A stretch of 64,000 bases of DNA, from assembly GCF_002237555.1 (NCBI RefSeq), contig NZ_CP022540.1:4593001-4657000 (forward strand). The letters are read 5' to 3'. Under the pieces are notes generated by a model. It was not told the DNA's origin. It made no database searches and worked only from the letters and a program-made list of their open reading frames with translations. The DNA comes from Antarctobacter heliothermus. GTDB lineage: Bacteria > Pseudomonadota > Alphaproteobacteria > Rhodobacterales > Rhodobacteraceae. Position 1 is the stretch's first letter. Each line of letters opens with the position of its first letter. The translations under genes were made by a program, and so were the position numbers. This document shows, piece after piece, positions 1 to 64,000 of the stretch.

Positions 1-225
1 CACCTTGCCGATCTGCGCTTTCTCATGGCGCTGTTTGCCGCCAACCTGCTGGCGGCTTTCGTCTCGCACCGGCTGGCCAAACGGACGCCACTGCGTCAAC
101 TGGCGCCGGACTGGCACAGCTGGGAGGCGGGCTCCAGATTCCCGATGGGGCTGGCCCTTGGCGGGACGCTGGCGATCTACCTTGGGCTGGGGCTGTTCTA
201 CGGCCAATCCACCCCCACCCCCTGA
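1..225 (+). CDS. Prepilin peptidase (A24 family), C-terminal fragment
   Basis: The frame is open from the window edge to TGA at 223-225, giving the last 74 residues of a membrane protein. The tail has two hydrophobic stretches joined by a basic loop. The motif FPMGLALGGTLAIYLGLGL near the end is typical of the last helix of CpaA/TadV-type prepilin peptidases, which process pilin signal peptides at the inner membrane. The catalytic aspartates would lie upstream, outside the window. The AAA ATPase that follows starts 133 bases later on the same strand. Family assignment rests on the C-terminal pattern only. Confidence 0.6.
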   Translation, partial: HLADLRFLMALFAANLLAAFVSHRLAKRTPLRQLAPDWHSWEAGSRFPMGLALGGTLAIYLGLGLFYGQSTPTP

Positions 226-358
226 CCTTCTGCCAAGGCGGCATCGCGCGCCTTGGCCACCCGCAGGACCATCGGTCCGCGTGTTTCCTCACCTCTGCCG
301 CCCTGCCGCCACAATCCCGCAGCAGTGTTGGCGCAACGCAGTTGAGGGCAGATCCGAC

Positions 359-1672
359 ATGAACATGGAGACCGGCGCCGTCATGGCCCCGCCGCTACCC
401 AAGCGCATCGAAGAGATGCAGCTTCCGCTGGTGATGATGCGCGACATCATCCTGAAAACGATGTTCCGCAAGAACACCAACGTGGTGACCGATCTGGCCC
501 GGACAGTCTGCCTGCCCGTGCCAGTCACCCAAGAACTGATCGACATGTGCCGCGGACAGGGTCTGATGGAGGCCATGGGCACCATGGGCCCCTCCGGCGA
601 GGTGTCGTCAGAGATGCCCTATCAGCTGACCGATACCGGTAAGGCGCGGGCGCTGGATGCGCTGGCACAGTCAGAATACTTTGGCCCGATGCCCGTCCCG
701 CTGGCTGTCTACGCCGAACAGGTCAAACGGCAGTCGATCCGCAATATCCAGATCACCCGCGACCAGTTGACAGGGGCCATGGGCCATCTTGTGCTTCCCG
801 ATGATCTGATCTCGAACCTTGGCCCTGCGGTGTCCTCGGGGCGGTCGATCCTGATGTATGGACCACCGGGCAACGGCAAATCCTCCATCTCGAACGGGAT
901 TCGCGACGCGATGGGCGACCGGATCTATGTCCCGCGCGCCATCGAATATTCCGGTCAGGTCATCACCGTCTACGACCCGATCGTGCATTCTCAGGCTGAA
1001 GGCGACGATGAGAACCCCAATGCGCTGCGCCGCACCGCCCGGTTCGACCGCCGCTATGTGCTGTGCCAGCGGCCCACGGTCATCACTGGGGGGGAGTTGT
1101 CGCTGAACATGCTCGACCTCGTCTACAACCCCACCGCGCGCACCTATCAGGCGCCGCTACAGCTAAAATCCACCGGCGGCATCTTTATCGTCGACGACCT
1201 TGGCCGTCAGGCCGAACCGCCGCAAAAACTGGTCAACCGCTGGATCGTGCCGTTGGAGGAATCCAAGGACATCCTCGCCCTGCAATCGGGTGAAAAGTTC
1301 GAGGTCCCCTTCGACACGCTGGTCATCTTCTCGACCAACTTCCACCCGAACGAGATTTTCGACCAGGCCGCGCTGCGCCGGATCTTTTTCAAGATCAAGA
1401 TCGACGGACCGCACCAGCAGGACTTCCTCAAGATCTTCAGCCTCGTGGCGCGCAAGAAAAAGATGCAACTGGATGAGGCCAGCCTCGTCCACCTGCTGCG
1501 CAACAAGTATCCGACGATCAAAAACATCTACGCCAACTATCAGCCGATTTTCCTCATCGACCAGATGATTGCCGTCTGCGACTTTGAGGGCATCCCCTAC
1601 AAGATGACGCCAGAGCTGATCGACCGCGCTTGGGACAACATGTTCGTCAAGGATGAGCATATCGTGAAATAA
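359..1672 (+). CDS. AAA-family ATPase with N-terminal winged-helix-like region
   Basis: A 437-residue cytoplasmic protein. Walker A is GPPGNGKS at about residues 168-175 and Walker B is the FIVDDLG segment near residue 288; an arginine-rich stretch (DQAALRRIFFKIKI) follows, as expected for sensor/arginine-finger elements. Residues 25-105 look like a small helical winged-helix module (LARTVCLPVPVTQELIDMC). The open frame extends to base 5, but that stretch overlaps the peptidase gene and has no family character; ATG at 359 follows a GAGGGC ribosome site. Roseobacter genomes carry such ATPases beside pilus-assembly genes, so a role in Flp/tad pilus biogenesis is a contextual inference. The client protein is unknown. 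Confidence 0.8.
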   Translation: MNMETGAVMAPPLPKRIEEMQLPLVMMRDIILKTMFRKNTNVVTDLARTVCLPVPVTQELIDMCRGQGLMEAMGTMGPSGEVSSEMPYQLTDTGKARALDALAQSEYFGPMPVPLAVYAEQVKRQSIRNIQITRDQLTGAMGHLVLPDDLISNLGPAVSSGRSILMYGPPGNGKSSISNGIRDAMGDRIYVPRAIEYSGQVITVYDPIVHSQAEGDDENPNALRRTARFDRRYVLCQRPTVITGGELSLNMLDLVYNPTARTYQAPLQLKSTGGIFIVDDLGRQAEPPQKLVNRWIVPLEESKDILALQSGEKFEVPFDTLVIFSTNFHPNEIFDQAALRRIFFKIKIDGPHQQDFLKIFSLVARKKKMQLDEASLVHLLRNKYPTIKNIYANYQPIFLIDQMIAVCDFEGIPYKMTPELIDRAWDNMFVKDEHIVK

Positions 1673-1676
1673 CGGA

Positions 1677-1698
1677 CGGGCGCGCGAAACCGCGCCCG
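1677..1698 (+). terminator. Stem-loop after the AAA ATPase
   Basis: An 8-bp stem (CGGGCGCG with CGCGCCCG) closes a 6-base loop CGAAAC just after the ATPase stop codon. It is followed by a C-run and not a T-run, so it may act as a weak terminator or a transcript-end stabiliser. Confidence 0.5.
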
Positions 1699-1880
1699 CC
1701 CCCCCCTGCCAGACAGGGGCTGTGCGGCTTGCTCTGCGCCTATTGCGTCGCAATCAGCCCAATCACATAGTGACAACCACTGTAAATCACTCAGATGTCG
1801 ACTTTGATTGATTTGTTCGGTTTCGATATGCGCCGATCTCAAATACACCTCCGCATAGGTGGTCTTTTTCGGAGAATGCC

Positions 1881-2426
1881 ATGCGTGCAGTTGTTTTCCT
1901 TGGTCTTGCGCTCTCTGTCATAGCCAGTTCTGCGGTCGCAGAGGATATCCGGTGGAAGCCGGAAACCCTTAGGCCCGGTGATTATACCAGCATCAAGCAA
2001 AGCCAAGGCGGACTGATTCACCACGTTTTCCGGGGGAAATCGGGGCGCTTTTACATTCTGGATAGCTACCGCGGTGCCGCGCCTTCGGGAAAACCGGTCT
2101 TCTCCACCTACCTCGATAAGGACGGCAATCAGGTGCGCTGGGTCCGCAAGGACGGCTTTGAGCTTAAATTCATCCCCCATGATTGCACGCGTACGCTTGG
2201 GCGGTGCCAATATACTCAGGTCGGCTCCGACAAAAAGAAGGAAACCCGACTTCGGATAACAACGGCCACAGGGACCGGTTTCAAGTTCGATGAATACAAA
2301 GCAAGCGGACAGCGTCTATTTGGCGGTAAGATGGAATTGGACGCGCGCGGCAATGCTGGCAGCGGCTTGATTGCTGGCAATCAAGGCAAGCAAAGGTTTC
2401 GCCTTGTCGGACAAGCGTATCAATAG
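1881..2426 (+). CDS. Secreted hypothetical protein
   Basis: A 181-residue protein. Residues 1-21 form a clear Sec signal peptide (MRAVVFLGLALSVIASSAVA, cleavage before ED). The mature part is polar, with a cysteine pair in HDCTRTLGRCQYTQ that could form a periplasmic disulfide, and a beta-rich C-terminus ending FRLVGQAYQ. GGAG lies about 7 bases before ATG. It stands alone, bounded by stem-loops on both sides. I recognise no family; a periplasmic or outer-membrane-associated role follows only from the signal peptide. Confidence 0.75.
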   Translation: MRAVVFLGLALSVIASSAVAEDIRWKPETLRPGDYTSIKQSQGGLIHHVFRGKSGRFYILDSYRGAAPSGKPVFSTYLDKDGNQVRWVRKDGFELKFIPHDCTRTLGRCQYTQVGSDKKKETRLRITTATGTGFKFDEYKASGQRLFGGKMELDARGNAGSGLIAGNQGKQRFRLVGQAYQ

Positions 2427-2492
2427 CCGCGCATACCATCGCAGACAGTCTGTCACCCTGTAAATTTCCAAAACACACGCCCCCACAACAAC

Positions 2493-2524
2493 AACGCCCT
2501 CGCATCTATCTTTGCGAGGGCGTT
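2493..2524 (+). terminator. Perfect 12-bp hairpin between convergent genes
   Basis: AACGCCCTCGCA pairs perfectly with TGCGAGGGCGTT across an 8-base loop. It lies between the convergent secreted-protein gene and the hydrolase gene and may serve both directions. No strong T-run follows on either strand. Confidence 0.65.
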
Positions 2525-2595
2525 AAGCTTTGATACAGCCGCTGCGCCATTGCTTTTTAACAGGCGCATGCGGCCCGCGCGCCGCGCCCTACCCG

Positions 2596-3612
2596 TCAGT
2601 CCAACCCCATGAACCCGGCGATTTCATCCAGCATGTGCAGATGAACCGCTTTGCGATCCGTCCCCTCGGGGTCGGTACAGATCGGGTCGTCCTGCTCATC
2701 TTCCAGCATTTCGGCAGCTTTGGGTTTGCACTCGGGCAACGCGGTGAAATGGATCGCCGGGGCAATCTCGGCATAAAGGGCCTGCGGCAGGCGCGCGGCG
2801 AACCCGCTGCCCTTTGACCCCATGTCCGATGCCGCCAGCCGATGCGCCTTGCCAAGGTTGATCAGCAGAGTCGGCAGATCCAGCGCCGCCACGCTTTCCT
2901 TGGTCGCAACATAGGTAAAGGCCGGGTCGATCGCCATCGCCCCCGTCACCCGCACATCCCGCATGTCGGCGGAAAACCCCGCGGGCAGATTACCGAAATC
3001 GACACCCCCCTTGTCGAAAAAGGCGCAATCGGCGCGGTTGGCCCCGTCCTGACAATAGGGCGCATAAGCCCCGGCATCGAACCGCAGCCCCGCAAGGCCA
3101 AGCGCCGTCGCCCCGCCCAGCGAAAAGCCCAGCGAATAGATCCGATCAGGGTCCACCGCCCCGGCAAACTCTGGCTCGGCCAGAAACTGGTCCAGCGCGG
3201 CGCTCAGATCCTGCGCCCGCGCGTCCAACCGCACAGAGCGGCGCGGGGAACTGTCGCCGCTGGTGCTGCCCGGATGGTTTACCGCCAGCACGATAGCCCC
3301 CCGCTCTGCCAGTCCGGCCATCAGCCACGCCATGCCGTCCATACTACCACCAGAACCATGCGAGAACAGCACCAGGGGATGCGTTCCTTTGGCAAACCGC
3401 GGCCCCATGTAGACGCGCATCCCGTCAAAGATCGGGTTGTCGCCGATGACGGTCATGTAAGTGCGATTGTCGGCCGGATAGTAAAAACTGGCATCCAGCG
3501 GGCGGGCACGGTGCGCGGACTGGACATCCATCCGGTCAAAGCCGGGTAGCATGGGTTGCGCCTGGGCAAGGCCGCCAAGAACGATTAGCGCGGGGGTCAA
3601 CAGGTGTTTCAT
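2596..3612 (-). CDS. Secreted alpha/beta hydrolase (dienelactone hydrolase / PAF-acetylhydrolase-like)
   Basis: A 338-residue protein with signal peptide MKHLLTPALIVLGGLAQAQ. The oxyanion-hole motif FSHGSGGS is at about residues 83-90 and the nucleophile elbow is G-F-S164-L-G; a candidate histidine lies in the AIHFTAL segment. The four cysteines in the C-terminal half suggest a disulfide-stabilised periplasmic enzyme. ATG at 3612 is preceded by GGAGAG and begins the signal peptide; the longer frame upstream is not credible. It is divergent from the membrane-bound AraC regulator, which probably controls it. The substrate, an ester or lactone, cannot be read from sequence. Confidence 0.8.
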   Translation of the reverse strand: MKHLLTPALIVLGGLAQAQPMLPGFDRMDVQSAHRARPLDASFYYPADNRTYMTVIGDNPIFDGMRVYMGPRFAKGTHPLVLFSHGSGGSMDGMAWLMAGLAERGAIVLAVNHPGSTSGDSSPRRSVRLDARAQDLSAALDQFLAEPEFAGAVDPDRIYSLGFSLGGATALGLAGLRFDAGAYAPYCQDGANRADCAFFDKGGVDFGNLPAGFSADMRDVRVTGAMAIDPAFTYVATKESVAALDLPTLLINLGKAHRLAASDMGSKGSGFAARLPQALYAEIAPAIHFTALPECKPKAAEMLEDEQDDPICTDPEGTDRKAVHLHMLDEIAGFMGLD

Positions 3613-3710
3613 CGGGTCTCTCCGGGGTTGGGTTGCAATGTCGCCAACTTGCAGAATCCACCTGCCGCACACGTCCTGAATCCGGTTTTCGGACATACGG
3701 AACGGGTTTA

Positions 3711-3720
3711 AGGACGTCCT
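3711..3720. promoter_or_regulatory. Short palindrome in the divergent hydrolase/AraC promoter
   Basis: AGGACGTCCT is a perfect 10-base palindrome. Its half-site ACGTCCT recurs at 3671-3677, 43 bases away, in the same divergent intergenic region. This arrangement is compatible with repeated regulator half-sites but is short enough to arise by chance. Confidence 0.3.
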
Positions 3721-3750
3721 CACATTCGCCTGACCCGCCCGGTGCCCGAC

Positions 3751-4770
3751 ATGATTGCCCTACCGCTGCCGCTGATCTTTGCCCTGCTGATCCTGTTCCT
3801 GCTGGTGCATGCGCTGCGCCACGGCGACACCGGGCGTGAGGTGACCGCCCTGCTGGCGCTCTGCGCCTGGCAGAGCTTTGCCATCTCGATGGTCCACTAC
3901 TATGGCCTGCGATGGCTGATGCCTGCTTTGCCGCTGGTGGCCTGTGCCTTGCCGCCGGTGGCGTGGTTTGCCTTTCGCGCGGCGCTGTTCGAACGCGTGA
4001 CACTGGAACGGGCCGCGCCCCATGCGCTGGCCCCCGCCTTTGGCCTGTTTTGCCTGATCGCGGCGCCCGCGGCGCTGGACCTGACTGTCCCTGCGCTGTT
4101 CGTGGGCTACGGCGCGGCCATCCTCTGGGCGTTGCGCCCGGCCAACCCGCTGCCGCGTGCCCGGCTGGACGCGGGCCCCTGGCCCGCCCGCATCTGGCAG
4201 GCGCTGGCGGTGGCGCTGCTGCTGTCGGCTGTGGGCGATCTGATCATTGCCGTGGCCTTTCTGACCGGTCGGCCAGAGCTTCGCGGGCTGGTAGTCAGCC
4301 TTGTGTCCTCCGTCTCACTGGTGATGGTCGCTGTGTTGGCCCTGACCCGCGACGGCATGTCTTTGCCCGAGACCGACACCCCATTGCCCACATCGCCAGA
4401 GACCCAGGCCGGGGACCGCGCCGAAAACGCCAGCGATTCCGAATTGCTGACGCGACTAGACGGGTTGATGCAGAATGAACGCCTGTTTCTGGAACCCGAC
4501 CTGACATTGGCCCGCATCGCGCGACGGCTGCGTGTCCCGGCCAAGCAACTGTCCGCCGCGATCAACCGGCAGACCGGCGAAAACGTGTCACGGCACGTCA
4601 ACAGCTATAGGATTCGCCATGCCTGCGCCCTGCTCAAGGACGGAATGCCCGTCACAGAGGCGATTTACGCCTGTGGGTTCAACACCAAGTCCAATTTCAA
4701 CCGTGAGTTCCTGCGCGTGACCGGTCGGTCGCCCTCGGCATGGCGGGACATGCCCGCTGACGCGATGTAA
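3751..4770 (+). CDS. AraC-family regulator with N-terminal membrane domain
   Basis: About 339 residues. The first 200 contain six or seven hydrophobic helices (for example LPLPLIFALLILFLLVHAL and VALLLSAVGDLIIAVAFL), followed by a polar linker and a C-terminal AraC double helix-turn-helix of about 100 residues (LARIARRLRVPAKQLSAAIN, then VTEAIYACGFNTKSNFNREF with the usual GRSPSAWR end). Such proteins sense a signal in the membrane and bind DNA while anchored. ATG at 3751 is used; a GTG nine bases upstream is also possible, and neither has a strong ribosome site. The divergent secreted hydrolase is the obvious candidate target. Confidence 0.85.
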   Translation: MIALPLPLIFALLILFLLVHALRHGDTGREVTALLALCAWQSFAISMVHYYGLRWLMPALPLVACALPPVAWFAFRAALFERVTLERAAPHALAPAFGLFCLIAAPAALDLTVPALFVGYGAAILWALRPANPLPRARLDAGPWPARIWQALAVALLLSAVGDLIIAVAFLTGRPELRGLVVSLVSSVSLVMVAVLALTRDGMSLPETDTPLPTSPETQAGDRAENASDSELLTRLDGLMQNERLFLEPDLTLARIARRLRVPAKQLSAAINRQTGENVSRHVNSYRIRHACALLKDGMPVTEAIYACGFNTKSNFNREFLRVTGRSPSAWRDMPADAM

Positions 4771-4867
4771 CGCCCGCTCTCCCAAGACCTGCGCATTTGC
4801 CTGTGTGTTTTGACGAAATACGCCTTGACGCCAGCCCGCGCCTTTCGTATCCGACCACCCACTGAAT

Positions 4868-4944
<77 letters not shown>

Positions 4945-5024
4945 GTCATCCCCCCACGAAATGCAAAAGAACAAGACGCGGCCAAAGCCACGCTATTGTC
5001 CCCTTTTGCATGCGCCACGAAAAA

Positions 5025-5044
5025 GGGAGGCGTCGCCGCCTCCC
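5025..5044 (-). terminator. Rho-independent terminator of the pseudoazurin gene
   Basis: On the minus strand an 8-bp stem (GGGAGGCG with CGCCTCCC) with a 4-base loop is followed directly by TTTTTC. It lies 29 bases after the pseudoazurin stop codon. Confidence 0.85.
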
Positions 5045-5073
5045 TCAATTCGTTCGGTAATGCTGTGCCGCGT

Positions 5074-5571
5074 TCAGGCGGACAGATCCATGCCGTCCAC
5101 TTCGGCCCAGATGTCGCCCCAGACTGCCTTGGCCTTGCCGCGATGCTTGACCTCTTTGGCAGCTTCCAGATTGTCCATCATGCCCTCGCCCTTGACGACC
5201 ACAAGGCCGACCATGCCGATGGCGTAATGCGGCTGGCACTGGTAGCCGTAAAAGCCGGGTTTGTCGAAGGTGACTTCGATCTCTTCGTTGATCTTGCCTC
5301 TGAACTCGGCAGCGCCGTCTGGCGCCATGCCATCGGACGACTGGGCGTTGTGGCCCTTGTCGGTCGCCAGAAACTTGACCGTATCGCCCGGTTCGATCGT
5401 GATGATGCGCGGGAGAAAGATCTGGCGCAGCTTGCGATCCTCGGGGTGCTTGTTCAGCATTTGAATGTCATGCGTGGTGGCCGCCAGCACGCGAGCCGGC
5501 AGGCTCAGGGCCAGCGACGCAGTCGCGGCTGCCGAAAGCAGAGCGGTGCGGCGGGTGATGAATTGTGTCAC
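5074..5571 (-). CDS. Pseudoazurin (type 1 blue copper protein)
   Basis: A 165-residue periplasmic electron carrier. The N-terminus (TRRTALLSAAATASLALSLP) is a signal peptide with a twin-arginine-like pair. Copper ligands fit the family: His73 (KGHN), then Cys111, His114 and Met119 in YGYQCQPHYAIGM, with the expected 3- and 5-residue spacings. GTG at 5571 is chosen because GGAGG lies five bases before it; ATG at 5583 would place that ribosome site inside the coding region. Pseudoazurins donate electrons to denitrification enzymes and peroxidases, but no such gene is in the window. A strong terminator follows. Confidence 0.92.
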   Translation of the reverse strand: MTQFITRRTALLSAAATASLALSLPARVLAATTHDIQMLNKHPEDRKLRQIFLPRIITIEPGDTVKFLATDKGHNAQSSDGMAPDGAAEFRGKINEEIEVTFDKPGFYGYQCQPHYAIGMVGLVVVKGEGMMDNLEAAKEVKHRGKAKAVWGDIWAEVDGMDLSA

Positions 5572-5768
5572 GATTTCCTCCATCGGGTTTGCTGTCCGGC
5601 AGGAACCTAGGCCGGGGCGCGATGGCGCCAAGGTGCGGCATTTGACGGCGGCTTGTCCAGCGTGGCACAGGCCTGCAAACGCCATCTGCCCTTGTCATTT
5701 AGTCGCGGTTTAGCGCTAACTCTCTGGGAGCGGTCCCTTTGTCGCAGCTTGCGCCCAGAGGTGCCGGA

Positions 5769-6482
5769 TCAGGCTCTGCGAAAAACCCGCAGCAGCACGA
5801 GCAGGGCGATCAGCGCAGCAATTGCCAGGATCACGCCCGGGGAAAACAACCAGCCCCGCGCGCCCAGCGTCAAAGGCTCCCCCGGAACCAGATGCAGGCG
5901 TTGCACCGTCCCGGCATGTCTCGGTCCGTACTCGCGCAACGTCACCGCCAGACTCTCGCCCGGGGCCTCAGGCAGGGTGAGCTGCAGCGACGCTTGCGCG
6001 TTCGGCGGATAGGCAACAAAGCCCGCATACAGATACAGATCGTCCAGCGTGGGCGGGGTTGCGGGTTGTGCCACGCCGCAGACAGATATCGCGGTCAGCC
6101 CGTCGATCGGCGTCTCGAACGGCAGGCGCTGCTCGTTGAGATGTACCATGAGTGAGGTCGCTTCAAACTCGGCGGCCGCCCGGCCGATCCGCACATCGAC
6201 CCCCGCCAAAAGATGGTCGCCGATGTCCCAGGTGCCGCCGCCGAAGTCCGCAAAGTTCACCGCGCCGCCCGTCCCGGTCAGCAACGCCGGGTCCAGCCCG
6301 AACCGGGTGATGGCCGTGCGTGCCGGCATGCCAAGGAAAATCTCAATCCCGCGCGTTCCGCGATCCACGATCAGTTCGATCTGCTCTGTCGCGCCCGCAG
6401 ACTGGCCAACACCGCAACAGGCCGCAGTCGCAAAGACCGCCGCACGCAACAGGTTCATGCAGGTGTGCGCCAGTCCGATCAC
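5769..6482 (-). CDS. Secreted membrane-anchored hypothetical protein
   Basis: A 237-residue protein with an N-terminal signal peptide (core LLRAAVFATAACCGVG) and a C-terminal transmembrane helix (PGVILAIAALIALLVLLRVF) ending in basic residues. The central 180 residues would be periplasmic and beta-rich, rather like a bacterial immunoglobulin-like or cohesin-type fold. GTG at 6482 has GGGAGG upstream; ATG at 6458 is an alternative inside the signal peptide. It lies 107 bases after the CrtC-like gene on the same strand and may be the last gene of that exporter operon. Family not recognised. Confidence 0.7.
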   Translation of the reverse strand: MIGLAHTCMNLLRAAVFATAACCGVGQSAGATEQIELIVDRGTRGIEIFLGMPARTAITRFGLDPALLTGTGGAVNFADFGGGTWDIGDHLLAGVDVRIGRAAAEFEATSLMVHLNEQRLPFETPIDGLTAISVCGVAQPATPPTLDDLYLYAGFVAYPPNAQASLQLTLPEAPGESLAVTLREYGPRHAGTVQRLHLVPGEPLTLGARGWLFSPGVILAIAALIALLVLLRVFRRA

Positions 6483-6589
6483 AACGGTCCCTCCCCGGAC
6501 GTGCCCAGCGTTCTAGCCGGCTTTTCCTCCAAAACAAGCCGCGACAGCGCCGCGCCCTGCACCAAAAACCCCGCGCGCCACCCGACTTG

Positions 6590-7630
6590 TCAGTCGTATC
6601 CCGTCATTTCCAGATAGCCGCGCCCCGAATGACTGCCATCGATGCGTACCGGCCCCTCCCAATAGGGGATCGACAGGCCCATCCACGCGCCGTGATTCAC
6701 CGCCTCTACCGTCACCTCGACCCCCTTGTCGGGCAGGGACACCGCCCAGCGCACCGGGATCTGTCGCCCGGCGACCTCGGCCACCTCCAGCGGCGCGGCC
6801 GCAAAGGCGCCGTCGCCATAGGCCTGCGTGGCGCCGTCCGGGCCAATCCATGTGGCCGAGCTATAGCTGCTGCCATCGGTCTGCCGCAGCAAAAACCCCA
6901 TCAGCTTTGCCCCATCGTCCAGCGACAGCGAAAACCAGTCCCAGCCCGATTGCGTCTCGGACAGCGGTTGTGACGACCATTCGCGATCCAGCCAAGCCGT
7001 GCCAGAGACCGCCACCGGCCCCTTTGGCAACTGCAGCGTTCCTTCGATGCGGTAGAACGGCTGCGAATAGTAGTAACTGGCTTGCCCTTCGGCGGATTTC
7101 ACAGAGAACCCGCCGTCGCCGTGAAACACCAAAGGCCCCTCCGCCTCTAGCCGCATGTCATAGCGGAACGCGGGCCCGCTAGCGCTCAGGTCTAACGCGT
7201 TCAACGTCCCCCCGGCCATCCGCCAGTCGTCGATCCACGCCTCAAACGGTGCCGCCGTCACCCCTGCCTGCCCGATCCCGCCCCGCGCGAACCGCTCCGC
7301 CACATGATGCGCGTCAGGGGTTGTGACCGCCGCATGGGCAAACCAGACTTGGGGAGAGGACCAGCCCGCCGCCTCACCGGGGGCCAACGCCGACCGGAAC
7401 AGCGTCCACTGTAACCCATAGTCGGTGCCGTCCGTCGCCGTCAGGTTGGCGGTCAGATACCACCACTCGATCCGGTAATCCGGGTGCGGTCCGTGGTCGG
7501 CGGGAAAGTCGAAAACGGGGTCGGGACGCGGCACAGCAAAGCCCTCGGCATCCGTGCCCAACCCGGCAAACCCCTGCGCCAGTGCGCCTTGCGCCCATAG
7601 CAGCAGGACCAACACTGCCCTAACGCTCAT
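6590..7630 (-). CDS. Secreted CrtC/AttH lipocalin-like protein
   Basis: A 346-residue protein with signal peptide [18 protein letters not shown]. Family hallmarks are the early YRIEWWYLTANL segment and SGTAWLDREWSSQPL followed by WDWFSLSLDDG. They match the CrtC/DUF2006 (AttH-like) lipocalin-related family, whose members include carotenoid 1,2-hydratases and poorly defined periplasmic proteins linked to ABC exporters. ATG at 7630 overlaps the permease stop by 11 bases, so translation is probably coupled. With no carotenoid genes near, a role in handling the lipid or hydrophobic substrate moved by the adjacent exporter is more likely than carotenoid hydration. Confidence 0.85.
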   Translation of the reverse strand: MSVRAVLVLLLWAQGALAQGFAGLGTDAEGFAVPRPDPVFDFPADHGPHPDYRIEWWYLTANLTATDGTDYGLQWTLFRSALAPGEAAGWSSPQVWFAHAAVTTPDAHHVAERFARGGIGQAGVTAAPFEAWIDDWRMAGGTLNALDLSASGPAFRYDMRLEAEGPLVFHGDGGFSVKSAEGQASYYYSQPFYRIEGTLQLPKGPVAVSGTAWLDREWSSQPLSETQSGWDWFSLSLDDGAKLMGFLLRQTDGSSYSSATWIGPDGATQAYGDGAFAAAPLEVAEVAGRQIPVRWAVSLPDKGVEVTVEAVNHGAWMGLSIPYWEGPVRIDGSHSGRGYLEMTGYD

Positions 7631-10016
7631 TGGCAAACACCCCCAGCAATTGCGACACCGGCGTGCGCGCCATCCGCAGCGCGGGCCACAGCGCCGCCAG
7701 CCCCGCCGCCGCCAGCGTGAACAGCCCCAGCCGCGCGTAATCCAGCGGGAACAAGTACATCGGCAACCGCCAGCCAAACGCCTCGACATTGACCACGGCC
7801 AGCAGCACCCACGCCAACGCCAGCCCCAAGGGCAGCGCCAGCACCGCCGTCAGCGCCGCCAGCACCAGCGCGCGCAGCAGGTCGACCCCCGCCAGCGTCC
7901 CGCGCGTCAGCCCCATCGCCCAGACTGGCGCAAGCTGCGGCAGACGGATCGCGGACAACGTCAGCAGACTCATCAGGATGGCAAAACCCGCCACCCCCAG
8001 CGTCAGCACATTCAACGCCGCCGTCACCGTGAACGTCCGCTCAAACACGCCCAAGGAGAACGCCTTGACCGCCGCCTGATCCACCACGTTGCTGGCTGGC
8101 ACGTCAAATTCATCCCCCAGATCCGCGCGCAGATCCTCTGTCACGGCTCCCAGAACGCCGAATTGCCGGGGGCGTTCCTCTGGGAACAGCGCAACAAACC
8201 GCGCCTCTGACAGGATCGCCTGCCCGATCGGATTGCCATAATCGCCGTAGACCCCGACCAGCGGCAGGCGCAGCCCGCCGCCAACATCCAACACATCGCC
8301 CAGCCACATCCCGGCCCGCCGCACCAACTGCTCATTGGCGATGACCGCCTCACCCGCCGCGACCTTGTCCCACGCGTCCGGCAATGCATCCACAAAAGCC
8401 CAGTTGCCGACATAGGCGGGCCCCACGCGCGCGCCCATCAGATCCGACGGCACCCCTGCCAGCCGCGTATCCACCGACAGCAACGGCAGCACGTCATGGC
8501 CGCGCGCGGTCAGATACACCTCGATCGCGGGCATCTGATCCCCGTCGACACCGCGCACATAGGCATCCGCAAACAGCCGCTGATCAAGGAAATCGACAAA
8601 GGTCAGCCGAAAGCTCGACACCATGGTCGACACCCCCACATTCGCCGCCATCGCCAGCAGCAAGGCCATCAGCGCAAGGCTCAACCCCGGCAATTGCTGC
8701 CGCGTATCGGCCCAGAACCAGCCCGAAATCACCCCGCGTGCCCGCCTCTGTCCCAGCGCAAGCACCACACCCAGCAACAAAGGCAACGCCAGCGCCGCGC
8801 CAACCATCAGGCAACCGAGCAGGACAAAACTGGCCAGCAGGCCCAGATCCAGCGCTCCGATCAGCGCCGCCAGCGCCAACAGAACCACCGCCAGACCGCC
8901 CTGCACCTGCCGCCCGCGCCCCGCCACCATCGCCCATGCACGGGGCCGTGCGCTGGCCAGTATCGGCATCCGCGCGATCTTCCACAGCGCCCCCGCCCCG
9001 GCCAGACCCGCGCCAAGCACCGCAATCCCCAATCCCGACAGCCACCACACTGGGCGCAGTTGCAGCCCGCCCGCCACCTGCGCGCCGTACAGCCCCTCCA
9101 GCGTTGCGGCCACATCCGGCAGCAGCAGGGCGGCCACGATATAGCCCAACACCACGCCAATCATTCCGGCCACCAGCGACAGCGCCAACAGCTCTGCCGC
9201 CATCAGTGCCATCAGCCGCCGCAACGGCACGCCCAGCGTGCGCAGCGTCCGCACCATGCCGCGCCGTTGTTCGAACACCAGACCGATGGTGCCATGCACG
9301 ATGAAGATACCGACGGCAAAACTCAGCAGCCCAAAAGCGGTCAGGTTCAGGTGAAAACTATCCGTCAACTGCCCCACGTCGCTGGAGCTTTGCGCCGCAA
9401 TGCGCATCAGCCCCGGCGCAATATCATCCAGCGGCGGCACGCCAACCGGCTGCCCCGGTGCCACGATCAGACGACTCAACCGGTCGGGCCGCTCCAGCAA
9501 TCGTTGCGCCACACCCACATCCGTCAGCACCGTATCCGGTGCCACCGATGTATCCACCACCACCTCTTGCGGCAGGTCCGCCAAGCGCCCCGCCGTCGCC
9601 GCATCGGCGAACAGCACGCCGACCGTCAGAAAGGCGTTCAGATCAATGTCCCGCGTCCCAGCCACCGGGCTGAGCGCGCCGGGCGTTGTCAGCGGGTCCA
9701 GACCGATCACCCGCACCGCGCCACCGTCCAGCCGCAAACGCCGCTCCACCACCGGTGACACCTGCCATCCGGCGCGGCGCAGCGCGATATAGGTGTCCTG
9801 CGCAAACCCCTCACCGGCCTTGGGAAGCAACTGGTCAAACCGCCCCTCGCCCAGCGTCGCCGCCGCCGCATCATAGCTGGCCCGCGCCTCGGCGTTGATC
9901 GCCTGCACGCCAGACCACAGCGCCGTGGCCAGAGCCAGACCTGCAAGAAAGGTGAACAACTGCAACGGATTGCGCCGCCAATGCGACCATAGCGCCTGCA
10001 AACAGGCCCGCGTCAT
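7620..10016 (-). CDS. ABC transporter permease, FtsX/MacB type, duplicated core
   Basis: A 798-residue integral membrane protein with one N-terminal helix, a large periplasmic loop (residues about 45-230), a three-helix FtsX block, a central helix group, a second periplasmic domain and a final FtsX block ending [16 protein letters not shown]. This doubled architecture is that of YbbP/LolCE-type exporters that move lipids, lipoproteins or peptides out of the inner membrane. It overlaps the ATPase stop by four bases (ATGA) and the CrtC-like start by 11, forming a three-gene unit. Large proline/arginine-rich frames on the other strand are composition artefacts. Confidence 0.9.
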
Positions 10017-10669
10017 GCCAACCGCCCGGCGCGCAGGTGCAACTGCCGGTCCATCCGCGCGGCCACGCCGGGCGAATGCGTGACAACCATCAGCGCCGCC
10101 CCGGTATCGGCCACCAGTGACAGCATCTCGTCCAGCACATCCGCCGCCGTCGCTTCATCCAGATTGCCGGTCGGTTCATCCGCCAAAATCAGCCGGGGCC
10201 GCACCGCCAGCGCCCGCGCGATGGCGACCCGCTGTTGCTGACCGCCCGACAGTTGCTCGGGGTATTTGCGCGCGTGCGGGCCAAGGCCCAAAACCTCGAT
10301 CAGATGCGCAACCCCTGCCGGGTCTTCACGCCCTGCAAGCCGCGCCTGAAAGCGGATGTTTTCCGTCACATCCAGCGATGGGATCAGGTTGAACTGTTGA
10401 AAAATCACGCCAACCTCAGACCGGCGCAGCGCAGCCCGCCCGCCCTCGTCCAAGGCCGCGATGTCACGCCCATCAAACAGGATCTCACCACTGTCCGCCG
10501 TGTCCAGCGCGCCAACGATATGCATCAAGGTGCTCTTGCCCGACCCGGATTCGCCCTGCAATGACAGCGTCTGACCAAGGTCCAGCGCCATATCCACACC
10601 CGCCAGAACCGGCACCGGCCCATCCGCCCCGGCAAAGCTTTTGGTCACGTTCCTGACGTCGAGTAGCAT
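10013..10669 (-). CDS. ABC transporter ATP-binding protein, LolD/YbbA type
   Basis: 218 residues. Walker [10 protein letters not shown] is at 39-47, the signature LSGGQQQR is in the middle and Walker B LILADEP follows, with D-loop and H-loop (VVTHS) in place. Length and the close KSF start match LolD/MacB/YbbA-type ATPases that pair with FtsX-fold permeases. It is the first gene of the exporter operon and probably forms a dimer on the cytoplasmic face of the permease encoded next. Confidence 0.93.
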
Positions 10670-10820
10670 TCCTCATCCTCCGTCGGGCATAGCTAGGTCT
10701 GCAATTCAGTTAGCAAACCTGCCCGCCCGGCAACAGATGGCCCGATCAAGACCCGCAACATATCAACCATCCTGCCCGCATATGCCGCACAGGAGTCGAT
10801 CTGTGCTTTGTCAAAAGAAA

Positions 10821-10847
10821 CGGCCCCGGCCTTTTGGACCGGGGCCG
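10821..10847 (-). terminator. Rho-independent terminator of the transaminase gene
   Basis: On the minus strand a perfect 9-bp stem CGGCCCCGG/CCGGGGCCG with a 9-base loop is followed by TTTCTTTT. It lies 23 bases after the class III transaminase stop codon. Confidence 0.88.
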
Positions 10848-10869
10848 CGTCATTCAGATCAGCAAGGGC

Positions 10870-12243
10870 TCAGCCCGGCAGGACCTCACCCACCGCCTGC
10901 GCCACCTTGCCTGCGATCTCATCCGCCTCGGCGCGGGTCAGGCAGAAGGGCGGCGCAAAGCCAAGGATGTCGCCCTGCGGCATCGCCCGCGCAATCACAC
11001 CCTTGGACAGCAGCGCCGCAGAGATGCGCGGCCCCACCTTGTCGCCCACGTCAAAGTAAGTGCGCGAGTCCCGGTCAGCGACAAATTCCACCGCCGCCAT
11101 TAGCCCCTCGCCACGCACTTCGCCGACATTGGCATGATCGCCCAGCGCATCGCGCAGCGCACCTTGCAGATAGGCACCCACGTCCCCGGCGTTCTGGATC
11201 AGGTTCAGATCGTCCAGCAGCTTGAGGTTGGCCACCCCCGCCGCCGCCCCGATGGGATGCGCCGAATAGGTCCAGCCGTGTCCCATGGGGCCGTTCTCAT
11301 CCGTGCCCTGCTCCAGCACCTTCCACATGCGGTCGCCGACGATGGACCCGGACAAAGGCGCATAGGCCGAGGTCAGACCCTTGGCGATGGTGATCAGATC
11401 CGGCGTCATACCATAGTGATCGGACCCGAACATGCTGCCCAGACGGCCAAAACCAGTGACGACCTCATCCGCAACCAACAGGATGTCATGCTTGCGCAGC
11501 ACCTCCTGAATGGCGGCCCAATAGCCCGGCGGCGGCGGCACGATGCCCCCGGTGCCCAGCACCGGCTCGCCGATAAAGGCCGCGATGGTGTCCGCGCCCT
11601 CGCGCGCAATCAGCGCCTCCAATTCGGCCACACAATGCGCGGTAAACTGCTCCGGCGTCTGGTCCAGATTATCGCGGCGATAGTAATACGGCGCCTCGGT
11701 GTGGACCACCTGCGCCAGCGGCAGATCGAACTTCTTGTGAAACAGCTCCAGCCCGGTCAACGAGCCTGTCACCAAACCGGACCCGTGATACCCCCGCCAG
11801 CGAGAGATGATCTTTTTCTTCTCGGGCCGCCCAAGGATGTTGTTGTAATACCAGATCAGCTTGACGTTGGTCTCATTCGCGTCCGACCCGGACTGGCCGA
11901 AATAGACCTTGGACATGCCCGCAGGCGCACGGTCGAGGATCATCTTGGACAGGGTGATCGACGCTTCTGTCCCGTGGCCCACATAGGCGTGGTAATAGGC
12001 CAGTTCCCGCGCCTGTTCGGCAATCGCCTCGGCGATCTCTTGGCGTCCATAGCCCACGTTCACGCAATACAGCCCGGCAAAGGCATCCAACAGCCGGGTG
12101 CCGTCGCGGTCGGTGATGTGACAGCCCTCGCCGGTCTTGATCACACGGGTCGGCGTTTCGCCGCGCGCGTGCTGCGCCAGATGGGTCGAGGGGTGAAAGA
12201 AATTCTCGCGGTCCCATTCCGCCAGTTGGTCATTGGTCTTCAT
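10870..12243 (-). CDS. Class III PLP-dependent transaminase, possibly diaminobutyrate transaminase (DoeD-like)
   Basis: 457 residues with the class III fold. FGQSGSDANETNVKL binds the cofactor phosphate, D259 lies in VADEVVTGFGRLG and the Schiff-base lysine is K288 in TIAKGLTSAYAP. ATG at 12243 follows ACAGGAG. It is divergent from a gene closely resembling ectoine hydrolase and followed by its own terminator. In ectoine degradation a transaminase converts 2,4-diaminobutyrate to aspartate semialdehyde, which would fit here. Omega-amino-acid:pyruvate transaminases look similar, so the substrate is an inference from context. Confidence 0.85.
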   Translation of the reverse strand: MKTNDQLAEWDRENFFHPSTHLAQHARGETPTRVIKTGEGCHITDRDGTRLLDAFAGLYCVNVGYGRQEIAEAIAEQARELAYYHAYVGHGTEASITLSKMILDRAPAGMSKVYFGQSGSDANETNVKLIWYYNNILGRPEKKKIISRWRGYHGSGLVTGSLTGLELFHKKFDLPLAQVVHTEAPYYYRRDNLDQTPEQFTAHCVAELEALIAREGADTIAAFIGEPVLGTGGIVPPPPGYWAAIQEVLRKHDILLVADEVVTGFGRLGSMFGSDHYGMTPDLITIAKGLTSAYAPLSGSIVGDRMWKVLEQGTDENGPMGHGWTYSAHPIGAAAGVANLKLLDDLNLIQNAGDVGAYLQGALRDALGDHANVGEVRGEGLMAAVEFVADRDSRTYFDVGDKVGPRISAALLSKGVIARAMPQGDILGFAPPFCLTRAEADEIAGKVAQAVGEVLPG

Positions 12244-12577
12244 CCATGGCTCCTGTGTCGCGGCAGCGCGCCGCTGTTGTCTGGAAAGGAAGCCCCGGGT
12301 CACGCGCGGATCGGGTGCCAGAGGCTCCTCGCACCCCGGCAGCAGCGCGCAATGCCTTTATTGCAGGGGGTACGCCCTGCCTAACGGATTCCCGACGCCG
12401 CGACCAGTGGTCAAGGCAACGACAAAGCGTCGTTTTCCGCCGTTTGCCTGCCGGGAATCTCTCTGCACGAAAATCTTGCGCCGCGTAAAAGCTCAACCTG
12501 TTCCACTCCGAAATCTCTTGAAGTCCCCGCCCCCCCGCACCTAGGGCTGGTGGGATGAACACACAGGCACCAAACCC
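12244..12577. promoter_or_regulatory. Divergent promoter region between the transaminase and doeA-like genes
   Basis: This 334-base stretch has no gene. It contains an inverted repeat AACGAC-N5-GTCGTT at 12418-12434 and a small hairpin GCAGGG/CCCTGC at 12363-12380. Either could be a regulator site; ectoine-degradation genes are often controlled by AsnC/Lrp or GntR-type proteins. No such regulator gene adjoins it, and no convincing -35/-10 pair was found. Confidence 0.4.
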
Positions 12578-13762
12578 ATGACCGCACCGCATCTCCCGTT
12601 TACGATGGCCGAATATGACCGCCGGTTGGCCTTGGTAGAGGCGCGGATGCAGACCCTCGGGCTGGACGCGCTTTATGTGCAGGACCCGTCGAACATGGCG
12701 TGGCTGACCGGCTATGACGGCTGGTCGTTTTACGTCCATCAGGGCGTGATCGTCATCCCCGGTGAGCCGCCGCTATGGTGGGGCCGCGCGATGGACGCCA
12801 ATGGCGCGCTGCGCACCGTCTGGATGGAACCGGAGCGCGTGCTGGGCTACGCCGACGACTTTGTCCAATCGACAGAGGTGCATCCGATGCAGGACCTCGC
12901 TGCCCACCTGCGTGCACGCGGCGTCGGCACGGGCCGCATCGGCGTCGAGATGGACAATTACTACTATTCCGCCCGCGCGCACCAAACCCTGATGACCGAA
13001 CTGCCCGACGCCACCTTCCACGACGCTACGGCGCTGGTGAACTGGCTGCGCGCCGTCAAATCCGGTGAGGAAATCACCTTTATGCGCCGCGCCGCGCGGA
13101 TCTCGGAAAAGATGGTCGATGGCATTCTGGATCGGGTCGAACCGGGCCTGCCCAAGAACGAACTGGTGGCCGAAATCCTTGGCGACGCAGTACGCGGCGC
13201 GGATGGCCACTGGGGCGATTATGCCGCCATCGTGCCACTGCTGCCCTCGGGCGTCGACGCCTCTGCCCCGCACCTCACATGGGACGGCCGCCCGTTTGAG
13301 ACCGGAGAGGCGACATTCTTCGAACTCGCTGGCTGCTACCGCCGCTATCACACGCCGTTTTGCCGGACCGTCTTTCTAGGCAAACCGCCGCAATACCTGC
13401 TCGACGCGGAAAAGGCACTGGTCGAGGGGCTAGAGGACGGATTGCAGGCCGCCCGCGCGGGCAACACGGCTGGCGACGTGGCCCGCGCGCTCTACGCGGC
13501 GCTGGCCAAGGGCGGCATCCAGCGCACCGGGCGCTGCGGCTATTCCATCGGCCTCAGCTATCCGCCCGACTGGGGCGAACGCACCATGTCGATCCGCACC
13601 AGTGACGAAACCGTGCTGCAACCCGGCATGTGTTTCCACTTCATGCCCGGCCTCTGGATGGATGACTGGGGGCTGGAAATTACCGAATCCATCCTGATCC
13701 GCGACACCGGGCCCGCCGAATGCCTCTGCGACCGGCCCCGCAAGATGTTCGTAAAGGACTGA
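12578..13762 (+). CDS. doeA: Ectoine hydrolase-like M24 family protein
   Basis: 394 residues of the creatinase/aminopeptidase P fold. The N-terminal QDPSNMAWLTGYDGWSFYVHQ region and the C-terminal PDWGERTMSIR, FHFMPGLWMDDWGLEITESI blocks match DoeA/EutD, which opens the ectoine ring to N-acetyl-diaminobutyrate. The M24 metal site is altered: where peptidases have Asp and Asp-x-x-RT, this protein has FFELAGCYRRYHTPFCRT, with Glu249 replacing the first aspartate. That agrees with DoeA acting without the usual metal pair. The M20 deacetylase gene follows after one base, so the two are co-translated. DoeA is preferred over a Xaa-Pro peptidase. Confidence 0.82.
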   Translation: MTAPHLPFTMAEYDRRLALVEARMQTLGLDALYVQDPSNMAWLTGYDGWSFYVHQGVIVIPGEPPLWWGRAMDANGALRTVWMEPERVLGYADDFVQSTEVHPMQDLAAHLRARGVGTGRIGVEMDNYYYSARAHQTLMTELPDATFHDATALVNWLRAVKSGEEITFMRRAARISEKMVDGILDRVEPGLPKNELVAEILGDAVRGADGHWGDYAAIVPLLPSGVDASAPHLTWDGRPFETGEATFFELAGCYRRYHTPFCRTVFLGKPPQYLLDAEKALVEGLEDGLQAARAGNTAGDVARALYAALAKGGIQRTGRCGYSIGLSYPPDWGERTMSIRTSDETVLQPGMCFHFMPGLWMDDWGLEITESILIRDTGPAECLCDRPRKMFVKD

Positions 13763-13763
13763 T

Positions 13764-14918
13764 ATGGAACTGCTCTACCGGACCGAGGGCCTGCTGGGCG
13801 AGCTGATCGGGTTTCCCACCGTCTCGGCGGACGGCAACCTTGACCTGATCGGCTGGGCGTCGAACTACCTCAAGGGGCTGGGCGCGGTCTGTGACGTCTC
13901 GCTGGACGAATCCGGGACCAAGGCCAACCTTTTTGCCAGTTTCGGGCCAGAGGGCGACGGCGGATTGGTGCTGTCGGGCCATTCCGACGTGGTGCCCGTC
14001 GCCGATCAGGAGTGGTCCTCTGATCCCTTCGTCATGGAGGATCGTGAGGGGCGTCTGTACGGACGCGGGGCCTGTGACATGAAGGGCTTCATTGCCTGCG
14101 TGCTGGCAATTGCACCGCAGATCGCGCAATGGCCGCTGAAACGTCCCGTCCACATCGTCCTGACCTACGACGAAGAAGTCGGCTGTTTCGGCGCCCGCGC
14201 CCTGGTTGAGGAACTGCGCGCCCGCGAATTACGCCCCGCCACCGCCATCCTGGGGGAGCCGACAATGATGCGCGTCATCGATGGACATAAGGGCTGTTTC
14301 GAATACACCACCCGGATCACCGGCTGCGCGGGCCACGGCTCTACCCCGGATCACGGCGTGAACGCCGCCGTCTGTGCCACACGCTATGCCGGAAGGCTGA
14401 TGGAGCTGGAACAGGATCTGCGCCGCCGCGCGCCCGTGGACAGCCCGTTTACCCCGCCGTGGACCACGCTCAACATTGGCCGTATCCAGTCGGGCCACGC
14501 GCACAACGTCATCCCCGACCATGCCGAGATCGACTGGGAAATGCGCCCGGTGCAACAGTCTGACGCCGACCATGTGCTGACCGAAATCGACCGCTACGCC
14601 GCCACCCTGCTGCCCGGAATGCGCGCCGTCCATCCCGAGGCGACCATCACCCGCGAGGTGATCGGAGAGGTCGCAGGCCTGCACCCGGTCCCGCACAACG
14701 CCATCGCCGAAATCGTGTCGGAACTGACCGGCGCCAACGGCGCGGATGTGGTGGCCTTCGGCACAGAGGCGGGGCTGTTCCAGTCGCTGGGCATGGATTG
14801 CGTGGTCTGCGGACCCGGCTCTATCGAGCAGGCTCACAAACCCGACGAATACGTCAGCCGCGACCAGCTTGCTGCCTGTCTGGAAATGCTCAAGGGTCTG
14901 GAACGGCACCTGACGTGA
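13764..14918 (+). CDS. M20 family deacetylase (ArgE-like)
   Basis: 384 residues of the ArgE/DapE/CPG2 fold. Metal-ligand motifs are visible: SGHSDVVPV, RGACDMKGF, TYDEEVGCFG and GEPTMMRVIDGHKG, with the C-terminal histidine in IEQAHKPDEYV. Sequence style is that of acetylornithine deacetylase. Placed one base after the doeA-like gene, it is more likely to deacetylate N-acetyl-2,4-diaminobutyrate, the step that DoeB (a different, AstE-like family) performs elsewhere. True ArgE activity in arginine synthesis remains possible. Confidence 0.85.
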   Translation: MELLYRTEGLLGELIGFPTVSADGNLDLIGWASNYLKGLGAVCDVSLDESGTKANLFASFGPEGDGGLVLSGHSDVVPVADQEWSSDPFVMEDREGRLYGRGACDMKGFIACVLAIAPQIAQWPLKRPVHIVLTYDEEVGCFGARALVEELRARELRPATAILGEPTMMRVIDGHKGCFEYTTRITGCAGHGSTPDHGVNAAVCATRYAGRLMELEQDLRRRAPVDSPFTPPWTTLNIGRIQSGHAHNVIPDHAEIDWEMRPVQQSDADHVLTEIDRYAATLLPGMRAVHPEATITREVIGEVAGLHPVPHNAIAEIVSELTGANGADVVAFGTEAGLFQSLGMDCVVCGPGSIEQAHKPDEYVSRDQLAACLEMLKGLERHLT

Positions 14919-15044
14919 ACGGCTTGACCGCCGGTTTCCCGATTTTCGGAACGGCTTAACAACGTTTAACACCCGCTTCAGGACCGCACCGGCCCCTGCG
15001 TGACAGGATCAATCCAACGATCCAGTCAAACGCAGGAGCACATC

Positions 15045-15236
15045 ATGGCCTTTCTTCAGATCCAGACCCGCCCGACAACAACCGCCCCTTTCACCTTTTC
15101 CGGACTGATCTGCGCCATCCTGACCCGCCAATCCAACCGCCATACCAACCGCCCACACAAATCGCCCGAACAGATCCTCGCCGCCCAGACACGCCGCGCC
15201 GAGGCTCGCGCCGCCGTCGACCGCCTGCTGCGCTAA
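15045..15236 (+). CDS. Small basic hypothetical protein (63 aa)
   Basis: ATG at 15045 is preceded by GCAGGAG with seven-base spacing. The product has a short hydrophobic stretch (FTFSGLICAIL) and a basic helical C-terminus (SPEQILAAQTRRAEARAAVDRLLR). Size and helix are reminiscent of the small DUF1127-type proteins common in alphaproteobacteria, but no definite family signature is present. It is convergent with and overlaps by four bases the CadC-like regulator gene. Confidence 0.6.
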   Translation: MAFLQIQTRPTTTAPFTFSGLICAILTRQSNRHTNRPHKSPEQILAAQTRRAEARAAVDRLLR

Positions 15237-16807
15237 GGTGGAAAGCCGTTGCCCTCCAGCGCGGCGGCAATCGCCTCGATGTAGGCGGAATTGTCCTGTG
15301 GCCGGTTCTTGCGAAAATTGGAAATCGTCGTGTCCGGTGCCTTGCGGCGCAGGATCTCTGCCATCCGGGCCGACTCTTCTTTGCGGCCCAGCGCCCAGTA
15401 GATCCCCATCAAACCCAGATGAATGGTCGCAAACTCGGGGTATTCGCTCAACGCCTGTTCGTACTGCGCCGCCGCCTCGTCAATCTTGCCCATCTGGAAC
15501 AACGCATTGCCGATGCCCGCCGTAATGACCCCGATATCCGGATGCAGCGGGCTGATCCGGCGGGCCCGGCGCAGTTCCGCAATCGCCGCCTCGTTTTCGC
15601 TGAGATAGTTGTGAACCCAACCCAGCAGCATCGCCACCGTGGCTGAATTGGGGTTCAGCACCTTGGCCCGCTGCAACGCCGTCAACCCGCGCCGCGTCTC
15701 GCCGCCCACATAGGCGATGTAATGCCCGCAATAGGCCAGCGCCAGCGGGTCTTCAGGGTTGGCGTCCAGCACCTCGTGCGCCAGCGGCAGCGCGGCCCGC
15801 GCCTGCTCAAACGTCCACCAGCGCGTCGCCACCGCCCCGGTATGGGCGTAACAAATCAGTGCCTTGGCCTGCAAATACTCCGGATCCAGCGCCAGCGCCT
15901 GCCGCAGCAGGTCCAGCCCTTCGATCAAGCTGTCCAGCGTATTCTGCCGGTAGACCAGCGGCGCGGCGCGCAGGCACAGATCATAGGCGGCAAGGCTGTC
16001 GGTCGGCTTGGCCTGTGCCCGCGCGGCCTCGGCCCAGATCAGCCGCGGTTGCAGCGCGGCGGCGACATGTTCCGCCACCCGGTCTTGCAACTCGAATATC
16101 TCGCTGGCCAACCCGTCAAAGCGGTCCCGCCACAGCGTATGCCCGGTTTCCGCCTCGACCAATTGAGTAAAGATGCGCATCTGGTCGCCCGCCTGCTGGA
16201 TGCTGCCCTCCAGCACATAGCGCACGCCCAGTTCCCGCCCGACCTCTGACAGGTCGATACTGCGCCCCTTGTAGTTGAAACTCGACGTGCTGGAGATCAC
16301 GAAAAAGCCCGACACCCGTGACAGCGCCATGATGACCTCGTTCACGATGCCATCGACAAGGTAGTCGCGGTCCTCCGATCCGGTCAGATTGGCAAAGGGC
16401 AGCACCGCCAGCGACGGAATGTCCGGCACCGGCAGTGTCTTGACCGGCTCGGGGGTGGCTTCGTCGGTTCCGCTGTCCGGAACGATGTAGCGGTATCCGA
16501 TCCCCGGCACCGTCTTGATCGTTTCACGGCCCAGCGCCTTGCGCAGCCCGGCGATCTGCACGGTCAGGTTGCTTTCCTCGACCATCAGCCCCGCCCAGAC
16601 CGCATCCAGCAGTTCGGCCTTGGACACCACCCTTTCGGCGTGTTCGACCAGATACGCCAGAACGTCAAAGGCCCGCGCGCCCAGCGTGATCTCCTCTCCG
16701 TCCAACAGGACGACCCGCTGATCGTGCAGAATGCTCAGTGTCACCGGATCAACCACCTTTGTCCGGGTCTGTCCCGGCTGGAGTTCCGGATGACTATGGG
16801 TCAACAC
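15233..16807 (-). CDS. CadC-like winged-helix regulator with TPR domain
   Basis: About 524 residues. The N-terminal OmpR/PhoB-type winged helix (RAFDVLAYLVEHAERVVSKA through TVPGIGYRYIVP) is followed by an adenylate-cyclase-associated type domain (PSLAVLPFANLTGSEDRDYLVDGI) and four to six TPR-like repeats ending near residue 500. No transmembrane helix is seen, so it is soluble, unlike CadC. The start is uncertain: GTG at 16807 has a weak AGG upstream, and TTG at 16852 would add 15 residues without a ribosome site. It is divergent from the idonate dehydrogenase-like gene, with a perfect palindrome between them. The signal sensed is unknown. Confidence 0.83.
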   Translation of the reverse strand: MLTHSHPELQPGQTRTKVVDPVTLSILHDQRVVLLDGEEITLGARAFDVLAYLVEHAERVVSKAELLDAVWAGLMVEESNLTVQIAGLRKALGRETIKTVPGIGYRYIVPDSGTDEATPEPVKTLPVPDIPSLAVLPFANLTGSEDRDYLVDGIVNEVIMALSRVSGFFVISSTSSFNYKGRSIDLSEVGRELGVRYVLEGSIQQAGDQMRIFTQLVEAETGHTLWRDRFDGLASEIFELQDRVAEHVAAALQPRLIWAEAARAQAKPTDSLAAYDLCLRAAPLVYRQNTLDSLIEGLDLLRQALALDPEYLQAKALICYAHTGAVATRWWTFEQARAALPLAHEVLDANPEDPLALAYCGHYIAYVGGETRRGLTALQRAKVLNPNSATVAMLLGWVHNYLSENEAAIAELRRARRISPLHPDIGVITAGIGNALFQMGKIDEAAAQYEQALSEYPEFATIHLGLMGIYWALGRKEESARMAEILRRKAPDTTISNFRKNRPQDNSAYIEAIAAALEGNGFPP

Positions 16808-16910
16808 CGGCCTGTCTCGCAAGTCCGCGCCGAGCCCCTTTTGTGACGGCAAAAGTTAAGAGTCCGTAAAAACGTCCTTGTAACCCCTTGATCTGGCATT
16901 CCCCCTAACC

Positions 16911-16926
16911 TGTCCACGCGTGGACA
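16911..16926. promoter_or_regulatory. Perfect 16-bp palindrome, candidate operator
   Basis: TGTCCACGCGTGGACA reads identically on both strands. It sits 64 bases before the L-idonate dehydrogenase-like start and about 100 bases before the divergent regulator gene. Length and central CG resemble operators of LacI/GntR-type sugar regulators. No such regulator is adjacent. Confidence 0.5.
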
Positions 16927-16989
16927 CCCCCCTCGACAACACCCTGTCCCGGCCCCATCATGACTGCCAGACTCGCGGGAGGAGCCCAC

Positions 16990-18021
16990 ATGAAAACCAT
17001 CGTCGCCCACGGCGCGCATGACCTCAGGATCGAAGAGAAAGACATGCCCACGCCCGGCCCCGGTCAGGTCCTGATCCGGCTCGAATCCGGGGGCATCTGC
17101 GGCTCTGACCTGCATTATTATCATCAAGGCGGCTTCGGCCCGGTTCGCCTGAAAGAGCCGATGATCCTCGGCCACGAAGTCGCGGGCAAGATCGAAACGC
17201 TAGGCCCAAACGTCACCTCGCTGGCCCTCGGCCAACGCGTCGCCGTCTCCCCCTCGCGCCCCTGCCATGCCTGCCGCTTTTGCCACGCAGGCCAACCCAA
17301 TCACTGCCTCAACATGCGCTTTTACGGCTCCGCCATGCCCTTCCCCCATATTCAGGGTGCCTTTCGCGAATATCTCGTCGCCGACGTGGCCCAATGCGCC
17401 CCCGCCGATGACCTAACCGCCGGTGAGGCCGCGATGGCAGAACCCCTCGCGGTTGTCCTCCACGCCGCCAAACGGGCGGGCGATCTGCTGGGCAAACGGG
17501 TGCTGGTGACAGGCTGCGGCCCCATCGGCGCGCTGGCCGTGCTGGTCGCCCGCGCCGCAGGCGCGGCAGAGATCGTGGCGACAGACCTGACCGATTTCAC
17601 GCTGAAGATGGCCACACAGGTCGGCGCGGACCGCGTGGTCAACATGGGCACAACCCCCGACGGATTGTCCGCCTATACCGCCGACAAAGGCCAGATCGAC
17701 GTGTTGTTCGAATGCTCGGGCGCGGCACCAGCCTTGATCGCGGCGATCCCCGCGATGCGCCCCGGCGGGATCATCATGCAACTGGGTCTGGGCGGCGACA
17801 TGACCCTGCCGGTGCAGGCGCTCACCGCCAAGGAATTGCAACTGCGCGGGTCGTTCCGCTTTCACGAAGAGTTCTTTACCGCCGTGGATCTGATGCGGTC
17901 GGGGCGGATCGACGTGAAACCGCTGATCACTCATGAGGTAGGTCTGGATCAGGCCGAAGACGGATTCAAACTGGCCTCTGATCGAACCCAGGCAATGAAG
18001 GCCCAAATCCGGTTTTCATGA
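16990..18021 (+). CDS. L-idonate 5-dehydrogenase-like zinc alcohol dehydrogenase
   Basis: 343 residues of the medium-chain dehydrogenase family. Catalytic zinc ligands are C37 (GGICGSDLHYY), H62 and E63 (GHE); structural zinc cysteines are C92, C95, C98 and C106. The nucleotide-binding motif GCGPIGA is near residue 171. GICGSDLHYYHQGG and FRFHEEF are typical of L-idonate 5-dehydrogenases, which oxidise L-idonate to 5-ketogluconate in the cytoplasm. ATG at 16990 follows GGAGGAG. Related sorbitol or threonine dehydrogenases are alternatives. A hairpin repeat follows the stop. Confidence 0.85.
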   Translation: MKTIVAHGAHDLRIEEKDMPTPGPGQVLIRLESGGICGSDLHYYHQGGFGPVRLKEPMILGHEVAGKIETLGPNVTSLALGQRVAVSPSRPCHACRFCHAGQPNHCLNMRFYGSAMPFPHIQGAFREYLVADVAQCAPADDLTAGEAAMAEPLAVVLHAAKRAGDLLGKRVLVTGCGPIGALAVLVARAAGAAEIVATDLTDFTLKMATQVGADRVVNMGTTPDGLSAYTADKGQIDVLFECSGAAPALIAAIPAMRPGGIIMQLGLGGDMTLPVQALTAKELQLRGSFRFHEEFFTAVDLMRSGRIDVKPLITHEVGLDQAEDGFKLASDRTQAMKAQIRFS

Positions 18022-18030
18022 CAAGTGAAG

Positions 18031-18051
18031 GTCCCGGGGCAAGCCCGGGAC
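18031..18051. repeat. GTCCCGGG inverted repeat, copy 1
   Basis: GTCCCGGG-N5-CCCGGGAC lies between two convergent genes and could terminate either. Nearly the same element, with the same arms and a 5-base spacer, occurs at 54398-54418, so it looks like a dispersed genomic repeat. Confidence 0.6.
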
Positions 18052-18062
18052 GGGCATCCTGA

Positions 18063-18800
18063 CTACAGCTTCAGCTTTTTGAACACAGCTTCGGGGATGT
18101 TGCGGATGATCGCCATGACCAGCCACCAGATACGGCGCACGTAGATCACGTTGCGCCCCTTCTGCACGGCCTTCAGCACCGCCGCGCCCACCTCTGACGG
18201 CTCGGCGGTCAGTTTCTCGGGCAGGTCCAGTCCTTCGGTCATGGCGGTGTTCACAAAGCCCGGCAGCACCGTGACCACATGCACGCCCTTTTTCGCCAGC
18301 CGGTTGCGCAACCCCGACAGAAAGGCGATGAACCCCGCCTTGGCGGAGCCGTAGACATAGTTCGTGGCCCGCCCCCGATCCCCGGCGACAGAGCTGACCC
18401 CGACAAGCGTGCCCGATCCGCGCGCCTCAAACCGATTGGCCAGCAGGGCAAGGATACCAGCGGGCCCCTCGTAGTTGGTGCGCATGACGAGGGCGGCCTG
18501 CGCCAGATCCTGCTCGTTCTCTGCCTGCTCCCCCATATAGCCGACAACGCTGACGGCGACCTCGGGCAGGTTGGGCAATCCGCCAAGGAAGCCATCGAAC
18601 CCATCGCGGTCCAGCACGTCGAAGTCATGCAGCGTGACCTCTACCCCGTGACGAAGGGCAAGGTCGGTCCGCGCTGTTTCCAGCCCCGCAGACCCGCGCG
18701 CGGCAAGCTGGATCGGGTGACCCGCAGCGGCAAAGGCATGGGCAATGGCCAGCCCCATGTCCGAACGGGCACCAAGGATGAGGACGGGGAGTGCGGTCAA
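18063..18800 (-). CDS. DprE2-like short-chain reductase
   Basis: 245 residues of the SDR fold. The cofactor loop is LGARSDMGLAIAHAF and the catalytic pair is YVYGSAKAGF (Tyr-x-x-x-Lys), after a serine in VGVSSVAGD. The relaxed glycine motif, basic C-terminus (RNIPEAVFKKLKL) and context match decaprenylphosphoryl-2-keto-ribose reductase (DprE2/NoeP), which completes the C2 epimerisation of polyprenyl-phosphate ribose to arabinose. The start overlaps the DprE1-like stop by four bases. It is the last gene of the four-gene operon. Confidence 0.83.
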   Translation of the reverse strand: MTALPVLILGARSDMGLAIAHAFAAAGHPIQLAARGSAGLETARTDLALRHGVEVTLHDFDVLDRDGFDGFLGGLPNLPEVAVSVVGYMGEQAENEQDLAQAALVMRTNYEGPAGILALLANRFEARGSGTLVGVSSVAGDRGRATNYVYGSAKAGFIAFLSGLRNRLAKKGVHVVTVLPGFVNTAMTEGLDLPEKLTAEPSEVGAAVLKAVQKGRNVIYVRRIWWLVMAIIRNIPEAVFKKLKL

Positions 18801-20122
18801 AGCGATAGCCTTTCGGATTGGGCAGAGGCGAAGTGATCCTTGAGGCCGCGCGCCTCGCGCAGCGCCTCAAATTCATCGGCGCGGCTGTCGGCCTCGCGCA
18901 GGGTATCGGGGCGCATCCGGCTGTCCTTGGCCAGATAGAACCGTCCTCCATGGGTGACGGCGATGGCATCCAGCAGGTCCAGCAGGGGCAGCGTATGCGG
19001 CTTCATCGGGAAATCGAGCGCCAGCGTATACCCCTCCATCGGGAAGGAAAACGCGCTGTCCTGCGGGCCAAAGCGTTTCAGGACGGCCAAAAAAGAGCCT
19101 GCCCCGGCCTCGGCAATCGCCTCCAGCAACTCCGTCAGTCCGGCGCGGGCGGTGTCCAGCGGCAGGACACATTGGAACTGGGCAAAACCCCGGCGGCCAT
19201 AGATGCGGTTCCATTTCAAAACGGCGTCCAGCGGGTAGAAATAGGTATCCCAATCCACCAGCGCCTTGGTCGGTTTCCATGCGCCGACACGGTAGTACAG
19301 CTCGTTGAAGGCGCGCACCGACCAACGGTTCAGCGCGAAACCGGGAAAATCGAACGGGACCGAAAGCGCGCCCTTGTGTCCGGCATCCAGCGGCGTCCGA
19401 GCTTTCTTGGCGTCCAGATCGGCGCGCTTTGCATGGTCCCCCAACATCACCAAAGAGCGGCCAAGATGCGCGCCCCGGCTCATGCAGTCGATCCAGGCCA
19501 CCGAATAGGGCACATGCGCGTGCTGCTCAAAGAGGTCCATCGCGGTCCCTAGGTCCGGCGCGGGCAATGTTGTCTGGTTGATCCAGGCCGTTTCGACCGG
19601 ACGCAGGCGGATGGCGGTGCGGACAATCACCCCGGTCAGCCCCATGCCGCCCAACGTGTGGCGGAACAGATCGGCGTCGTCGTCGCGTGAGATCCGGCGG
19701 ATCTGCCCGTCCGGTCCCATCAGGTCAATCCAGTCGACACAGGTCCCAAAACTGCCGTCGACATGGTGGTTCTTGCCGTGCACATCCGCGGCAATCGCCC
19801 CGCCCAGCGTGACAAATTTTGTGCCCGGCGTGACCATCGGAAACCAGCCGCGCGGCAAGAAGGCGTCGATCACATCCCCCAACAGCACACCGGCCTCAGC
19901 CACCAGCACGCCGGTTTCAGCGTCAAACGACAGCATGTGGTCAAAGTGGCGCATATCCAGCGTGGTATGCGTGCCCACAGCACTGTCACCATAGGACCGC
20001 CCATTGCCGCGCGCGATGACAGGCTCATCGCCGGTCACCATGGCCTGCAACGCCGCGACATCGCGCGGTGCGCGCAGCTGTGTTTCGACAACGGGAAAGC
20101 GGCCCCATCCGGTCAGTTTCAT
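18797..20122 (-). CDS. DprE1-like FAD-dependent oxidase
   Basis: 441 residues. The FAD domain has ARGNGRSYGDSAVG (about 38-50) and TLGGAIAADVHGKNHHVDGSFG (about 105-126), matching DprE1, which oxidises decaprenylphosphoryl ribose at C2. The C-terminal block SFPMEGYTLALDFPMK aligns with the DprE1 segment holding the cysteine targeted by benzothiazinones (Cys387 in M. tuberculosis); here the residue is Ala368. The catalytic lysine of AKDSR is kept (K399). ATG at 20122 overlaps the GtrA stop by four bases. L-gulonolactone-oxidase-like enzymes share the fold, but the operon favours DprE1. Confidence 0.85.
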   Translation of the reverse strand: MKLTGWGRFPVVETQLRAPRDVAALQAMVTGDEPVIARGNGRSYGDSAVGTHTTLDMRHFDHMLSFDAETGVLVAEAGVLLGDVIDAFLPRGWFPMVTPGTKFVTLGGAIAADVHGKNHHVDGSFGTCVDWIDLMGPDGQIRRISRDDDADLFRHTLGGMGLTGVIVRTAIRLRPVETAWINQTTLPAPDLGTAMDLFEQHAHVPYSVAWIDCMSRGAHLGRSLVMLGDHAKRADLDAKKARTPLDAGHKGALSVPFDFPGFALNRWSVRAFNELYYRVGAWKPTKALVDWDTYFYPLDAVLKWNRIYGRRGFAQFQCVLPLDTARAGLTELLEAIAEAGAGSFLAVLKRFGPQDSAFSFPMEGYTLALDFPMKPHTLPLLDLLDAIAVTHGGRFYLAKDSRMRPDTLREADSRADEFEALREARGLKDHFASAQSERLSL

Positions 20123-20541
20123 GGCGTGGCTCCTAGACGCGCGTTCGTAAAGACAAACCGCCGGTCCAGATTGTACTTGATGACGTAACCGACCATGAGG
20201 CCAATCACCGCGCCCGTCTCTCGCATGGCATCGGTGTGCCAGATCAGCCAAAAGGCGGTCTCGGTTCCCCAGAAGATCGCCGTCGTGACGATGCCCATGA
20301 CGGTGTACAGCGTGAACTTGCGCCCATGCGCACGCAACCCGGTGGCGTCATCGAAAAAGATCCACCGCTTGTCGAGGACGTATTTCACCACCAAACCGGC
20401 CAATGTGCCAGTACCTACGGCCAGCGCGAAAACGATGCCACTGTCACCGCCCAACAGAACGAGGCGTTGCACGCCCAGATTTGCCAAGGTCGCCAGAACG
20501 GCAAACCCGGCGTAGCGCAGGATCAGGGCCTGTCGTGACAT
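20119..20541 (-). CDS. GtrA-family membrane protein
   Basis: A 140-residue protein with four transmembrane helices, starting FAVLATLANLGVQRLVLL and ending YVIKYNLDRRFVF. The two KYxLDRRxxF-type motifs after helices 2 and 4 (VVKYVLDKRWIFF and VIKYNLDRRFVF) are the family signature. GtrA proteins are thought to help polyprenyl-phosphate sugars cross the membrane or to recruit partner enzymes; in M. tuberculosis the homologue Rv3789 lies beside dprE1. The start at 20541 is one base after the UbiA stop. Confidence 0.9.
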   Translation of the reverse strand: MSRQALILRYAGFAVLATLANLGVQRLVLLGGDSGIVFALAVGTGTLAGLVVKYVLDKRWIFFDDATGLRAHGRKFTLYTVMGIVTTAIFWGTETAFWLIWHTDAMRETGAVIGLMVGYVIKYNLDRRFVFTNARLGATP

Positions 20542-20542
20542 G

Positions 20543-22033
20543 TTACATTGTCCCCGCCATGGCGAACCCCAGGCTAAGCACCATGCAAATCTGACTGGTC
20601 CGGTCACGGGCCGCATAGACAAGCGGGTCGTCGTGCATGTGGCCCCGGTGCGCCGTCATGACGGTCCGGGTGATCCAGTACAACAGCACCGGACCGATGC
20701 CCCACAGCATGATCGGCGCCTTGTACAGCACGATGACATCCGGCGAGTCGAGATAAAGCACCAGCACCAGGATCGAGACATATCCGGCGGCAATGGCAAT
20801 CATGGTGATGATCGGCAGATCGCCCACGTTGTAGCCGCGACCGCGCGCACGCAGCGTGCCTCGGCGGGCGCTGTCGACCAGTTCGGCCTGTCGTTTGACC
20901 GCCGCCAGCGACAGGAAGAAAAAGATGGCAAAGGCCAGCATCCAGACCGACAGCGGGATGCCGGTCGCCACGGCGCCTGCGACGATGCGCATGGTATACA
21001 GCCCCGCCAAAACGCAGATGTCGATCACCATCTTGCGTTTCAGGTGCAGTGAATAGGCTGTTGTCAGGACAAAGTAGCCGCAGACCACGGCAAAAAACGA
21101 CAAGCCCACAGATAGTGATACTATGGCCCCCAACAGAAACAGCGCCGCCGCCATGATCATCCCGTGTGACAGCGGTACCGCACCAGAAGCAAAGGGGCGC
21201 TTTCGTTTGCGCGGGTGGGCCCGATCCGCGTTCAGGTCGGTCATGTCGTTGACCACATAGACGCTGGAGGCAATCAGGCTGTAGGCGATAAAGGCCGCAA
21301 CCGCGAACGCCAGCGTCGCCGCATTGAACTGATGCCCCGCCAACATAGGCAGAAAGACAAGGATGTTCTTGAGCCACTGATGCGGGCGCAACGCCTTGAC
21401 GTAAGGCCGTATACTCTGCGGCACGGTGGTCAGATGTTCGACCTCTGTCGAGACGGCCTCTGCCGCGACGCGCAGGCGGGCGGAGGCGTTGACGGTGACG
21501 GCCTTTGCGGCCTGCTGCCAGACCGGCAGGTCTGCGGCGCTGTCGCCCATGTAGACATACCCGCCCGCCCCGAAACGCCCGGTCAGAAAGTCGGCCTTGG
21601 TCTGCCCCTTAAGGTTACGGTTGCCGTCAGAGCCATGGACCTCGTCAAACACCTTGAGGTGATCGGCAATCACTTCTGCCAGCGATTGGTCCGAGGCGGT
21701 GACAAGGGCTGTGCGGCCACCTTTGGCGCGCCACGCCTCTATATAGCCCAACACCTGCTGGTCAAACGGCAGGGTCGCGGGTTCCAGACGCGCGGTTTCG
21801 GCGAGCCGCTGCTTGAGCGCCGCCCGCCCATGACCCAGCGTCCGGACAGCCGTCAACGCCACGGTCCAGTCTCGTCCAAACGCGGTCCAAAAACTTTCGT
21901 ACAGCATGTCGCTGCGCAACAGAGTGCCGTCAAGATCGACAACAAGGATCGGCAAGTCTTGGGCATGATACGGGACGTCCCCTGCCCGGTCGGACTCTTC
22001 GTCCGGACCGCCTGCTGTCTCTTGCGTTAACAT
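20543..22033 (-). CDS. HAD phosphatase-UbiA prenyltransferase fusion (polyprenyl-phosphate phosphoribosyltransferase-like)
   Basis: 496 residues. Residues 28-200 form a HAD hydrolase: motif I VVDLDGTLL (D33, D35), TASDQSL, and motif IV GDSAADLPVW. Residues 205-496 are a UbiA membrane domain of about eight helices with NDMTDLNADRAHPRKRKRPF, matching the NDxxDxxxD motif of 5-phosphoribosyl-1-pyrophosphate transferases such as Rv3806c. The UbiA half would make polyprenyl-phosphoryl-5-phosphoribose and the HAD half would remove the 5-phosphate. These are separate genes in mycobacteria and in Azorhizobium (noeC, noeH). It is the first gene of the operon. Confidence 0.88.
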   Translation of the reverse strand: MLTQETAGGPDEESDRAGDVPYHAQDLPILVVDLDGTLLRSDMLYESFWTAFGRDWTVALTAVRTLGHGRAALKQRLAETARLEPATLPFDQQVLGYIEAWRAKGGRTALVTASDQSLAEVIADHLKVFDEVHGSDGNRNLKGQTKADFLTGRFGAGGYVYMGDSAADLPVWQQAAKAVTVNASARLRVAAEAVSTEVEHLTTVPQSIRPYVKALRPHQWLKNILVFLPMLAGHQFNAATLAFAVAAFIAYSLIASSVYVVNDMTDLNADRAHPRKRKRPFASGAVPLSHGMIMAAALFLLGAIVSLSVGLSFFAVVCGYFVLTTAYSLHLKRKMVIDICVLAGLYTMRIVAGAVATGIPLSVWMLAFAIFFFLSLAAVKRQAELVDSARRGTLRARGRGYNVGDLPIITMIAIAAGYVSILVLVLYLDSPDVIVLYKAPIMLWGIGPVLLYWITRTVMTAHRGHMHDDPLVYAARDRTSQICMVLSLGFAMAGTM

Positions 22034-22149
22034 ACTGCTGCCTGCTCAGGTGTCTGTTTTGCCGACAGTCTAAAAGAGCGGGTCTGTGCCGTCGAGGTAG
22101 GAATGCGGCGCTCTTGAGATGTGTCCGACGCGCCACAGACCCGCGCGGG

Positions 22150-22908
22150 TCAAGCCCTGCCCCCTATCGTTTGCATCCAGTCCAGCGATGCCTCTGTCGC
22201 CCCCTGTGGAATATACTCGGCGCCTATCGGGTGCGGCCAGCCCATTCGGTCGATGGCCTCAAATACCTCGGAGTAGGCGATTTCCCCGTGATCCGGCGCC
22301 CCCCGGTCCGGAACGGCAGCAAACTGGATATGGCCGATGATCGGCCAGAGATCGGTTGATCGCGTCAGCAGATCGCCTTCGGTCCGCGCCACATGGTAGC
22401 AATCGAACATCAACGCTGCGTTGGGCGCGCCCAACGTGGTCAGGATGTCCTGCGCCTGCCCGGTGTCGCGCAGGAAATACCCCGGCGCATCGTAGCGGTT
22501 CAACGGCTCTATCAGAACGGTGCGATCAGTTTGGGCGCAGGCATAGGCCAGCGTTTCCAGAAACGCCTCATGCGCCGCCGGACCTTGCGCCACCCCCGCC
22601 ATGACATGTATCGCCCGCGCATCTGTCGCCTCGGCATAGGCGATGGCCTCATCGACAGAGGCCCGCGCGCGCGTCCCCTCCCCGGGCAGCGCGGATAGCC
22701 CAAACTCCCCCTCTCGTCCGCAGCTGGTGTTCACCCCCAGCATCGGCAGCCCTGTGTCGGACAACGCGGCCTGCACGTCAGCCACAGGGACCTCGTACGG
22801 CCAATGGCATTCGACCGCGTCAAATCCGGCGCGCGCTGCTGCGCGGATCGCATCTGGCAACGGAAGTTCTTGCCACAAGAACCCAAGATTGGCCGAAAAA
22901 CGGGGCAT
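22150..22908 (-). CDS. Hydroxypyruvate isomerase family protein
   Basis: 252 residues of the AP-endonuclease-2-type TIM barrel. Diagnostic segments are FSANLGFLWQELPLPD, ARAGFDAVECHWPYE, IEPLNRYDAPGYFL and LMFDCYHV, with metal-binding glutamates in IEPLN and the C-terminal GAEYIPQG. The family interconverts hydroxypyruvate and tartronate semialdehyde, or isomerises related keto-sugar acids. ATG at 22908 is preceded by AGGAGG with five-base spacing; the GTG two codons earlier overlaps that site. It is divergent from the Rieske oxygenase gene. Confidence 0.85.
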   Translation of the reverse strand: MPRFSANLGFLWQELPLPDAIRAAARAGFDAVECHWPYEVPVADVQAALSDTGLPMLGVNTSCGREGEFGLSALPGEGTRARASVDEAIAYAEATDARAIHVMAGVAQGPAAHEAFLETLAYACAQTDRTVLIEPLNRYDAPGYFLRDTGQAQDILTTLGAPNAALMFDCYHVARTEGDLLTRSTDLWPIIGHIQFAAVPDRGAPDHGEIAYSEVFEAIDRMGWPHPIGAEYIPQGATEASLDWMQTIGGRA

Positions 22909-23097
22909 CGTCACCTCCTATCACGCGCCGCAAACTCAGACGCCCGCCGGCATATAGTCATGGCATGCGCCCAATGAACAGCCGCCCGCACTGCATCGGC
23001 GCGATCGCCTTGACGTCACATGCACGCGCGCCCCAAACTCCGCCTGATGAGGACGGAGTGGCGTCACCGAAAAATCGGCGGCGTGGGGGAGACAAAC

Positions 23098-24414
23098 ATG
23101 ATCAGCCAAGAGCTTAACGACCAATTGACCCGCGTGAACCCGGGTCAGCCGGCAGGGGAGGTGCTGCGCTGTTATTGGCAGCCCGCCGCTCTCAGCGACG
23201 AACTTGCCGGACCACGCCCCGTGGTGCCCGTCACTCTGCTTGGCGAACAACTGGTCCTGTTCCGCGACAACGACGGTGCGCTGGGGTTGATCGGGCGGCA
23301 TTGCCCGCATCGGGGCGCAGACCTGTGTTACGGTCGGCGTGAGGACAACGGGCTGCGCTGTCCGTTTCACGGTTGGCACTTTGACCGCACCGGCCAATGC
23401 ATCGAACAACCGGGCGAACCCGAAGGCAGCCGGATGCACGAACAGATCCGCACCGCCGCCTATCCGGTGGTCGAAAAGAATGGCATCATCTTTGCCTATC
23501 TCGGCCCAGGCGATCCGCCACCCTTTCCGAATTTCGACTGTTTTCGCGCACCCGGCACCCATGTCTTTGCCTTCAAGGGGCTGTGGGAGTGTAACTGGCT
23601 ACAGGCAATGGAGGTCGGGATCGACCCGGCGCACGCCTCTTTCCTGCATCGCTTCCTACAGGACGAAGACCCCAAGGACAGCTATGGAAAGCAATTCCGC
23701 GACAGTGCTGCCGACACCAATATCCCGATGACAAAGCTGCTGCGCGATTATCCCCGCCCTGAGATCCGCGTGGATGAGACGGATTTTGGCCTCAAGCTGA
23801 CCGCCCTGCGCGCCATGGAAAACGGGTTGACCCATGTCCGGGTGACCAACCAGATCTTTCCGCAGGCGATCTGCATTCCGATGAGCCGCGAAATGACGAT
23901 CACCCAGTGGCATGTGCCGATCGATGACGAGACGTGTTACTGGTATTCGATGTTCACCAGCTTCACCCAGCCGGTGAACAAGGAACTGATGCGCGAACAA
24001 CGCCTGAAAGAGCATCGCCTGCCAGATTACGCCCCACTAAAGAACAAGCGCAACGACTATGGCTATGACCCCGCCGAACAAGCGCGCGAGACCTATACCG
24101 GTATGGGGCTGGACATCAACGTCCATGACCAATGGGCGGTCGAAAGCATGGGGCGCATTCAGGATCGGACGCAGGAACATCTGGGCAAGACCGATGTCGG
24201 CATTATTCGTTATCGCCGGATGCTACGCGCCGCCATCGCAGCCTTGGAGGACGGTGATGAGGCGTCATTGCCGATGCGCGGCGCAGCGGACGTGGCGGCC
24301 CTCGCCGGGCCGCTGTCTAACGACGCCATTGCCGACAGCGCCGACTGGGAGGCCGCGAGCCTGCGCGCCGACGCCGAGCGCCGCGCCGCCTGCCCTTGGG
24401 ACGCCAAGCTCTGA
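23098..24414 (+). CDS. Rieske non-heme iron oxygenase, alpha subunit
   Basis: 438 residues. The Rieske cluster ligands are C69, H71 (RHCPHRGADLCYG) and C88, H91 (CPFHGWHFD). The catalytic iron site is CNWLQAMEVGIDPAHASFLH with D176, H179 and H184. The layout is that of phthalate 4,5-dioxygenase/vanillate demethylase-type homo-oligomeric oxygenases. No ferredoxin or reductase gene is adjacent, so electrons must come from elsewhere. ATG at 23098 has GGGGAG upstream. The next gene, a GS-like ligase, begins inside its stop codon (TGATG), implying a shared pathway. Confidence 0.9.
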   Translation: MISQELNDQLTRVNPGQPAGEVLRCYWQPAALSDELAGPRPVVPVTLLGEQLVLFRDNDGALGLIGRHCPHRGADLCYGRREDNGLRCPFHGWHFDRTGQCIEQPGEPEGSRMHEQIRTAAYPVVEKNGIIFAYLGPGDPPPFPNFDCFRAPGTHVFAFKGLWECNWLQAMEVGIDPAHASFLHRFLQDEDPKDSYGKQFRDSAADTNIPMTKLLRDYPRPEIRVDETDFGLKLTALRAMENGLTHVRVTNQIFPQAICIPMSREMTITQWHVPIDDETCYWYSMFTSFTQPVNKELMREQRLKEHRLPDYAPLKNKRNDYGYDPAEQARETYTGMGLDINVHDQWAVESMGRIQDRTQEHLGKTDVGIIRYRRMLRAAIAALEDGDEASLPMRGAADVAALAGPLSNDAIADSADWEAASLRADAERRAACPWDAKL

Positions 24415-25844
24415 TGCGGGCGCAGATTGCGGCGGGGCGGCTGGCCTGTGACGGCTTGATTGACCCATCGGCGGCGGTCGACGTGCTGGACCGCGTTGAG
24501 GCTGAGGGGATTGAGACGGTGCGCATGGTCTTTGCCGATGCGCATGGCATCCTGCGCGGCAAGACATTGACGCGGCGCGCTTTGGTCGGGGCGTTTTCCT
24601 CAGGGCTGCGCGCTCCGTCGACCTTGTTGCTGAAGGACATCTCACACCGCACCGTGTTTCCGATCTGGTCAGACACGGGCGATGCCCCGATGACCGGCGC
24701 CAGCGACGTGCTGCTTGTGCCGCGTCCAGAGACGTTTGCACCTCTGCCGCACGCGCCGCATTCCGCGATGATGCTGTGCCGCGTGCTACACCCTGACGGG
24801 GCGGCGATTCCCTTTGACACCCCCACAATCCTGCAAACTGCCGTGGACCGGCTGAGGGCCCGCGGCCTACGGGCGGTCATGGGGCTTGAGGTAGAGTTCC
24901 AGGTTTTTGAGCTGGTTGATGCGGCCCGCGAACATGTGGATGCAACAATGCCGCCGCGCCCGCCACGGACGCGCGGTGTCAACCAAGGATGGCAATATCT
25001 GACAGAGACCCGGTATGACGCCGCCGAACCTTTGCTCGACAAGGTGCGACGCGGGGCCGAATCCATAGGACTGCCGGTGCTCAGCGTCGAAATAGAGATG
25101 GGACCAAGTCAGTTCGAATTCACCTTCGAGGCCGCCGATCCCATCACGACGGCAGACCGCGCTGTGCTATTTCGGACGTTGGTCAAGGAGATTTGTGCAC
25201 GCGACGGGTATCTTGCCTCCTTCATGGCCAAACCCCGGCTGGAAAATGCCGTAGCCAATGGCTGGCACATCCATCAAAGCGTGACGGATCTGGAGGGGCG
25301 CAACCTTTTTGCGCCCGAGAAAACTGACGCGCTGACAGGAACCGCGTCTGCATGGATTGGCGGCTTGTTGGCCCACGCGCAGGCCTCTTGCATTGCCACG
25401 ACGCCCACAGTGAACGGGTACAAACGATTTACGCCCTTCCAACTGGCACCTTCCCGCGTGGGGTGGGGGCGGGATAACCGCGGCGCGATGCTGCGCGCGC
25501 TGGTGGTGTTTGGTGACGTCGCCAGCCGGGTCGAAAACCGGGTCGCCGACAGCACGGCCAATCCGTATCTCGCGCTGGCATTCCAGATCTTGTCCGGGCT
25601 TGACGGGATCACATCCGGGCGTCAAGCGCCACTGCCGTTGGTCAATCCTTATGACGAAACCGCAGGTGCATTGCCCCAAACGCTAGGGGCCGCAATCGAG
25701 GCATTTGCGACGTCCTCCATGTACCGGACTGCGCTTGGCACCGAGACGCAGGATTACCTGATCCGGTTGAAACAGGCTGAATGGGACCGCTATCTGGCCA
25801 CAGTGTCCGAATGGGAGCAAGCGGAGTATTTCACCGCATTTTAG
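24414..25844 (+). CDS. Glutamine synthetase-like ligase (gamma-glutamyl-amine synthetase type)
   Basis: 476 residues of the GS catalytic fold. Metal and substrate motifs are GLEVEFQVF, VEIEMGPSQFEF, NGWHIHQS and NGYKRFTPFQLAP. It lacks the extra features of housekeeping GlnA and looks like the gamma-glutamylamide synthetase branch. In aniline degradation a GS-like enzyme glutamylates the amine before a Rieske dioxygenase acts, and here the ligase overlaps a Rieske gene by one base. The actual amine is unknown; polyamine glutamylation (PuuA-type) is an alternative. Confidence 0.85.
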   Translation: MRAQIAAGRLACDGLIDPSAAVDVLDRVEAEGIETVRMVFADAHGILRGKTLTRRALVGAFSSGLRAPSTLLLKDISHRTVFPIWSDTGDAPMTGASDVLLVPRPETFAPLPHAPHSAMMLCRVLHPDGAAIPFDTPTILQTAVDRLRARGLRAVMGLEVEFQVFELVDAAREHVDATMPPRPPRTRGVNQGWQYLTETRYDAAEPLLDKVRRGAESIGLPVLSVEIEMGPSQFEFTFEAADPITTADRAVLFRTLVKEICARDGYLASFMAKPRLENAVANGWHIHQSVTDLEGRNLFAPEKTDALTGTASAWIGGLLAHAQASCIATTPTVNGYKRFTPFQLAPSRVGWGRDNRGAMLRALVVFGDVASRVENRVADSTANPYLALAFQILSGLDGITSGRQAPLPLVNPYDETAGALPQTLGAAIEAFATSSMYRTALGTETQDYLIRLKQAEWDRYLATVSEWEQAEYFTAF

Positions 25845-25865
25845 TGCTGAATTCCCATTACGGGA

Positions 25866-26124
25866 TCAGCGAAACTTCATTGGTTCATCACCATCAAACA
25901 GATACGAAAAATTCAAATTTTCGGCGTCGGAAAAACTTCGCGCCGCGAGGGTATCGACAATTCGTTTGTCTATCGTATCAACAAAACGTCCAAATTCCAT
26001 CTCATCCCGGATCACCTTGGCGACATCCTGCGCAATCTGAACTCTTTGTTGCGCCAGCAATTCTCCGATCCAGGGTCGGGATGTTTCGGCGAATATCTTG
26101 GCAGAGGCAATCATCAACTCGCGC
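25866..26124 (-). pseudogene. Response regulator, C-terminal piece cut off by IS256
   Basis: It encodes the C-terminal part of the disrupted regulator: after the junction it reads ELMIASAKIFAETSRP and ends GDEPMKFR. Joining it to the piece at 27501-27957, with one copy of the 8-bp duplication removed, gives one uninterrupted 235-residue frame. The helical content (LLAQQRVQIAQDVAKVIRDE) resembles a coiled-coil output or dimerisation region, not a DNA-binding domain. It has no start signal of its own. Confidence 0.8.
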
Positions 26125-27500
26125 GAGATATGCGCAGAAGTTGGTGACGCGTGATCAGGCGGCGTTTTGAAGTTGGCGGACGCCGTCGCGGAACTCAACC
26201 CCGCTGATGACCTCCGGGAGGCGATTCCGCCCGTCGAGTTTTCGCCATTTCGTCTGAGCAGACATCATCAGCCGGAAAGCCATGGCGAGCCCAGTCTTGC
26301 GGCTGAGGCAGCCCTTGGTGCGTTTCGTCCTGTGTCTGACGGTGGCGAACGTGCTCTCGATCGGATTTGACGTCCGGATGTGTTTCCAGTGTTCGGCCGG
26401 GTAGTCGTAGAAGGTCAGTAGTGCATCCCGATCCTTGACCAACTTGGCGACTGCCTTGTCCCATTTCACGCCGTAGGCATCGACGAAGAAGTCGAAGGCG
26501 GCCGACGCCGCGGCTCGGGTTTCGGCCTGCCAGATGTCGTGCAGGTGCGCCTTGGCCTTGGCTTGCACCGATTTCGGCAGCGCGTTGAGCACGTTCATGG
26601 TTTTGTGGAGCCAGCACCGCTGCTCCTGTGTCGAGGGGAAGACCTCGCGCAGTGCCGCCCAGAACCCCAGGGCGCCGTCGCCTATGGCGAGCTTGGGATC
26701 CTGCTTCAGTCCGCGGCGTTTGAGATCGAGCAGAACCTCGCGCCAACTCTGAGTGCTTTCGCGGAAGCCGTCGGTCATGGCCAGCAGCTCCTTGCGGCCG
26801 TATTCATCCGCACCCACGATCACCAAAACGCATTGTTTTTCCTCGGCCCTTCGCGGCTTGAAATAGACGCCGTCGGCCCAGATGTAGAGAAACCGCCGGG
26901 TGCCGAGGTCACGCTTTTCCCAGGCCTCGTACTCGGACCACCAGTCCGCTTTCAGCCGCGTGATCGTAGTGGCCGAGAGGCCCTTGGCGTGTGGCCCCAG
27001 CAGGGCGGCAAGCGCCTCACTGAAATCGCCGGTGGACACGCCCTTCAGGTAAAGCCAGGGCAGCAGCTCTTCGACCGACTTTGCCTTGCGCAGATACCGC
27101 GGCAGGATGCTGGGCGTGAACGCGATCTTGTCCGTGCCCGGCTTGCGGTCCCGCACACGCGGCACCGTCACGGCAACAGGCCCGACACCGGTCAAAATCT
27201 CACGCTCGGGCAGGTGCCCATGACGAACCAGTCTTGCGCGACCATCCTCAAGCTTGTGATCGGCAAAGGCGCCAAGCAGCGTGGACAGTTCCGCCTCAAT
27301 CGCCTGCTCGATCAGCTTGCGCGCGCCGTCCCGGATGAGGTCGGTCAGCGGGTCCGGCGAAATCCCGGATGGATCAGATAGCTGGGTGATGGTATTCTCT
27401 TGCATGTGGCATATCCCTTTCTCGGTTGAGAATTGACGGCGCTTCGACACCGCCATGATATGTCGCCCCTCAGGGCATCACCAACTTTCGCGCATATCTC
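26125..27500 (-). mobile_element. Complete IS256-family insertion sequence (1376 bp)
   Basis: The left end GAGATATGCGCAGAAGTTGG and the inverted right end GAGATATGCGCGAAAGTTGG match over 23 of 26 bases when extended. The element is flanked by an 8-bp direct repeat ACTCGCGC at 26117-26124 and 27501-27508, the duplication size expected for IS256. One transposase gene fills it. The preserved ends and intact transposase suggest a recent and possibly still active insertion. Confidence 0.95.
26155..27405 (-). CDS. IS256-family (mutator-type) transposase
   Basis: 416 residues. The DDE residues can be placed: Asp in YIWADGVYFKPR, Asp in AIGDGALGFWAALREVFP followed by the conserved CWLHKTMNVL helix, and Glu in NPIESTFATVRHRTKRTKG. 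ATG at 27405 is preferred over the longer frame because MQENTITQL is the usual start for these proteins and the upstream part runs into the terminal region. It appears full length with no frameshift. Confidence 0.93.
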   Translation of the reverse strand: MQENTITQLSDPSGISPDPLTDLIRDGARKLIEQAIEAELSTLLGAFADHKLEDGRARLVRHGHLPEREILTGVGPVAVTVPRVRDRKPGTDKIAFTPSILPRYLRKAKSVEELLPWLYLKGVSTGDFSEALAALLGPHAKGLSATTITRLKADWWSEYEAWEKRDLGTRRFLYIWADGVYFKPRRAEEKQCVLVIVGADEYGRKELLAMTDGFRESTQSWREVLLDLKRRGLKQDPKLAIGDGALGFWAALREVFPSTQEQRCWLHKTMNVLNALPKSVQAKAKAHLHDIWQAETRAAASAAFDFFVDAYGVKWDKAVAKLVKDRDALLTFYDYPAEHWKHIRTSNPIESTFATVRHRTKRTKGCLSRKTGLAMAFRLMMSAQTKWRKLDGRNRLPEVISGVEFRDGVRQLQNAA

Positions 27501-27957
27501 ACTCGCGCAGTTTGTCGATACTCAGCGCATCCTTGTCGAGACAATCCAGAGAGTCCTTCTTCATCGACGCCACGGCGACATCCGTGCGCATCTCTGACGA
27601 GATCATGACAATCGCCGCGCCAAAGTTCATCGGGTGGTTCTGAACTATCCGCTGGGCGTGCAACCCGTTGCCATGCGGTAGCAGGTAATCGATAAAAACC
27701 ACGTCATAGGCGCGTTCGTCCAACGCACTTTCAAACTCCGGAATATCCACGGCAGTCCATGACCTTACCGGCAACCCGGTCTTCTGGCAGTCGCGTATGA
27801 TCCTGCTTTGGTCAAAACGGCTGTCGTCCAAGATCAGGATGTCAAACCCGTTGGTGCGTTCGTAAGCGGTCGAAGCCTCGTGATAGCGCGCCTTCTCCTC
27901 AGGCAAATCACCTAGGGCCGTCGGGCCAGCCGTCGGGCCGCTCGGTGTTTGGTGCAT
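27501..27957 (-). pseudogene. Response regulator receiver domain, N-terminal piece
   Basis: Starting at ATG 27957, it holds a CheY-like receiver domain: FDILILDDSR (acidic pair), YDVVFIDYLLPHGNG with the likely phospho-acceptor Asp, and VMISSE in place of the usual threonine/serine strand. The frame stops in the first bases of the IS256 element, so the live product would be a truncated receiver of about 152 residues. An IS5-type element ends six bases upstream of the start codon and probably removes the native promoter. Confidence 0.8.
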
Positions 27958-28023
27958 CGCTAGGCCGTGTTGCCAAAAGGGATTCACAGTGTGGCCCTGA
28001 CGTGATTCAAGCTGGTATCTGCT

Positions 28024-28350
28024 ATGGAGACCAGCTTGGCACGAGACCTGATGGCGGACGGCGAATGGGCGTTCTTTGAGCATTTCATCCTTGCTGCACG
28101 TGCCCCGAACGGACGTAAGCCAACCAATCATCGCATTGTTCTGGATGGGATTTTCTGGATCGCCCGGACCGGATCGCCGTGGCGGGACCTGCCGGAAGAA
28201 TTCGGCAAATGGCCGAGCGTCTACAGGCAATTCCGACGTTGGACACTTTCAGGCCTGTGGGAGGACATTCTTGAGGGCCTGAACCATTGTGGAGCGGTGC
28301 CGGACGCCCTCCAAATGGTCGACAGCACCGTAATCCGCGCTCACCATTAG
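28024..28350 (+). CDS. IS5/IS427 transposase OrfA
   Basis: 108 residues with the N-terminal DUF4096-type region (RIVLDGIFWIARTGSPWRDL, YRQFRRWTLSGLWEDIL) and the first catalytic Asp in MVDSTVIRAHH. It ends at TAG 28348, just before the GAAGGGGGA run where these elements normally shift frame. Comparison with relatives reading HHQAAGAKGG suggests the TAG replaced a CAG, so the full transposase may not be made. Confidence 0.85.
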   Translation: METSLARDLMADGEWAFFEHFILAARAPNGRKPTNHRIVLDGIFWIARTGSPWRDLPEEFGKWPSVYRQFRRWTLSGLWEDILEGLNHCGAVPDALQMVDSTVIRAHH

Positions 28351-28451
28351 GCAGCGGGCGCTGAAGGGGGACTCCGCGACCGGGTTTTGGCCGCTCAAGA
28401 GGTGGGTTCACGACCAAAATCCACCTCCGCGTCCACGCGGCAGGACTGCCA

Positions 28452-28811
28452 ATGAGGTCTGAAATAACACCGGGTCAAACATCCGATTATCTTGGCTTTG
28501 ACATGGTCATGGCGGACAACCTGCCTGAGCCGGCGGCTCTTCTGGCGGATCGCGGCTATGACGCTGATCGCATTCGCAAAACTATGGAAAAGCGCAATAT
28601 CCTGCCTCAGATCCCCATGCGGAAATCGCGCAGAATGCGGGTCGGAGTGGATCACTCGCTCTACCAGCTTCGCAACATGGTTGAACGGTGCTTCAATAAG
28701 ATGAAGAACGCCCGCCGTGTCGCAACCCGTTGCGACAAAACCGCCGAGAGGTTCCTCGGCATCATCGACATAACGTCAATCCGGCTTTGGGTGCGTCATT
28801 TGTCAACATGA
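28452..28811 (+). CDS. IS5/IS427 transposase OrfB
   Basis: It supplies the rest of the DDE domain: LLADRGYDADRIR (second Asp) and NMVERCFNKMKNARRVATR (Glu). The frame is open from 28365 and reads GFGRSRGGFTTKIHLRVHA before the ATG, so the natural product is an OrfAB fusion made by frameshifting. On its own it lacks the first catalytic Asp. Confidence 0.85.
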   Translation: MRSEITPGQTSDYLGFDMVMADNLPEPAALLADRGYDADRIRKTMEKRNILPQIPMRKSRRMRVGVDHSLYQLRNMVERCFNKMKNARRVATRCDKTAERFLGIIDITSIRLWVRHLST

Positions 28812-28816
28812 CCTAG

Positions 28817-29358
28817 GCTTCCGGTCCATTGGACCGCGATGGCCGTCTGGAGAGGTACACAAGGGCGAATGCCATGCACCTCTTTGGGTCCAGGCCAAGA
28901 GCTTTCCGCTTACGCGATCGCATGCTTTTTGAATGGTTGATTGCAAACCCCAACGCTACTCGGGGCGCACTCGCACCGGAATCGGCTCTCTTGGCCTCGA
29001 TCAACGTCAGGCTGATCTCTCGGTCACGGGCACCTTTAAAGTGAAGAAAGTTTGGTGAGAGTCCCGGCGATAGCAGAGCGAGACGGGTCACGAGATCATA
29101 ACCCAAGGCGGCAAAATCGTCGGGGGAGGGGGTGGCGCCATCACGCAAGGGGAAAGTTACCTCCTGCTGGGGGGCGCAACTGAGCCAGCAAGTCGCCGCT
29201 GATCAAGACATTTTCCGGGGTCCACCGCCCCACTCGTTGGGAAAAAGAAATCGCATGACGGGCATCCGCCAGACCGGCACACTGAAACAGCCGAAAGGCG
29301 AACCCGCAGGGAGGCTATCGGATCGACCTCGGGGCGATCCGTACAAATGGAGACAATC
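28817..29358. other. Region of about 540 bases without a confident gene
   Basis: On the minus strand one frame (28813-29148, with a DDFAALGYDLVTRLALLSPG segment) and a neighbouring frame ending near 29157 (ENVLISGDLLAQLRPPAGG) look like pieces of one older gene separated by frameshifts, but no family can be named. A short plus-strand frame at 28829-29044 is equally unsupported. The end of the stretch must contain the promoter of the oxidoreductase at 29359. It is best regarded as degraded sequence next to the IS elements. Confidence 0.4.
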
Positions 29359-30384
29359 TTGAGTATACGAATTGCCATCATCGGTGCAGGGTTGATGGGC
29401 GCGGACCATGCGAGGATCGTGGCCAAAGACATGCCCGGCGCGACACTGCAGGTCGTCTGCGATATGGACGCAGCCAGAGCAAAATCCGTGGCAGACGCCT
29501 GCGGTGCCAAAGACACGGAAAGTGATCCAGAGGGCGTCATCGCCCGCGCGGACGTAGACGCGGTGATCGTCGCCTCCCCAGATTTCACCCATGCCCCGCT
29601 GTCGCGGGCCTGTATCGCGGCGGGCAAACGCGTGCTGTGCGAAAAGCCATTGTCCCAAAGTTCTGCCGAATGTCTGGAGGTGATGCAGGCTGAACAGGCC
29701 GCTGGTGTGCGGCATGTGATGCTGGGCTTCATGCGGCGCTATGACCAGTCATATGTCGAGATGCGCGCCGCCCTCGCCAGCGGCGATCTGGGGCGCGCCT
29801 TGATGATGCACAACTTTCACCGCAACGTTGAAACACCCGCCGCGAATTTTACCGGGGCGATGGCGATCACCAATTCAGCCCCGCATGAATTTGACGTCGT
29901 TCGGCATGTTCTGGGCACCGAACTCACCTCGATCACTGCGCATCAGCCCCGGCGCTCTGACGACCGTGTCGCCCCTGTGGTGATGGTTTTGGACACGGCC
30001 GACGGCCAGCTTGTGACAATTGAGATCAACAACAACGCAGCCTATGGCTACGATGTCCGCGCCGAGCTTGTTGGAGAAGCGGGAAGCATCACGATGAACA
30101 ACGTCGCCTACACCCGGACAGATATTCGTCTGGCGTCGTCCACGCGCTACGACGGCGATTGGCGAGGGCGGTATCATGAGGCCTATGTCCGTCAAAACCG
30201 TAGCTTTGCCGCCTTTGTCGAAACCGATGTTTTCCCTGAAATCGCTTCGGACTGTTGGGACGGCTATTGCGCCTCACTCATCGCAGAGGCAGGGGTAAAA
30301 GCGCTGAAGTCGGGCATGAAGCAGCCCATCGAAATGATCAACCAGCCGCTGTTCTACGCAACCGCCAAAGGAACCCTGGCGTAA
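29359..30384 (+). CDS. Gfo/Idh/MocA-family oxidoreductase
   Basis: 341 residues. The NAD(P)-binding motif IAIIGAGLMGADHARI is at the N-terminus, CEKPLS holds the conserved lysine, and NSAPHEFDVVRHVLG contains the family D-x-x-R-x-L-type catalytic segment. The overall pattern is that of myo-inositol 2-dehydrogenase-like sugar dehydrogenases. TTG at 29359 is chosen: GGAG lies six bases upstream and the protein then begins (M)SIRIAIIGAG, as in relatives. ATG at 29347 would place that ribosome site inside the gene. It is convergent with the GntR gene. The substrate is unknown. Confidence 0.85.
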   Translation: MSIRIAIIGAGLMGADHARIVAKDMPGATLQVVCDMDAARAKSVADACGAKDTESDPEGVIARADVDAVIVASPDFTHAPLSRACIAAGKRVLCEKPLSQSSAECLEVMQAEQAAGVRHVMLGFMRRYDQSYVEMRAALASGDLGRALMMHNFHRNVETPAANFTGAMAITNSAPHEFDVVRHVLGTELTSITAHQPRRSDDRVAPVVMVLDTADGQLVTIEINNNAAYGYDVRAELVGEAGSITMNNVAYTRTDIRLASSTRYDGDWRGRYHEAYVRQNRSFAAFVETDVFPEIASDCWDGYCASLIAEAGVKALKSGMKQPIEMINQPLFYATAKGTLA

Positions 30385-30469
30385 AACCATACACCTTTAA
30401 GATATCGGCGCCTTACACAGGCTCCAAAGGACCGCCCGAGCAGCCTCGACCCGGCAGTCGCATCAGGCG

Positions 30470-31189
30470 CTACCGCTGCAACTGCCGGATCAAGCCTAGC
30501 GCTCTGTTCAGGTGAAGGTCCATAGCCTTGTCGGCGTCATCCGGTTTGCGGGCCGCAATCGCGTCCACGATTTTGCGATGTTCCTCGATCGACCTTTGCA
30601 GGTTGGCATCCCCGGTTTCAGAGGCTGACCCCGGCAGGGCCACGCGCATGCGCGGGATCAGCAACGGGCCCAGATGGTCAAGAAGATCCGACAGATAGGC
30701 ATTGCCGCTGGCCGCCGCGATAGCATGGTGGAACCGAAAATCCGCCTGCGCCGCGCCCTGCCCTTCTGTCGCCGCTGCCTCATAGTCAGCCATGGCCTTG
30801 CGTATTTGTCCGAGTTGAGCCGCGGAATGGCGTTCAGCGGCAAGGGCGGCGGCAACTGTTTCCAGTCCCAAACGCATCTCCAGAATGGCCTGCACGTCTT
30901 CCAGCCTGTCCGCGGTGGGGATCTCGAACTGGCGTGACGGTTGCGGACCAGCTGTAACCACCAATGTCCCATCCGGACCCTGTTCAAGGTGCCCGGCAGC
31001 CGACAGGCTCTCCAGCGCAAGATCGACCACGGATCCGGATGTCACGAAATCCGCTGCCAACACGTCGCGCTTACCCGGCGAGGTTCCCGGGGCCAGTGTC
31101 CCGTCGGTGATACGCGCCAAGATGCTATGCTCGATCTGTTCGGCAATCTTGTGCATCCAAAGCGCGCGGCGGGTCATCGGTTGCACCAT
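30470..31189 (-). CDS. GntR/FadR-family regulator
   Basis: 239 residues: an N-terminal winged helix (IEHSILARITDGTLAPGTSPGKR, somewhat divergent in its recognition helix) and a C-terminal FCD ligand domain with metal-type motifs (RFHHAIAAASGNAYL, SIEEHRKIVDAIAARKPDDA, DLHLNRAL). ATG at 31189 follows GGGAGG, which overlaps the end of the DUF475 gene. It is the last gene of the long ABC transporter operon and probably regulates it in response to a carboxylate-type ligand. Confidence 0.85.
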   Translation of the reverse strand: MVQPMTRRALWMHKIAEQIEHSILARITDGTLAPGTSPGKRDVLAADFVTSGSVVDLALESLSAAGHLEQGPDGTLVVTAGPQPSRQFEIPTADRLEDVQAILEMRLGLETVAAALAAERHSAAQLGQIRKAMADYEAAATEGQGAAQADFRFHHAIAAASGNAYLSDLLDHLGPLLIPRMRVALPGSASETGDANLQRSIEEHRKIVDAIAARKPDDADKAMDLHLNRALGLIRQLQR

Positions 31190-31191
31190 CT

Positions 31192-32232
31192 TCAGCCTCC
31201 CTTGACTGAACGTTCGTACCGGATTGACGCCAACAGCGACAGGCCGATCAAGCAGGCCCCGACAAGGCCGGTGATGACCTCCGGGATATGGACAAGCGCC
31301 TGTGTGAACATCACCAGCGACAACACAAGTACGGAGTAAAACGCCCCGTGTTCAAGGTAACGGAACTGGGCAAGCGTCTTGCGTTCGACCAGCATCAGAG
31401 TCATGGCGCGGACGTAAAACGCACCTATGCCAAGCCCGATGGCGATCAGGAACAGGTTCTGTGTCAGGGCAAAAGCGCCAATGACCCCATCAAAGGAAAA
31501 GCTGGCGTCCAGCACTTCGAGATACAAAAACGCCCCCAGCCCACCAGAGGCGGCGGCGGTGCGGGCATCCTCTGCGGAATCGAGGATATGGCCGACCAAC
31601 TCGACTGCGAGGAAAGTCAGCAATCCGCAGACCGAAGCAAACAGGAACTCTGCGCCCTTGTGGCCCGGCAAGGCCAGCGAAAAGCCCAGCGCAATAGCCA
31701 GAACAAGCGCCACTTCCAGACCCCGGATCGCTGCCCAGTCCCGCAGGCGGCTCTCGACGGCGCGCAGCCAGTCCACGTCTTTGTCCTGATCAATGAAATA
31801 GTTCAGAGCCACCATCATCAGAAAGGTGCCGCCAAAAGCCGAGATCGACAGATGTGCCTCGTCCATGATGTGGGCGTATTCCTGTGGTTCACGCGCCGCC
31901 AGAAAAACAGCCTCTATCGGGCCCATCCGACCGGCGATGGCGACCACCGCCAGCGGAAAGACGATGCGCATCCCGAACACCGCAATCAGAATGCCCCATG
32001 TCAGGAAACGGCGCTGCCAGACCGGCGTCATGTCCTTGAGTTTGTTGGCATTCACAATGGCATTGTCGAAGCTGAGCGAGATTTCCAGAACCGCCAGAAT
32101 TGCGCCGATCATGAAAAAGGACAGCGCCCCGCTTGCAGTGCCCGTCGTGCGCCAACCCAGCCAACCTGCAAGAACCAACCCGGCAAGCGTCAGCCCCACC
32201 GGCCAGCGGAAATAGGACATCAAGGGCGTCAT
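31192..32232 (-). CDS. DUF475/TerC-like integral membrane protein
   Basis: 346 residues with about nine transmembrane helices. EISLSFDNAIVNANKLKDM in the second helix and EVLDASFSFDGVIGAFALT in a later one repeat the acidic S-F/L-D-N/G motif of the TerC/DUF475 superfamily, members of which are linked to manganese or other metal export. The start overlaps the hydroxyacid dehydrogenase stop (ATGA). Its place inside a peptide-type ABC transporter operon is unusual and its role there is unknown. Confidence 0.85.
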   Translation of the reverse strand: MTPLMSYFRWPVGLTLAGLVLAGWLGWRTTGTASGALSFFMIGAILAVLEISLSFDNAIVNANKLKDMTPVWQRRFLTWGILIAVFGMRIVFPLAVVAIAGRMGPIEAVFLAAREPQEYAHIMDEAHLSISAFGGTFLMMVALNYFIDQDKDVDWLRAVESRLRDWAAIRGLEVALVLAIALGFSLALPGHKGAEFLFASVCGLLTFLAVELVGHILDSAEDARTAAASGGLGAFLYLEVLDASFSFDGVIGAFALTQNLFLIAIGLGIGAFYVRAMTLMLVERKTLAQFRYLEHGAFYSVLVLSLVMFTQALVHIPEVITGLVGACLIGLSLLASIRYERSVKGG

Positions 32233-33191
32233 GAAGCGCGTCCCGACCGTCCAAACACAGGCGTCACCAGAGGGTTGCCGGCATAATGCGCCGCCAGATT
32301 GTCGACCACCGTTTGCGCCATGGCATCGCGCGTCTCGACCGTTCCGCTGGCGTGATGCGGGTACAGGGTCACATTGGGCAGGCCCGTCAGTGCCGGATCG
32401 GGGTTGGGTTCATTCATATAAACGTCCAGCCCTGCACTGCCCAGACGGCCATCAGACAAGGCGGCGATCAAGGCGGCTTCGTCCACGACGCTGCCTCTGG
32501 CGACATTGATCAGCGTGCCCGTGGGGCCAAGCGCGTTCAGCACGGAGGCGTTGATCATTCCTTCGGTCTCTGGACCGCCGGGAACGACAACGATCAGGAT
32601 GTCCGACCAAGCCGCCAGTGCAGTCGCGTTTTCGAAATACTGATAGGCCACAGGTTTGACGCTGCGCGCGGTATAGCCCAGCTCGACCTTTAGCGGCTCC
32701 AGCCGATCTGCGATGGCTTGCCCGATGGTACCTAAGCCGAGGATACCGGCCTTTTTACCCTTGATCGACGACAGCAAAGGGAACATGCCGTCGCGCCCCC
32801 AGTCACCCGTTTTGACATACGCATGGGCCGGCACCAACTGTCGGCGACAGGCCAGCGTCAATAGCAGCGCGACATCGGCCACATCGTCACAAAGCGCGTC
32901 GGAACTGTTTGTAAGGGCAATCCCCCGGTCACGCAGGGCCGCATCGTCAATGCTTTCGAAACCGGCAGAGGAACAGGCGACAATCTCAAGGTTTGGCAAA
33001 TGCTCCAGATCGGCGCGGGTCAGGGCGGCATGCCCGTTGGTCACGACCCCGGTGCAGCGCGGTCCGTGTTCCTGCAAAAACGCCGCGCGGTCGTCCGCCT
33101 GATCCAGCCGGTGCAGAGTATAGGCGGCCTCCAACTGGGCCATGGCCTTGTCGCGCGGGGGGACGAAAATCATCACGTCAGGTCTGCTCAT
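32229..33191 (-). CDS. D-2-hydroxyacid dehydrogenase (glyoxylate/hydroxypyruvate reductase-like)
   Basis: 320 residues. The NAD(P) motif GILGLGTIGQAIA is near residue 150. Catalytic residues fit the family: Arg in NVARGSVVDEAAL, a Glu near YMNEPNPD, and His in LYPHHASGT. ATG at 33191 overlaps the ATPase stop as TGATG and has GAGG upstream; a GTG one codon earlier is possible. It probably reduces or oxidises a 2-keto/2-hydroxyacid derived from the imported substrate. Confidence 0.87.
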   Translation of the reverse strand: MSRPDVMIFVPPRDKAMAQLEAAYTLHRLDQADDRAAFLQEHGPRCTGVVTNGHAALTRADLEHLPNLEIVACSSAGFESIDDAALRDRGIALTNSSDALCDDVADVALLLTLACRRQLVPAHAYVKTGDWGRDGMFPLLSSIKGKKAGILGLGTIGQAIADRLEPLKVELGYTARSVKPVAYQYFENATALAAWSDILIVVVPGGPETEGMINASVLNALGPTGTLINVARGSVVDEAALIAALSDGRLGSAGLDVYMNEPNPDPALTGLPNVTLYPHHASGTVETRDAMAQTVVDNLAAHYAGNPLVTPVFGRSGRAS

Positions 33192-34819
33192 CACGATGCC
33201 TCTTGCATTGCCAGCCGCACACGGCGGCGTTCCGCCTGAACAGCCGGATCGGGGTGCAACGACGCGGCCATCAGGTTTCGGGTGTATTCCATTCGCGGCG
33301 CGTCAAAGATCTGCGCCACTGGCCCTTGTTCAACAATTCGCCCGCCCTGCATGACAACCACCCGATGCGCAAAATCCCGCACCAAAGGCAGATCATGGGC
33401 GATAAACAGATAGCTAAGGCCAAGCGCGTCCTGCAAACCGGTCAGCAGGTCGATCACCTGCGCCTGAATGGACACGTCCAGCGCCGAAACCGCCTCGTCG
33501 CAGACGATCAGCTTTGGCTCCAGCGCCAGCGCCCGGGCGATTGCAATGCGCTGTCGCTGACCGCCGGAAAACTGGTGCGGATAGCGGTGCATATGCCCCG
33601 CCTCAAGGCCGACTTGATCCAACAGATCGCGCACGCGGTCCTTCCACTGCGCTTTTGGCAGGATCTCGGGGTGGATGGCAAACCCCTCGGACACGATGTC
33701 ATAGACCGTCATCCTCGGGTTCAACGATTGCGTAGGATCCTGAAACACCATCTGGATGTCGCGGCGCAGCGCGAACAGCTCTTTCGGCGGCATGGTCACC
33801 AGATCGCGTCCCTGCCACAGCGCCTCACCCGAGGTCGCGTCCTCTAGCCGCAACAGCGTCTTGGCCAGGGTCGACTTGCCTGACCCGCTTTCGCCCACAA
33901 CGGCGACGGTTTCCCCGGGCAGGACGGTCAGGCTGGCGTTGTCCAGCGCCACAAATGCGCCGAAATGTTTGGTCAAGCCGTTGATTTCAAGGATCGGAGT
34001 GATCCCGGTATCAAGCGGGGCGGTGATCTCACCCGACCCGGGCACTGCACCGATCAGCTTTTTCGTATAGGGATGCCTTGGGTTGGCATAGACGTCGGAC
34101 GCACTGCCGGTTTCGACGATCTGGCCCGAGTTCATCACGACGACCCGGTCAGCCACCTCTGCCACAACCCCCAGATCATGGGTAATCAGCAACAGACCCA
34201 TGCCGGTTTCCTGCTGCAACTCGTCCAACAGCGCTAAGATCTGGGCCTGAACCGTCACATCCAGAGCAGTCGTCGGTTCATCCGCAATCAGAATGTCAGG
34301 CTTCAGCGCCAACGCCATGGCAATCATCAGCCTTTGTCGTTGACCGCCAGAAAACTGATGGGGATAGGCGTCGACCTTGTTGGCAAAATCAGGGATGCCG
34401 ACCCGTTCAAGCAGTTCCAAACACCGCGCGCGGGCCTGATCTCGTGGTGTGCCATGGGCGGTCATGATCTCTTCGATCTGCCAGCCCACCTTGTAGACTG
34501 GGTTCAGGTGGCTCAGCGGATCCTGAAAGATCATCGCAATGCGTTTGCCGTTCAATTGGCGGCGGTCTTCATTGCTCATCTTCAGCAAATCGCGCCCGTC
34601 GAACAGGATCTCGCCAGAGACGATTTCCCCTGGTGGGCAGTCGATCAGGTTCATGATCGCAGAGGCAGAAACCGATTTCCCTGATCCGCTCTCGCCCAGA
34701 ATGGCAAGGCATTCACCCCGGTCAAGATGCCAATGCACGTCACGTACCGCGTGAACGGTGCCTTGTGCGGTATGAAAATCGACCGATAGGCCGCGCACCT
34801 CCAGAAGATGATCAGCCAT
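33191..34819 (-). CDS. Fused double ATPase of a peptide/opine-type ABC importer (DppDF-like)
   Basis: 542 residues with two complete ABC domains. Domain 1 has Walker [10 protein letters not shown], signature FSGGQRQRLMIAMAL and Walker B ILIADEP; domain 2 has [24 protein letters not shown] and LIVCDEA, each with the oligopeptide-family C-terminal extension. The fusion replaces the usual separate D and F subunits. ATG at 34819 follows GGAGG and overlaps the permease stop by eight bases. It energises the two permeases encoded just upstream. Confidence 0.93.
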   Translation of the reverse strand: MADHLLEVRGLSVDFHTAQGTVHAVRDVHWHLDRGECLAILGESGSGKSVSASAIMNLIDCPPGEIVSGEILFDGRDLLKMSNEDRRQLNGKRIAMIFQDPLSHLNPVYKVGWQIEEIMTAHGTPRDQARARCLELLERVGIPDFANKVDAYPHQFSGGQRQRLMIAMALALKPDILIADEPTTALDVTVQAQILALLDELQQETGMGLLLITHDLGVVAEVADRVVVMNSGQIVETGSASDVYANPRHPYTKKLIGAVPGSGEITAPLDTGITPILEINGLTKHFGAFVALDNASLTVLPGETVAVVGESGSGKSTLAKTLLRLEDATSGEALWQGRDLVTMPPKELFALRRDIQMVFQDPTQSLNPRMTVYDIVSEGFAIHPEILPKAQWKDRVRDLLDQVGLEAGHMHRYPHQFSGGQRQRIAIARALALEPKLIVCDEAVSALDVSIQAQVIDLLTGLQDALGLSYLFIAHDLPLVRDFAHRVVVMQGGRIVEQGPVAQIFDAPRMEYTRNLMAASLHPDPAVQAERRRVRLAMQEAS

Positions 34820-35732
34820 TCTTTTTCCTCCGCATTTCCAGCCGCCAGCGCTGGACCGGGTCCAGTGCGGTGCGCATCCAGTTCGACAGCAGGTTCAGGC
34901 TGAGCGTGGTCAGGACAATCGCCAGTCCGGGCCAAAAGCTAAGCCACCACGCGCTGGTCAGATAGGGGCGCCCCTGAGACACCATCAGGCCCCAAGTGAT
35001 TTCGGGCGGTTGAATACCGATCCCAAGGAACGACAGCGAGCTTTCGACCAAAACGACCAGCGCAAAATCCAGCGTGGCGATGGTCAGGACCGTCGGCAGG
35101 ATGACCGGCAGGATATGGCGGAACACGATACGCGACCCGCTGGCCCCCATGACGATGGCGGCCTGTACGAACATGCGTTCGCGGACCTCCAGCACTTCGG
35201 CCCGGGCGGTGCGCAGGTAAACGGGCAGACGGGTGATCGCCAGCACGATCACCAGATTGAAGACCGAAGGCGGCAGCATGTACAGCACCAGAACCGCCAG
35301 AAGCAGCGACGGGAAAGACATGATGATGTCGGCCAGACGCATGATGATCTGGCTTGGCAGGCGCGACGTATACCCTGCGATCAGTCCCAGACATGTGCCG
35401 ATCGTGAGCGAGCAGAACACCGCGCCGGCGGCCACCATGATGGTGTTTTGCGCCGCGACGATGATCCGCGCCAACAGCGGACGGCCCAGCGCATCAGCCC
35501 CAAGCCAATAGACCCAAGGTCTGGAAAAATCAAAACTCGGAGCATTGCGCCCGCGCAGGTTTTGCTTGGTGGCGACCTCTTCAAGCAGCATCGGTCCGAA
35601 AATCGCGAAGAAGATCACAATCAGCAGGAAAACGGCGGCGACAAAGGCAAATTTGTCCCGCCAGAGCATTCGTAGCATCGAAATATAGGCAGGCGGGGCG
35701 TCTGGAGCGGTCTTGCTGTCTGTCGGGGTCAT
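34812..35732 (-). CDS. ABC importer permease (DppC-like)
   Basis: 306 residues. An N-terminal helix (FAFVAAVFLLIVIFFAIFGPML) and a periplasmic loop precede five helices of the binding-protein-dependent permease domain, with the cytoplasmic EAA-type loop around VQAAIVMGASGSRIVFRHILP. LGADALGRPLLARI before the domain is typical of DppC/OppC. It lies three bases after the first permease gene. Confidence 0.92.
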   Translation of the reverse strand: MTPTDSKTAPDAPPAYISMLRMLWRDKFAFVAAVFLLIVIFFAIFGPMLLEEVATKQNLRGRNAPSFDFSRPWVYWLGADALGRPLLARIIVAAQNTIMVAAGAVFCSLTIGTCLGLIAGYTSRLPSQIIMRLADIIMSFPSLLLAVLVLYMLPPSVFNLVIVLAITRLPVYLRTARAEVLEVRERMFVQAAIVMGASGSRIVFRHILPVILPTVLTIATLDFALVVLVESSLSFLGIGIQPPEITWGLMVSQGRPYLTSAWWLSFWPGLAIVLTTLSLNLLSNWMRTALDPVQRWRLEMRRKKNG

Positions 35733-35735
35733 GGG

Positions 35736-36650
35736 TCAGTACCGGATGCGCGGATCAAGCACGGTGTACAGGATGTCGATCAGCACGTTCATGAGAAAGA
35801 TCGCGAAGGCCGTCACCATGATCGCGGCCAGGATCACGTTGAAGTCACGTTGAAGAATTGAATCAATCATCAGCTTGCCGATCCCCGGAAAGCCAAAGAT
35901 CGTCTCGACCACCACCGCGCCGTTGAGAATGGCTGCGGTCTGATCACCAAGCACGGTGATCACCGGCAACAACGCGTTGCGCAAGGCATGGACAAAGATG
36001 ATCGGTCGGTTGCGAACGCCCTTGGCGCGGGCGGTCTTGACATAAGCCGAATTGAGCGCGGCAATCATCGACCCGCGCACCACCTGCAAGATCAACCCAA
36101 ACGGCCGGATGAACAGGACGGATACCGGCATGACCCAGTGCCAGATTGTGCCGGTTCCTGACGTTGGCAGCCAACCCAGATTGACCGAAAAAACCACGAT
36201 GGCGACGATTGCGATCCAGAAATCCGGTGCGCTGGCCCCGATCAGGGAAAAGAACGTCGCGACCCGGTCAAAGAAACCGCCAACATGAAATGCTGCTAGT
36301 GACCCAACGACAATGGCTGCCACTGTCACCAGCGACATGGTCACCGCACCCAGTTGCAAAGTCCAAGCAAACCCGCGCAACACGGAATCGATAGCAGGTT
36401 CGGACCGACGCACGGACTCGCCAAAGTCAAAGCGCAGCAGGTCCCCCAAATAGGAAAAGAACTGGATGATCAGCGGTTGGTCCAGCCCATGAATGGCGCG
36501 AAATTTGTCGCGCGCTTCTTGGCTGGCGTGTTCAGGTAGGAACAAGTCGGTGGGATCGCCCGTCAGACGGCTGAGAAAGAAGACCAGGATCACCAGCCCG
36601 ACAAGCGATATGGCACTGGCAACAGCGCGTTTTCCCAAAAAGGATTTCAT
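35736..36650 (-). CDS. ABC importer permease (DppB-like)
   Basis: 304 residues. A first helix (AVASAISLVGLVILVFFLSRL) is followed by the family segment GDPTDLFLP and IHGLDQPLIIQFFSYLGDLLRFDFGES, then the permease domain with an EAA loop around VKTARAKGVRNRPIIFVHALRNALLP. ATG at 36650 (MKSFLG) has AGGGG upstream and fits the normal DppB N-terminus better than the longer frame. Confidence 0.92.
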   Translation of the reverse strand: MKSFLGKRAVASAISLVGLVILVFFLSRLTGDPTDLFLPEHASQEARDKFRAIHGLDQPLIIQFFSYLGDLLRFDFGESVRRSEPAIDSVLRGFAWTLQLGAVTMSLVTVAAIVVGSLAAFHVGGFFDRVATFFSLIGASAPDFWIAIVAIVVFSVNLGWLPTSGTGTIWHWVMPVSVLFIRPFGLILQVVRGSMIAALNSAYVKTARAKGVRNRPIIFVHALRNALLPVITVLGDQTAAILNGAVVVETIFGFPGIGKLMIDSILQRDFNVILAAIMVTAFAIFLMNVLIDILYTVLDPRIRY

Positions 36651-36709
36651 GGTGATCAGCCCCTGTGGCACGGGGGACGGACAGCATCCGCCCCCCGGCT
36701 CTATGTGGT

Positions 36710-38215
36710 TTACTTAAAGCCAACCTGGCTCAGCTGAAGTTCCGAGTTGGTCCGGATTGTCGGAGTAAACTCCAGACGCGGGTTGACGCGGCTGAACCCC
36801 ACCATGTGGAACAACATGACATCAGCAACCAGATCCTGCTGGATGTACTTGAACGTCTCGCTCCACTTTGCTTCGCGATCCGCGCCGGTAAGGGCGGTGG
36901 CATCCGCGATCAGACCTTCCAGTGTTTCGTCGCAAGTTGCCGACTGAAGCCCGTCACAAGCATACTTGAAGTACATCGAAAACACCGGATCACCGTTGGC
37001 GTTGTCGTGCTGTGCATTGACGATTTCCGGGCCACGGCCCTCGGCAAAAGGCTGGGAATAGTGGTCCAGCCATTCCGCGACCTCGACCATCCGCAGTTCC
37101 ATGTTGAACCCGGCTTCCTGCCACATGGACAGGCTCGCCTCCATTGTCTCCAGCACGTTGCCATAGTTACCGATACGGCCGATCAGGGTGATCTTGGTGT
37201 CCACCGGAACGCCGTCAGCGGCGGCTTCGGCCAGCAGGGCTTTGGCCTTTTCCAGATCATAGGGGTAAGGCTCTAGATCCGTGTTATACCCGATGGTCGA
37301 CGGTGGTGTGAGACCGGTGGCCAACAGGGTGCCGTTCGCAAGGATGGTACCGACAAAGGCTTCGCGGTCGATGGCATAGTTCAATGCCTGACGCACTCGA
37401 ACGTCATCCAACGGCGCGGTGTGCGTATCCGGCCGCATGTAGACGGTCTCCGAGTTTGGATAGGAATAATCCATCGCCGGATCGGTGGCATCCTGAAGCG
37501 CGATGTTCGCCGCGATGTCCGCCTCGCCTGCGGCGACCATGGCCGCCCGGACCGCGCTGTCTGACCGGAACAGATAGGTCGCGCCGGTGACAGCCGGGGT
37601 TTCGCCCCAGTAGCTATCGTTTGCCGACAACTTGATATATTCGCCGCGCGCGTATTCTTCCCAGACAAAGGGGCCGGTGCCGATAGGCGTTTCGACAAAG
37701 GAATCCATTGCCGTTTCCGACGGGACAACCGTCACGGTGGACATCAACAGCGGCAAAATCGGCTGTGCCGGATCCGCGGTGATGTCGATGGTAGTGTCAT
37801 CGATGACCTCCGTCGTCAGATCGATCCCGCCAAAGAACTTGGCGCCGATCTCACAGCTAATCGCGTCGCCCTGAAAGCGGGCGATGGAGTGGGCCAGATC
37901 GCCGGCATCCAGTGCTGTGCCGTCCGAAAAGGTGACTCCCTCACGCAGTTTGAACCGCCATGTGCCGTCGCCCTTGTCCTCCCAGCTGACCGCAAGGCGC
38001 GGCTGAAGCCCAGAGCCGGGCACCAGCTCCGTCACGGTCTCCGAGATGTTTTGCAAGAGCACCCGACCAAGGTTGGAGCGTGACGATTCACATGGATCGA
38101 CAATGTCCAGTTCCTCGGACAGGACGATGGTCACCGAGGTATCTTGCGCCAGCGCGGTCCCGGCAATGGTTGTGGCGAGTAGAGCCGCAGAAATGCGGCC
38201 AACAATATGGGTCAT
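36710..38215 (-). CDS. Family 5 periplasmic substrate-binding protein
   Basis: 501 residues with signal peptide MTHIVGRISAALLATTIAGTALA. The mature protein shows family 5 features: LQPRLAVSWEDKGDGTWRFKLREGVTFSDG near the N-terminus and VRQALNYAIDREAFV in the centre. ATG at 38215 follows GGGAGG. These proteins bind peptides, nickel complexes, opines or oligosaccharides; the ligand cannot be deduced. It is the first gene of the operon, divergent from a LysR regulator. Confidence 0.92.
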   Translation of the reverse strand: MTHIVGRISAALLATTIAGTALAQDTSVTIVLSEELDIVDPCESSRSNLGRVLLQNISETVTELVPGSGLQPRLAVSWEDKGDGTWRFKLREGVTFSDGTALDAGDLAHSIARFQGDAISCEIGAKFFGGIDLTTEVIDDTTIDITADPAQPILPLLMSTVTVVPSETAMDSFVETPIGTGPFVWEEYARGEYIKLSANDSYWGETPAVTGATYLFRSDSAVRAAMVAAGEADIAANIALQDATDPAMDYSYPNSETVYMRPDTHTAPLDDVRVRQALNYAIDREAFVGTILANGTLLATGLTPPSTIGYNTDLEPYPYDLEKAKALLAEAAADGVPVDTKITLIGRIGNYGNVLETMEASLSMWQEAGFNMELRMVEVAEWLDHYSQPFAEGRGPEIVNAQHDNANGDPVFSMYFKYACDGLQSATCDETLEGLIADATALTGADREAKWSETFKYIQQDLVADVMLFHMVGFSRVNPRLEFTPTIRTNSELQLSQVGFK

Positions 38216-38356
38216 GGTTTTCCTCCCTATTCCCTTGTTCCGGTAGACGGGTTCCTCCCCCCGTCGTCCCGGTTCACCGGTTTCCGATCCAAAGATCGTT
38301 CCGATGTTCCGTTGAGTATACGATGCAAATTCAAAGCCAACGTTCCAACCTTGGAT

Positions 38357-38380
38357 TGATACGATCCAAATCTTGTATCA
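38357..38380. promoter_or_regulatory. Candidate LysR-type operator
   Basis: TGATAC-N12-GTATCA is a perfect interrupted inverted repeat, close in form to a LysR T-N11-A box. It lies 37 bases before the LysR start and about 140 bases before the divergent binding-protein gene, where an autoregulatory and activating site would be expected. Confidence 0.6.
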
Positions 38381-38417
38381 GACTAACAGTCCGCACTTTT
38401 TCTTCGGAGGCCGCAAC

Positions 38418-39329
38418 ATGGGCACATCCTCGTATGAACTGTTTCAGTTGCGCTGCTTCGTTGCAGTGGCCGAAGAACTGAATTTCAGGCGCGCGGCTGG
38501 GCGGCTGAACATGACCCAGCCGCCGCTGTCGCGGCAGATCAAACTGCTGGAACACGCTGTCGGAGAGGTGCTCTTGTTCCGCACAAGCCGCGAAGTTCGA
38601 CTGACGTCCGCCGGGGCAAGTTTTCTGGTCAGCGCCAACAGCCTTTTGCAGCAGGCCGAACTGGCGGTGCTGGTGGCGCGACAAGCCGCGCGCGGCGAGG
38701 CCGGCGACGTGGCGCTTGGGTTTGTTCCCTCGGCGGGCATCAACTTTGTCCCCCGCATCGCATGTGCTGTCATGGAGCACCTGCCCGATGTGAACTTTAA
38801 GCCCATCGAGATGATGAGCTATGAAATCATCCAGTCGCTTCGGTCCGGCCAATTGGACATGGGATTGACCCGCACCTCGCGGCGGCATGCAGAAATCGAA
38901 AGCCTGCAAGTGGTCAGCGAACCCTTTGTCCTGGCCGTTCCGTCCGATCATCCGCTGGCCCGATCCCCGGCGCCAGAGATTGCCGACCTCGATGGATTGC
39001 GCTTTGTCGGATATTCCGCCGACCGTGGCGGGTACTTGTGCGAACAACACAAGGTGCTGTTCATCGGCCTGGGCATCACGCCGAGAATTGTGATGGAAGT
39101 CAGCCAGACCATGACCATCCTGTCCTGCGTGAACAGCGGCATCGGTGTATCGCTTGTGCCACGCTCGTCGCTGGCCGTGCAAATGAGCAACCTCACTTTC
39201 CGTGAGATTGAAACACCGGACCGCCTGCGATCCACGCTGTACCTGACCATCGGCCCCCGCAGGCGGGACACGCCGCTGTCTAACCGGATGCGAGACATCA
39301 TCGCCGACGTGCTGCGGGACGCACGGTAG
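38418..39329 (+). CDS. LysR-family regulator
   Basis: 303 residues. The N-terminal winged helix is classical (LRCFVAVAEELNFRRAAGRLNM, QPPLSRQIKLLEHAVGEVLLF), followed by a two-lobed effector domain (GDVALGFVPSAGINFVPRI; GIGVSLVPRSS). The N-terminal half resembles BenM/CatM-type regulators. ATG at 38418 follows CGGAGG. It is divergent from the ABC importer operon and probably activates it. Confidence 0.9.
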   Translation: MGTSSYELFQLRCFVAVAEELNFRRAAGRLNMTQPPLSRQIKLLEHAVGEVLLFRTSREVRLTSAGASFLVSANSLLQQAELAVLVARQAARGEAGDVALGFVPSAGINFVPRIACAVMEHLPDVNFKPIEMMSYEIIQSLRSGQLDMGLTRTSRRHAEIESLQVVSEPFVLAVPSDHPLARSPAPEIADLDGLRFVGYSADRGGYLCEQHKVLFIGLGITPRIVMEVSQTMTILSCVNSGIGVSLVPRSSLAVQMSNLTFREIETPDRLRSTLYLTIGPRRRDTPLSNRMRDIIADVLRDAR

Positions 39330-39346
39330 CAGCGGTTTCATGGCTT

Positions 39347-40225
39347 TCATGGCTGCATCCTTGCTGCTGCCCGCGCGCTGCGGGCCATCAAGACAATTGC
39401 AGCAAAGATGACCGCCGCCCCGATCCATGTCGTGATCGGCGCGACCTGAGCGAAAAAGAAATAGCCCATCGCCGCGACCAGAGGCAGGCGCACGAAATCC
39501 ACCGGCACGATCAGCGAAGCTTCGGCGAAATAGAACGCCCGTGTGATGCACCCCATGGCCCCCGCACCGACCACACCCTGTAGCGCGAGAATCAGCCACT
39601 CGGTCAGCGTTGGCGTGGTCCAGACCATTGCGGCGGGCAGTGCCGCAATCGGCACCATGGCAATCAGGTTCCATGCCACAAGTGTTTCAGTCGAATCGCG
39701 CCCCGACATAGGCTTGAGGATCAATTGGATCAGCGCCGTCAGCAGTGCCCCCAACAGCGCAAACGCCAGACCGCTGGAAATCCCCGCCTGACGTCCGGGG
39801 CTGAGCACGATCAGTACCCCGATGAACCCAAGGAGAACTGCAATGATCCGGAGCCTGCGGGGACGTTCCCCCAGAAAGATCCAGGCCCCGATGGTGACAA
39901 AGATCGGCGAGGTAAAGGCAATCGCGGTCACATCGGCCAGCGGCGCGGTCGTGAAGGCAACGAAAAACGCCAGCAACGAAGCCAGTTTGAGTCCGGCGCG
40001 CAATGCATGGCGAAAACGGAAACTTGAGCGCAAAATATCGGGCCGCGCAATGATCCAAGGCAGCACAATCAGCAAACCGAACAACGCGCGGGTAAAGCCC
40101 ATGACAAACGGGTGCACAGACCCCGCCAAGGCGCGCACCAGAACAGAATCGATTGCCCCAAACGCTGCGGCCCCAACCATCAGACTGACCCCGAAAACCG
40201 CTGACCGATCCAAGTCCCGCCCCAC
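39347..40225 (-). CDS. DMT-superfamily (EamA) transporter
   Basis: 292 residues with ten predicted helices in two EamA halves; LADVTAIAFTSPIFVTIGAWIFLGE ends the first half and the same pattern recurs near the C-terminus (LIVPVDFVRLPLVAAMGYFFF). Family members export amino acids or other metabolites. The start is GTG at 40225 with only a weak ribosome site; ATG at 40180 is an alternative. It is convergent with the LysR gene and divergent from the sugar-acid island. Confidence 0.85.
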   Translation of the reverse strand: MGRDLDRSAVFGVSLMVGAAAFGAIDSVLVRALAGSVHPFVMGFTRALFGLLIVLPWIIARPDILRSSFRFRHALRAGLKLASLLAFFVAFTTAPLADVTAIAFTSPIFVTIGAWIFLGERPRRLRIIAVLLGFIGVLIVLSPGRQAGISSGLAFALLGALLTALIQLILKPMSGRDSTETLVAWNLIAMVPIAALPAAMVWTTPTLTEWLILALQGVVGAGAMGCITRAFYFAEASLIVPVDFVRLPLVAAMGYFFFAQVAPITTWIGAAVIFAAIVLMARSARAAARMQP

Positions 40226-40510
40226 CTTGCCAACACCGCTCCGCCCCGAGACAGTCCCCTTGCGAGGACGCTATCATTCGAAACCTGACAGGAGCGTCTC
40301 AACACGCTCCATATTTGTCAACATCTTTGATCGGTCGAGACCAAACATGAGTGAGATTTATTTTTATCCATATCCTGTCAGATATTTACGTCTTCATTTT
40401 GATATTCAGAATCAATTTCCAACTTGACAACTTATACTCACAGACACGATCCTGTGCCAAAACCACCTGCCTTGATCACCCGCCCCTTTTTCAGCAAAAA
40501 GCCACTCGTA
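40226..40510. promoter_or_regulatory. AT-rich divergent promoter region at the edge of the sugar-acid island
   Basis: This 285-base stretch is much more AT-rich than its surroundings. It contains a 7-bp hairpin GGAGCGT/ACGCTCC at 40291-40310 followed by ATATTTGT, and a run of AT-rich sequence at 40345-40440. It probably holds the promoters for the transporter gene and the sialidase-like operon. No definite operator could be assigned. Confidence 0.45.
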
Positions 40511-41650
40511 ATGCCCAACCCTGAAGACATCGCAAACCGTATGGACGGTCGCCCAACAGTCGTTGGAATAGGCCGGGTCGAGGCTTCTCTTCCGTCTCCT
40601 TGCGATCAGAACCACGCCGCCTTTCTGTCTTTGGGCGCGGACGGGCTGTCATGCCTGTGGTTCGGCGGCTCGCTTGAGGGCAAGGCTGACATCTCGATTT
40701 GGCGCGCAACAATGTCCGGCGACGGCTGGTCGCAGGCCGAGCGCCTCACCGACGACCCAGAGCGGTCTGAACAGAACCCGATCCAGTTTGACGCGCCGGA
40801 CGGGCGGCGATTGATCCTGCACACCGCGCAGCCCGGAGGCAATCAGGACGCCTGCGTCGTGCGGATACGCGAGGACGGACTTGCCCCACGCGACCTGCCC
40901 TTGCCGCGCGGCACCTTTGTCCGCGCGCCCATCCTTGTCCGCGACGATGGTGCCTGGCTCATGGGCCTTTTCAACTGCGTGACACGCCCCGGACAACGCT
41001 GGACCGGCAGCCACGACACCGCCGCCCTGGCGATCAGTCAGGACAATGCAGAAACTTGGCGGGTGGTTCAGGTGCCGGGGTCCATGGGATGCGTTCACAT
41101 GACTCCTGTCGCGCTTGGCCCGGACCACTACGCGGCGTTTTTCCGACGCCGCCAGTCAGACGCAGTCTACCGCACTGAAAGCACCGATGGCGGCGAAAGC
41201 TGGAGCGTGCCGCAGCCAACGGATGTGCCCAACAACAACTCTTCCATCTCGGTGATTCGCTTGCGCGACGGACGTCTTGCCATGGCCTGCAACCCGGTCA
41301 ACGCGACGATGTTTCCCGACGCGCGACGCGCCTCTTTGTATGACGAACTTGGAGATGGCGATGACCGACCAAACGCGAATGGCGGCTGCAACCCGATCTG
41401 GGGTGTGCCGCGCGCGCCCATGGTTCTGGCCCTTTCAGACGACGACGGGCGCAGCTTTCCGCGCCGCGTACTGGTCGAGGAGGGACCGGGGGATTGCCTG
41501 TCGAACAATTCGGTGGACGGTCAGAACCACGAAATGTCCTACCCTTCACTCCTAGAAGACGCGCAGGGCACGCTGCATCTGGCCTATACCTATCACCGCC
41601 GCGCGATAAAATATGTGCGGCTGACCCGCGACTGGCTGGAGGCGCAATGA
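40511..41650 (+). CDS. Sialidase-like (BNR/Asp-box) protein, predicted cytoplasmic
   Basis: 379 residues of a beta-propeller. Asp-box-like motifs are [22 protein letters not shown] and [11 protein letters not shown], and [16 protein letters not shown] at the end is typical of the BNR-repeat-like sialidase family. No signal peptide is present, so it should act on an imported or intracellular substrate. ATG at 40511 is used; the frame is open to a TTG at 40424 with no ribosome site. It overlaps the PdxA-like gene by four bases, tying it to sugar-acid breakdown. True sialidase activity is not assured. Confidence 0.8.
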
Positions 41651-42594
41651 TCGGCATCACCATGGGCGACCCTGCAGGGGTCGGCCCGGAAATCATCCTG
41701 AGGGCCGTGGCCGCGATGTCACCGCAAGACCGCGCCAAAACCCGCATTTTTGGCTGCCAGCGCACCCTTCAGACGGCAGAGGATGCGGTCCAGAGCGGTT
41801 TGGTCCCGGGCCGTGACGTGTCGGTCACGGACGTTCCGGTCGACGGCGCGCCGCTGCCTTGGGGGCAAGAGGACGCGCGCGCCGGCGATGCGGCGTTCCG
41901 CTTTATGCGGGCTGCGGTGGATGCGGCGCTTGATGGGCAAATCGGCTGCATCGTGACCGCGCCACTGAACAAAGCCGCGCTGAACGCAGCGGGCCATCAT
42001 TATGACGGCCACACTGGCATGTTGGCACATCTGACCGGCACGCCCAAGGCATGGATGATCCTCGCCTCAGAGCGACTCAAAGTCATTCACAACTCGACCC
42101 ATGTCAGCCTGCGCGATGCCATCGACCGCGCCACGCCGGACTCGATCCTACAAACCATCCGCACCGGCAATGATCATCTCAAACGGCTGGGCTATGACGC
42201 GCCGCGTATCGCCGTCGCGGGGATCAACCCGCATTGCGGCGAAGGCGGGTTGTTCGGGACAGAGGACGACACCCAGATCGCGCCCGCCGTGCACGCGGCA
42301 CAGGCCGAAGGTATTGATGCCCACGGACCGATCCCCGCCGACACGGTGTTTCACCGCGCCTACAACGGGGCCTTTGATCTGGTGGTCGCGCAGTATCATG
42401 ATCAGGGGCACATCCCGGTCAAGCTGGTGGCCTTTGACACGGCGGTGAACGTCTCACTGGGCCTGCCGATCGACCGAACCTCTGTCGATCATGGCACCGC
42501 CTTTGACATCGCGGGCAAGGGCATTGCCAGCCACGAGAATTTGGAAAAGGCCATCGCCTATGCGCGCAAACTGGCCACCGGGAGGGGACATTGA
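41647..42594 (+). CDS. PdxA2-like four-carbon acid phosphate dehydrogenase
   Basis: 315 residues of the PdxA fold. Metal-binding histidines lie in [24 protein letters not shown] and [11 protein letters not shown], the complete family set. ATG at 41647 overlaps the previous stop (ATGA). With a DUF1537 kinase nearby, it is more likely PdxA2, which oxidatively decarboxylates 4-phospho-threonate or erythronate to dihydroxyacetone phosphate, than vitamin B6-pathway PdxA. Confidence 0.87.
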
Positions 42595-43496
42595 CCCATG
42601 CAATCCAAGGCGTCCATTGTGCCGCCGCCACACCAGTCACCACCGACGGCGCGCCAAACCTGACGCTGTTTGCCGCCCATTGCCGCGCCCTGCTGGATGA
42701 GGGCTGTCATGGCATCGCGATGCTAGGGACAACCGGAGAGGCCAACAGCTTTGGCATCCGCGACCGCATGGCGCTGCTGGAGGCGGCCGTTGACCATGGC
42801 ACCCCCGCCGATGCGCTGCTGCCCGGCACCTCAACCCCCGCCATCAGCGATACTGTTGAGCTGACGCGCCACGCGGTTCAGGCCGGGGCCAAGGGGGTCG
42901 TGCTGTTGCCGCCCTACTATTTCAAGGGCGTCAGCGACGAAGGTCTGTTCCGTTTTTACGCGCGGGTGATCGAGGGCGTCGGCGACGACCGCCTGAAGGT
43001 GGTGCTGTACCACATCCCCCAAGTGACGCAGATCCCGATCTCACATGATCTGATTGACCGGCTGATGTCGGCCTTTCCCGGCATTGTCTGCGCCATCAAG
43101 GACAGCGCGGGCGACATCGACAACATGAAAACGCTCTGTGCGCGCTTTCCCGATCTTGCGGTTCTGGCTGGGGCCGATCCGTTGATGTTGCCCCTGTTGC
43201 AGGCCGGCGGCGCGGGTTGCATCACCGCCACATCCAACCTGCGGGCCGATGCGCTGCGCGTGATCTGGGAGGGCTGGAACGATCCGGCCCGCACGGAACA
43301 GATTGAGGCCGCGCAGGCCCGGATCGACGATTGGCGCGGGCTGACAAATGCCTATGTGCAACTGCCCACCGTCAAAACGATGCTGGCACGGTCGCGCGAT
43401 GATCTGGGCTGGCTGAACATGATGCCGCCGCTGGTCGATCTGACCGAGGCCGAACAGCAATCGGTCTGGGCGCAAATGGCGCGCCTTGGAGCGTGA
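42591..43496 (+). CDS. DHDPS-superfamily lyase (DapA-like), paralog 1
   Basis: 301 residues of the class I aldolase TIM barrel. GTTGEANSF is the loop motif, Y140 (LYHIPQ) the catalytic tyrosine and K170 (AIKDSAGD) the Schiff-base lysine. TTG at 42591 is the start: GGGAGGGG lies just upstream and the codon overlaps the previous TGA; the nearby ATG at 42598 is out of frame. Context argues for a keto-sugar-acid aldolase or dehydratase and not lysine biosynthesis. Confidence 0.85.
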
Positions 43497-43507
43497 AGGA
43501 GAACGGC

Positions 43508-44629
43508 ATGGACATCTCACGCGCAATCACCCTGCACCTGCCGAAACGGTTCGAGGTCGGCACCGGAACCGCCGCGCGCCTGGGCGACTGGGTGCCCGAA
43601 GGGGCGCGCGTTCTGGTCATCGCGTTGCCGGTCACAGCGGCGATGGTCGGCAAACTGGGACTGAAAGGATCTGTCACTGTGTTTGACGCGGTTCAGCCGG
43701 AACCCAAGGACACCTGCCTGGATGCCGCGCTTGCCGCCGCGCGGGCATGCAGACCCGATGTCATCGTCGGTCTGGGCGGCGGGTCTGTCATGGACGTGGC
43801 CAAGCTGGTGGCCGCGCTGTGGAACAGCGATCAGACACTGGCCGACGTGGCTGGGCCAAACAAAGTGGCCCAAAAGGGCGCGTTGCTGGCGCAGGTGGCA
43901 ACAACTGCGGGCACCGGATCCGAAGGCGGCATTCGCGCCCTGATCACCTCATCTGAGACCGGAATGAAGGTGGCGGTGGAAAGCCCGCATCTGGCGGCCG
44001 ATATTGCCATCCTTGACCCCGAGCTGACGATGAGCGTCCCGCCTGCCATCACTGCCGCCACCGGCGTGGACGCACTGGCACATTGCGTCGAGGCGTTCAC
44101 CAACATCAATTCGCATCCGCTGATCGACGACTATGCCCGCATGGGCATCCGTCTGGCGGGCCGCTTTCTGCAACGCGCTGTAGAAGACGGTAGCGATGCC
44201 GAGGCCCGCGCCGGTATGCTGCTGTCCAGCTTTTACGGCGGGCTGTGCCTTGGCCCCGTCAACACCGCTGCCGGCCATGCGTTGGCCTATCCACTCGGCA
44301 CGCGCGCGGGCATCCCGCATGGGCTGAGCGTGGCGCTGCTTTTCCCGAATGTCCTTGGGTTCAACGCTCCGGCGCGTCCCGAAAAGACCGCCGAGGTACT
44401 GACCGCGCTTGGCCTGCAAGCCTCTGAAGATCCCGAAACCGTGGTGCAAGGCACCCGCGCCTATTGCACTGCACTGGGGATCAAGATGTCGATGCAGGAC
44501 CACGGCGCGGCAGAGGCGGAGTTGCCCGGCTGGGCAGCAGAGGCGCACGCGATCCGACGCTTGATGGACAACAACCCGCGTGACATGTCTGTCGGTGAGG
44601 TCGAGGCGATCTATCGCGCGGCATTCTGA
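43508..44629 (+). CDS. Iron-containing alcohol dehydrogenase
   Basis: 373 residues of family III. The nucleotide motif GLGGGSVMDVAK is near residue 95, TAGTGSEGG follows, and metal-binding residues lie in HLAADIAILDPELT, DALAHCVEAF, NTAAGHALAYPLG and GIPHGLSVALLFP. ATG at 43508 has AAGGAG upstream. It lies 11 bases after the lyase gene and could reduce the aldehyde released by it, or oxidise a hydroxyacid. The substrate is unknown. Confidence 0.9.
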   Translation: MDISRAITLHLPKRFEVGTGTAARLGDWVPEGARVLVIALPVTAAMVGKLGLKGSVTVFDAVQPEPKDTCLDAALAAARACRPDVIVGLGGGSVMDVAKLVAALWNSDQTLADVAGPNKVAQKGALLAQVATTAGTGSEGGIRALITSSETGMKVAVESPHLAADIAILDPELTMSVPPAITAATGVDALAHCVEAFTNINSHPLIDDYARMGIRLAGRFLQRAVEDGSDAEARAGMLLSSFYGGLCLGPVNTAAGHALAYPLGTRAGIPHGLSVALLFPNVLGFNAPARPEKTAEVLTALGLQASEDPETVVQGTRAYCTALGIKMSMQDHGAAEAELPGWAAEAHAIRRLMDNNPRDMSVGEVEAIYRAAF

Positions 44630-44640
44630 AAGGGCACACT

Positions 44641-45609
44641 ATGCGGATCATCATCTTTGGCGTTGGCGCGGTCGGCGGCGTGATTGCGGCCTCACTGGCC
44701 CTGACGGGCCAAGACGTGCTTGGCATCGCACGCGGCGCGCGGGTGCAGGCCATCCGCGACAAGGGTCTGACCCTGCGCAACCACGATGGCAGCGTAACCA
44801 CTCCCCTGCCCTGCGTCGAAAGCGCGGCTGAGATCACGCCGCGCCCCGACGACGTGATCCTGCTGACAACCAAGACACAGGACACGCCCCGCGCGCTGGA
44901 CGATCTGCGGGCTGCGGGCTTTGCCGATCAGGCCATCTTTTGTGTGCAGAACGGGGTGGAAAACGAGCGGCTGGCCTTGCGTGTTTTCCCCAATGTCCAC
45001 GGTGTGAACGTGATGATGCCCGCCGAATACTTGGCCGCGGATGAGGCGGTCTGTTTTGGGCGCACCAATTTCGGTGTCTTCGACATCGGGCGCTATCCGC
45101 AGGGTGCCGATCAGACCGACACCGCGCTGTCCGAGGCGCTGACAGCGGCCCGCATCAAGTGTTTTGTCGATGAGGATGTGATGCAATGCAAACACGGCAA
45201 GCTGCTGGTGAACCTTGGCAATATTGTCGAGGCCGCGCTTGGCCGGGGCGTTGCCGCGAAAGAGATCAAGACCGCTCTGATGGAAGAGGCACAAACGATC
45301 TATCGCGCGGCTGGCATCAAATGGCGTGACATGGGTGCGGGCGATCCGCGCCGGGGCACCTTACTGGTGGTCGAACCGATCGACGGCCTCGACCGCATCG
45401 GCAGTTCGACCTCGCAAAGCCTTGCCCGGGGGGCCGGTTCAATTGAGACGGATTTCCTGAACGGTGAAATCGCCCTGATCGCCAGACTGGCGGGAACGGA
45501 CGCGCCGATCAATGCCCGCGCCGCCCGTCTGGCGAACCGGCTTGCCCGCGAGAAACGCCCGGCAGGCTCACTGACACCACAAGACATGGCGGCGGAACTG
45601 GGCTTCTGA
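44641..45609 (+). CDS. Ketopantoate reductase-like (PanE/ApbA family) dehydrogenase
   Basis: 322 residues. The N-terminal IIIFGVGAVGGVIAASLAL is the NADP-binding motif, LLTTKTQDTPRALDDL and VQNGVENE follow as in PanE, and CKHGKLLVNLGNIVEAA contains the catalytic lysine region. It is the last gene of the plus-strand unit starting at 40511. In a catabolic cluster it probably reduces a 2-keto acid other than ketopantoate. Confidence 0.87.
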   Translation: MRIIIFGVGAVGGVIAASLALTGQDVLGIARGARVQAIRDKGLTLRNHDGSVTTPLPCVESAAEITPRPDDVILLTTKTQDTPRALDDLRAAGFADQAIFCVQNGVENERLALRVFPNVHGVNVMMPAEYLAADEAVCFGRTNFGVFDIGRYPQGADQTDTALSEALTAARIKCFVDEDVMQCKHGKLLVNLGNIVEAALGRGVAAKEIKTALMEEAQTIYRAAGIKWRDMGAGDPRRGTLLVVEPIDGLDRIGSSTSQSLARGAGSIETDFLNGEIALIARLAGTDAPINARAARLANRLAREKRPAGSLTPQDMAAELGF

Positions 45610-45649
45610 CACACCGACCGCGCGCCCGGCCCGGCGGACAGGGCCATCC

Positions 45650-46390
45650 CTAGCCGCCGGTTTGCCGCCGACCGTCGAACAAACGGGCGCGCGACCCTTT
45701 CAGGTGTCGGCGCATCAGGTCACGGGCCGTGTCCGATTGCCCGTCGCGGATTGCGTCGAAAATGGCGCAATGTTCAGCGTAGACCGCACTCAACCCGTCA
45801 ACTGACGCCTTCAGCGAAACGCCGTGAAACTGCATCCCCACTGCGATGTGATCCTTGAGCGCCTGCATCGCCGTTGCAAAATACTGGTTCCCGCTGGCCT
45901 CCGAGATGGCCAGATGAAAGGCAAAATCGGCGTCTTCGCGATGGCGCGACTGCGCAGTGGCGTCGCGCATCAGATCCAGAGCATCGGCTATCGCGGCAAG
46001 CCCTGATCGGGTGCGCCGCAAGGCGGCCTGAGCGGCTGCCTCTGGCTCCAGCGTGACGCGAAACTCATAGCAGCGCTCAAGATCGGATATGCTTTCGAGG
46101 TGGCCAAATCCCAACGGCTCACGCAGACCGGCCTGCCGTATGAAACTGCCCGCGCCGCGGCGAGAATAGATCAGGCCCTGTTCGCGCAGCCTTCGCAATG
46201 CCTCGCGGATGGTCGGACGGGACACCTGAAACTCTGCGGCAAGGTCATGTTCGGTCGGCAGCCGCTCATCCGCGCCATAGGCGCCGGATTTGATCGAGCG
46301 CATCAGCTTTTGAAACACATCATCTGCAAGACTCTTGCGATGAACCCCAGCGGCAGACCCCGGAGCGGCCTGTGGCGTGCGATCCGTCAT
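45650..46390 (-). CDS. GntR/FadR-family regulator
   Basis: 246 residues. A strong winged helix is present (LPTEHDLAAEFQVSRPTIREALRRLREQGLIYSRRGAGSFI), followed by an FCD domain (DADFAFHLAISEASGNQYF, YAEHCAIFDAIRDG). ATG at 46390 follows CAGGGG and overlaps the DUF1537 kinase stop by four bases, so regulator and kinase are made together. It is convergent with the sialidase-PdxA2 operon, which is a likely target. Confidence 0.9.
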   Translation of the reverse strand: MTDRTPQAAPGSAAGVHRKSLADDVFQKLMRSIKSGAYGADERLPTEHDLAAEFQVSRPTIREALRRLREQGLIYSRRGAGSFIRQAGLREPLGFGHLESISDLERCYEFRVTLEPEAAAQAALRRTRSGLAAIADALDLMRDATAQSRHREDADFAFHLAISEASGNQYFATAMQALKDHIAVGMQFHGVSLKASVDGLSAVYAEHCAIFDAIRDGQSDTARDLMRRHLKGSRARLFDGRRQTGG

Positions 46391-47412
46391 GATCCCCTGC
46401 CCTCCTGCAATCGTGTCATGTTCAGCAACCGGACAAAGGTATCCTCGGCACCAAAACCACCGGATTTGCTGATAATGCAGCGACGCCCGACCCGACAGCA
46501 AGGCAAACCCGGCAGCCCCTCTCCTTCGATGGTCAAAACCTTGATCCCCAGTGCATCAAGGACCGCCTCTGCGGTTGCGCCGCCAGACACCAGAAGGGTC
46601 CCCCTGTCGGGTACAAACCGCGCCACACCCTTGGCAAACCGCCGGGCGACCTCATCCGGTGCGGTTTCCGCGCCCGGGACGATACGCAACAACGTGGCTG
46701 CTGCATCCCTGCCGATACCCTCGGGGACCGTGCCGGACGGCGCGTCGATCACCTGCAAACCGGGGTGATGGTGCCGCAAGGCGTCCATCTGCGCCAAGGT
46801 GATCGGATCTGCTGACCCCACCGCAAAACACAGTGGCCCCGGCAAGGACGTGATGTCGGGTGCCGCCCCGGGCATAGAGACGCGCAGCGCATGGGCCAAC
46901 CCGCGCGCGCCGACCAAGATCTCATCCGGGGTCAGTGCGGCAACGGCGGTCAGCATGTCCTCGGCGCTTTGTACATCGGGGATACGGGCGCGGGTCGCGT
47001 GATCGCCCAACACAGAGGAAACCCTGATCGGATGCGCGACGCCAAAACCGGTCAGGCATCCATCGACCACGACGCGCCCGAATTCGGGGATCGCCGGGGC
47101 GACCAGCATAGGCGCGGCCGCAAACGCGGTCAGTTCGGCGGCGATGTTGCCCTTCAGGCGCGAGTCGATTTTCTTGAACAGGCGGGCACCGACCGGCATC
47201 TGCCGCAGGACGGAACGCACACGCGCCAACGCCTCATCCGCAGAAATATCACGCGAGCGGGTCGAGACAGCGACAACATCAGGGTGCTCACGCAGCGCAG
47301 CGCCCAAAGCAGACGGGTGGCTGGCGACAACAACCTTGCCCGCCCCGGCAAACGGCACGGCACTGTCCAGTGCACCGCTCAGGTCGTCGGCAATGAGGGC
47401 AAGATGAGGCAT
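46387..47412 (-). CDS. DUF1537 four-carbon acid sugar kinase family protein
   Basis: 341 residues. The N-terminal ADDLSGALDSAVPFAG matches the DDLTGA sugar-binding motif, and KIDSRLKGNIAAEL is the second family motif. The C-terminal domain has LLVSGGATAEAVLDALG for nucleotide binding and ends near KSGGFGAEDTFVRLL. These kinases phosphorylate threonate or erythronate-type acids for PdxA2, which is encoded 5 kb away. It is shorter than the usual 420 or so residues, with a compact central part. Confidence 0.85.
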   Translation of the reverse strand: MPHLALIADDLSGALDSAVPFAGAGKVVVASHPSALGAALREHPDVVAVSTRSRDISADEALARVRSVLRQMPVGARLFKKIDSRLKGNIAAELTAFAAAPMLVAPAIPEFGRVVVDGCLTGFGVAHPIRVSSVLGDHATRARIPDVQSAEDMLTAVAALTPDEILVGARGLAHALRVSMPGAAPDITSLPGPLCFAVGSADPITLAQMDALRHHHPGLQVIDAPSGTVPEGIGRDAAATLLRIVPGAETAPDEVARRFAKGVARFVPDRGTLLVSGGATAEAVLDALGIKVLTIEGEGLPGLPCCRVGRRCIISKSGGFGAEDTFVRLLNMTRLQEGRGS

Positions 47413-47465
47413 CGGGGACGCGACTTGTCAAAGTTGTCCTATGGTCTGCCCTTTTTCCTTTAGTG

Positions 47466-48275
47466 TCAAAGGGAGACTGGAGGAAACTTGTAAAGCAACG
47501 CAAGCCCCATATGCATCAGTTCATATAGGTCCCTCCATTTGCGTTCAGGGTCTCCCCCCGTGACGAACGACGACAAATCCGACGCCAGAAACAAAACGGT
47601 GCCGGCAACGTCATCGGCCTGTCCCAACCGGCCCAAAGGGACGGCGGCCGCGACCCTATCGCGATACTCGGCGCTCCATTGGCGGGACATGTCGGTTTCG
47701 ACCGGGCCGGGGCAAACACCGTTCACCCGAATGCCATGCGGTGCCATTTCCTGTGCAAGATGCATGGTCAGGTAATTCACCGCGGCCCTGGAGGCGCCAT
47801 AGGCCGGGGCTGCGTTATTGTGCGGCGTCTTGGCGGTGGTCGAACTGACGTTCACGATGACCCCACCTTTTCGGTCCATCATGCCCGGCAGGGCCGCCCG
47901 ACAAAAATGAAGCGTTCCATTCAGATTCACGTCAAGAACGCGGTGCCAATCCTCCAACGGCATTTCCAGCGTCGAAGAGCGCGCGTTGATCCCGGCGTTG
48001 TTGACCAGAATCGCCACCGGCCCCAATTTGCGCTCTGCCAGCGCGACCGCCTCCTGCGCGGTTGCCGGGTCGGTCACATCGCCAGCAAAGACCTGCGCCT
48101 GCCCACCACCTTGCGTGATGACCTGCCGCACCGCATTCAGCCGGTCCAGATCGGTTCCGTGCAACAGGACGGAGGCGCCCGCCTGCGACAACCGCAAGGC
48201 ACAGGCCCGCCCGATGCCCCTGCTTGCGCCGGTAACAATGGCCGTCTGCCCGGCCAGTAAACCCTCCAGTTTCAT
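47466..48275 (-). pseudogene. SDR dehydrogenase with a C-terminal frameshift and altered catalytic lysine
   Basis: The first 240 residues are a normal classical SDR: TGASRGIG, VNNAGIN, NVSSTTAKTPHN, PGPVETDMSRQW. Two oddities suggest decay. The catalytic YxxxK is Y159-GAS-R163 (AGG in place of AAG). After SSFVTG the frame goes off track for 27 residues; dropping one base from a run of six C at 47554-47559 restores the usual end GETLNANGGTYMN with a stop at 47516. The frameshift could be a sequencing error. It overlaps the next GntR stop by four bases. Confidence 0.7.
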
Positions 48276-49030
48276 TCCTCGGATCCGGTTTCGGTCCAGG
48301 TCAAGACCGGCCAGGTTTTGCCATCCGTGAAAAAATCCGGGTGCGCTGCCCGCAACGCATCGACCCGGTTGATCGTACCCGAAAGGTGCCGCCGAACCGC
48401 CTCTGCCGCGGCGGTCTGATCGCCGGACGCGATTGCGTTCAGGATGGCCTCGTGGTCGGCGACGATCATGGCCATCTTGCCCTGTGACGGTAGGTCAAGT
48501 TTCTGGCAACGCAACAGGTGACCAAGACGCCGTGCCAGCATTTTCTGGATGGTGCCGACACCCACCGCATCGAACAACGTCTGGTGAAACGACCGGTCCA
48601 GGTCCTGAAACAACTCGGGCTGATCCGTGTCGCTCATCAGTGCCTTTTGCATCTGGAGGATCGCGCGGGCGCGCGCAACGACATCTTCGCGCGGTGACGC
48701 AGCCAGCCTCCAGACCACCTCGACCTCGACCGCAACGCGCAGGAAATGCGTTTCGTTCAGTTGTTGAACGTCGATACGGCTGACCACGGTCCGCGATTGA
48801 GGGAACACCTGCACCAACCCGTCCTGATCCAGCATTTGCAGGGCCTCGCGGATCGGCGTTTGACTGACCGCATATTGTTTTTCCAGCGTCGCGCGCGACA
48901 GCACAGAGCCGGGGGCCCGCTCAAAAGAGATGATCTCCCGCCGGAGCTCGTCATAGACCCTGATTGCCGCACCATCACCGCGCGCGCCACCCGGCACCTT
49001 ACCCGCGTCGCGCCCCGTATCGCTTGCCAT
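48272..49030 (-). CDS. GntR-family regulator, divergent from the TRAP transporter
   Basis: 252 residues with a GntR winged helix (VLSRATLEKQYAVSQTPIREALQMLDQDGLVQV) and an FCD domain (DLDRSFHQTLFDAVG, IVADHEAILNAIASGDQ). ATG at 49030 is preceded by CAGGAG; upstream codons in the same frame are not credible. Its position divergent from dctP and overlapping the SDR gene suggests local control of both, with a sugar acid as likely ligand. Confidence 0.88.
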   Translation of the reverse strand: MASDTGRDAGKVPGGARGDGAAIRVYDELRREIISFERAPGSVLSRATLEKQYAVSQTPIREALQMLDQDGLVQVFPQSRTVVSRIDVQQLNETHFLRVAVEVEVVWRLAASPREDVVARARAILQMQKALMSDTDQPELFQDLDRSFHQTLFDAVGVGTIQKMLARRLGHLLRCQKLDLPSQGKMAMIVADHEAILNAIASGDQTAAAEAVRRHLSGTINRVDALRAAHPDFFTDGKTWPVLTWTETGSEE

Positions 49031-49110
49031 TTCCAGTCTCCTGACCGTGATCGCATGGTGTCCGGGAAAAACACAACCTGACGTGAGAACCAATTGGACA
49101 GAGTGCAGAT

Positions 49111-49124
49111 ACTAATATATCAGT
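49111..49124. promoter_or_regulatory. Candidate GntR operator
   Basis: ACTAATATATCAGT is an imperfect palindrome (12 of 14 positions symmetric) in an AT-rich patch between the divergent GntR and dctP genes. Its size and place suit a FadR-type regulator site overlapping the TRAP promoter. Confidence 0.4.
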
Positions 49125-49192
49125 TAGACCTGTCAAGCGTGACACAGGCCAAGAATCCGGCACGCGACAGTGAAAACGGAGGAGGGAAATCC

Positions 49193-50233
49193 ATGAAAAT
49201 CAATACTTTTACCAGATATTCCATGATTGCCGCAGTGGCCGCAGCAATGGGATTCACCGGGGTGTCGGCAGAGGCGGCAGATCGCGTTCTGAAAATTCAG
49301 ACATCGTCCAACGCCAGCCATGCGTCGCTGGCCTATCTGAACGATGTCTGGGTCCCCAAGCTTGAAGTGATGACCGGCGGAAGCCTGACTGTGGAACTGC
49401 TGCCGATCGACGCGGTTGTGCCGCGCCGTGAAACCGCCGAGGCGATTTCAGTTGGCATTCTTGACGGTGACCTGACCTCGATCAACTACTTTGCGGGCAT
49501 CGACCCGGCCTTTGCGCTGATGGGCGACCTGATTGCCGGCTATGACAGCGCCGATCAGATTCAGGCGTTCTGCGCACAGGGCGGCGGCAAGGAAATGCTG
49601 CAAAAACTGTACGACGCACATTTCGAAGGCGTCCATGTGATCGGCTGTGGCGCCTATGCCCGTGAGGCGTTTGTATCCAAAGTGCCGGTGCGCACCGTTG
49701 AGGACCTCAAGGGCCTCAAGATCCGCTCTCCCGAGGGTCTGGCTGCTGACGTGTTTAAGCGCGCAGGCGCTGCCCCCGTATCCATGTCCGGATCGGAAAC
49801 ATACGGCGCGCTGGACAAGGGCGTGATCGATGCGGCGGACAACTCGGCCTATGCCAACAACGACGCCAACGGCATGCACAAGATCGCCAAGTTCCCGATC
49901 TTTCCCGGCATCCATTCGACCCCGATCCTGCAATTCACTGTCTCCGAAGCGGTCTGGGAAGAGCTGACAGCGGCAGAGCAGGTCGCGCTCGAAACCTGGT
50001 ATCTGGCCGCCTACAACGGTCTGCGTCAGCATTTCGACCGTCTCGACCGCCAGTTGGTGGCCCGCGACAAGGCTGCAGGCGAGATCGAAGTGATCGATTG
50101 GCCGCAGGGCGAACGTGACAAGCTGCGCGCCATCGCTCAGCAAGCCTGGGAAGCCTTTGCCAGCCAGTCCGATCTGGCGAAAGAAACTTATGAGGCACAC
50201 ATTGCCTTCATGAAGGACGCGGGCCTGCTGTAA
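49193..50233 (+). CDS. TRAP transporter substrate-binding protein (DctP family)
   Basis: 346 residues with signal peptide (MIAAVAAAMGFTGVSAEAA). DctP features are YAREAFVSKVPVRTVEDLKG, LKIRSPEGLAADVFKRAGAAPVSMSG (with the arginine that binds the substrate carboxylate) and ETYGALDKGVIDAAD. ATG at 49193 follows GGAGGAGGG. It should deliver a carboxylate, probably a sugar acid, to the membrane subunits encoded downstream. Confidence 0.93.
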   Translation: MKINTFTRYSMIAAVAAAMGFTGVSAEAADRVLKIQTSSNASHASLAYLNDVWVPKLEVMTGGSLTVELLPIDAVVPRRETAEAISVGILDGDLTSINYFAGIDPAFALMGDLIAGYDSADQIQAFCAQGGGKEMLQKLYDAHFEGVHVIGCGAYAREAFVSKVPVRTVEDLKGLKIRSPEGLAADVFKRAGAAPVSMSGSETYGALDKGVIDAADNSAYANNDANGMHKIAKFPIFPGIHSTPILQFTVSEAVWEELTAAEQVALETWYLAAYNGLRQHFDRLDRQLVARDKAAGEIEVIDWPQGERDKLRAIAQQAWEAFASQSDLAKETYEAHIAFMKDAGLL

Positions 50234-50253
50234 CGCTGCCCAGCCCTCCACGC

Positions 50254-50287
50254 TGACTTGCCCGCCATACATCGCGCGGGCAAGTCA
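50254..50287 (+). terminator. 12-bp stem-loop between dctP and dctQM
   Basis: TGACTTGCCCGC pairs perfectly with GCGGGCAAGTCA over a 10-base loop. No T-run follows, so it probably acts as a partial terminator or an RNA stabiliser that raises binding-protein levels over permease levels. Confidence 0.65.
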
Positions 50288-50370
50288 ACGCCATCGCCGC
50301 CCATTGGACATCGCAGAACCACAGTGACCGTGCACCCAAAAGGCGCGCGGCCGGACAGGGACATTACCGC

Positions 50371-52446
50371 ATGACTCGCAATCTGGACGACGCTCTGAAA
50401 GACACGGAGATCGGCATCGCGGACCAGGACCCGCTCCACGAAGAGACCGATCTTGATCGTAGCCAGTACACGATTGTGGATCATGTCAGCCATGTTTCTG
50501 GCATCGCGATATCCACATTTTATCTGATCGCAGCCACCGCGACATTGTGGGAGGTGTTTTCCCGCTATGTCCTGCACACGCCGACGCTTTGGGCGTTTGA
50601 GACCGTCATGGTAACCGTCGCCGCGGCCTGGATGCTGTCGGCCGGCTATGTGACGATGAAAAAGCGCCATATCGGCATCACCGTCATCCACAATCTTGCC
50701 AATCCCGTGCAACGCTGGTGGCTGGACCTTTTTGCCATGGTTGTGGGTGTTCTGGCCTTGTACATGTTGCTGAGTGATGCGTCCGTGCGCGCCTATATCA
50801 GCGTCGGCCGGCTGGAGAAATCCGGCTCTGCCTTCAACTCTCCCCTGCCGATGATGATGAAAAGCCTAATGGTGATCGGCGGGTTCATGTATCTGGCGCA
50901 GTTGACGGTCAATTTGCACCGGCATGTCCAGTCCAAGGCCGCGCGCCTGATCGTCAAGGCCGTCGGCCTTTACTTTGTCATCTACTTTGTATCGGCCTTT
51001 CTGGCACACGCACTGGACGTGCAAATTGCAGTCATGTTCTCTGACTTCATCTCGGAGATCGGCAAATCGATGGACCCATCCAAGGCGCTACAACTGCGCA
51101 GCATGGATCTGGGTACGATCTCTGTCATCATGGTTGTCCTGCTGATTGCACTGATGATGACAGGCATGCCGCTGGGTATGGTCACGTTGCTGGTGTCCGT
51201 CATCATGGCGGTCGGCTTCTTCGGGCCGCGGGGGTTGTTCCTTGTCAGCTCGAACGCTGTGGGCTTGCTGGAACACTACAGCCTAGTTGCGGTGCCATTC
51301 TTTGTTCTGATGGCCTCTATCCTCGAGCGCGCGGGGATCGCCGAGGATCTTTTTGATGCCATGTCGATCTTTGCCGGCAACCTGCGCGGCGGGGTCGCCG
51401 TGCAAACCACGGTGGTGGCGGTGATCCTGGCCGCCATGTCCGGCGTCATGGGCGGAGAGATCGTCATGCTGGGTCTTGTCGCCCTGCCCCAGATGTTCCG
51501 GCTGGGTTATGACCGCAAGCTGTCCATCGGTCTGATCTGTGCCTCTGGCGCGCTGGCCACACTGATTCCGCCATCCATCATCATGATTGTCTACGGGCTG
51601 TCTGCAGAGGTCGGCATCGGCGAATTGTTCATGGCAGGCGCGCTGCCAGGCATCATGCTGGCGGTGTTCTATGCGGGCTATGTGCTGATCCGCGTCAACC
51701 TGAACCATTCGCTGGCCCCTACCGCCGCTGAGGTCGCGCAGATCACAGGGTCGGAAAAAAAGCTGTCCAAGGACCGGATGATCGCCGTTGGCCTGTGTAT
51801 CCTGTTGATTGGCGCGGTGATGGGCTCAATCTACGGCGGCGTCGCCTCGGTGACAGAGGCCGCAGCGGTTGGTTGTGTCGGCGCGCTTATCGTGGCGGCA
51901 GTGCGTAACAAGTTCAACTGGGACGTTCTGTCGGCCGCCATGCTGGGAACCATGACCACCGTTGGTACGATCATCTGGCTTGTTCTGGGCGCGGTCAGCT
52001 TTGTCGGTATCTTCAACCTTGTCGGCGGCGGCGAATTCATGCGTTCACTGTTCCTCGACATGGGTCTGTCGGCCATGGGCACCGTGATCGTGATGATGCT
52101 GATCCTGATGGTTCTGGGCACCTTCATGGAATGGATCGCCATCGTGCTGATCACCGTTCCGGTCTTTGCGCCGGTGGTGATGACGCTGGCCCCGGAATTG
52201 GGCCTGACAGAGGATCAGGCCAAGATCTGGTTCGGCATCCTGTTTGTCATGAATATCCAGATCTACTTTCTGTCGCCGCCCTTTGGTCCGGCCTGCTTCT
52301 GGTTGAAATCCGTCGCACCCAAGGATGTCACCTTGCAGGAAATCTTTGTGGCGGTGCTGCCCTTCATCGGGCTTCAAATCGTGGGACTCTTTCTGGTGAT
52401 GTACTTCCCGCAGATTGCCCTGTTCCTGCCTGAACTGTTGAATTGA
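50371..52446 (+). CDS. TRAP transporter fused permease (DctQ-DctM)
   Basis: 691 residues. The first 190 form a four-helix DctQ domain (WEVFSRYVLHTPTLWAFET; KKRHIGITVIHN). Extra helices lead into a DctM domain of about 12 helices (GMPLGMVTLLVSVIMAVGFFG; AMSGVMGGEIVMLGLVALPQM; LIPPSIIMIVYGL). The fusion makes it a two-gene TRAP system with dctP. Start at ATG 50371. It is followed closely by a small membrane peptide gene and the IlvD-type dehydratase. Confidence 0.93.
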   Translation: MTRNLDDALKDTEIGIADQDPLHEETDLDRSQYTIVDHVSHVSGIAISTFYLIAATATLWEVFSRYVLHTPTLWAFETVMVTVAAAWMLSAGYVTMKKRHIGITVIHNLANPVQRWWLDLFAMVVGVLALYMLLSDASVRAYISVGRLEKSGSAFNSPLPMMMKSLMVIGGFMYLAQLTVNLHRHVQSKAARLIVKAVGLYFVIYFVSAFLAHALDVQIAVMFSDFISEIGKSMDPSKALQLRSMDLGTISVIMVVLLIALMMTGMPLGMVTLLVSVIMAVGFFGPRGLFLVSSNAVGLLEHYSLVAVPFFVLMASILERAGIAEDLFDAMSIFAGNLRGGVAVQTTVVAVILAAMSGVMGGEIVMLGLVALPQMFRLGYDRKLSIGLICASGALATLIPPSIIMIVYGLSAEVGIGELFMAGALPGIMLAVFYAGYVLIRVNLNHSLAPTAAEVAQITGSEKKLSKDRMIAVGLCILLIGAVMGSIYGGVASVTEAAAVGCVGALIVAAVRNKFNWDVLSAAMLGTMTTVGTIIWLVLGAVSFVGIFNLVGGGEFMRSLFLDMGLSAMGTVIVMMLILMVLGTFMEWIAIVLITVPVFAPVVMTLAPELGLTEDQAKIWFGILFVMNIQIYFLSPPFGPACFWLKSVAPKDVTLQEIFVAVLPFIGLQIVGLFLVMYFPQIALFLPELLN

Positions 52447-52459
52447 GGAGGCAAAAGCC

Positions 52460-52582
52460 ATGATCGGACGCGACAGCCACGACGATATCAACGGCTACGG
52501 CGCTTGGCCCTGGATACTGGGTCTATTGCTAGCCGGCTTGATCATCTTCCTGATGTTCATGTTTTCGCAGCCTATATCTTGA
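52460..52582 (+). CDS. 40-residue single-helix membrane peptide
   Basis: ATG at 52460 has GAGGAGG eight bases upstream, and the frame ends at TGA 52580-52582. The product has a polar N-terminus (MIGRDSHDDINGYGAW) and one transmembrane helix (WILGLLLAGLIIFLMFMF). It sits 13 bases after the TRAP permease and 10 bases before the dehydratase, inside the operon. It is too short for routine gene finders. A role as a small TRAP accessory subunit is inferred from place only. Confidence 0.7.
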   Translation: MIGRDSHDDINGYGAWPWILGLLLAGLIIFLMFMFSQPIS

Positions 52583-52592
52583 GGGGATTGAG

Positions 52593-54326
52593 ATGTGTGT
52601 TAAGAGACCTGAAGATCTTCGTTCCGCGCGTTGGTTTGCGCCGGATGATTTGCGCAGCATGGGTCATCGGAGCCGTGCGATGCAGATGGGGTGGTCTGCG
52701 GATGACTGGGAGGGCAAGCCGGTTGTCGCGGTGATCAACACCTGGTCGGATCTGTCGCCGTGCCACCATCACCTGCGCGACCGGGCCGAGTGGGTCAAGC
52801 GCGGCATCCTGAAGGCGGGGGGCACGCCGGTCGAGATGCCGGTGCATTCGTTTTCCGAACAGTTCCTGAAGCCGACCTCGATGCTGTATCGCAACATGGG
52901 CGCGCTGGAGGTCGAAGAGACGCTGCGCAGCCATCCCATCGACGGGGCGGTGCTGCTGGGGGGCTGCGACAAATCCACTCCGGCGCTGGTCATGGGTGCG
53001 GTCAGCATGAACCTTCCGTTCATCTTCATGCCGGCAGGGGCCATGCTGCGCGGCAATTACGCGGGGGAAAAGCTGGGCTCGGGGACCGACGTCTGGAAGT
53101 ACTGGGATGAGCGCCGCGCGGGCAATATCACCAAGGACCAGTGGGACGGCGTGCAGGGCGGCATCGCGCGCAGCTATGGCACCTGCATGACCATGGGCAC
53201 CGCCAGCACGATGATGTCGATTGCCGACGGCTGGGGGCTGACGCTGCCCGGCGCCTCATCGATCCCGGCGCCGGATGCGGGGCACAAACGCATGGCTGCC
53301 GCCTGTGGCGCGCGCGCGGTCGAGATGGTCTGGGAGGACATGACGCCGGACAAGATCATGACCTGGGAAAGCACGCGCAACGCGGTCACCGTGGCCATGG
53401 CGACGGGCTGTTCGACCAATGCGATCATCCACCTGATCGCGATGGCGCGGCGCGCAGGCGTCGACCTGACGCTGGATCACCTCGACGAGATCGGCCACAC
53501 CACGCCGGTGCTGGCCAATATCCGACCCTCGGGCAAGGACTACCTGATGGAGGATTTCTATTACGCGGGCGGCCTGCCGGCACTGATGAAAGAGCTGGGC
53601 GACAAGCTGGACCTGTCGGTGATGACGGTGAACGGCCAGACCATGGGCGACAACATCGCAGAGGCGGTGAACTACAACGACGATGTGATCCGGCCGCTGT
53701 CCAACCCGGTGTACCAGCAGGGGTCGCTGGCGGTGCTCAAGGGCAATCTGGCCCCCGATGGCGCGGTGATCAAACCCGCCGCCATGGACCCCAGGTTCCA
53801 GACCCACAAAGGCCCGGCGATTGTCGCCGACAGCTATGCCGAGCTGAAGACGATCATCAACGACGAAGATTATCCGATGACACCGGACCACGTTCTGGTG
53901 CTGCGCAATGCCGGGCCGCTGGGCGGGCCGGGGATGCCGGAATGGGGCATGATCCCGATGCCCAAGGCGCTGCTCAAGGACGGCCACCGCGACATGGTGC
54001 GGCTGTCGGATGCGCGCATGTCGGGCACATCCTACGGTGCCTGCGTCCTGCATGTGGCCCCCGAGGCCTATATCGGCGGCCCACTGGCGCTGATCCAGAC
54101 CGGCGACATCATCGAGATGGACATCCCCAACCGGACGCTCAACGTCGTGCTGACGGACGCAGAACTGGAGGCGCGCCGCGCCGCCTGGACAGCGCCCGCC
54201 CCACGGTTTGAGCGCGGCTATGGCCAGATGTTCAGCAAACATGTGGAACAGGCGGACAAGGGCTGCGACTTTGACTTTCTGCGCAGCGATTTTGGCGGCC
54301 CCGTGCCGGAACCGGAGATCAATTGA
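52593..54326 (+). CDS. IlvD/Edd-family sugar-acid dehydratase (L-arabinonate dehydratase-like)
   Basis: 577 residues. Iron-sulfur cysteines are C57 (DLSPCHHH), C125 (LGGCDKSTPA) and C198 (GTCMTMGTASTM). The HHHL segment and GAMLRGNYAGEKLGSGTDVW are typical of pentonate dehydratases and not of branched-chain IlvD. The product would be a 2-keto-3-deoxy acid, used by the lyase encoded next and by the KGSADH further on. Arabinonate, xylonate or fuconate are candidate substrates. ATG at 52593 has GAGGGG upstream. Confidence 0.9.
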   Translation: MCVKRPEDLRSARWFAPDDLRSMGHRSRAMQMGWSADDWEGKPVVAVINTWSDLSPCHHHLRDRAEWVKRGILKAGGTPVEMPVHSFSEQFLKPTSMLYRNMGALEVEETLRSHPIDGAVLLGGCDKSTPALVMGAVSMNLPFIFMPAGAMLRGNYAGEKLGSGTDVWKYWDERRAGNITKDQWDGVQGGIARSYGTCMTMGTASTMMSIADGWGLTLPGASSIPAPDAGHKRMAAACGARAVEMVWEDMTPDKIMTWESTRNAVTVAMATGCSTNAIIHLIAMARRAGVDLTLDHLDEIGHTTPVLANIRPSGKDYLMEDFYYAGGLPALMKELGDKLDLSVMTVNGQTMGDNIAEAVNYNDDVIRPLSNPVYQQGSLAVLKGNLAPDGAVIKPAAMDPRFQTHKGPAIVADSYAELKTIINDEDYPMTPDHVLVLRNAGPLGGPGMPEWGMIPMPKALLKDGHRDMVRLSDARMSGTSYGACVLHVAPEAYIGGPLALIQTGDIIEMDIPNRTLNVVLTDAELEARRAAWTAPAPRFERGYGQMFSKHVEQADKGCDFDFLRSDFGGPVPEPEIN

Positions 54327-54397
54327 TGGCTGTGACGAACACCGCCCCTGACCTGATCCGGAACCTGATCCGGGGCCTGCACCTTTCCCGCCGGGAG

Positions 54398-54418
54398 GTC
54401 CCGGGACAGGCCCGGGAC
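54398..54418. repeat. GTCCCGGG inverted repeat, copy 2
   Basis: GTCCCGGG-N5-CCCGGGAC has the same arms as the element at 18031-18051. Just before it, CCTGATCCGG occurs twice in tandem (from about 54350). The patch fills the 106-base gap before the lyase gene and resembles a dispersed intergenic repeat. Confidence 0.55.
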
Positions 54419-54432
54419 GCGGGGCTTCTGAC

Positions 54433-55332
54433 ATGAGCGCTCTCGCCAAGGCGCTGACCGGCGTGTCCGGCATCCTTGTCACGCCGTTTGACACGGCGGG
54501 CGAGATCGCGCCGGACCTGCAAAAGCCACTGGTCGACCGCGCCATTGCCGCAGGCGTGCATGTGCTGACCGCCAATGGCAACACCGGCGAGTTCTACGGG
54601 CTGACGCTGGACGAGGCCTGCGCCATGGTTGCGGCCAGCGGCACGCATATCGCGGGCCGCGTGCCGCTGGTGGCGGGCGTCGGACGCGGGGTGCGCGACG
54701 CGCAGACCCTGGCCGAGGCGTCGCGCGCGGCGGGGGCAACTGCGCTGATGATCCACCAGCCGCCCGACCCCTTTGTCGCGCCGCGCGGCGTCATCGCCTA
54801 TGTGCAGGCGGTGCGCGAGGCCGGACAGGGGTTGCCGCTGATCCTCTACCTGCGCAACGATGCCATCGGGACTGATGCCATCGCCGCGCTGTGCCGCGTC
54901 GAGGGCGTGGTGGGGGTCAAATGGGCCACGCCCAACCCCATGCGGCTGAAGGCCGCCATGGCCGCCGCCCCCGATCACATCACCTGGACCGGCGGTCTGG
55001 CCGAGGTCTGGGCGCCGACGCTCTACGCCGTTGGTGCGCGCGGCTTTACCAGCGGGCTGATCAATGTCTGGCCAGAACGGTCGGTGGCGATCAACACCGC
55101 ACTGGAGGCGGGAGACTACGCCCGCGCCCGCGCGCTGATCGCCGACATGCAGGTGTTTGAGGATATCCGCGCCGAGGAACAGGGCGGGGCCAATGTGCCC
55201 GGCGTCAAGGCGGCGCTGGCGCTGATGGGCGAGGACTGCGGCGTGGCGCGCCCGCCCGCCGCCTGGCCGCTGACCGACGACCAGATGATGCGCCTGCGCG
55301 GCTTCATGGCCGGCAACGGACTGCTGGCATGA
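54433..55332 (+). CDS. DHDPS-superfamily lyase, paralog 2 (2-keto-3-deoxy acid dehydratase/aldolase-like)
   Basis: 299 residues. The loop motif is ANGNTGEFYGL, the catalytic tyrosine Y139 (LYLRN) and the Schiff-base lysine K163 (VGVKWATPNP). The GVKWA form and position after a pentonate dehydratase match enzymes that dehydrate 2-keto-3-deoxy-pentonate to 2-oxoglutarate semialdehyde, as AraD does in Azospirillum. An aldolase yielding pyruvate and glycolaldehyde is the alternative. ATG at 54433 has only a weak ribosome site. Confidence 0.85.
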   Translation: MSALAKALTGVSGILVTPFDTAGEIAPDLQKPLVDRAIAAGVHVLTANGNTGEFYGLTLDEACAMVAASGTHIAGRVPLVAGVGRGVRDAQTLAEASRAAGATALMIHQPPDPFVAPRGVIAYVQAVREAGQGLPLILYLRNDAIGTDAIAALCRVEGVVGVKWATPNPMRLKAAMAAAPDHITWTGGLAEVWAPTLYAVGARGFTSGLINVWPERSVAINTALEAGDYARARALIADMQVFEDIRAEEQGGANVPGVKAALALMGEDCGVARPPAAWPLTDDQMMRLRGFMAGNGLLA

Positions 55333-55456
55333 GCCGCCCGCTGCGACACAGGCGGGACCAGGCGGCGGTCGAGCCGTCTGAACCGCGTTTCGAACCGCGT
55401 TCGAAGAGTTTTTGCCAAAGCCTGTCGAACGCAGATGTCACCCGAAGGAACCAGAG

Positions 55457-56182
55457 ATGACCGATCACCCCCTGACCCCCGACACCAAGGCCAAGCTGGA
55501 ACAGGTCTCTGTCGCCACGCTGGCCACCGCGCTGTACAAGCGCGGGCTACGCCATCAGGCGATCCAGGACGTGCGCCCGGTGGCCGCCAAGGGCCGCAAC
55601 ATGGTCGGCCCCGCCTTTACCCTGCGCTACATGCCCGCCCGCGAGGACCGCAACCAACTGGTCGAGTTCCGCAACCCCGAACACCCCCAGCGCGTCGCCA
55701 TCGAGACCTGCCCGCCGGGCCATGTGCTGGTCATGGACAGCCGCAAATCGGCCACCGCCGCCAGCGCGGGCGACATCCTGATCACCCGCCTGATGATGCG
55801 CGGCGGCGCTGGTGTGGTCACCGATGGCGGCTTTCGCGACGCGATGAACATCGGCGAACTGGAGATGCCGGCCTATCACAGCCGCCCCTCCAGCCCGACC
55901 AATCTGACCACCAACGAGGCCATCGACATCAATGTCCCCATCGGCTGCGGCGACGCGCCGGTGTTTCCGGGTGACATCGTGGTGGGCGACGACGACAGCG
56001 TCATCATCCTGCCCGCGCATCTAGCCGCAGAGATCGCCGACGAGGCGATCGAGATGACCGCCTATGAGGATTTTGCCCTGGAGCAGGTCAAGAACGGTGC
56101 GGCGATCATCGGACTGTATCCCGCCACGCAGGAGGAGAACCTGGAAAAGTTCGCCGCCTGGCGCAAGGCAAACGGCCGCTGA
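55457..56182 (+). CDS. RraA-like / HMG-CHA aldolase family protein
   Basis: 241 residues. VATLATALYKRGLRHQAIQDV starts the domain, GDILITRLMMRGGAGVVTDGGFRD holds the conserved Gly and Arg-Asp pair, and GDIVVGDDDSVIILP ends the core. The family includes 4-hydroxy-4-methyl-2-oxoglutarate aldolases and oxaloacetate decarboxylases as well as RNase E inhibitors. In this setting a keto-acid lyase or decarboxylase is more likely than RNA control. ATG at 55457 follows GAAGGAAC. Confidence 0.83.
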   Translation: MTDHPLTPDTKAKLEQVSVATLATALYKRGLRHQAIQDVRPVAAKGRNMVGPAFTLRYMPAREDRNQLVEFRNPEHPQRVAIETCPPGHVLVMDSRKSATAASAGDILITRLMMRGGAGVVTDGGFRDAMNIGELEMPAYHSRPSSPTNLTTNEAIDINVPIGCGDAPVFPGDIVVGDDDSVIILPAHLAAEIADEAIEMTAYEDFALEQVKNGAAIIGLYPATQEENLEKFAAWRKANGR

Positions 56183-56188
56183 TGTCCT

Positions 56189-56225
56189 GACGGGCCCCGC
56201 GCCGGTGCTGCGCAGGGGGCCCGTC
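56189..56225 (+). terminator. 10-bp GC-rich stem-loop after the RraA-like gene
   Basis: GACGGGCCCC pairs perfectly with GGGGCCCGTC over a 17-base loop. A strong hairpin without a T-run. The rest of the gap to 56471 holds a low-complexity stretch rich in CAGACC/CCAGAC repeats and no gene. Confidence 0.6.
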
Positions 56226-56471
56226 ACGCGGCGCGGCACCGGTCTGTGGTGATGATCTTTGGCGCCATGCCGTTGGGGGCGTCATGCGGTTTTGGAGGCC
56301 GGATGCGTTTTGTCTCCGACCGCCCAAATGCGCCCGCCGCCCAGCCCGCCGCCCGCCGGATCACGACAGACCGGATCACGTCAGACCTGACCAGACCACA
56401 AACAGCCCGACCACACCGGGCCAGACGACAAAGGGCCAGACCACAACGGCCCGCCGACACAAGGATCGACC

Positions 56472-57992
56472 ATGCCCGACACCTACACCCCTCACGGCAA
56501 GCACCTGATCGCAGGCGAGTGGGTCGCCAGCGCGGCGACCTTTGCCTCTGACCCGGCGCGCGGCCCGTCCCATGCCTATGCCATCGGCACCCCCGAGCTG
56601 GTCGACCGCGCCTGCGTCGCGGCGGAGGCCGCGTTTGAGGTCTATGGCCAGACCGCGCGCGCCGACCGCGCCGCGTTCCTGCACGCCATCGCCGATGAGA
56701 TCGAGGCCCGCGGCGCGCAAATCACCCAGATCGGCACCCAGGAAACCGGCCTGCCAGAGGCCCGTCTGAACGGCGAGCGCGGCCGCACCACAGGCCAGCT
56801 CCGCCTCTTCGCCGAGCATATCCTCAAGGGCGACTACCTGGACCGCCGCCACGACAAGGCCCTGCCGGACCGCGCCCCGCTGCCGCGCCCCGACCTCAAG
56901 ATGGTGCAGCGCCCGATCGGCCCGGTCGCCGTCTTTGGCGCGTCGAACTTTCCGCTCGCCTTTTCCACCGCCGGCGGCGACACCGCCAGCGCGCTGGCCG
57001 CCGGATGCCCGGTGGTGGTCAAGGGCCATTCCGCCCATCCCGGCACCGGCGAGATCGTCGCCGAGGCCATTCACGCCGCCATCGCCACCTGCGGCATCCA
57101 TCCCGGCACCTTCAGCCTGATCCAGGGCGGCAAACGCGATGTCGGCACCGCCCTTGTCCAGCACCCGCTGATCCGCGCCGTCGGCTTTACCGGCAGCCTC
57201 GGCGGCGGGCGGGCGTTGTTCGACCTTTGCGCCAGCCGCCCCGAACCGATCCCCTTCTTCGGCGAGCTGGGCAGCGTCAACCCGATGTTCATCCTGCCGC
57301 AGGCGACAGCGGCGCGCGGGGCGCAGATTGGCACGGACTGGGCGGCCTCCCTGACCATGGGTGCCGGACAGTTCTGCACCAACCCCGGCATCGCCGTGGT
57401 GGAAACCGGCCCACAGGGCGACGCCCTGGTCGCCGCTGCGGCCGAGGCGTTGAAGGGCGTTCAGACCCAATGCATGCTCACCGACGGTATCGCCGAGGCG
57501 TATAGAAACGGTAAACAGCGCTTTGACAGCCGCAATCCGGTGCGCCCGGTGCTGACCACCGACAGCGAGGGCCGCAACGCCGCCCCCAACCTCTATGAGA
57601 CCGACGCCGCGCAGTACCTGCAGGATCACAGCCTTGGCGAAGAGGTCTTCGGCCCCCTGGGCCTGGTGGTGCGCGTCTCCGGCGCCGACGAGATGGAAAC
57701 CCTCGCCCGCGGTTTTGAGGGGCAACTGACCTGCACGCTGCACATGGATACCGGCGACACCGACCTTGCCCGCCGCCTGATGCCGGTGCTGGAACGCAAA
57801 GCCGGCCGCCTGCTGGTCAACGGCTTTCCCACCGGCGTCGAGGTCAGCGACACAATGGTCCACGGCGGACCCTACCCCGCCTCCACCAACTTCGGCGCAA
57901 CATCCGTCGGAACCATGGCCATCCGCAGGTTCCTAAGACCCGTCTGCTACCAAAACCTCCCAGACGACCTGCTCCCCGTTGATCTCAGGTGA
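56472..57992 (+). CDS. Alpha-ketoglutarate semialdehyde dehydrogenase (NADP-type aldehyde dehydrogenase)
   Basis: 506 residues. The catalytic cysteine is C302 (GAGQFCTNPG) and the general base E265 (PFFGELGSVNP). FGASNFPLAFSTAGGDTASALAAGCPVV and VKGHSAHPGT are typical of the KGSADH group. It oxidises 2-oxoglutarate semialdehyde to 2-oxoglutarate. It sits between two candidate producers of that aldehyde, the lyase at 54433 and KdgD at 59424, so it should be the shared last step. Confidence 0.92.
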   Translation: MPDTYTPHGKHLIAGEWVASAATFASDPARGPSHAYAIGTPELVDRACVAAEAAFEVYGQTARADRAAFLHAIADEIEARGAQITQIGTQETGLPEARLNGERGRTTGQLRLFAEHILKGDYLDRRHDKALPDRAPLPRPDLKMVQRPIGPVAVFGASNFPLAFSTAGGDTASALAAGCPVVVKGHSAHPGTGEIVAEAIHAAIATCGIHPGTFSLIQGGKRDVGTALVQHPLIRAVGFTGSLGGGRALFDLCASRPEPIPFFGELGSVNPMFILPQATAARGAQIGTDWAASLTMGAGQFCTNPGIAVVETGPQGDALVAAAAEALKGVQTQCMLTDGIAEAYRNGKQRFDSRNPVRPVLTTDSEGRNAAPNLYETDAAQYLQDHSLGEEVFGPLGLVVRVSGADEMETLARGFEGQLTCTLHMDTGDTDLARRLMPVLERKAGRLLVNGFPTGVEVSDTMVHGGPYPASTNFGATSVGTMAIRRFLRPVCYQNLPDDLLPVDLR

Positions 57993-58001
57993 GACGGGGG
58001 A

Positions 58002-59408
58002 ATGGTACGGGTGATGCAAACTGAAGGAGAGAAGTCAGCGCGTCTGTCGCTGGTTTCTCTCTTGCTGCTGTCGGTCGCGGCACTGGAACTGCTGGCGCGA
58101 ATCACAGGAGTGCGGGCAGTGCAGGATGCTGCCTGGATTGCCATGCTGCTGGCCGTGCTTCTGTCTATCCGTCGTCTTACGTTGCGCGAATACTACCTTG
58201 TCGCTGCCAGCGTTGTGGTCTCGGTTCTTGTCGTCGCGTTGCTCCCGAATCCCACAACGGTCCTGATTGGTGCGCTGGATCAGGCCGTGTTCCTGATGAG
58301 CTTTATCCTGCTGCTGGGTCTGCTGCAGGCAACTGCCGCGACCTCCCCCTCTGTGGCGGATCTGGGTGCGTTCCTGACCCGCCAGCCGCCCGGACGTCGC
58401 TATGCCGCGCTGTCGGGCGGGACGGCATTTCTTGCCATTCTGTTCAATATCGGTGTTGTCAGCTTTCTGGTGCCTCTGATCCAGCGGGGCATTCAGCGCG
58501 CCGCGCCGGGCGACCCTTTGAACCCCATCCGTGAACAGCGTCAGATTTCGGCCCTGTTGCGCGGGTTCGCGTGGAGCGTGACGTGGTCCCCCACCGCCAT
58601 TGCGCCTTTGATCGTCATGGACCTCATCCCCGGTGTCGATCGCGTGGTCTGGATGGGGTATGCCTTTCCGCTGTTTGCGGTCCTGATGGTCGCTGGCTGG
58701 CTGGAAGACCATGTGCGGTTTCGCGCTTTCAAGCCTCGGGGCGTGTTGCCCGTCATGGTTTGGCCCCGCACCGCAGCTCTGCGCTTTGCCGCGACAACGA
58801 TCTGGTTCCTGTTGCTCGTTCTCTGCTTTGTCTGGCTGTTTGACGAAAGCATCGTCTTTGGCGTGCTTGCTGCCTGCCCGCTCATGGTGATTGGCTGGCT
58901 TGTGGCGCAACAGGGAGTTGCTCACTTGCCTGCTCGGTTACGCCAAATGGTGGGGACCGATCTTACCGGATCCATCAATGTTGCCGTCACGCTGGCCACA
59001 TCGGGATATATCGGGCGCGCCGCCGCAGGTCTGACCCCCGCCAACGCCGTGGCCGAGGCATTGGGACTGGCCGCCATGCCTGACTGGATGATGCTGGCGC
59101 TGATCCCGTCTTTCACCGCCTTGATCAGCCTGTTTGCCTTGTCGCCAACAATGATGGCGGTGTTTCTGGGCTCTTTCTTTGCTGCGCTGCCGGTGTTGCC
59201 TGCCGACGCGACCCTGATCGCGTTTTCGATCTCCTGCGGCTGGGCCCTGTCTATGACGTTTTCGCCCTTTGCGACGCTGATCCTGATCGTCTCGCGGGCG
59301 TCTGGCATTCCCATTTCCACGCTCACATGGCGCTGGAACCTCCTTTTCACAACCTTTGCTGCAACCCTGCTTTTCCCGGTCTTTTTTTTGCTGACCGGTG
59401 GGCACTAA
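58002..59408 (+). CDS. Putative ion-transporter-superfamily permease
   Basis: 468 residues with about 12 hydrophobic helices. Internal motifs SPTAIAPLIVMDLIPG and ALSPTMMAVFLGSFFAALP resemble the re-entrant Ser-Pro-Thr segments of the ion transporter superfamily (DASS/ArsB/CitM-like), once per half, suggesting an internal duplication. I recognise no closer family. Flanked by KGSADH and KdgD, it is a candidate uptake carrier for a sugar diacid such as glucarate, beside the TRAP system. The start is ATG 58002 or 58014. Confidence 0.75.
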   Translation: MVRVMQTEGEKSARLSLVSLLLLSVAALELLARITGVRAVQDAAWIAMLLAVLLSIRRLTLREYYLVAASVVVSVLVVALLPNPTTVLIGALDQAVFLMSFILLLGLLQATAATSPSVADLGAFLTRQPPGRRYAALSGGTAFLAILFNIGVVSFLVPLIQRGIQRAAPGDPLNPIREQRQISALLRGFAWSVTWSPTAIAPLIVMDLIPGVDRVVWMGYAFPLFAVLMVAGWLEDHVRFRAFKPRGVLPVMVWPRTAALRFAATTIWFLLLVLCFVWLFDESIVFGVLAACPLMVIGWLVAQQGVAHLPARLRQMVGTDLTGSINVAVTLATSGYIGRAAAGLTPANAVAEALGLAAMPDWMMLALIPSFTALISLFALSPTMMAVFLGSFFAALPVLPADATLIAFSISCGWALSMTFSPFATLILIVSRASGIPISTLTWRWNLLFTTFAATLLFPVFFLLTGGH

Positions 59409-59423
59409 ACCGAGGAAACTCTC

Positions 59424-60329
59424 ATGATTGCTCCTACTGACCTGCGCACCATCATCCGCTCCGGCCTGTTATCCTTTCCAGTGACGCCTTTCGATGGGGA
59501 CGATAAATTCAACGCAAACGCCTTTGCTGCACATCTGGAGTGGCTCAGCCCGCACAAGATCGCGGGGTTGATCGTCGCGGGCGGCACAGGTGAGCTGTTT
59601 TCCCTGACCCCGTCGGAAGTGGTCGAGGTGGTCAAGACCGCCCGTGCAGCACAGCCGGATCAGCCGGTGATCGCCGGGTGTGGCTATGGCACACGGATGG
59701 CCTGCGACATGGCACAGGGGATCGAGGCCGCAGGCGGCGACGGCATCCTATTGTTGCCGCACTACCTGATCGGCGCGCCGCAGGATGGGATCGAGGCCCA
59801 TATTCGCGCTGTCTGCAAATCCACCAACATGGGCGTGATCGTCTATAACCGGGGCCAATCGGTGGTCTCTGCCGAGACATTGGCGCGACTGGCCGAGGAT
59901 TGCCCCAACCTGATCGGTTTCAAAGACGGGACCGGCGATATCGACACGGTCAAGCGGATCACCGTGGGACTGGGTGACCGGCTGGCCTATGTTGGCGGCA
60001 TGCCCACGCATGAATTGTTCGCACAGGCCTATCGCGGCGCGGGTGTGGACACCTATTCCTCTGCCGTCTTCAACTTTGTCCCTGAAACAGCACTGGCCTT
60101 TCACGCCGCCTTTGTTGCCGGGGACGATGCCACCTGCGATGAAATGTTGCGCGACTTTTACTATCCTTTCGCAAAGATCCGCGACCGCAAGACCGGCTAT
60201 GCCGTCTCAGCGATCAAGGCCGGCGTCGCGTTGCGCGGGTTTGACACGGGTCCGGTCCGCAGCCCGCTGACCGACCTTACGGGAGAGGAACGCGACCTGA
60301 TGCGCGATCTCATCCAAGGTCGCAAGTGA
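59424..60329 (+). CDS. kdgD: 5-dehydro-4-deoxyglucarate dehydratase
   Basis: 301 residues of the DHDPS superfamily. KdgD traits are GLLSFPVTPFD, AGGTGELFSLTP, AGCGYGTRMACDMAQG and GILLLPHYLIGAPQDGIEAH. The catalytic tyrosine is Y141 (VIVYNRG) and the Schiff-base lysine K167 (GFKDGTGDID). It converts 5-keto-4-deoxyglucarate to 2-oxoglutarate semialdehyde with loss of CO2 and water, feeding the KGSADH encoded 1.4 kb upstream. It overlaps the following dehydrogenase by four bases. Confidence 0.92.
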   Translation: MIAPTDLRTIIRSGLLSFPVTPFDGDDKFNANAFAAHLEWLSPHKIAGLIVAGGTGELFSLTPSEVVEVVKTARAAQPDQPVIAGCGYGTRMACDMAQGIEAAGGDGILLLPHYLIGAPQDGIEAHIRAVCKSTNMGVIVYNRGQSVVSAETLARLAEDCPNLIGFKDGTGDIDTVKRITVGLGDRLAYVGGMPTHELFAQAYRGAGVDTYSSAVFNFVPETALAFHAAFVAGDDATCDEMLRDFYYPFAKIRDRKTGYAVSAIKAGVALRGFDTGPVRSPLTDLTGEERDLMRDLIQGRK

Positions 60330-61318
60330 GCAGGTCAGCCGTGACCTCTGTGATCCTTACGACGTCACCAACATTTGCCACCATCGGCGGACTTTCCGAA
60401 CGGATCGCCGCCGATGGCTACACACTGGTCCGGTTTCCGCAGGTTGATGCAGGATACATGGAGGCCTTGGCCAGCGCCTCGTTTCTTGTCGCAGGGTTAC
60501 CGCCAGTCGATGCGGCGACGATAGCTGCTGCGCCGCATCTCAAGGGCATTCTGAAACATGGCTTTGGTCTGGATTCGATTGACATCGATGCCGCCTCGAG
60601 GGCGGGTCTTGCGGTGACCTCTACCCCCGGAGCCAACGCGCAGGCGGTGGCGGAACTGGCCCTTGGGGCGATCTTTGCGCTGTCCAGAAATACGGTTGCC
60701 GGGCATGAATCCGTAGCGCAGGGAGGATGGCATCGCAGGCGCGGGCGCGAAGTTGCCGGGTGCACCTTGGGTATTTTGGGATTTGGTCAGATCGGCCAAC
60801 GCCTGGCCCGCATAGCGCGGGGGGTCGGAATGCAGGTCATGGCGCATGACGCCTATCCCGTTCCTGACGCCGCCAGAGAGATCGGCGTCGAACTGGTGGC
60901 CTTTGACACGCTATTGGCACGCGCAGACCATCTGTCTCTGCATATTTCCGGAGGGCCATCCTCGACCGGGCTGATCGGATCACAGGCGTTGGCCCGCATT
61001 AAGCCGGGGGCCTGCCTGCTGAACTTTGCACGCGGCAGTATCGTGGATCTTGACGCGCTGGCCCATGCACTGGGGTCCGGCCATCTGGGCGGCGCCGCGC
61101 TGGATGCCTTTGTCGAGGAACCGCCCGACATCAGCCATGCCATCTTTGCCCTACCAAACACCCTCTTCTCGCCCCATTCCGGGGCCGACACCGCCGAATC
61201 CATCCAACGGATGGGCGCAATGGTCTACGAAGACATCCAGACATTGGCCCACGGGCATTGGCCAGACCGAACGGTTAATACGGCGGCTGCGGGCAGGTCG
61301 TCTGGTCCGGCTGGTTGA
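60326..61318 (+). CDS. D-2-hydroxyacid dehydrogenase
   Basis: 330 residues. LGILGFGQIGQRLARIARG is the NAD motif; catalytic residues lie in NFARGSIVDLDAL (Arg), FVEEPPD (Glu) and FSPHSGAD (His). GTG at 60326 overlaps the KdgD stop (GTGA) and has AAGG upstream. It resembles phosphoglycerate or hydroxypyruvate dehydrogenases. As the last gene of the island it could reduce glyoxylate or hydroxypyruvate, or oxidise a sugar acid. Confidence 0.87.
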   Translation: MSRSAVTSVILTTSPTFATIGGLSERIAADGYTLVRFPQVDAGYMEALASASFLVAGLPPVDAATIAAAPHLKGILKHGFGLDSIDIDAASRAGLAVTSTPGANAQAVAELALGAIFALSRNTVAGHESVAQGGWHRRRGREVAGCTLGILGFGQIGQRLARIARGVGMQVMAHDAYPVPDAAREIGVELVAFDTLLARADHLSLHISGGPSSTGLIGSQALARIKPGACLLNFARGSIVDLDALAHALGSGHLGGAALDAFVEEPPDISHAIFALPNTLFSPHSGADTAESIQRMGAMVYEDIQTLAHGHWPDRTVNTAAAGRSSGPAG

Positions 61319-61567
61319 CGCGACATCCCCGCGTGAACCGGAGCGACCGCAATCGGGACATGTACGCCAGTGACACACAGCCCTTCACATCACACCTTGC
61401 TCTTATCCGTCTCTCCTTGGATCCAAAATTACCAAGCAAAGCGTCTACAAATCTAGGGGCACCACAACCCCACACTTGGGAAGGTGCCCATCCCAAAATG
61501 CGCGTTCCCTTGCCTCTCTCGGGCGCGGCCCGCCGCACTTGCGCAGCATCCTGCAATGGCCGTCCGG
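61319..61567. other. Intergenic gap between convergent clusters, no gene seen
   Basis: This 249-base stretch separates the sugar-acid island from the homoprotocatechuate operon, which converge here. It has several short inverted repeats but no clear terminator, RNA or reading frame of coding character, and its base composition is lower in GC than its neighbours. Confidence 0.5.
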
Positions 61568-62551
61568 CTACGGCGCGATGATCGGACTGGCCTGAATGTC
61601 GGACTCTTTGGTGGCCACCCCAACAAACCGTGTCCCGTGCTTGAACCAGCTTTCAGGTGCAGGAGCCCCCCACAAGGTCTGTCTCTGCGGGTCTTTCAAA
61701 TCCCACTTGATCGGTTCCAGATCGGGGTCGACCGTCTGGTAGTCCGAACAATAGATCTCGATCCGGTGGCCATCGGGATCAAGGATGTACAGGAAAAAGG
61801 CGTTCGAAATGCCGTGCCGCCCCGGACCGCGTTCGATGTTTTTGACATGCCCGGTGGTTGCCATCAGATCCAGTAAGTCAATGATGTTCAGCGGTGTCGG
61901 CACCCAAAAGGCGACGTGGTGCATGCGTGGTCCGGTGCCGTTGGTAAAGGCCATGTCATGCACCCCGCCCTTACGGTGCATCCATGCGGCCCACAGTCTT
62001 TTGCTGTCTTCGTCCTCTGTGTATTCCGTCACGCGAAACCCGAAGTCGCTGTAAAAGGCAACCGACGCGTCCACGTCAGGACTGAAGCAGTTGAAATGGT
62101 CAATCCGCAGAGGTTTGACCCCGCGATACAGCGCATATTTCTGATGGATCGGTGCCAGCCGGTCCATCTTGTGATAGAACTCCAGCGGAATTCCCATGTT
62201 GTCCGAGGTCAGCAGAGTGCGTCCCTGATAGGCGCGCTGCACCCATTCTGTCGGGCAACCTTTTTCCCGGAAGTAAACCTCGGCCCGGTCAAGATCGTCT
62301 TCGTCGAAGGTTTTGAACCCCATGACCTCAACCGTGCCGGGTTGATCAGACTGTTGCAGGATCACGCTATGGTGGCCGCGTTCTTCCATCGCGCGCAGGT
62401 AGACATGTGCATCGTCCTCATCCGTGACCTGAAGACCGAGGATCTCGGTATAGAACGCCTTCGACGCGGCAAGGTCAGACACGTTCAGGCAGACATGGCT
62501 CAACCGGATGGTGTTGAAGTCGGGGTAGAGGTTGGGGGCAGGAACGGGCAT
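61568..62551 (-). CDS. hpaD: 3,4-dihydroxyphenylacetate 2,3-dioxygenase
   Basis: 327 residues with two vicinal-oxygen-chelate domains. Iron ligands fit the extradiol pattern: H152 (RIDHFNCF), H211/H212 (RMHHVAFW) and E265 (HRIEIYCSDY). FFLYILDPDGHR and SDYQTVDPDLEPIKW are typical of homoprotocatechuate dioxygenases. It cleaves the aromatic ring to 5-carboxymethyl-2-hydroxymuconate semialdehyde, the substrate of HpaE encoded upstream. ATG at 62551 follows GAGGAG. Confidence 0.92.
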   Translation of the reverse strand: MPVPAPNLYPDFNTIRLSHVCLNVSDLAASKAFYTEILGLQVTDEDDAHVYLRAMEERGHHSVILQQSDQPGTVEVMGFKTFDEDDLDRAEVYFREKGCPTEWVQRAYQGRTLLTSDNMGIPLEFYHKMDRLAPIHQKYALYRGVKPLRIDHFNCFSPDVDASVAFYSDFGFRVTEYTEDEDSKRLWAAWMHRKGGVHDMAFTNGTGPRMHHVAFWVPTPLNIIDLLDLMATTGHVKNIERGPGRHGISNAFFLYILDPDGHRIEIYCSDYQTVDPDLEPIKWDLKDPQRQTLWGAPAPESWFKHGTRFVGVATKESDIQASPIIAP

Positions 62552-62562
62552 GACGGCTCCTC

Positions 62563-62979
62563 TCAGCGCAGGGTCAGGGCCGCGCGGGCCTTGGTATATT
62601 TCCGGACAAGATGGTCACGCGTGGCGGCATCCAGCATGGCAAGCCGGTCCGGGTTGGCATTGTCGGCGATGTCGGACAGCTTGACCGCAAGGGCGATCGG
62701 ATTGGCGCGGACGCGGGCATAATAGCTCTCGGCCGCCTCCCCCTCGCGGCGTGTGATTGCATCAACTGCGGCGGCGATCTCATCGCCGAATTGCGCAGCC
62801 ACGCGAGACAACGGCACGTCGCAATCTTCGACCACGTCGTGAAGCAGGGCGACAACGACCTCGCTCTGTCCCTCGACGCCTGCGGCGACGCGTGCGACAT
62901 GGCCGATATAGGCCATGCCCGCCTGATCCGTCTGTCCGCGATGCGCAGCAAAGGCCATTTCGAACGCCGCGCCGATCAT
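62563..62979 (-). CDS. Small HD-domain hydrolase, (p)ppGpp-hydrolase-like
   Basis: 138 residues. H27 (YIGHVARVA), H47-D48 in ALLHDVVEDCD (the HDxxED motif of RelA/SpoT hydrolase domains) and D103 (VKLSDIADNANP) make the metal site. Size and motifs match stand-alone small alarmone hydrolases (MESH1-like), with no synthetase domain. ATG at 62979 overlaps the hpaE stop by four bases and hpaD starts 12 bases after its end, so it is part of the aromatic operon. Another nucleotide phosphohydrolase activity is possible. Confidence 0.85.
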   Translation of the reverse strand: MIGAAFEMAFAAHRGQTDQAGMAYIGHVARVAAGVEGQSEVVVALLHDVVEDCDVPLSRVAAQFGDEIAAAVDAITRREGEAAESYYARVRANPIALAVKLSDIADNANPDRLAMLDAATRDHLVRKYTKARAALTLR

Positions 62980-64000
62980 TGCCCTGCGCCCAGTCTGGTG
63001 ATCTTGTGCTGGCCAAGCGCAAAGCCAATGTGCTTTTGCTCCATATAGAATTCGAAAGACCAGTCACCGCCGTCGCGGCCGATGCCGCTGGCCTTGACCC
63101 CGCCAAACGGCGTGGGCAGGTGGCGCACGTTTTCCGAATTCACCCAGATCATCCCCGCCTCCAGCCCGTCGGTAAAGCGCAGCGCGCGGGTCAGATCGTT
63201 GGTCCAGACATAGCCAGTTAGGCCATAAGGCACGTCATTGGCGATCCGCAACGCCTCCTCTTCGGTACTGAACGGGATTGAGGTCAGCACCGGGCCAAAG
63301 ATCTCTTCCTGCGCGATGCGCATCTGGTTGGTCGCGTTGGTGAACAGCGTGGGGCGGACAAAGTAGCCCTCCTCCCCTACTGTCACGCCGCCCGCAGCAA
63401 CGGTCGCGCCGTCCTCTTTGGCGATGTCAAAGTAGCTGGTCACCTTGTTGTAATGCTCTTCAGTGACCAGTGGGCCGATTTCCGTGGCCGGGTCCAGTGG
63501 ATGACCGACGTTGATGGCGTTCACCCGCTCAACCAACCTTGTCTCAAACTCCGTGCGGATGGTGTCCTGCACCAACAGGCGCGAAGACGAGGTGCATCGC
63601 TCGCCGTTGATCGAATAGATCATGAAGATCACCGCATCTAACGCACGCTCCAGATCGGCGTCGTCAAACACGATCACCGGGTTCTTCCCCCCCAGTTCAA
63701 GGTGATTACGCTTGAGTGTAACGGCACCCTGTTTGGTGATTAGACTGCCGGTGCGCGATTCCCCGACAAAGGCGATGGCCTTGATCCTGGGGTGTTCACA
63801 CAACGCCTTGCCCGCGCCCTCGCCAAACCCGTTCACAGTGTTCAGAACGCCGGGCGGAAGACCCGCCTCTTCAGCGATCTCAACCAGCAAGCGTGCCGTC
63901 AGGGGCGACGCCTCGGCCGGTTTGTGAACGACCGTACATCCGGCGGCCAGCGCCGGAGCGATCTTCCATGTGGACAGCATGAACGGTGTATTCCACGGGG
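62976..64000 (-). CDS. hpaE: 5-carboxymethyl-2-hydroxymuconate semialdehyde dehydrogenase, N-terminus missing
   Basis: The frame runs off the window end, so the first 150 or so residues are absent. The visible part starts PWNTPFMLSTWKIAPALAAG, the usual ALDH nucleotide-binding region. The catalytic glutamate is in HLELGGKNP and the cysteine in INGERCTSSSR. NVRHLPTPFGGVKASGIGRDG and FYMEQKHIGFALG near the end are typical of HpaE. It oxidises the ring-cleavage product of HpaD. The internal ATG at 63980 is not the start. Confidence 0.93.
   Translation of the reverse strand, partial: PWNTPFMLSTWKIAPALAAGCTVVHKPAEASPLTARLLVEIAEEAGLPPGVLNTVNGFGEGAGKALCEHPRIKAIAFVGESRTGSLITKQGAVTLKRNHLELGGKNPVIVFDDADLERALDAVIFMIYSINGERCTSSSRLLVQDTIRTEFETRLVERVNAINVGHPLDPATEIGPLVTEEHYNKVTSYFDIAKEDGATVAAGGVTVGEEGYFVRPTLFTNATNQMRIAQEEIFGPVLTSIPFSTEEEALRIANDVPYGLTGYVWTNDLTRALRFTDGLEAGMIWVNSENVRHLPTPFGGVKASGIGRDGGDWSFEFYMEQKHIGFALGQHKITRLGAGQ

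Follow-up and report, generated by a model that had tools for sequence, protein, structure and literature searches.

A compact operon predicted to make a polyprenyl-phosphate arabinofuranose donor in Antarctobacter heliothermus, with an unlinked AftB-like GT-C as candidate partner

Mycobacteria, in which DprE1 and the arabinosyltransferases serve as drug targets, are the best-studied case of D-arabinofuranose (D-Araf) transfer. The mycobacterial decaprenyl-phosphoryl-arabinose pathway comprises Rv3806c, Rv3807c, DprE1, DprE2, the GtrA protein Rv3789 and AftB, the lipid being decaprenyl, with the gene order Rv3789-3791. The protein Rv3789 serves in this pathway and is co-expressed with AftA, DprE1 and DprE2 (PMC9810820), and the sole structure that PMC12041299 reports for the AftB-type class is mycobacterial. 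Among Gram-negative bacteria, the ORF15/ORF14/ORF12 (GT136) system of Citrobacter youngae supplies a lipid-linked pentofuranose to a periplasmic GT-C, and its HAD-UbiA fusion, ORF15, has been biochemically proven to make polyprenyl-phosphate ribose; this HAD-UbiA chemistry was described in 2024 along with the three-component systems for pentofuranose, in a paper whose supplement lists candidate Araf systems (PMC11127046). In Pseudomonas paraeruginosa, D-Araf donor genes likewise serve a Gram-negative GT-C, TfpW (PMC12369383; here compared by description only), which acts on type IVa pilin; the phosphatase of this system is separate (PMC11127046). Finally, noeC, noeH and noeO of Azorhizobium are the proposed makers of the D-arabinose precursor in Nod factor arabinosylation (PMC2443382), a likeness drawn by description only, and noeCHOP lies in an inducible nod operon, unlike the genes reported here.

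The window analysed here, a stretch of 64,000 nucleotides of the Antarctobacter heliothermus genome, carries at positions 18063-22033 four intact genes that form one tight minus-strand operon:

20543-22033, minus strand: HAD-UbiA fusion, 496 aa (NCBIfam NF006088/PRK08238, 7e-187; PDB 8j8j, 3e-33)
20119-20541, minus strand: GtrA family membrane protein, 140 aa (Pfam PF04138, 9.3e-10; NCBIfam gtrA_1, 4.3e-51)
18797-20122, minus strand: DprE1-like FAD oxidase, 441 aa (NCBIfam NF053785, 2.5e-125; PDB DprE1, 7e-78)
18063-18800, minus strand: DprE2-like SDR reductase, 245 aa, TTG start (NCBIfam PRK07102, 7.3e-101; DprE2 model, 4.3e-56)

The initial annotation had described four overlapping genes, which is correct for the last two junctions, each with a 4-nt overlap, but not for the first, which is a 1-nt gap. 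The four identities that it proposed were borne out by NCBIfam/Pfam profiles and, except for GtrA, by PDB matches, and the NCBIfam E-values (7e-187 to 4.3e-51) mean that the family assignments cannot be due to chance. We propose that the operon encodes the full cytoplasmic set of enzymes for making polyprenyl-phosphate D-arabinofuranose as a sugar donor, together with a GtrA flippase, and that an AftB-like GT-C encoded elsewhere in the genome would act in the periplasm, a reading to which we give a probability of about 0.74. That is, the UbiA domain would transfer ribose-5-phosphate from PRPP to polyprenyl phosphate, the fused HAD domain would strip the 5-phosphate, DprE1/DprE2 would invert C2 from the ribo to the arabino configuration, GtrA would carry the lipid-linked sugar across the inner membrane, and in the periplasm the AftB-like GT-C would attach the arabinose to a glycan, on the surface or secreted, which the pathway probably serves to decorate. 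The earlier claim that every step to polyprenyl-phosphate arabinose is covered is supported by profiles, PDB matches and catalytic residues, from which we infer arabinose itself as the sugar.

The HAD-UbiA protein is predicted to form polyprenyl-phosphate ribofuranose from polyprenyl phosphate and PRPP, with the HAD domain as phosphoribose phosphatase and the UbiA domain as polyprenyl-phosphate phosphoribosyltransferase. The UbiA motifs N-D-x2-D-x3-D and R-x2-E are present, together with similarity to phosphoribosyltransferases, and residues D33, N262, D263, D266, D270, R381 and E384 are kept in 30/30 aligned HAD-UbiA sequences, window included. These seven positions correspond, at a constant offset of +15, to the residues discussed for Citrobacter ORF15, namely D18, N247, D248, D251, D255, R366 and E369; in ORF15, too, a HAD phosphatase precedes the UbiA phosphoribosyltransferase in one polypeptide (PMC11127046). 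The N-terminal HAD domain (Pfam HAD, 1.7e-10) contains the catalytic Asp, with D33 and D35 found in all 30 aligned sequences; the lysine taken as a HAD motif residue was kept in just 21 of the 30 and may have been wrongly assigned. All residue counts given here derive from 35 loci including the window, after dropping proteins that were missing or outside the length limit (5 UbiA, 3 DprE1 and 2 DprE2).

UbiA and FAD_binding_4 are broad families, which could favour a role of these genes in quinone, heme or sugar-lactone metabolism, unrelated to arabinose. We consider this extremely improbable and reject it on a UbiA tree and because family-specific profiles, structures matched in the PDB and conserved residues all indicate a phosphoribosyltransferase and DprE1. 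The initial annotation had named a grouping of the UbiA domain with quinone or heme prenyltransferases as evidence against its reading; instead, the closest NCBIfam family was decaprenyl-phosphate phosphoribosyltransferase (1.3e-52), well ahead of heme o synthase (7.9e-13) and 4-hydroxybenzoate octaprenyltransferase (5.9e-07), in agreement with PDB 8j8j, and the domain was separated from the two further UbiA-family proteins of the genome in a tree that took in 16 of 36 rows (support 98/99, with long branches). For the oxidase, the initial annotation had likewise named a grouping with gulonolactone/alditol oxidases as contrary evidence; by profile, its closest NCBIfam family was DprE1 (2.5e-125), with weaker matches to the FAD-linked oxidoreductase subfamily (5.7e-12) and to sugar 1,4-lactone oxidase (9.6e-09), and it matched PDB DprE1 over residues 2-440, i.e. 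its whole length (7e-78).

The oxidase is predicted to carry out the C2 oxidation of polyprenyl-phosphate ribose, and it is called DprE1-like because its score of 419 bits against NF053785 is under the equivalog cut-off of 500. Equivalents of the catalytic residues Mtb H132 and K418 were found in 32/32 aligned DprE1-like sequences, window included; unlike in Mtb, the position of C387 is occupied by Ala or Thr in all 32. The SDR protein, in turn, is predicted to reduce the C2 keto group to give polyprenyl-phosphate arabinofuranose. It is named DprE2-like because it reached 190 bits against the NCBIfam DprE2 model, under the equivalog cut-off of 250, though it passed the own cut-off of PRK07102; its top PDB match was DprE2 (21gq_C, 3.9e-30), and the SDR catalytic Ser-Tyr-Lys was present in 33/33 aligned DprE2-like sequences, window included. 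The GtrA protein, placed by profiles alone (GtrA_DPMS_TM domain over cut-off), is predicted to be the flippase for the lipid-linked sugar. While the phosphoribosyltransferase, DprE1 and DprE2 families are thus those of the mycobacterial pathway, the phosphatase is a HAD domain rather than the unrelated Rv3807c (PMC11127046). Relative to Citrobacter youngae, the flippase is GtrA instead of MATE, and epimerisation would use DprE1/DprE2, where the Citrobacter systems have no such step (O1) or a GalE-like epimerase (O2).

DprE1 relatives are present in 141 of the 394 genomes of the family. The comparison of operon order among relatives, suggested in the initial annotation, established that all four genes occur in the same order at the 12 loci first fetched, with the exception of one (L039) in which no GtrA was called, and the DprE1 proteins of relatives with matching gene order are 53-65% identical to that of the window. 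In another relative operon (L109), no GtrA match was found. Three further genes, f17, f18 (FGE-sulfatase-like) and f19, for which no function was found, adjoin the operon in some relatives.

The statement that no arabinosyltransferase lies in the window holds for the searches made. PMT_2 had no match genome-wide, so that a PMT_2-type transferase was looked for without success, and a query GT-C from near another such operon retrieved a single relative in the genome, outside the window, so that the genome-wide GT-C search recommended earlier did yield a candidate:

Contig coordinates 4493889-4495628: AftB-like GT-C, 579 aa, about 115 kb from the operon

The 579-aa protein matched no Pfam family over cut-off, and as a single sequence (P0005) it gave no significant PDB match and no match to the NCBIfam AftB model. 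With a family profile built from 20 sequences, the sole PDB match at E up to 1 was the mycobacterial arabinosyltransferase AftB (9dlf, 6.3e-5), a weak similarity of 25 bits that spans the protein only in part. The catalytic D62 and the essential R221 of AftB align with D104 and R241 of the GT-C, both invariant in the 20 sequences; the essential R372 is displaced by one position from R378, in a part of the alignment that is not significant by itself. We do not identify the protein as AftB, but suggest that it may act as AftB does. It differs from Citrobacter ORF12, compared here by description only, in being AftB-like and, in this genome, unlinked to the operon. Judged by eye, its neighbours show no resemblance to glycan genes, bar one Gfo/Idh-like gene.

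Co-occurrence and linkage, established from genome sequences, make this GT-C a strong candidate, and the likely one, for the arabinosyltransferase partner of the operon. The GT-C profile matched at least 17 of the 394 family genomes, all 17 of which are among the 141 with DprE1 (hypergeometric p 1.3e-8, genomes counted as independent), and once this genome, those of its genus, the seed genomes and two close orthologs had been removed, the co-occurrence was still 12/12 (p 2.4e-6, likewise with genomes as independent). Absences of the GT-C are soft, because at most three candidates were scored per genome and two genomes (G107 and G125, both with DprE1) were found only by another search. In Heliomarina the GT-C flanks the operon at a distance of 0.26 kb from HAD-UbiA; for an uncultured Roseobacter the distance is 5 kb, and in a distant proteobacterium (L132) the genes are consecutive, DprE1-DprE2-UbiA-GtrA-GT-C, with the GT-C relative closing the operon. 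Furthermore, among 27 named genomes with a GT-C relative, 10 showed at least 37% identity (three of them also belonging to the 394) and 10/10 have DprE1, including MAGs labelled Hydrogenedentes, Myxococcales and Planctomycetota; with weaker relatives (24-33% identity), 9/17 genomes were without DprE1, a base rate for which is known inside the family alone.

The profile had no match in 124 of the 141 DprE1 genomes, and therefore the AftB-like GT-C cannot be the sole partner of such operons. This match in just 17 of 141, the distance of about 115 kb among seemingly unrelated genes, and the other GT-C-like proteins found near the operon in relatives (L042, L107 and L117, with an EDGYLM motif, and Heliomarina, where one lies within the operon) would fit an alternative in which the operon makes an arabinose donor for another, unrecognised enzyme, and the AftB-like GT-C uses a different lipid-linked sugar. 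We regard this as rather unlikely, since the 17/17 co-occurrence and the direct linkage in relatives favour the AftB-like GT-C, and since, of three such GT-Cs used as queries, it alone was found in the genome, the two other types giving none in a search without a positive control; these, like the PMT_2 search, are sequence searches of limited reach.

With the AftB-like GT-C as the preferred partner, the description of the locus as a notable surface-glycan system gains a likely transferase in the same genome, but the surprise is smaller than first thought, the chemistry having been published in 2024 (PMC11127046) and DprE1 relatives being common in the family. As far as our searches show, the donor chemistry is of a known kind, whereas the compact operon, the AftB-like partner and the pilus linkage described below form a new variation on it, with no earlier description in the titles and abstracts of the open-licence PubMed Central papers listed. 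A marine Gram-negative bacterium that combines so compact a donor operon with an AftB-like partner would offer a simple system for testing GtrA flipping and retaining GT-C chemistry, and the predicted D-arabinose in surface or secreted polymers of marine bacteria is directly measurable.

As acceptor in this genus, our first guess would be an exopolysaccharide or else a glycoprotein that is secreted. For the Roseobacter group, we tentatively suggest arabinofuranosylation with an AftB-type, possibly retaining GT-C, in which one donor lineage would serve exopolysaccharides or large secreted proteins with a G8 domain, the other Tad/Flp pili. That the pathway studied here arabinosylates a Tad/Flp pilin, as is known for the type IV pilins of P. 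paraeruginosa (PMC12369383), seems improbable. The secretin gene of this genome is 25.6 kb from the operon, which could speak for such a link, but this is outside the 16-kb criterion of the pilus-linked DprE1 lineage, and in a draw of 149 genomes the secretin was within 16 kb of DprE1 in 0/13 window-type genomes, being on another draft contig in eight and not found in two. Mere co-occurrence with the secretin is uninformative because the gene is near-universal (129/149 genomes). A PF04964 search of the own genome gave no match, which is equally uninformative because the one scanned pilin-like protein of a relative misses PF04964 too. The family's second DprE1 lineage, for which pili are a possible acceptor, has a pilus secretin gene (CpaC-like; Pfam Secretin, T2SS-T3SS_pil_N) within 16 kb of DprE1 in 30 of 39 genomes, and small genes of 59-89 aa, labelled pilin-like by size and place, occur at 17 of 22 mapped loci, 0-2 genes from UbiA in the 16 with UbiA called.

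All four genes of the donor operon, read in the initial annotation as a pathway of the polyprenyl-phosphate arabinose type, are intact (window 18063-22033, minus strand); the genome is 5.33 Mb in four contigs, with the window at C1:4593001-4657000. The genes had been described as overlapping, which holds for GtrA/DprE1 and DprE1/DprE2, each with a 4-base overlap, but not for UbiA and GtrA, where 1 base lies between stop and start. The HAD-UbiA fusion matches the Pfam UbiA (1.1e-22) and HAD (1.7e-10) families and, in NCBIfam, PRK08238 (7e-187) and decaprenyl-phosphate phosphoribosyltransferase (1.3e-52), with values of 7.9e-13 for heme o synthase and 5.9e-07 for 4-hydroxybenzoate octaprenyltransferase; its top PDB match is a mycobacterial phosphoribosyltransferase (8j8j, 3e-33). 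A tree of 16 sequences sets its UbiA domain, together with relatives, apart from both other UbiA-family proteins that the genome encodes (support 98/99, long branches). The DprE1-like oxidase matches the NCBIfam DprE1 model at 2.5e-125, although its 419 bits fall below the curated cut-off of 500, and PDB DprE1 at 7e-78 over residues 2-440. The DprE2-like protein exceeds the cut-off of PRK07102, reaches 190 bits with the DprE2 model (cut-off 250) and has DprE2 as its top PDB match, while the GtrA protein is above both the Pfam and NCBIfam cut-offs. At the position of mycobacterial DprE1 C387, the target of covalent inhibitors, Ala or Thr was found in 32/32 aligned sequences (window DprE1-like gene, 18797-20122, minus strand).

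According to Kelly et al. 2024 (PMC11127046), the Citrobacter HAD-UbiA fusion ORF15 converts PRPP to farnesyl-P-ribose in vitro, a HAD Asp mutant yields mostly the 5-phosphate form, and R366A and E369A stay active. ORF15 residues D18, N247, D248, D251, D255, R366 and E369 correspond, with a constant offset of +15, to D33, N262, D263, D266, D270, R381 and E384 of the window protein, all kept in 30/30 aligned sequences, the window included; the R381/E384 match is weaker evidence, because the two ORF15 mutants kept activity. The same paper states that candidate Araf systems carry DprE1/E2 homologs and candidate xylose systems another epimerase, so arabinose is the expected product here. The pathway reading is supported, and the donor chemistry of the operon belongs to a known kind.

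A GT-C-like membrane protein lies near the window-type operons of two relatives (L044 and L045). When the genome was searched for a GT-C elsewhere, as the initial annotation had advised, a query from these neighbourhoods gave one match:

C1:4493889-4495628, P0005, candidate GT-C of 579 aa, found with the relative's GT-C-like protein

The GT-C value is 88% in a same-genus genome (G383) and in an Antarctobacter heliothermus record (L118). P0005 matches no Pfam family above cut-off, has no match to the NCBIfam AftB model and, used alone, no significant PDB match. A profile of its family (A2; 20 sequences, namely P0005 and 19 of the 69 others listed from 8000 scored candidates) has a single PDB match, the mycobacterial arabinosyltransferase AftB (9dlf, 6.3e-5). 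According to PMC12041299, AftB loses its activity when D62 or R221 is mutated; these residues align with P0005 D104 and R241, both invariant in the 20 sequences; AftB R372 falls one residue off invariant R378, in a stretch without significance of its own. Two relatives at 26%, in Mycolicibacterium (L134) and in a proteobacterial MAG (L132), match the NCBIfam AftB model at 1.7e-14 and 3.2e-11, far under cut-off.

The A2 profile matched 17 of 394 family genomes, in a search limited to three scored candidates per genome, which missed two genomes (G107, G125) that P0005 alone had matched. All 17 are among the 141 genomes with a DprE1 match and none among the 253 without (hypergeometric p 1.3e-8, relatedness ignored); with the own genome, same-genus and seed genomes and two close ones removed, the count is 12/12 (p 2.4e-6, relatedness again ignored). 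P0005 alone matched six of 149 genomes, 6/6 with DprE1. Among 27 named genomes fetched through a GT-C relative, DprE1 was present in 18, namely in 10/10 at 37% identity or more (three also in the 394) and in 8/17 weaker ones, figures to be read with a DprE1 base rate that covers family genomes, some of the 27 falling outside the family.

Physical linkage was also observed. Heliomarina baculiformis has the GT-C ortholog 0.26 kb from HAD-UbiA, in divergent orientation; a gene inserted in its operon ahead of DprE1, between GtrA and DprE1 (L098:13141-14697), encodes a second GT-C-like protein of 518 aa, for which an own-genome search gave no match. An uncultured Roseobacter (L122) carries the GT-C 5 kb from the operon, and in the proteobacterial MAG, DprE1, DprE2, UbiA without HAD, GtrA (Pfam 1.2e-22) and GT-C are consecutive. 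Taking as GT-C-like any protein of at least 430 aa with at least seven TM segments (simple hydropathy count) and an acidic motif near the N terminus, at least one was found in the fetched flanks, unequal in length, of 10/29 operon loci (L036, L042, L044, L045, L098, L107, L115, the weakest, L117, L122 and L132); eight of the 29 were chosen for a known GT-C match in the genome, and six of the other 21 have such a protein. As far as searches of open-licence PubMed Central papers show, the compact operon with GtrA is new, as is the AftB-like candidate transferase identified through co-occurrence and linkage.

Pointers to the acceptor are leads only. They comprise exopolysaccharide-type neighbours in three window-type relatives (by Pfam, L037 has a bacterial sugar transferase, GT2 and GH16, L044 a Wzx-like flippase and L045 a sulfotransferase, with homologs in the other two loci assigned by clustering), large G8-domain proteins near the GT-C or operon (L042, L104, L120, L121 and L122), and the high-molecular-weight glycoprotein rich in uronic acids secreted by Antarctobacter sp. 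TG22, as described in a review (PMC2857360).

The DprE1 search matched 52/149 family genomes (141/394 in the larger draw), in two lineages, the window type at 53-65% and another at 40-47%. In the window type (the own genome and 12 others of the 149), HAD-UbiA, GtrA, DprE1 and DprE2 are consecutive, with GtrA uncalled in 1/13 (L039); a GtrA search at a later locus (L109) gave no match. The other type comprises 39 genomes, one a partial match, with 22 loci mapped, and combines an LPG_synthase_TM membrane protein (21/22), DprE1, DprE2 and an oppositely oriented UbiA. A pilus secretin gene lies within 16 kb of DprE1 in 30/39 of these genomes; in the remaining nine it is on another contig (six), distant on the same contig (one) or without a match (two). 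Pfam confirmed the secretin and its RcpC/CpaB neighbour, with a lytic transglycosylase on the other side, and small pilin-like genes occur in 17/22 mapped loci, 0 to 2 genes from UbiA where UbiA was called. Among window-type genomes, a secretin within 16 kb was found in 0/13 (eight on another contig, none found in two), the own-genome distance being 25.6 kb. This pilus-linked sister lineage is likewise new as far as the searches of open-licence PubMed Central papers show.

The own-genome secretin gene is CpaC-like (G000:C1:4584045-4585475, about 7.5 kb ahead of the window start) and therefore probably marks a Tad pilus locus just beyond the window. Six window-type operons (L035, L038-L041 and L043) have a neighbour of family f17 (559-582 aa; one protein scanned, no Pfam match), five also with FGE-sulfatase-like f18 and five with f19. 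Within the window, a Mutator-family transposase lies at 26155-27456 (minus strand; Pfam Transposase_mut, 1.2e-60).
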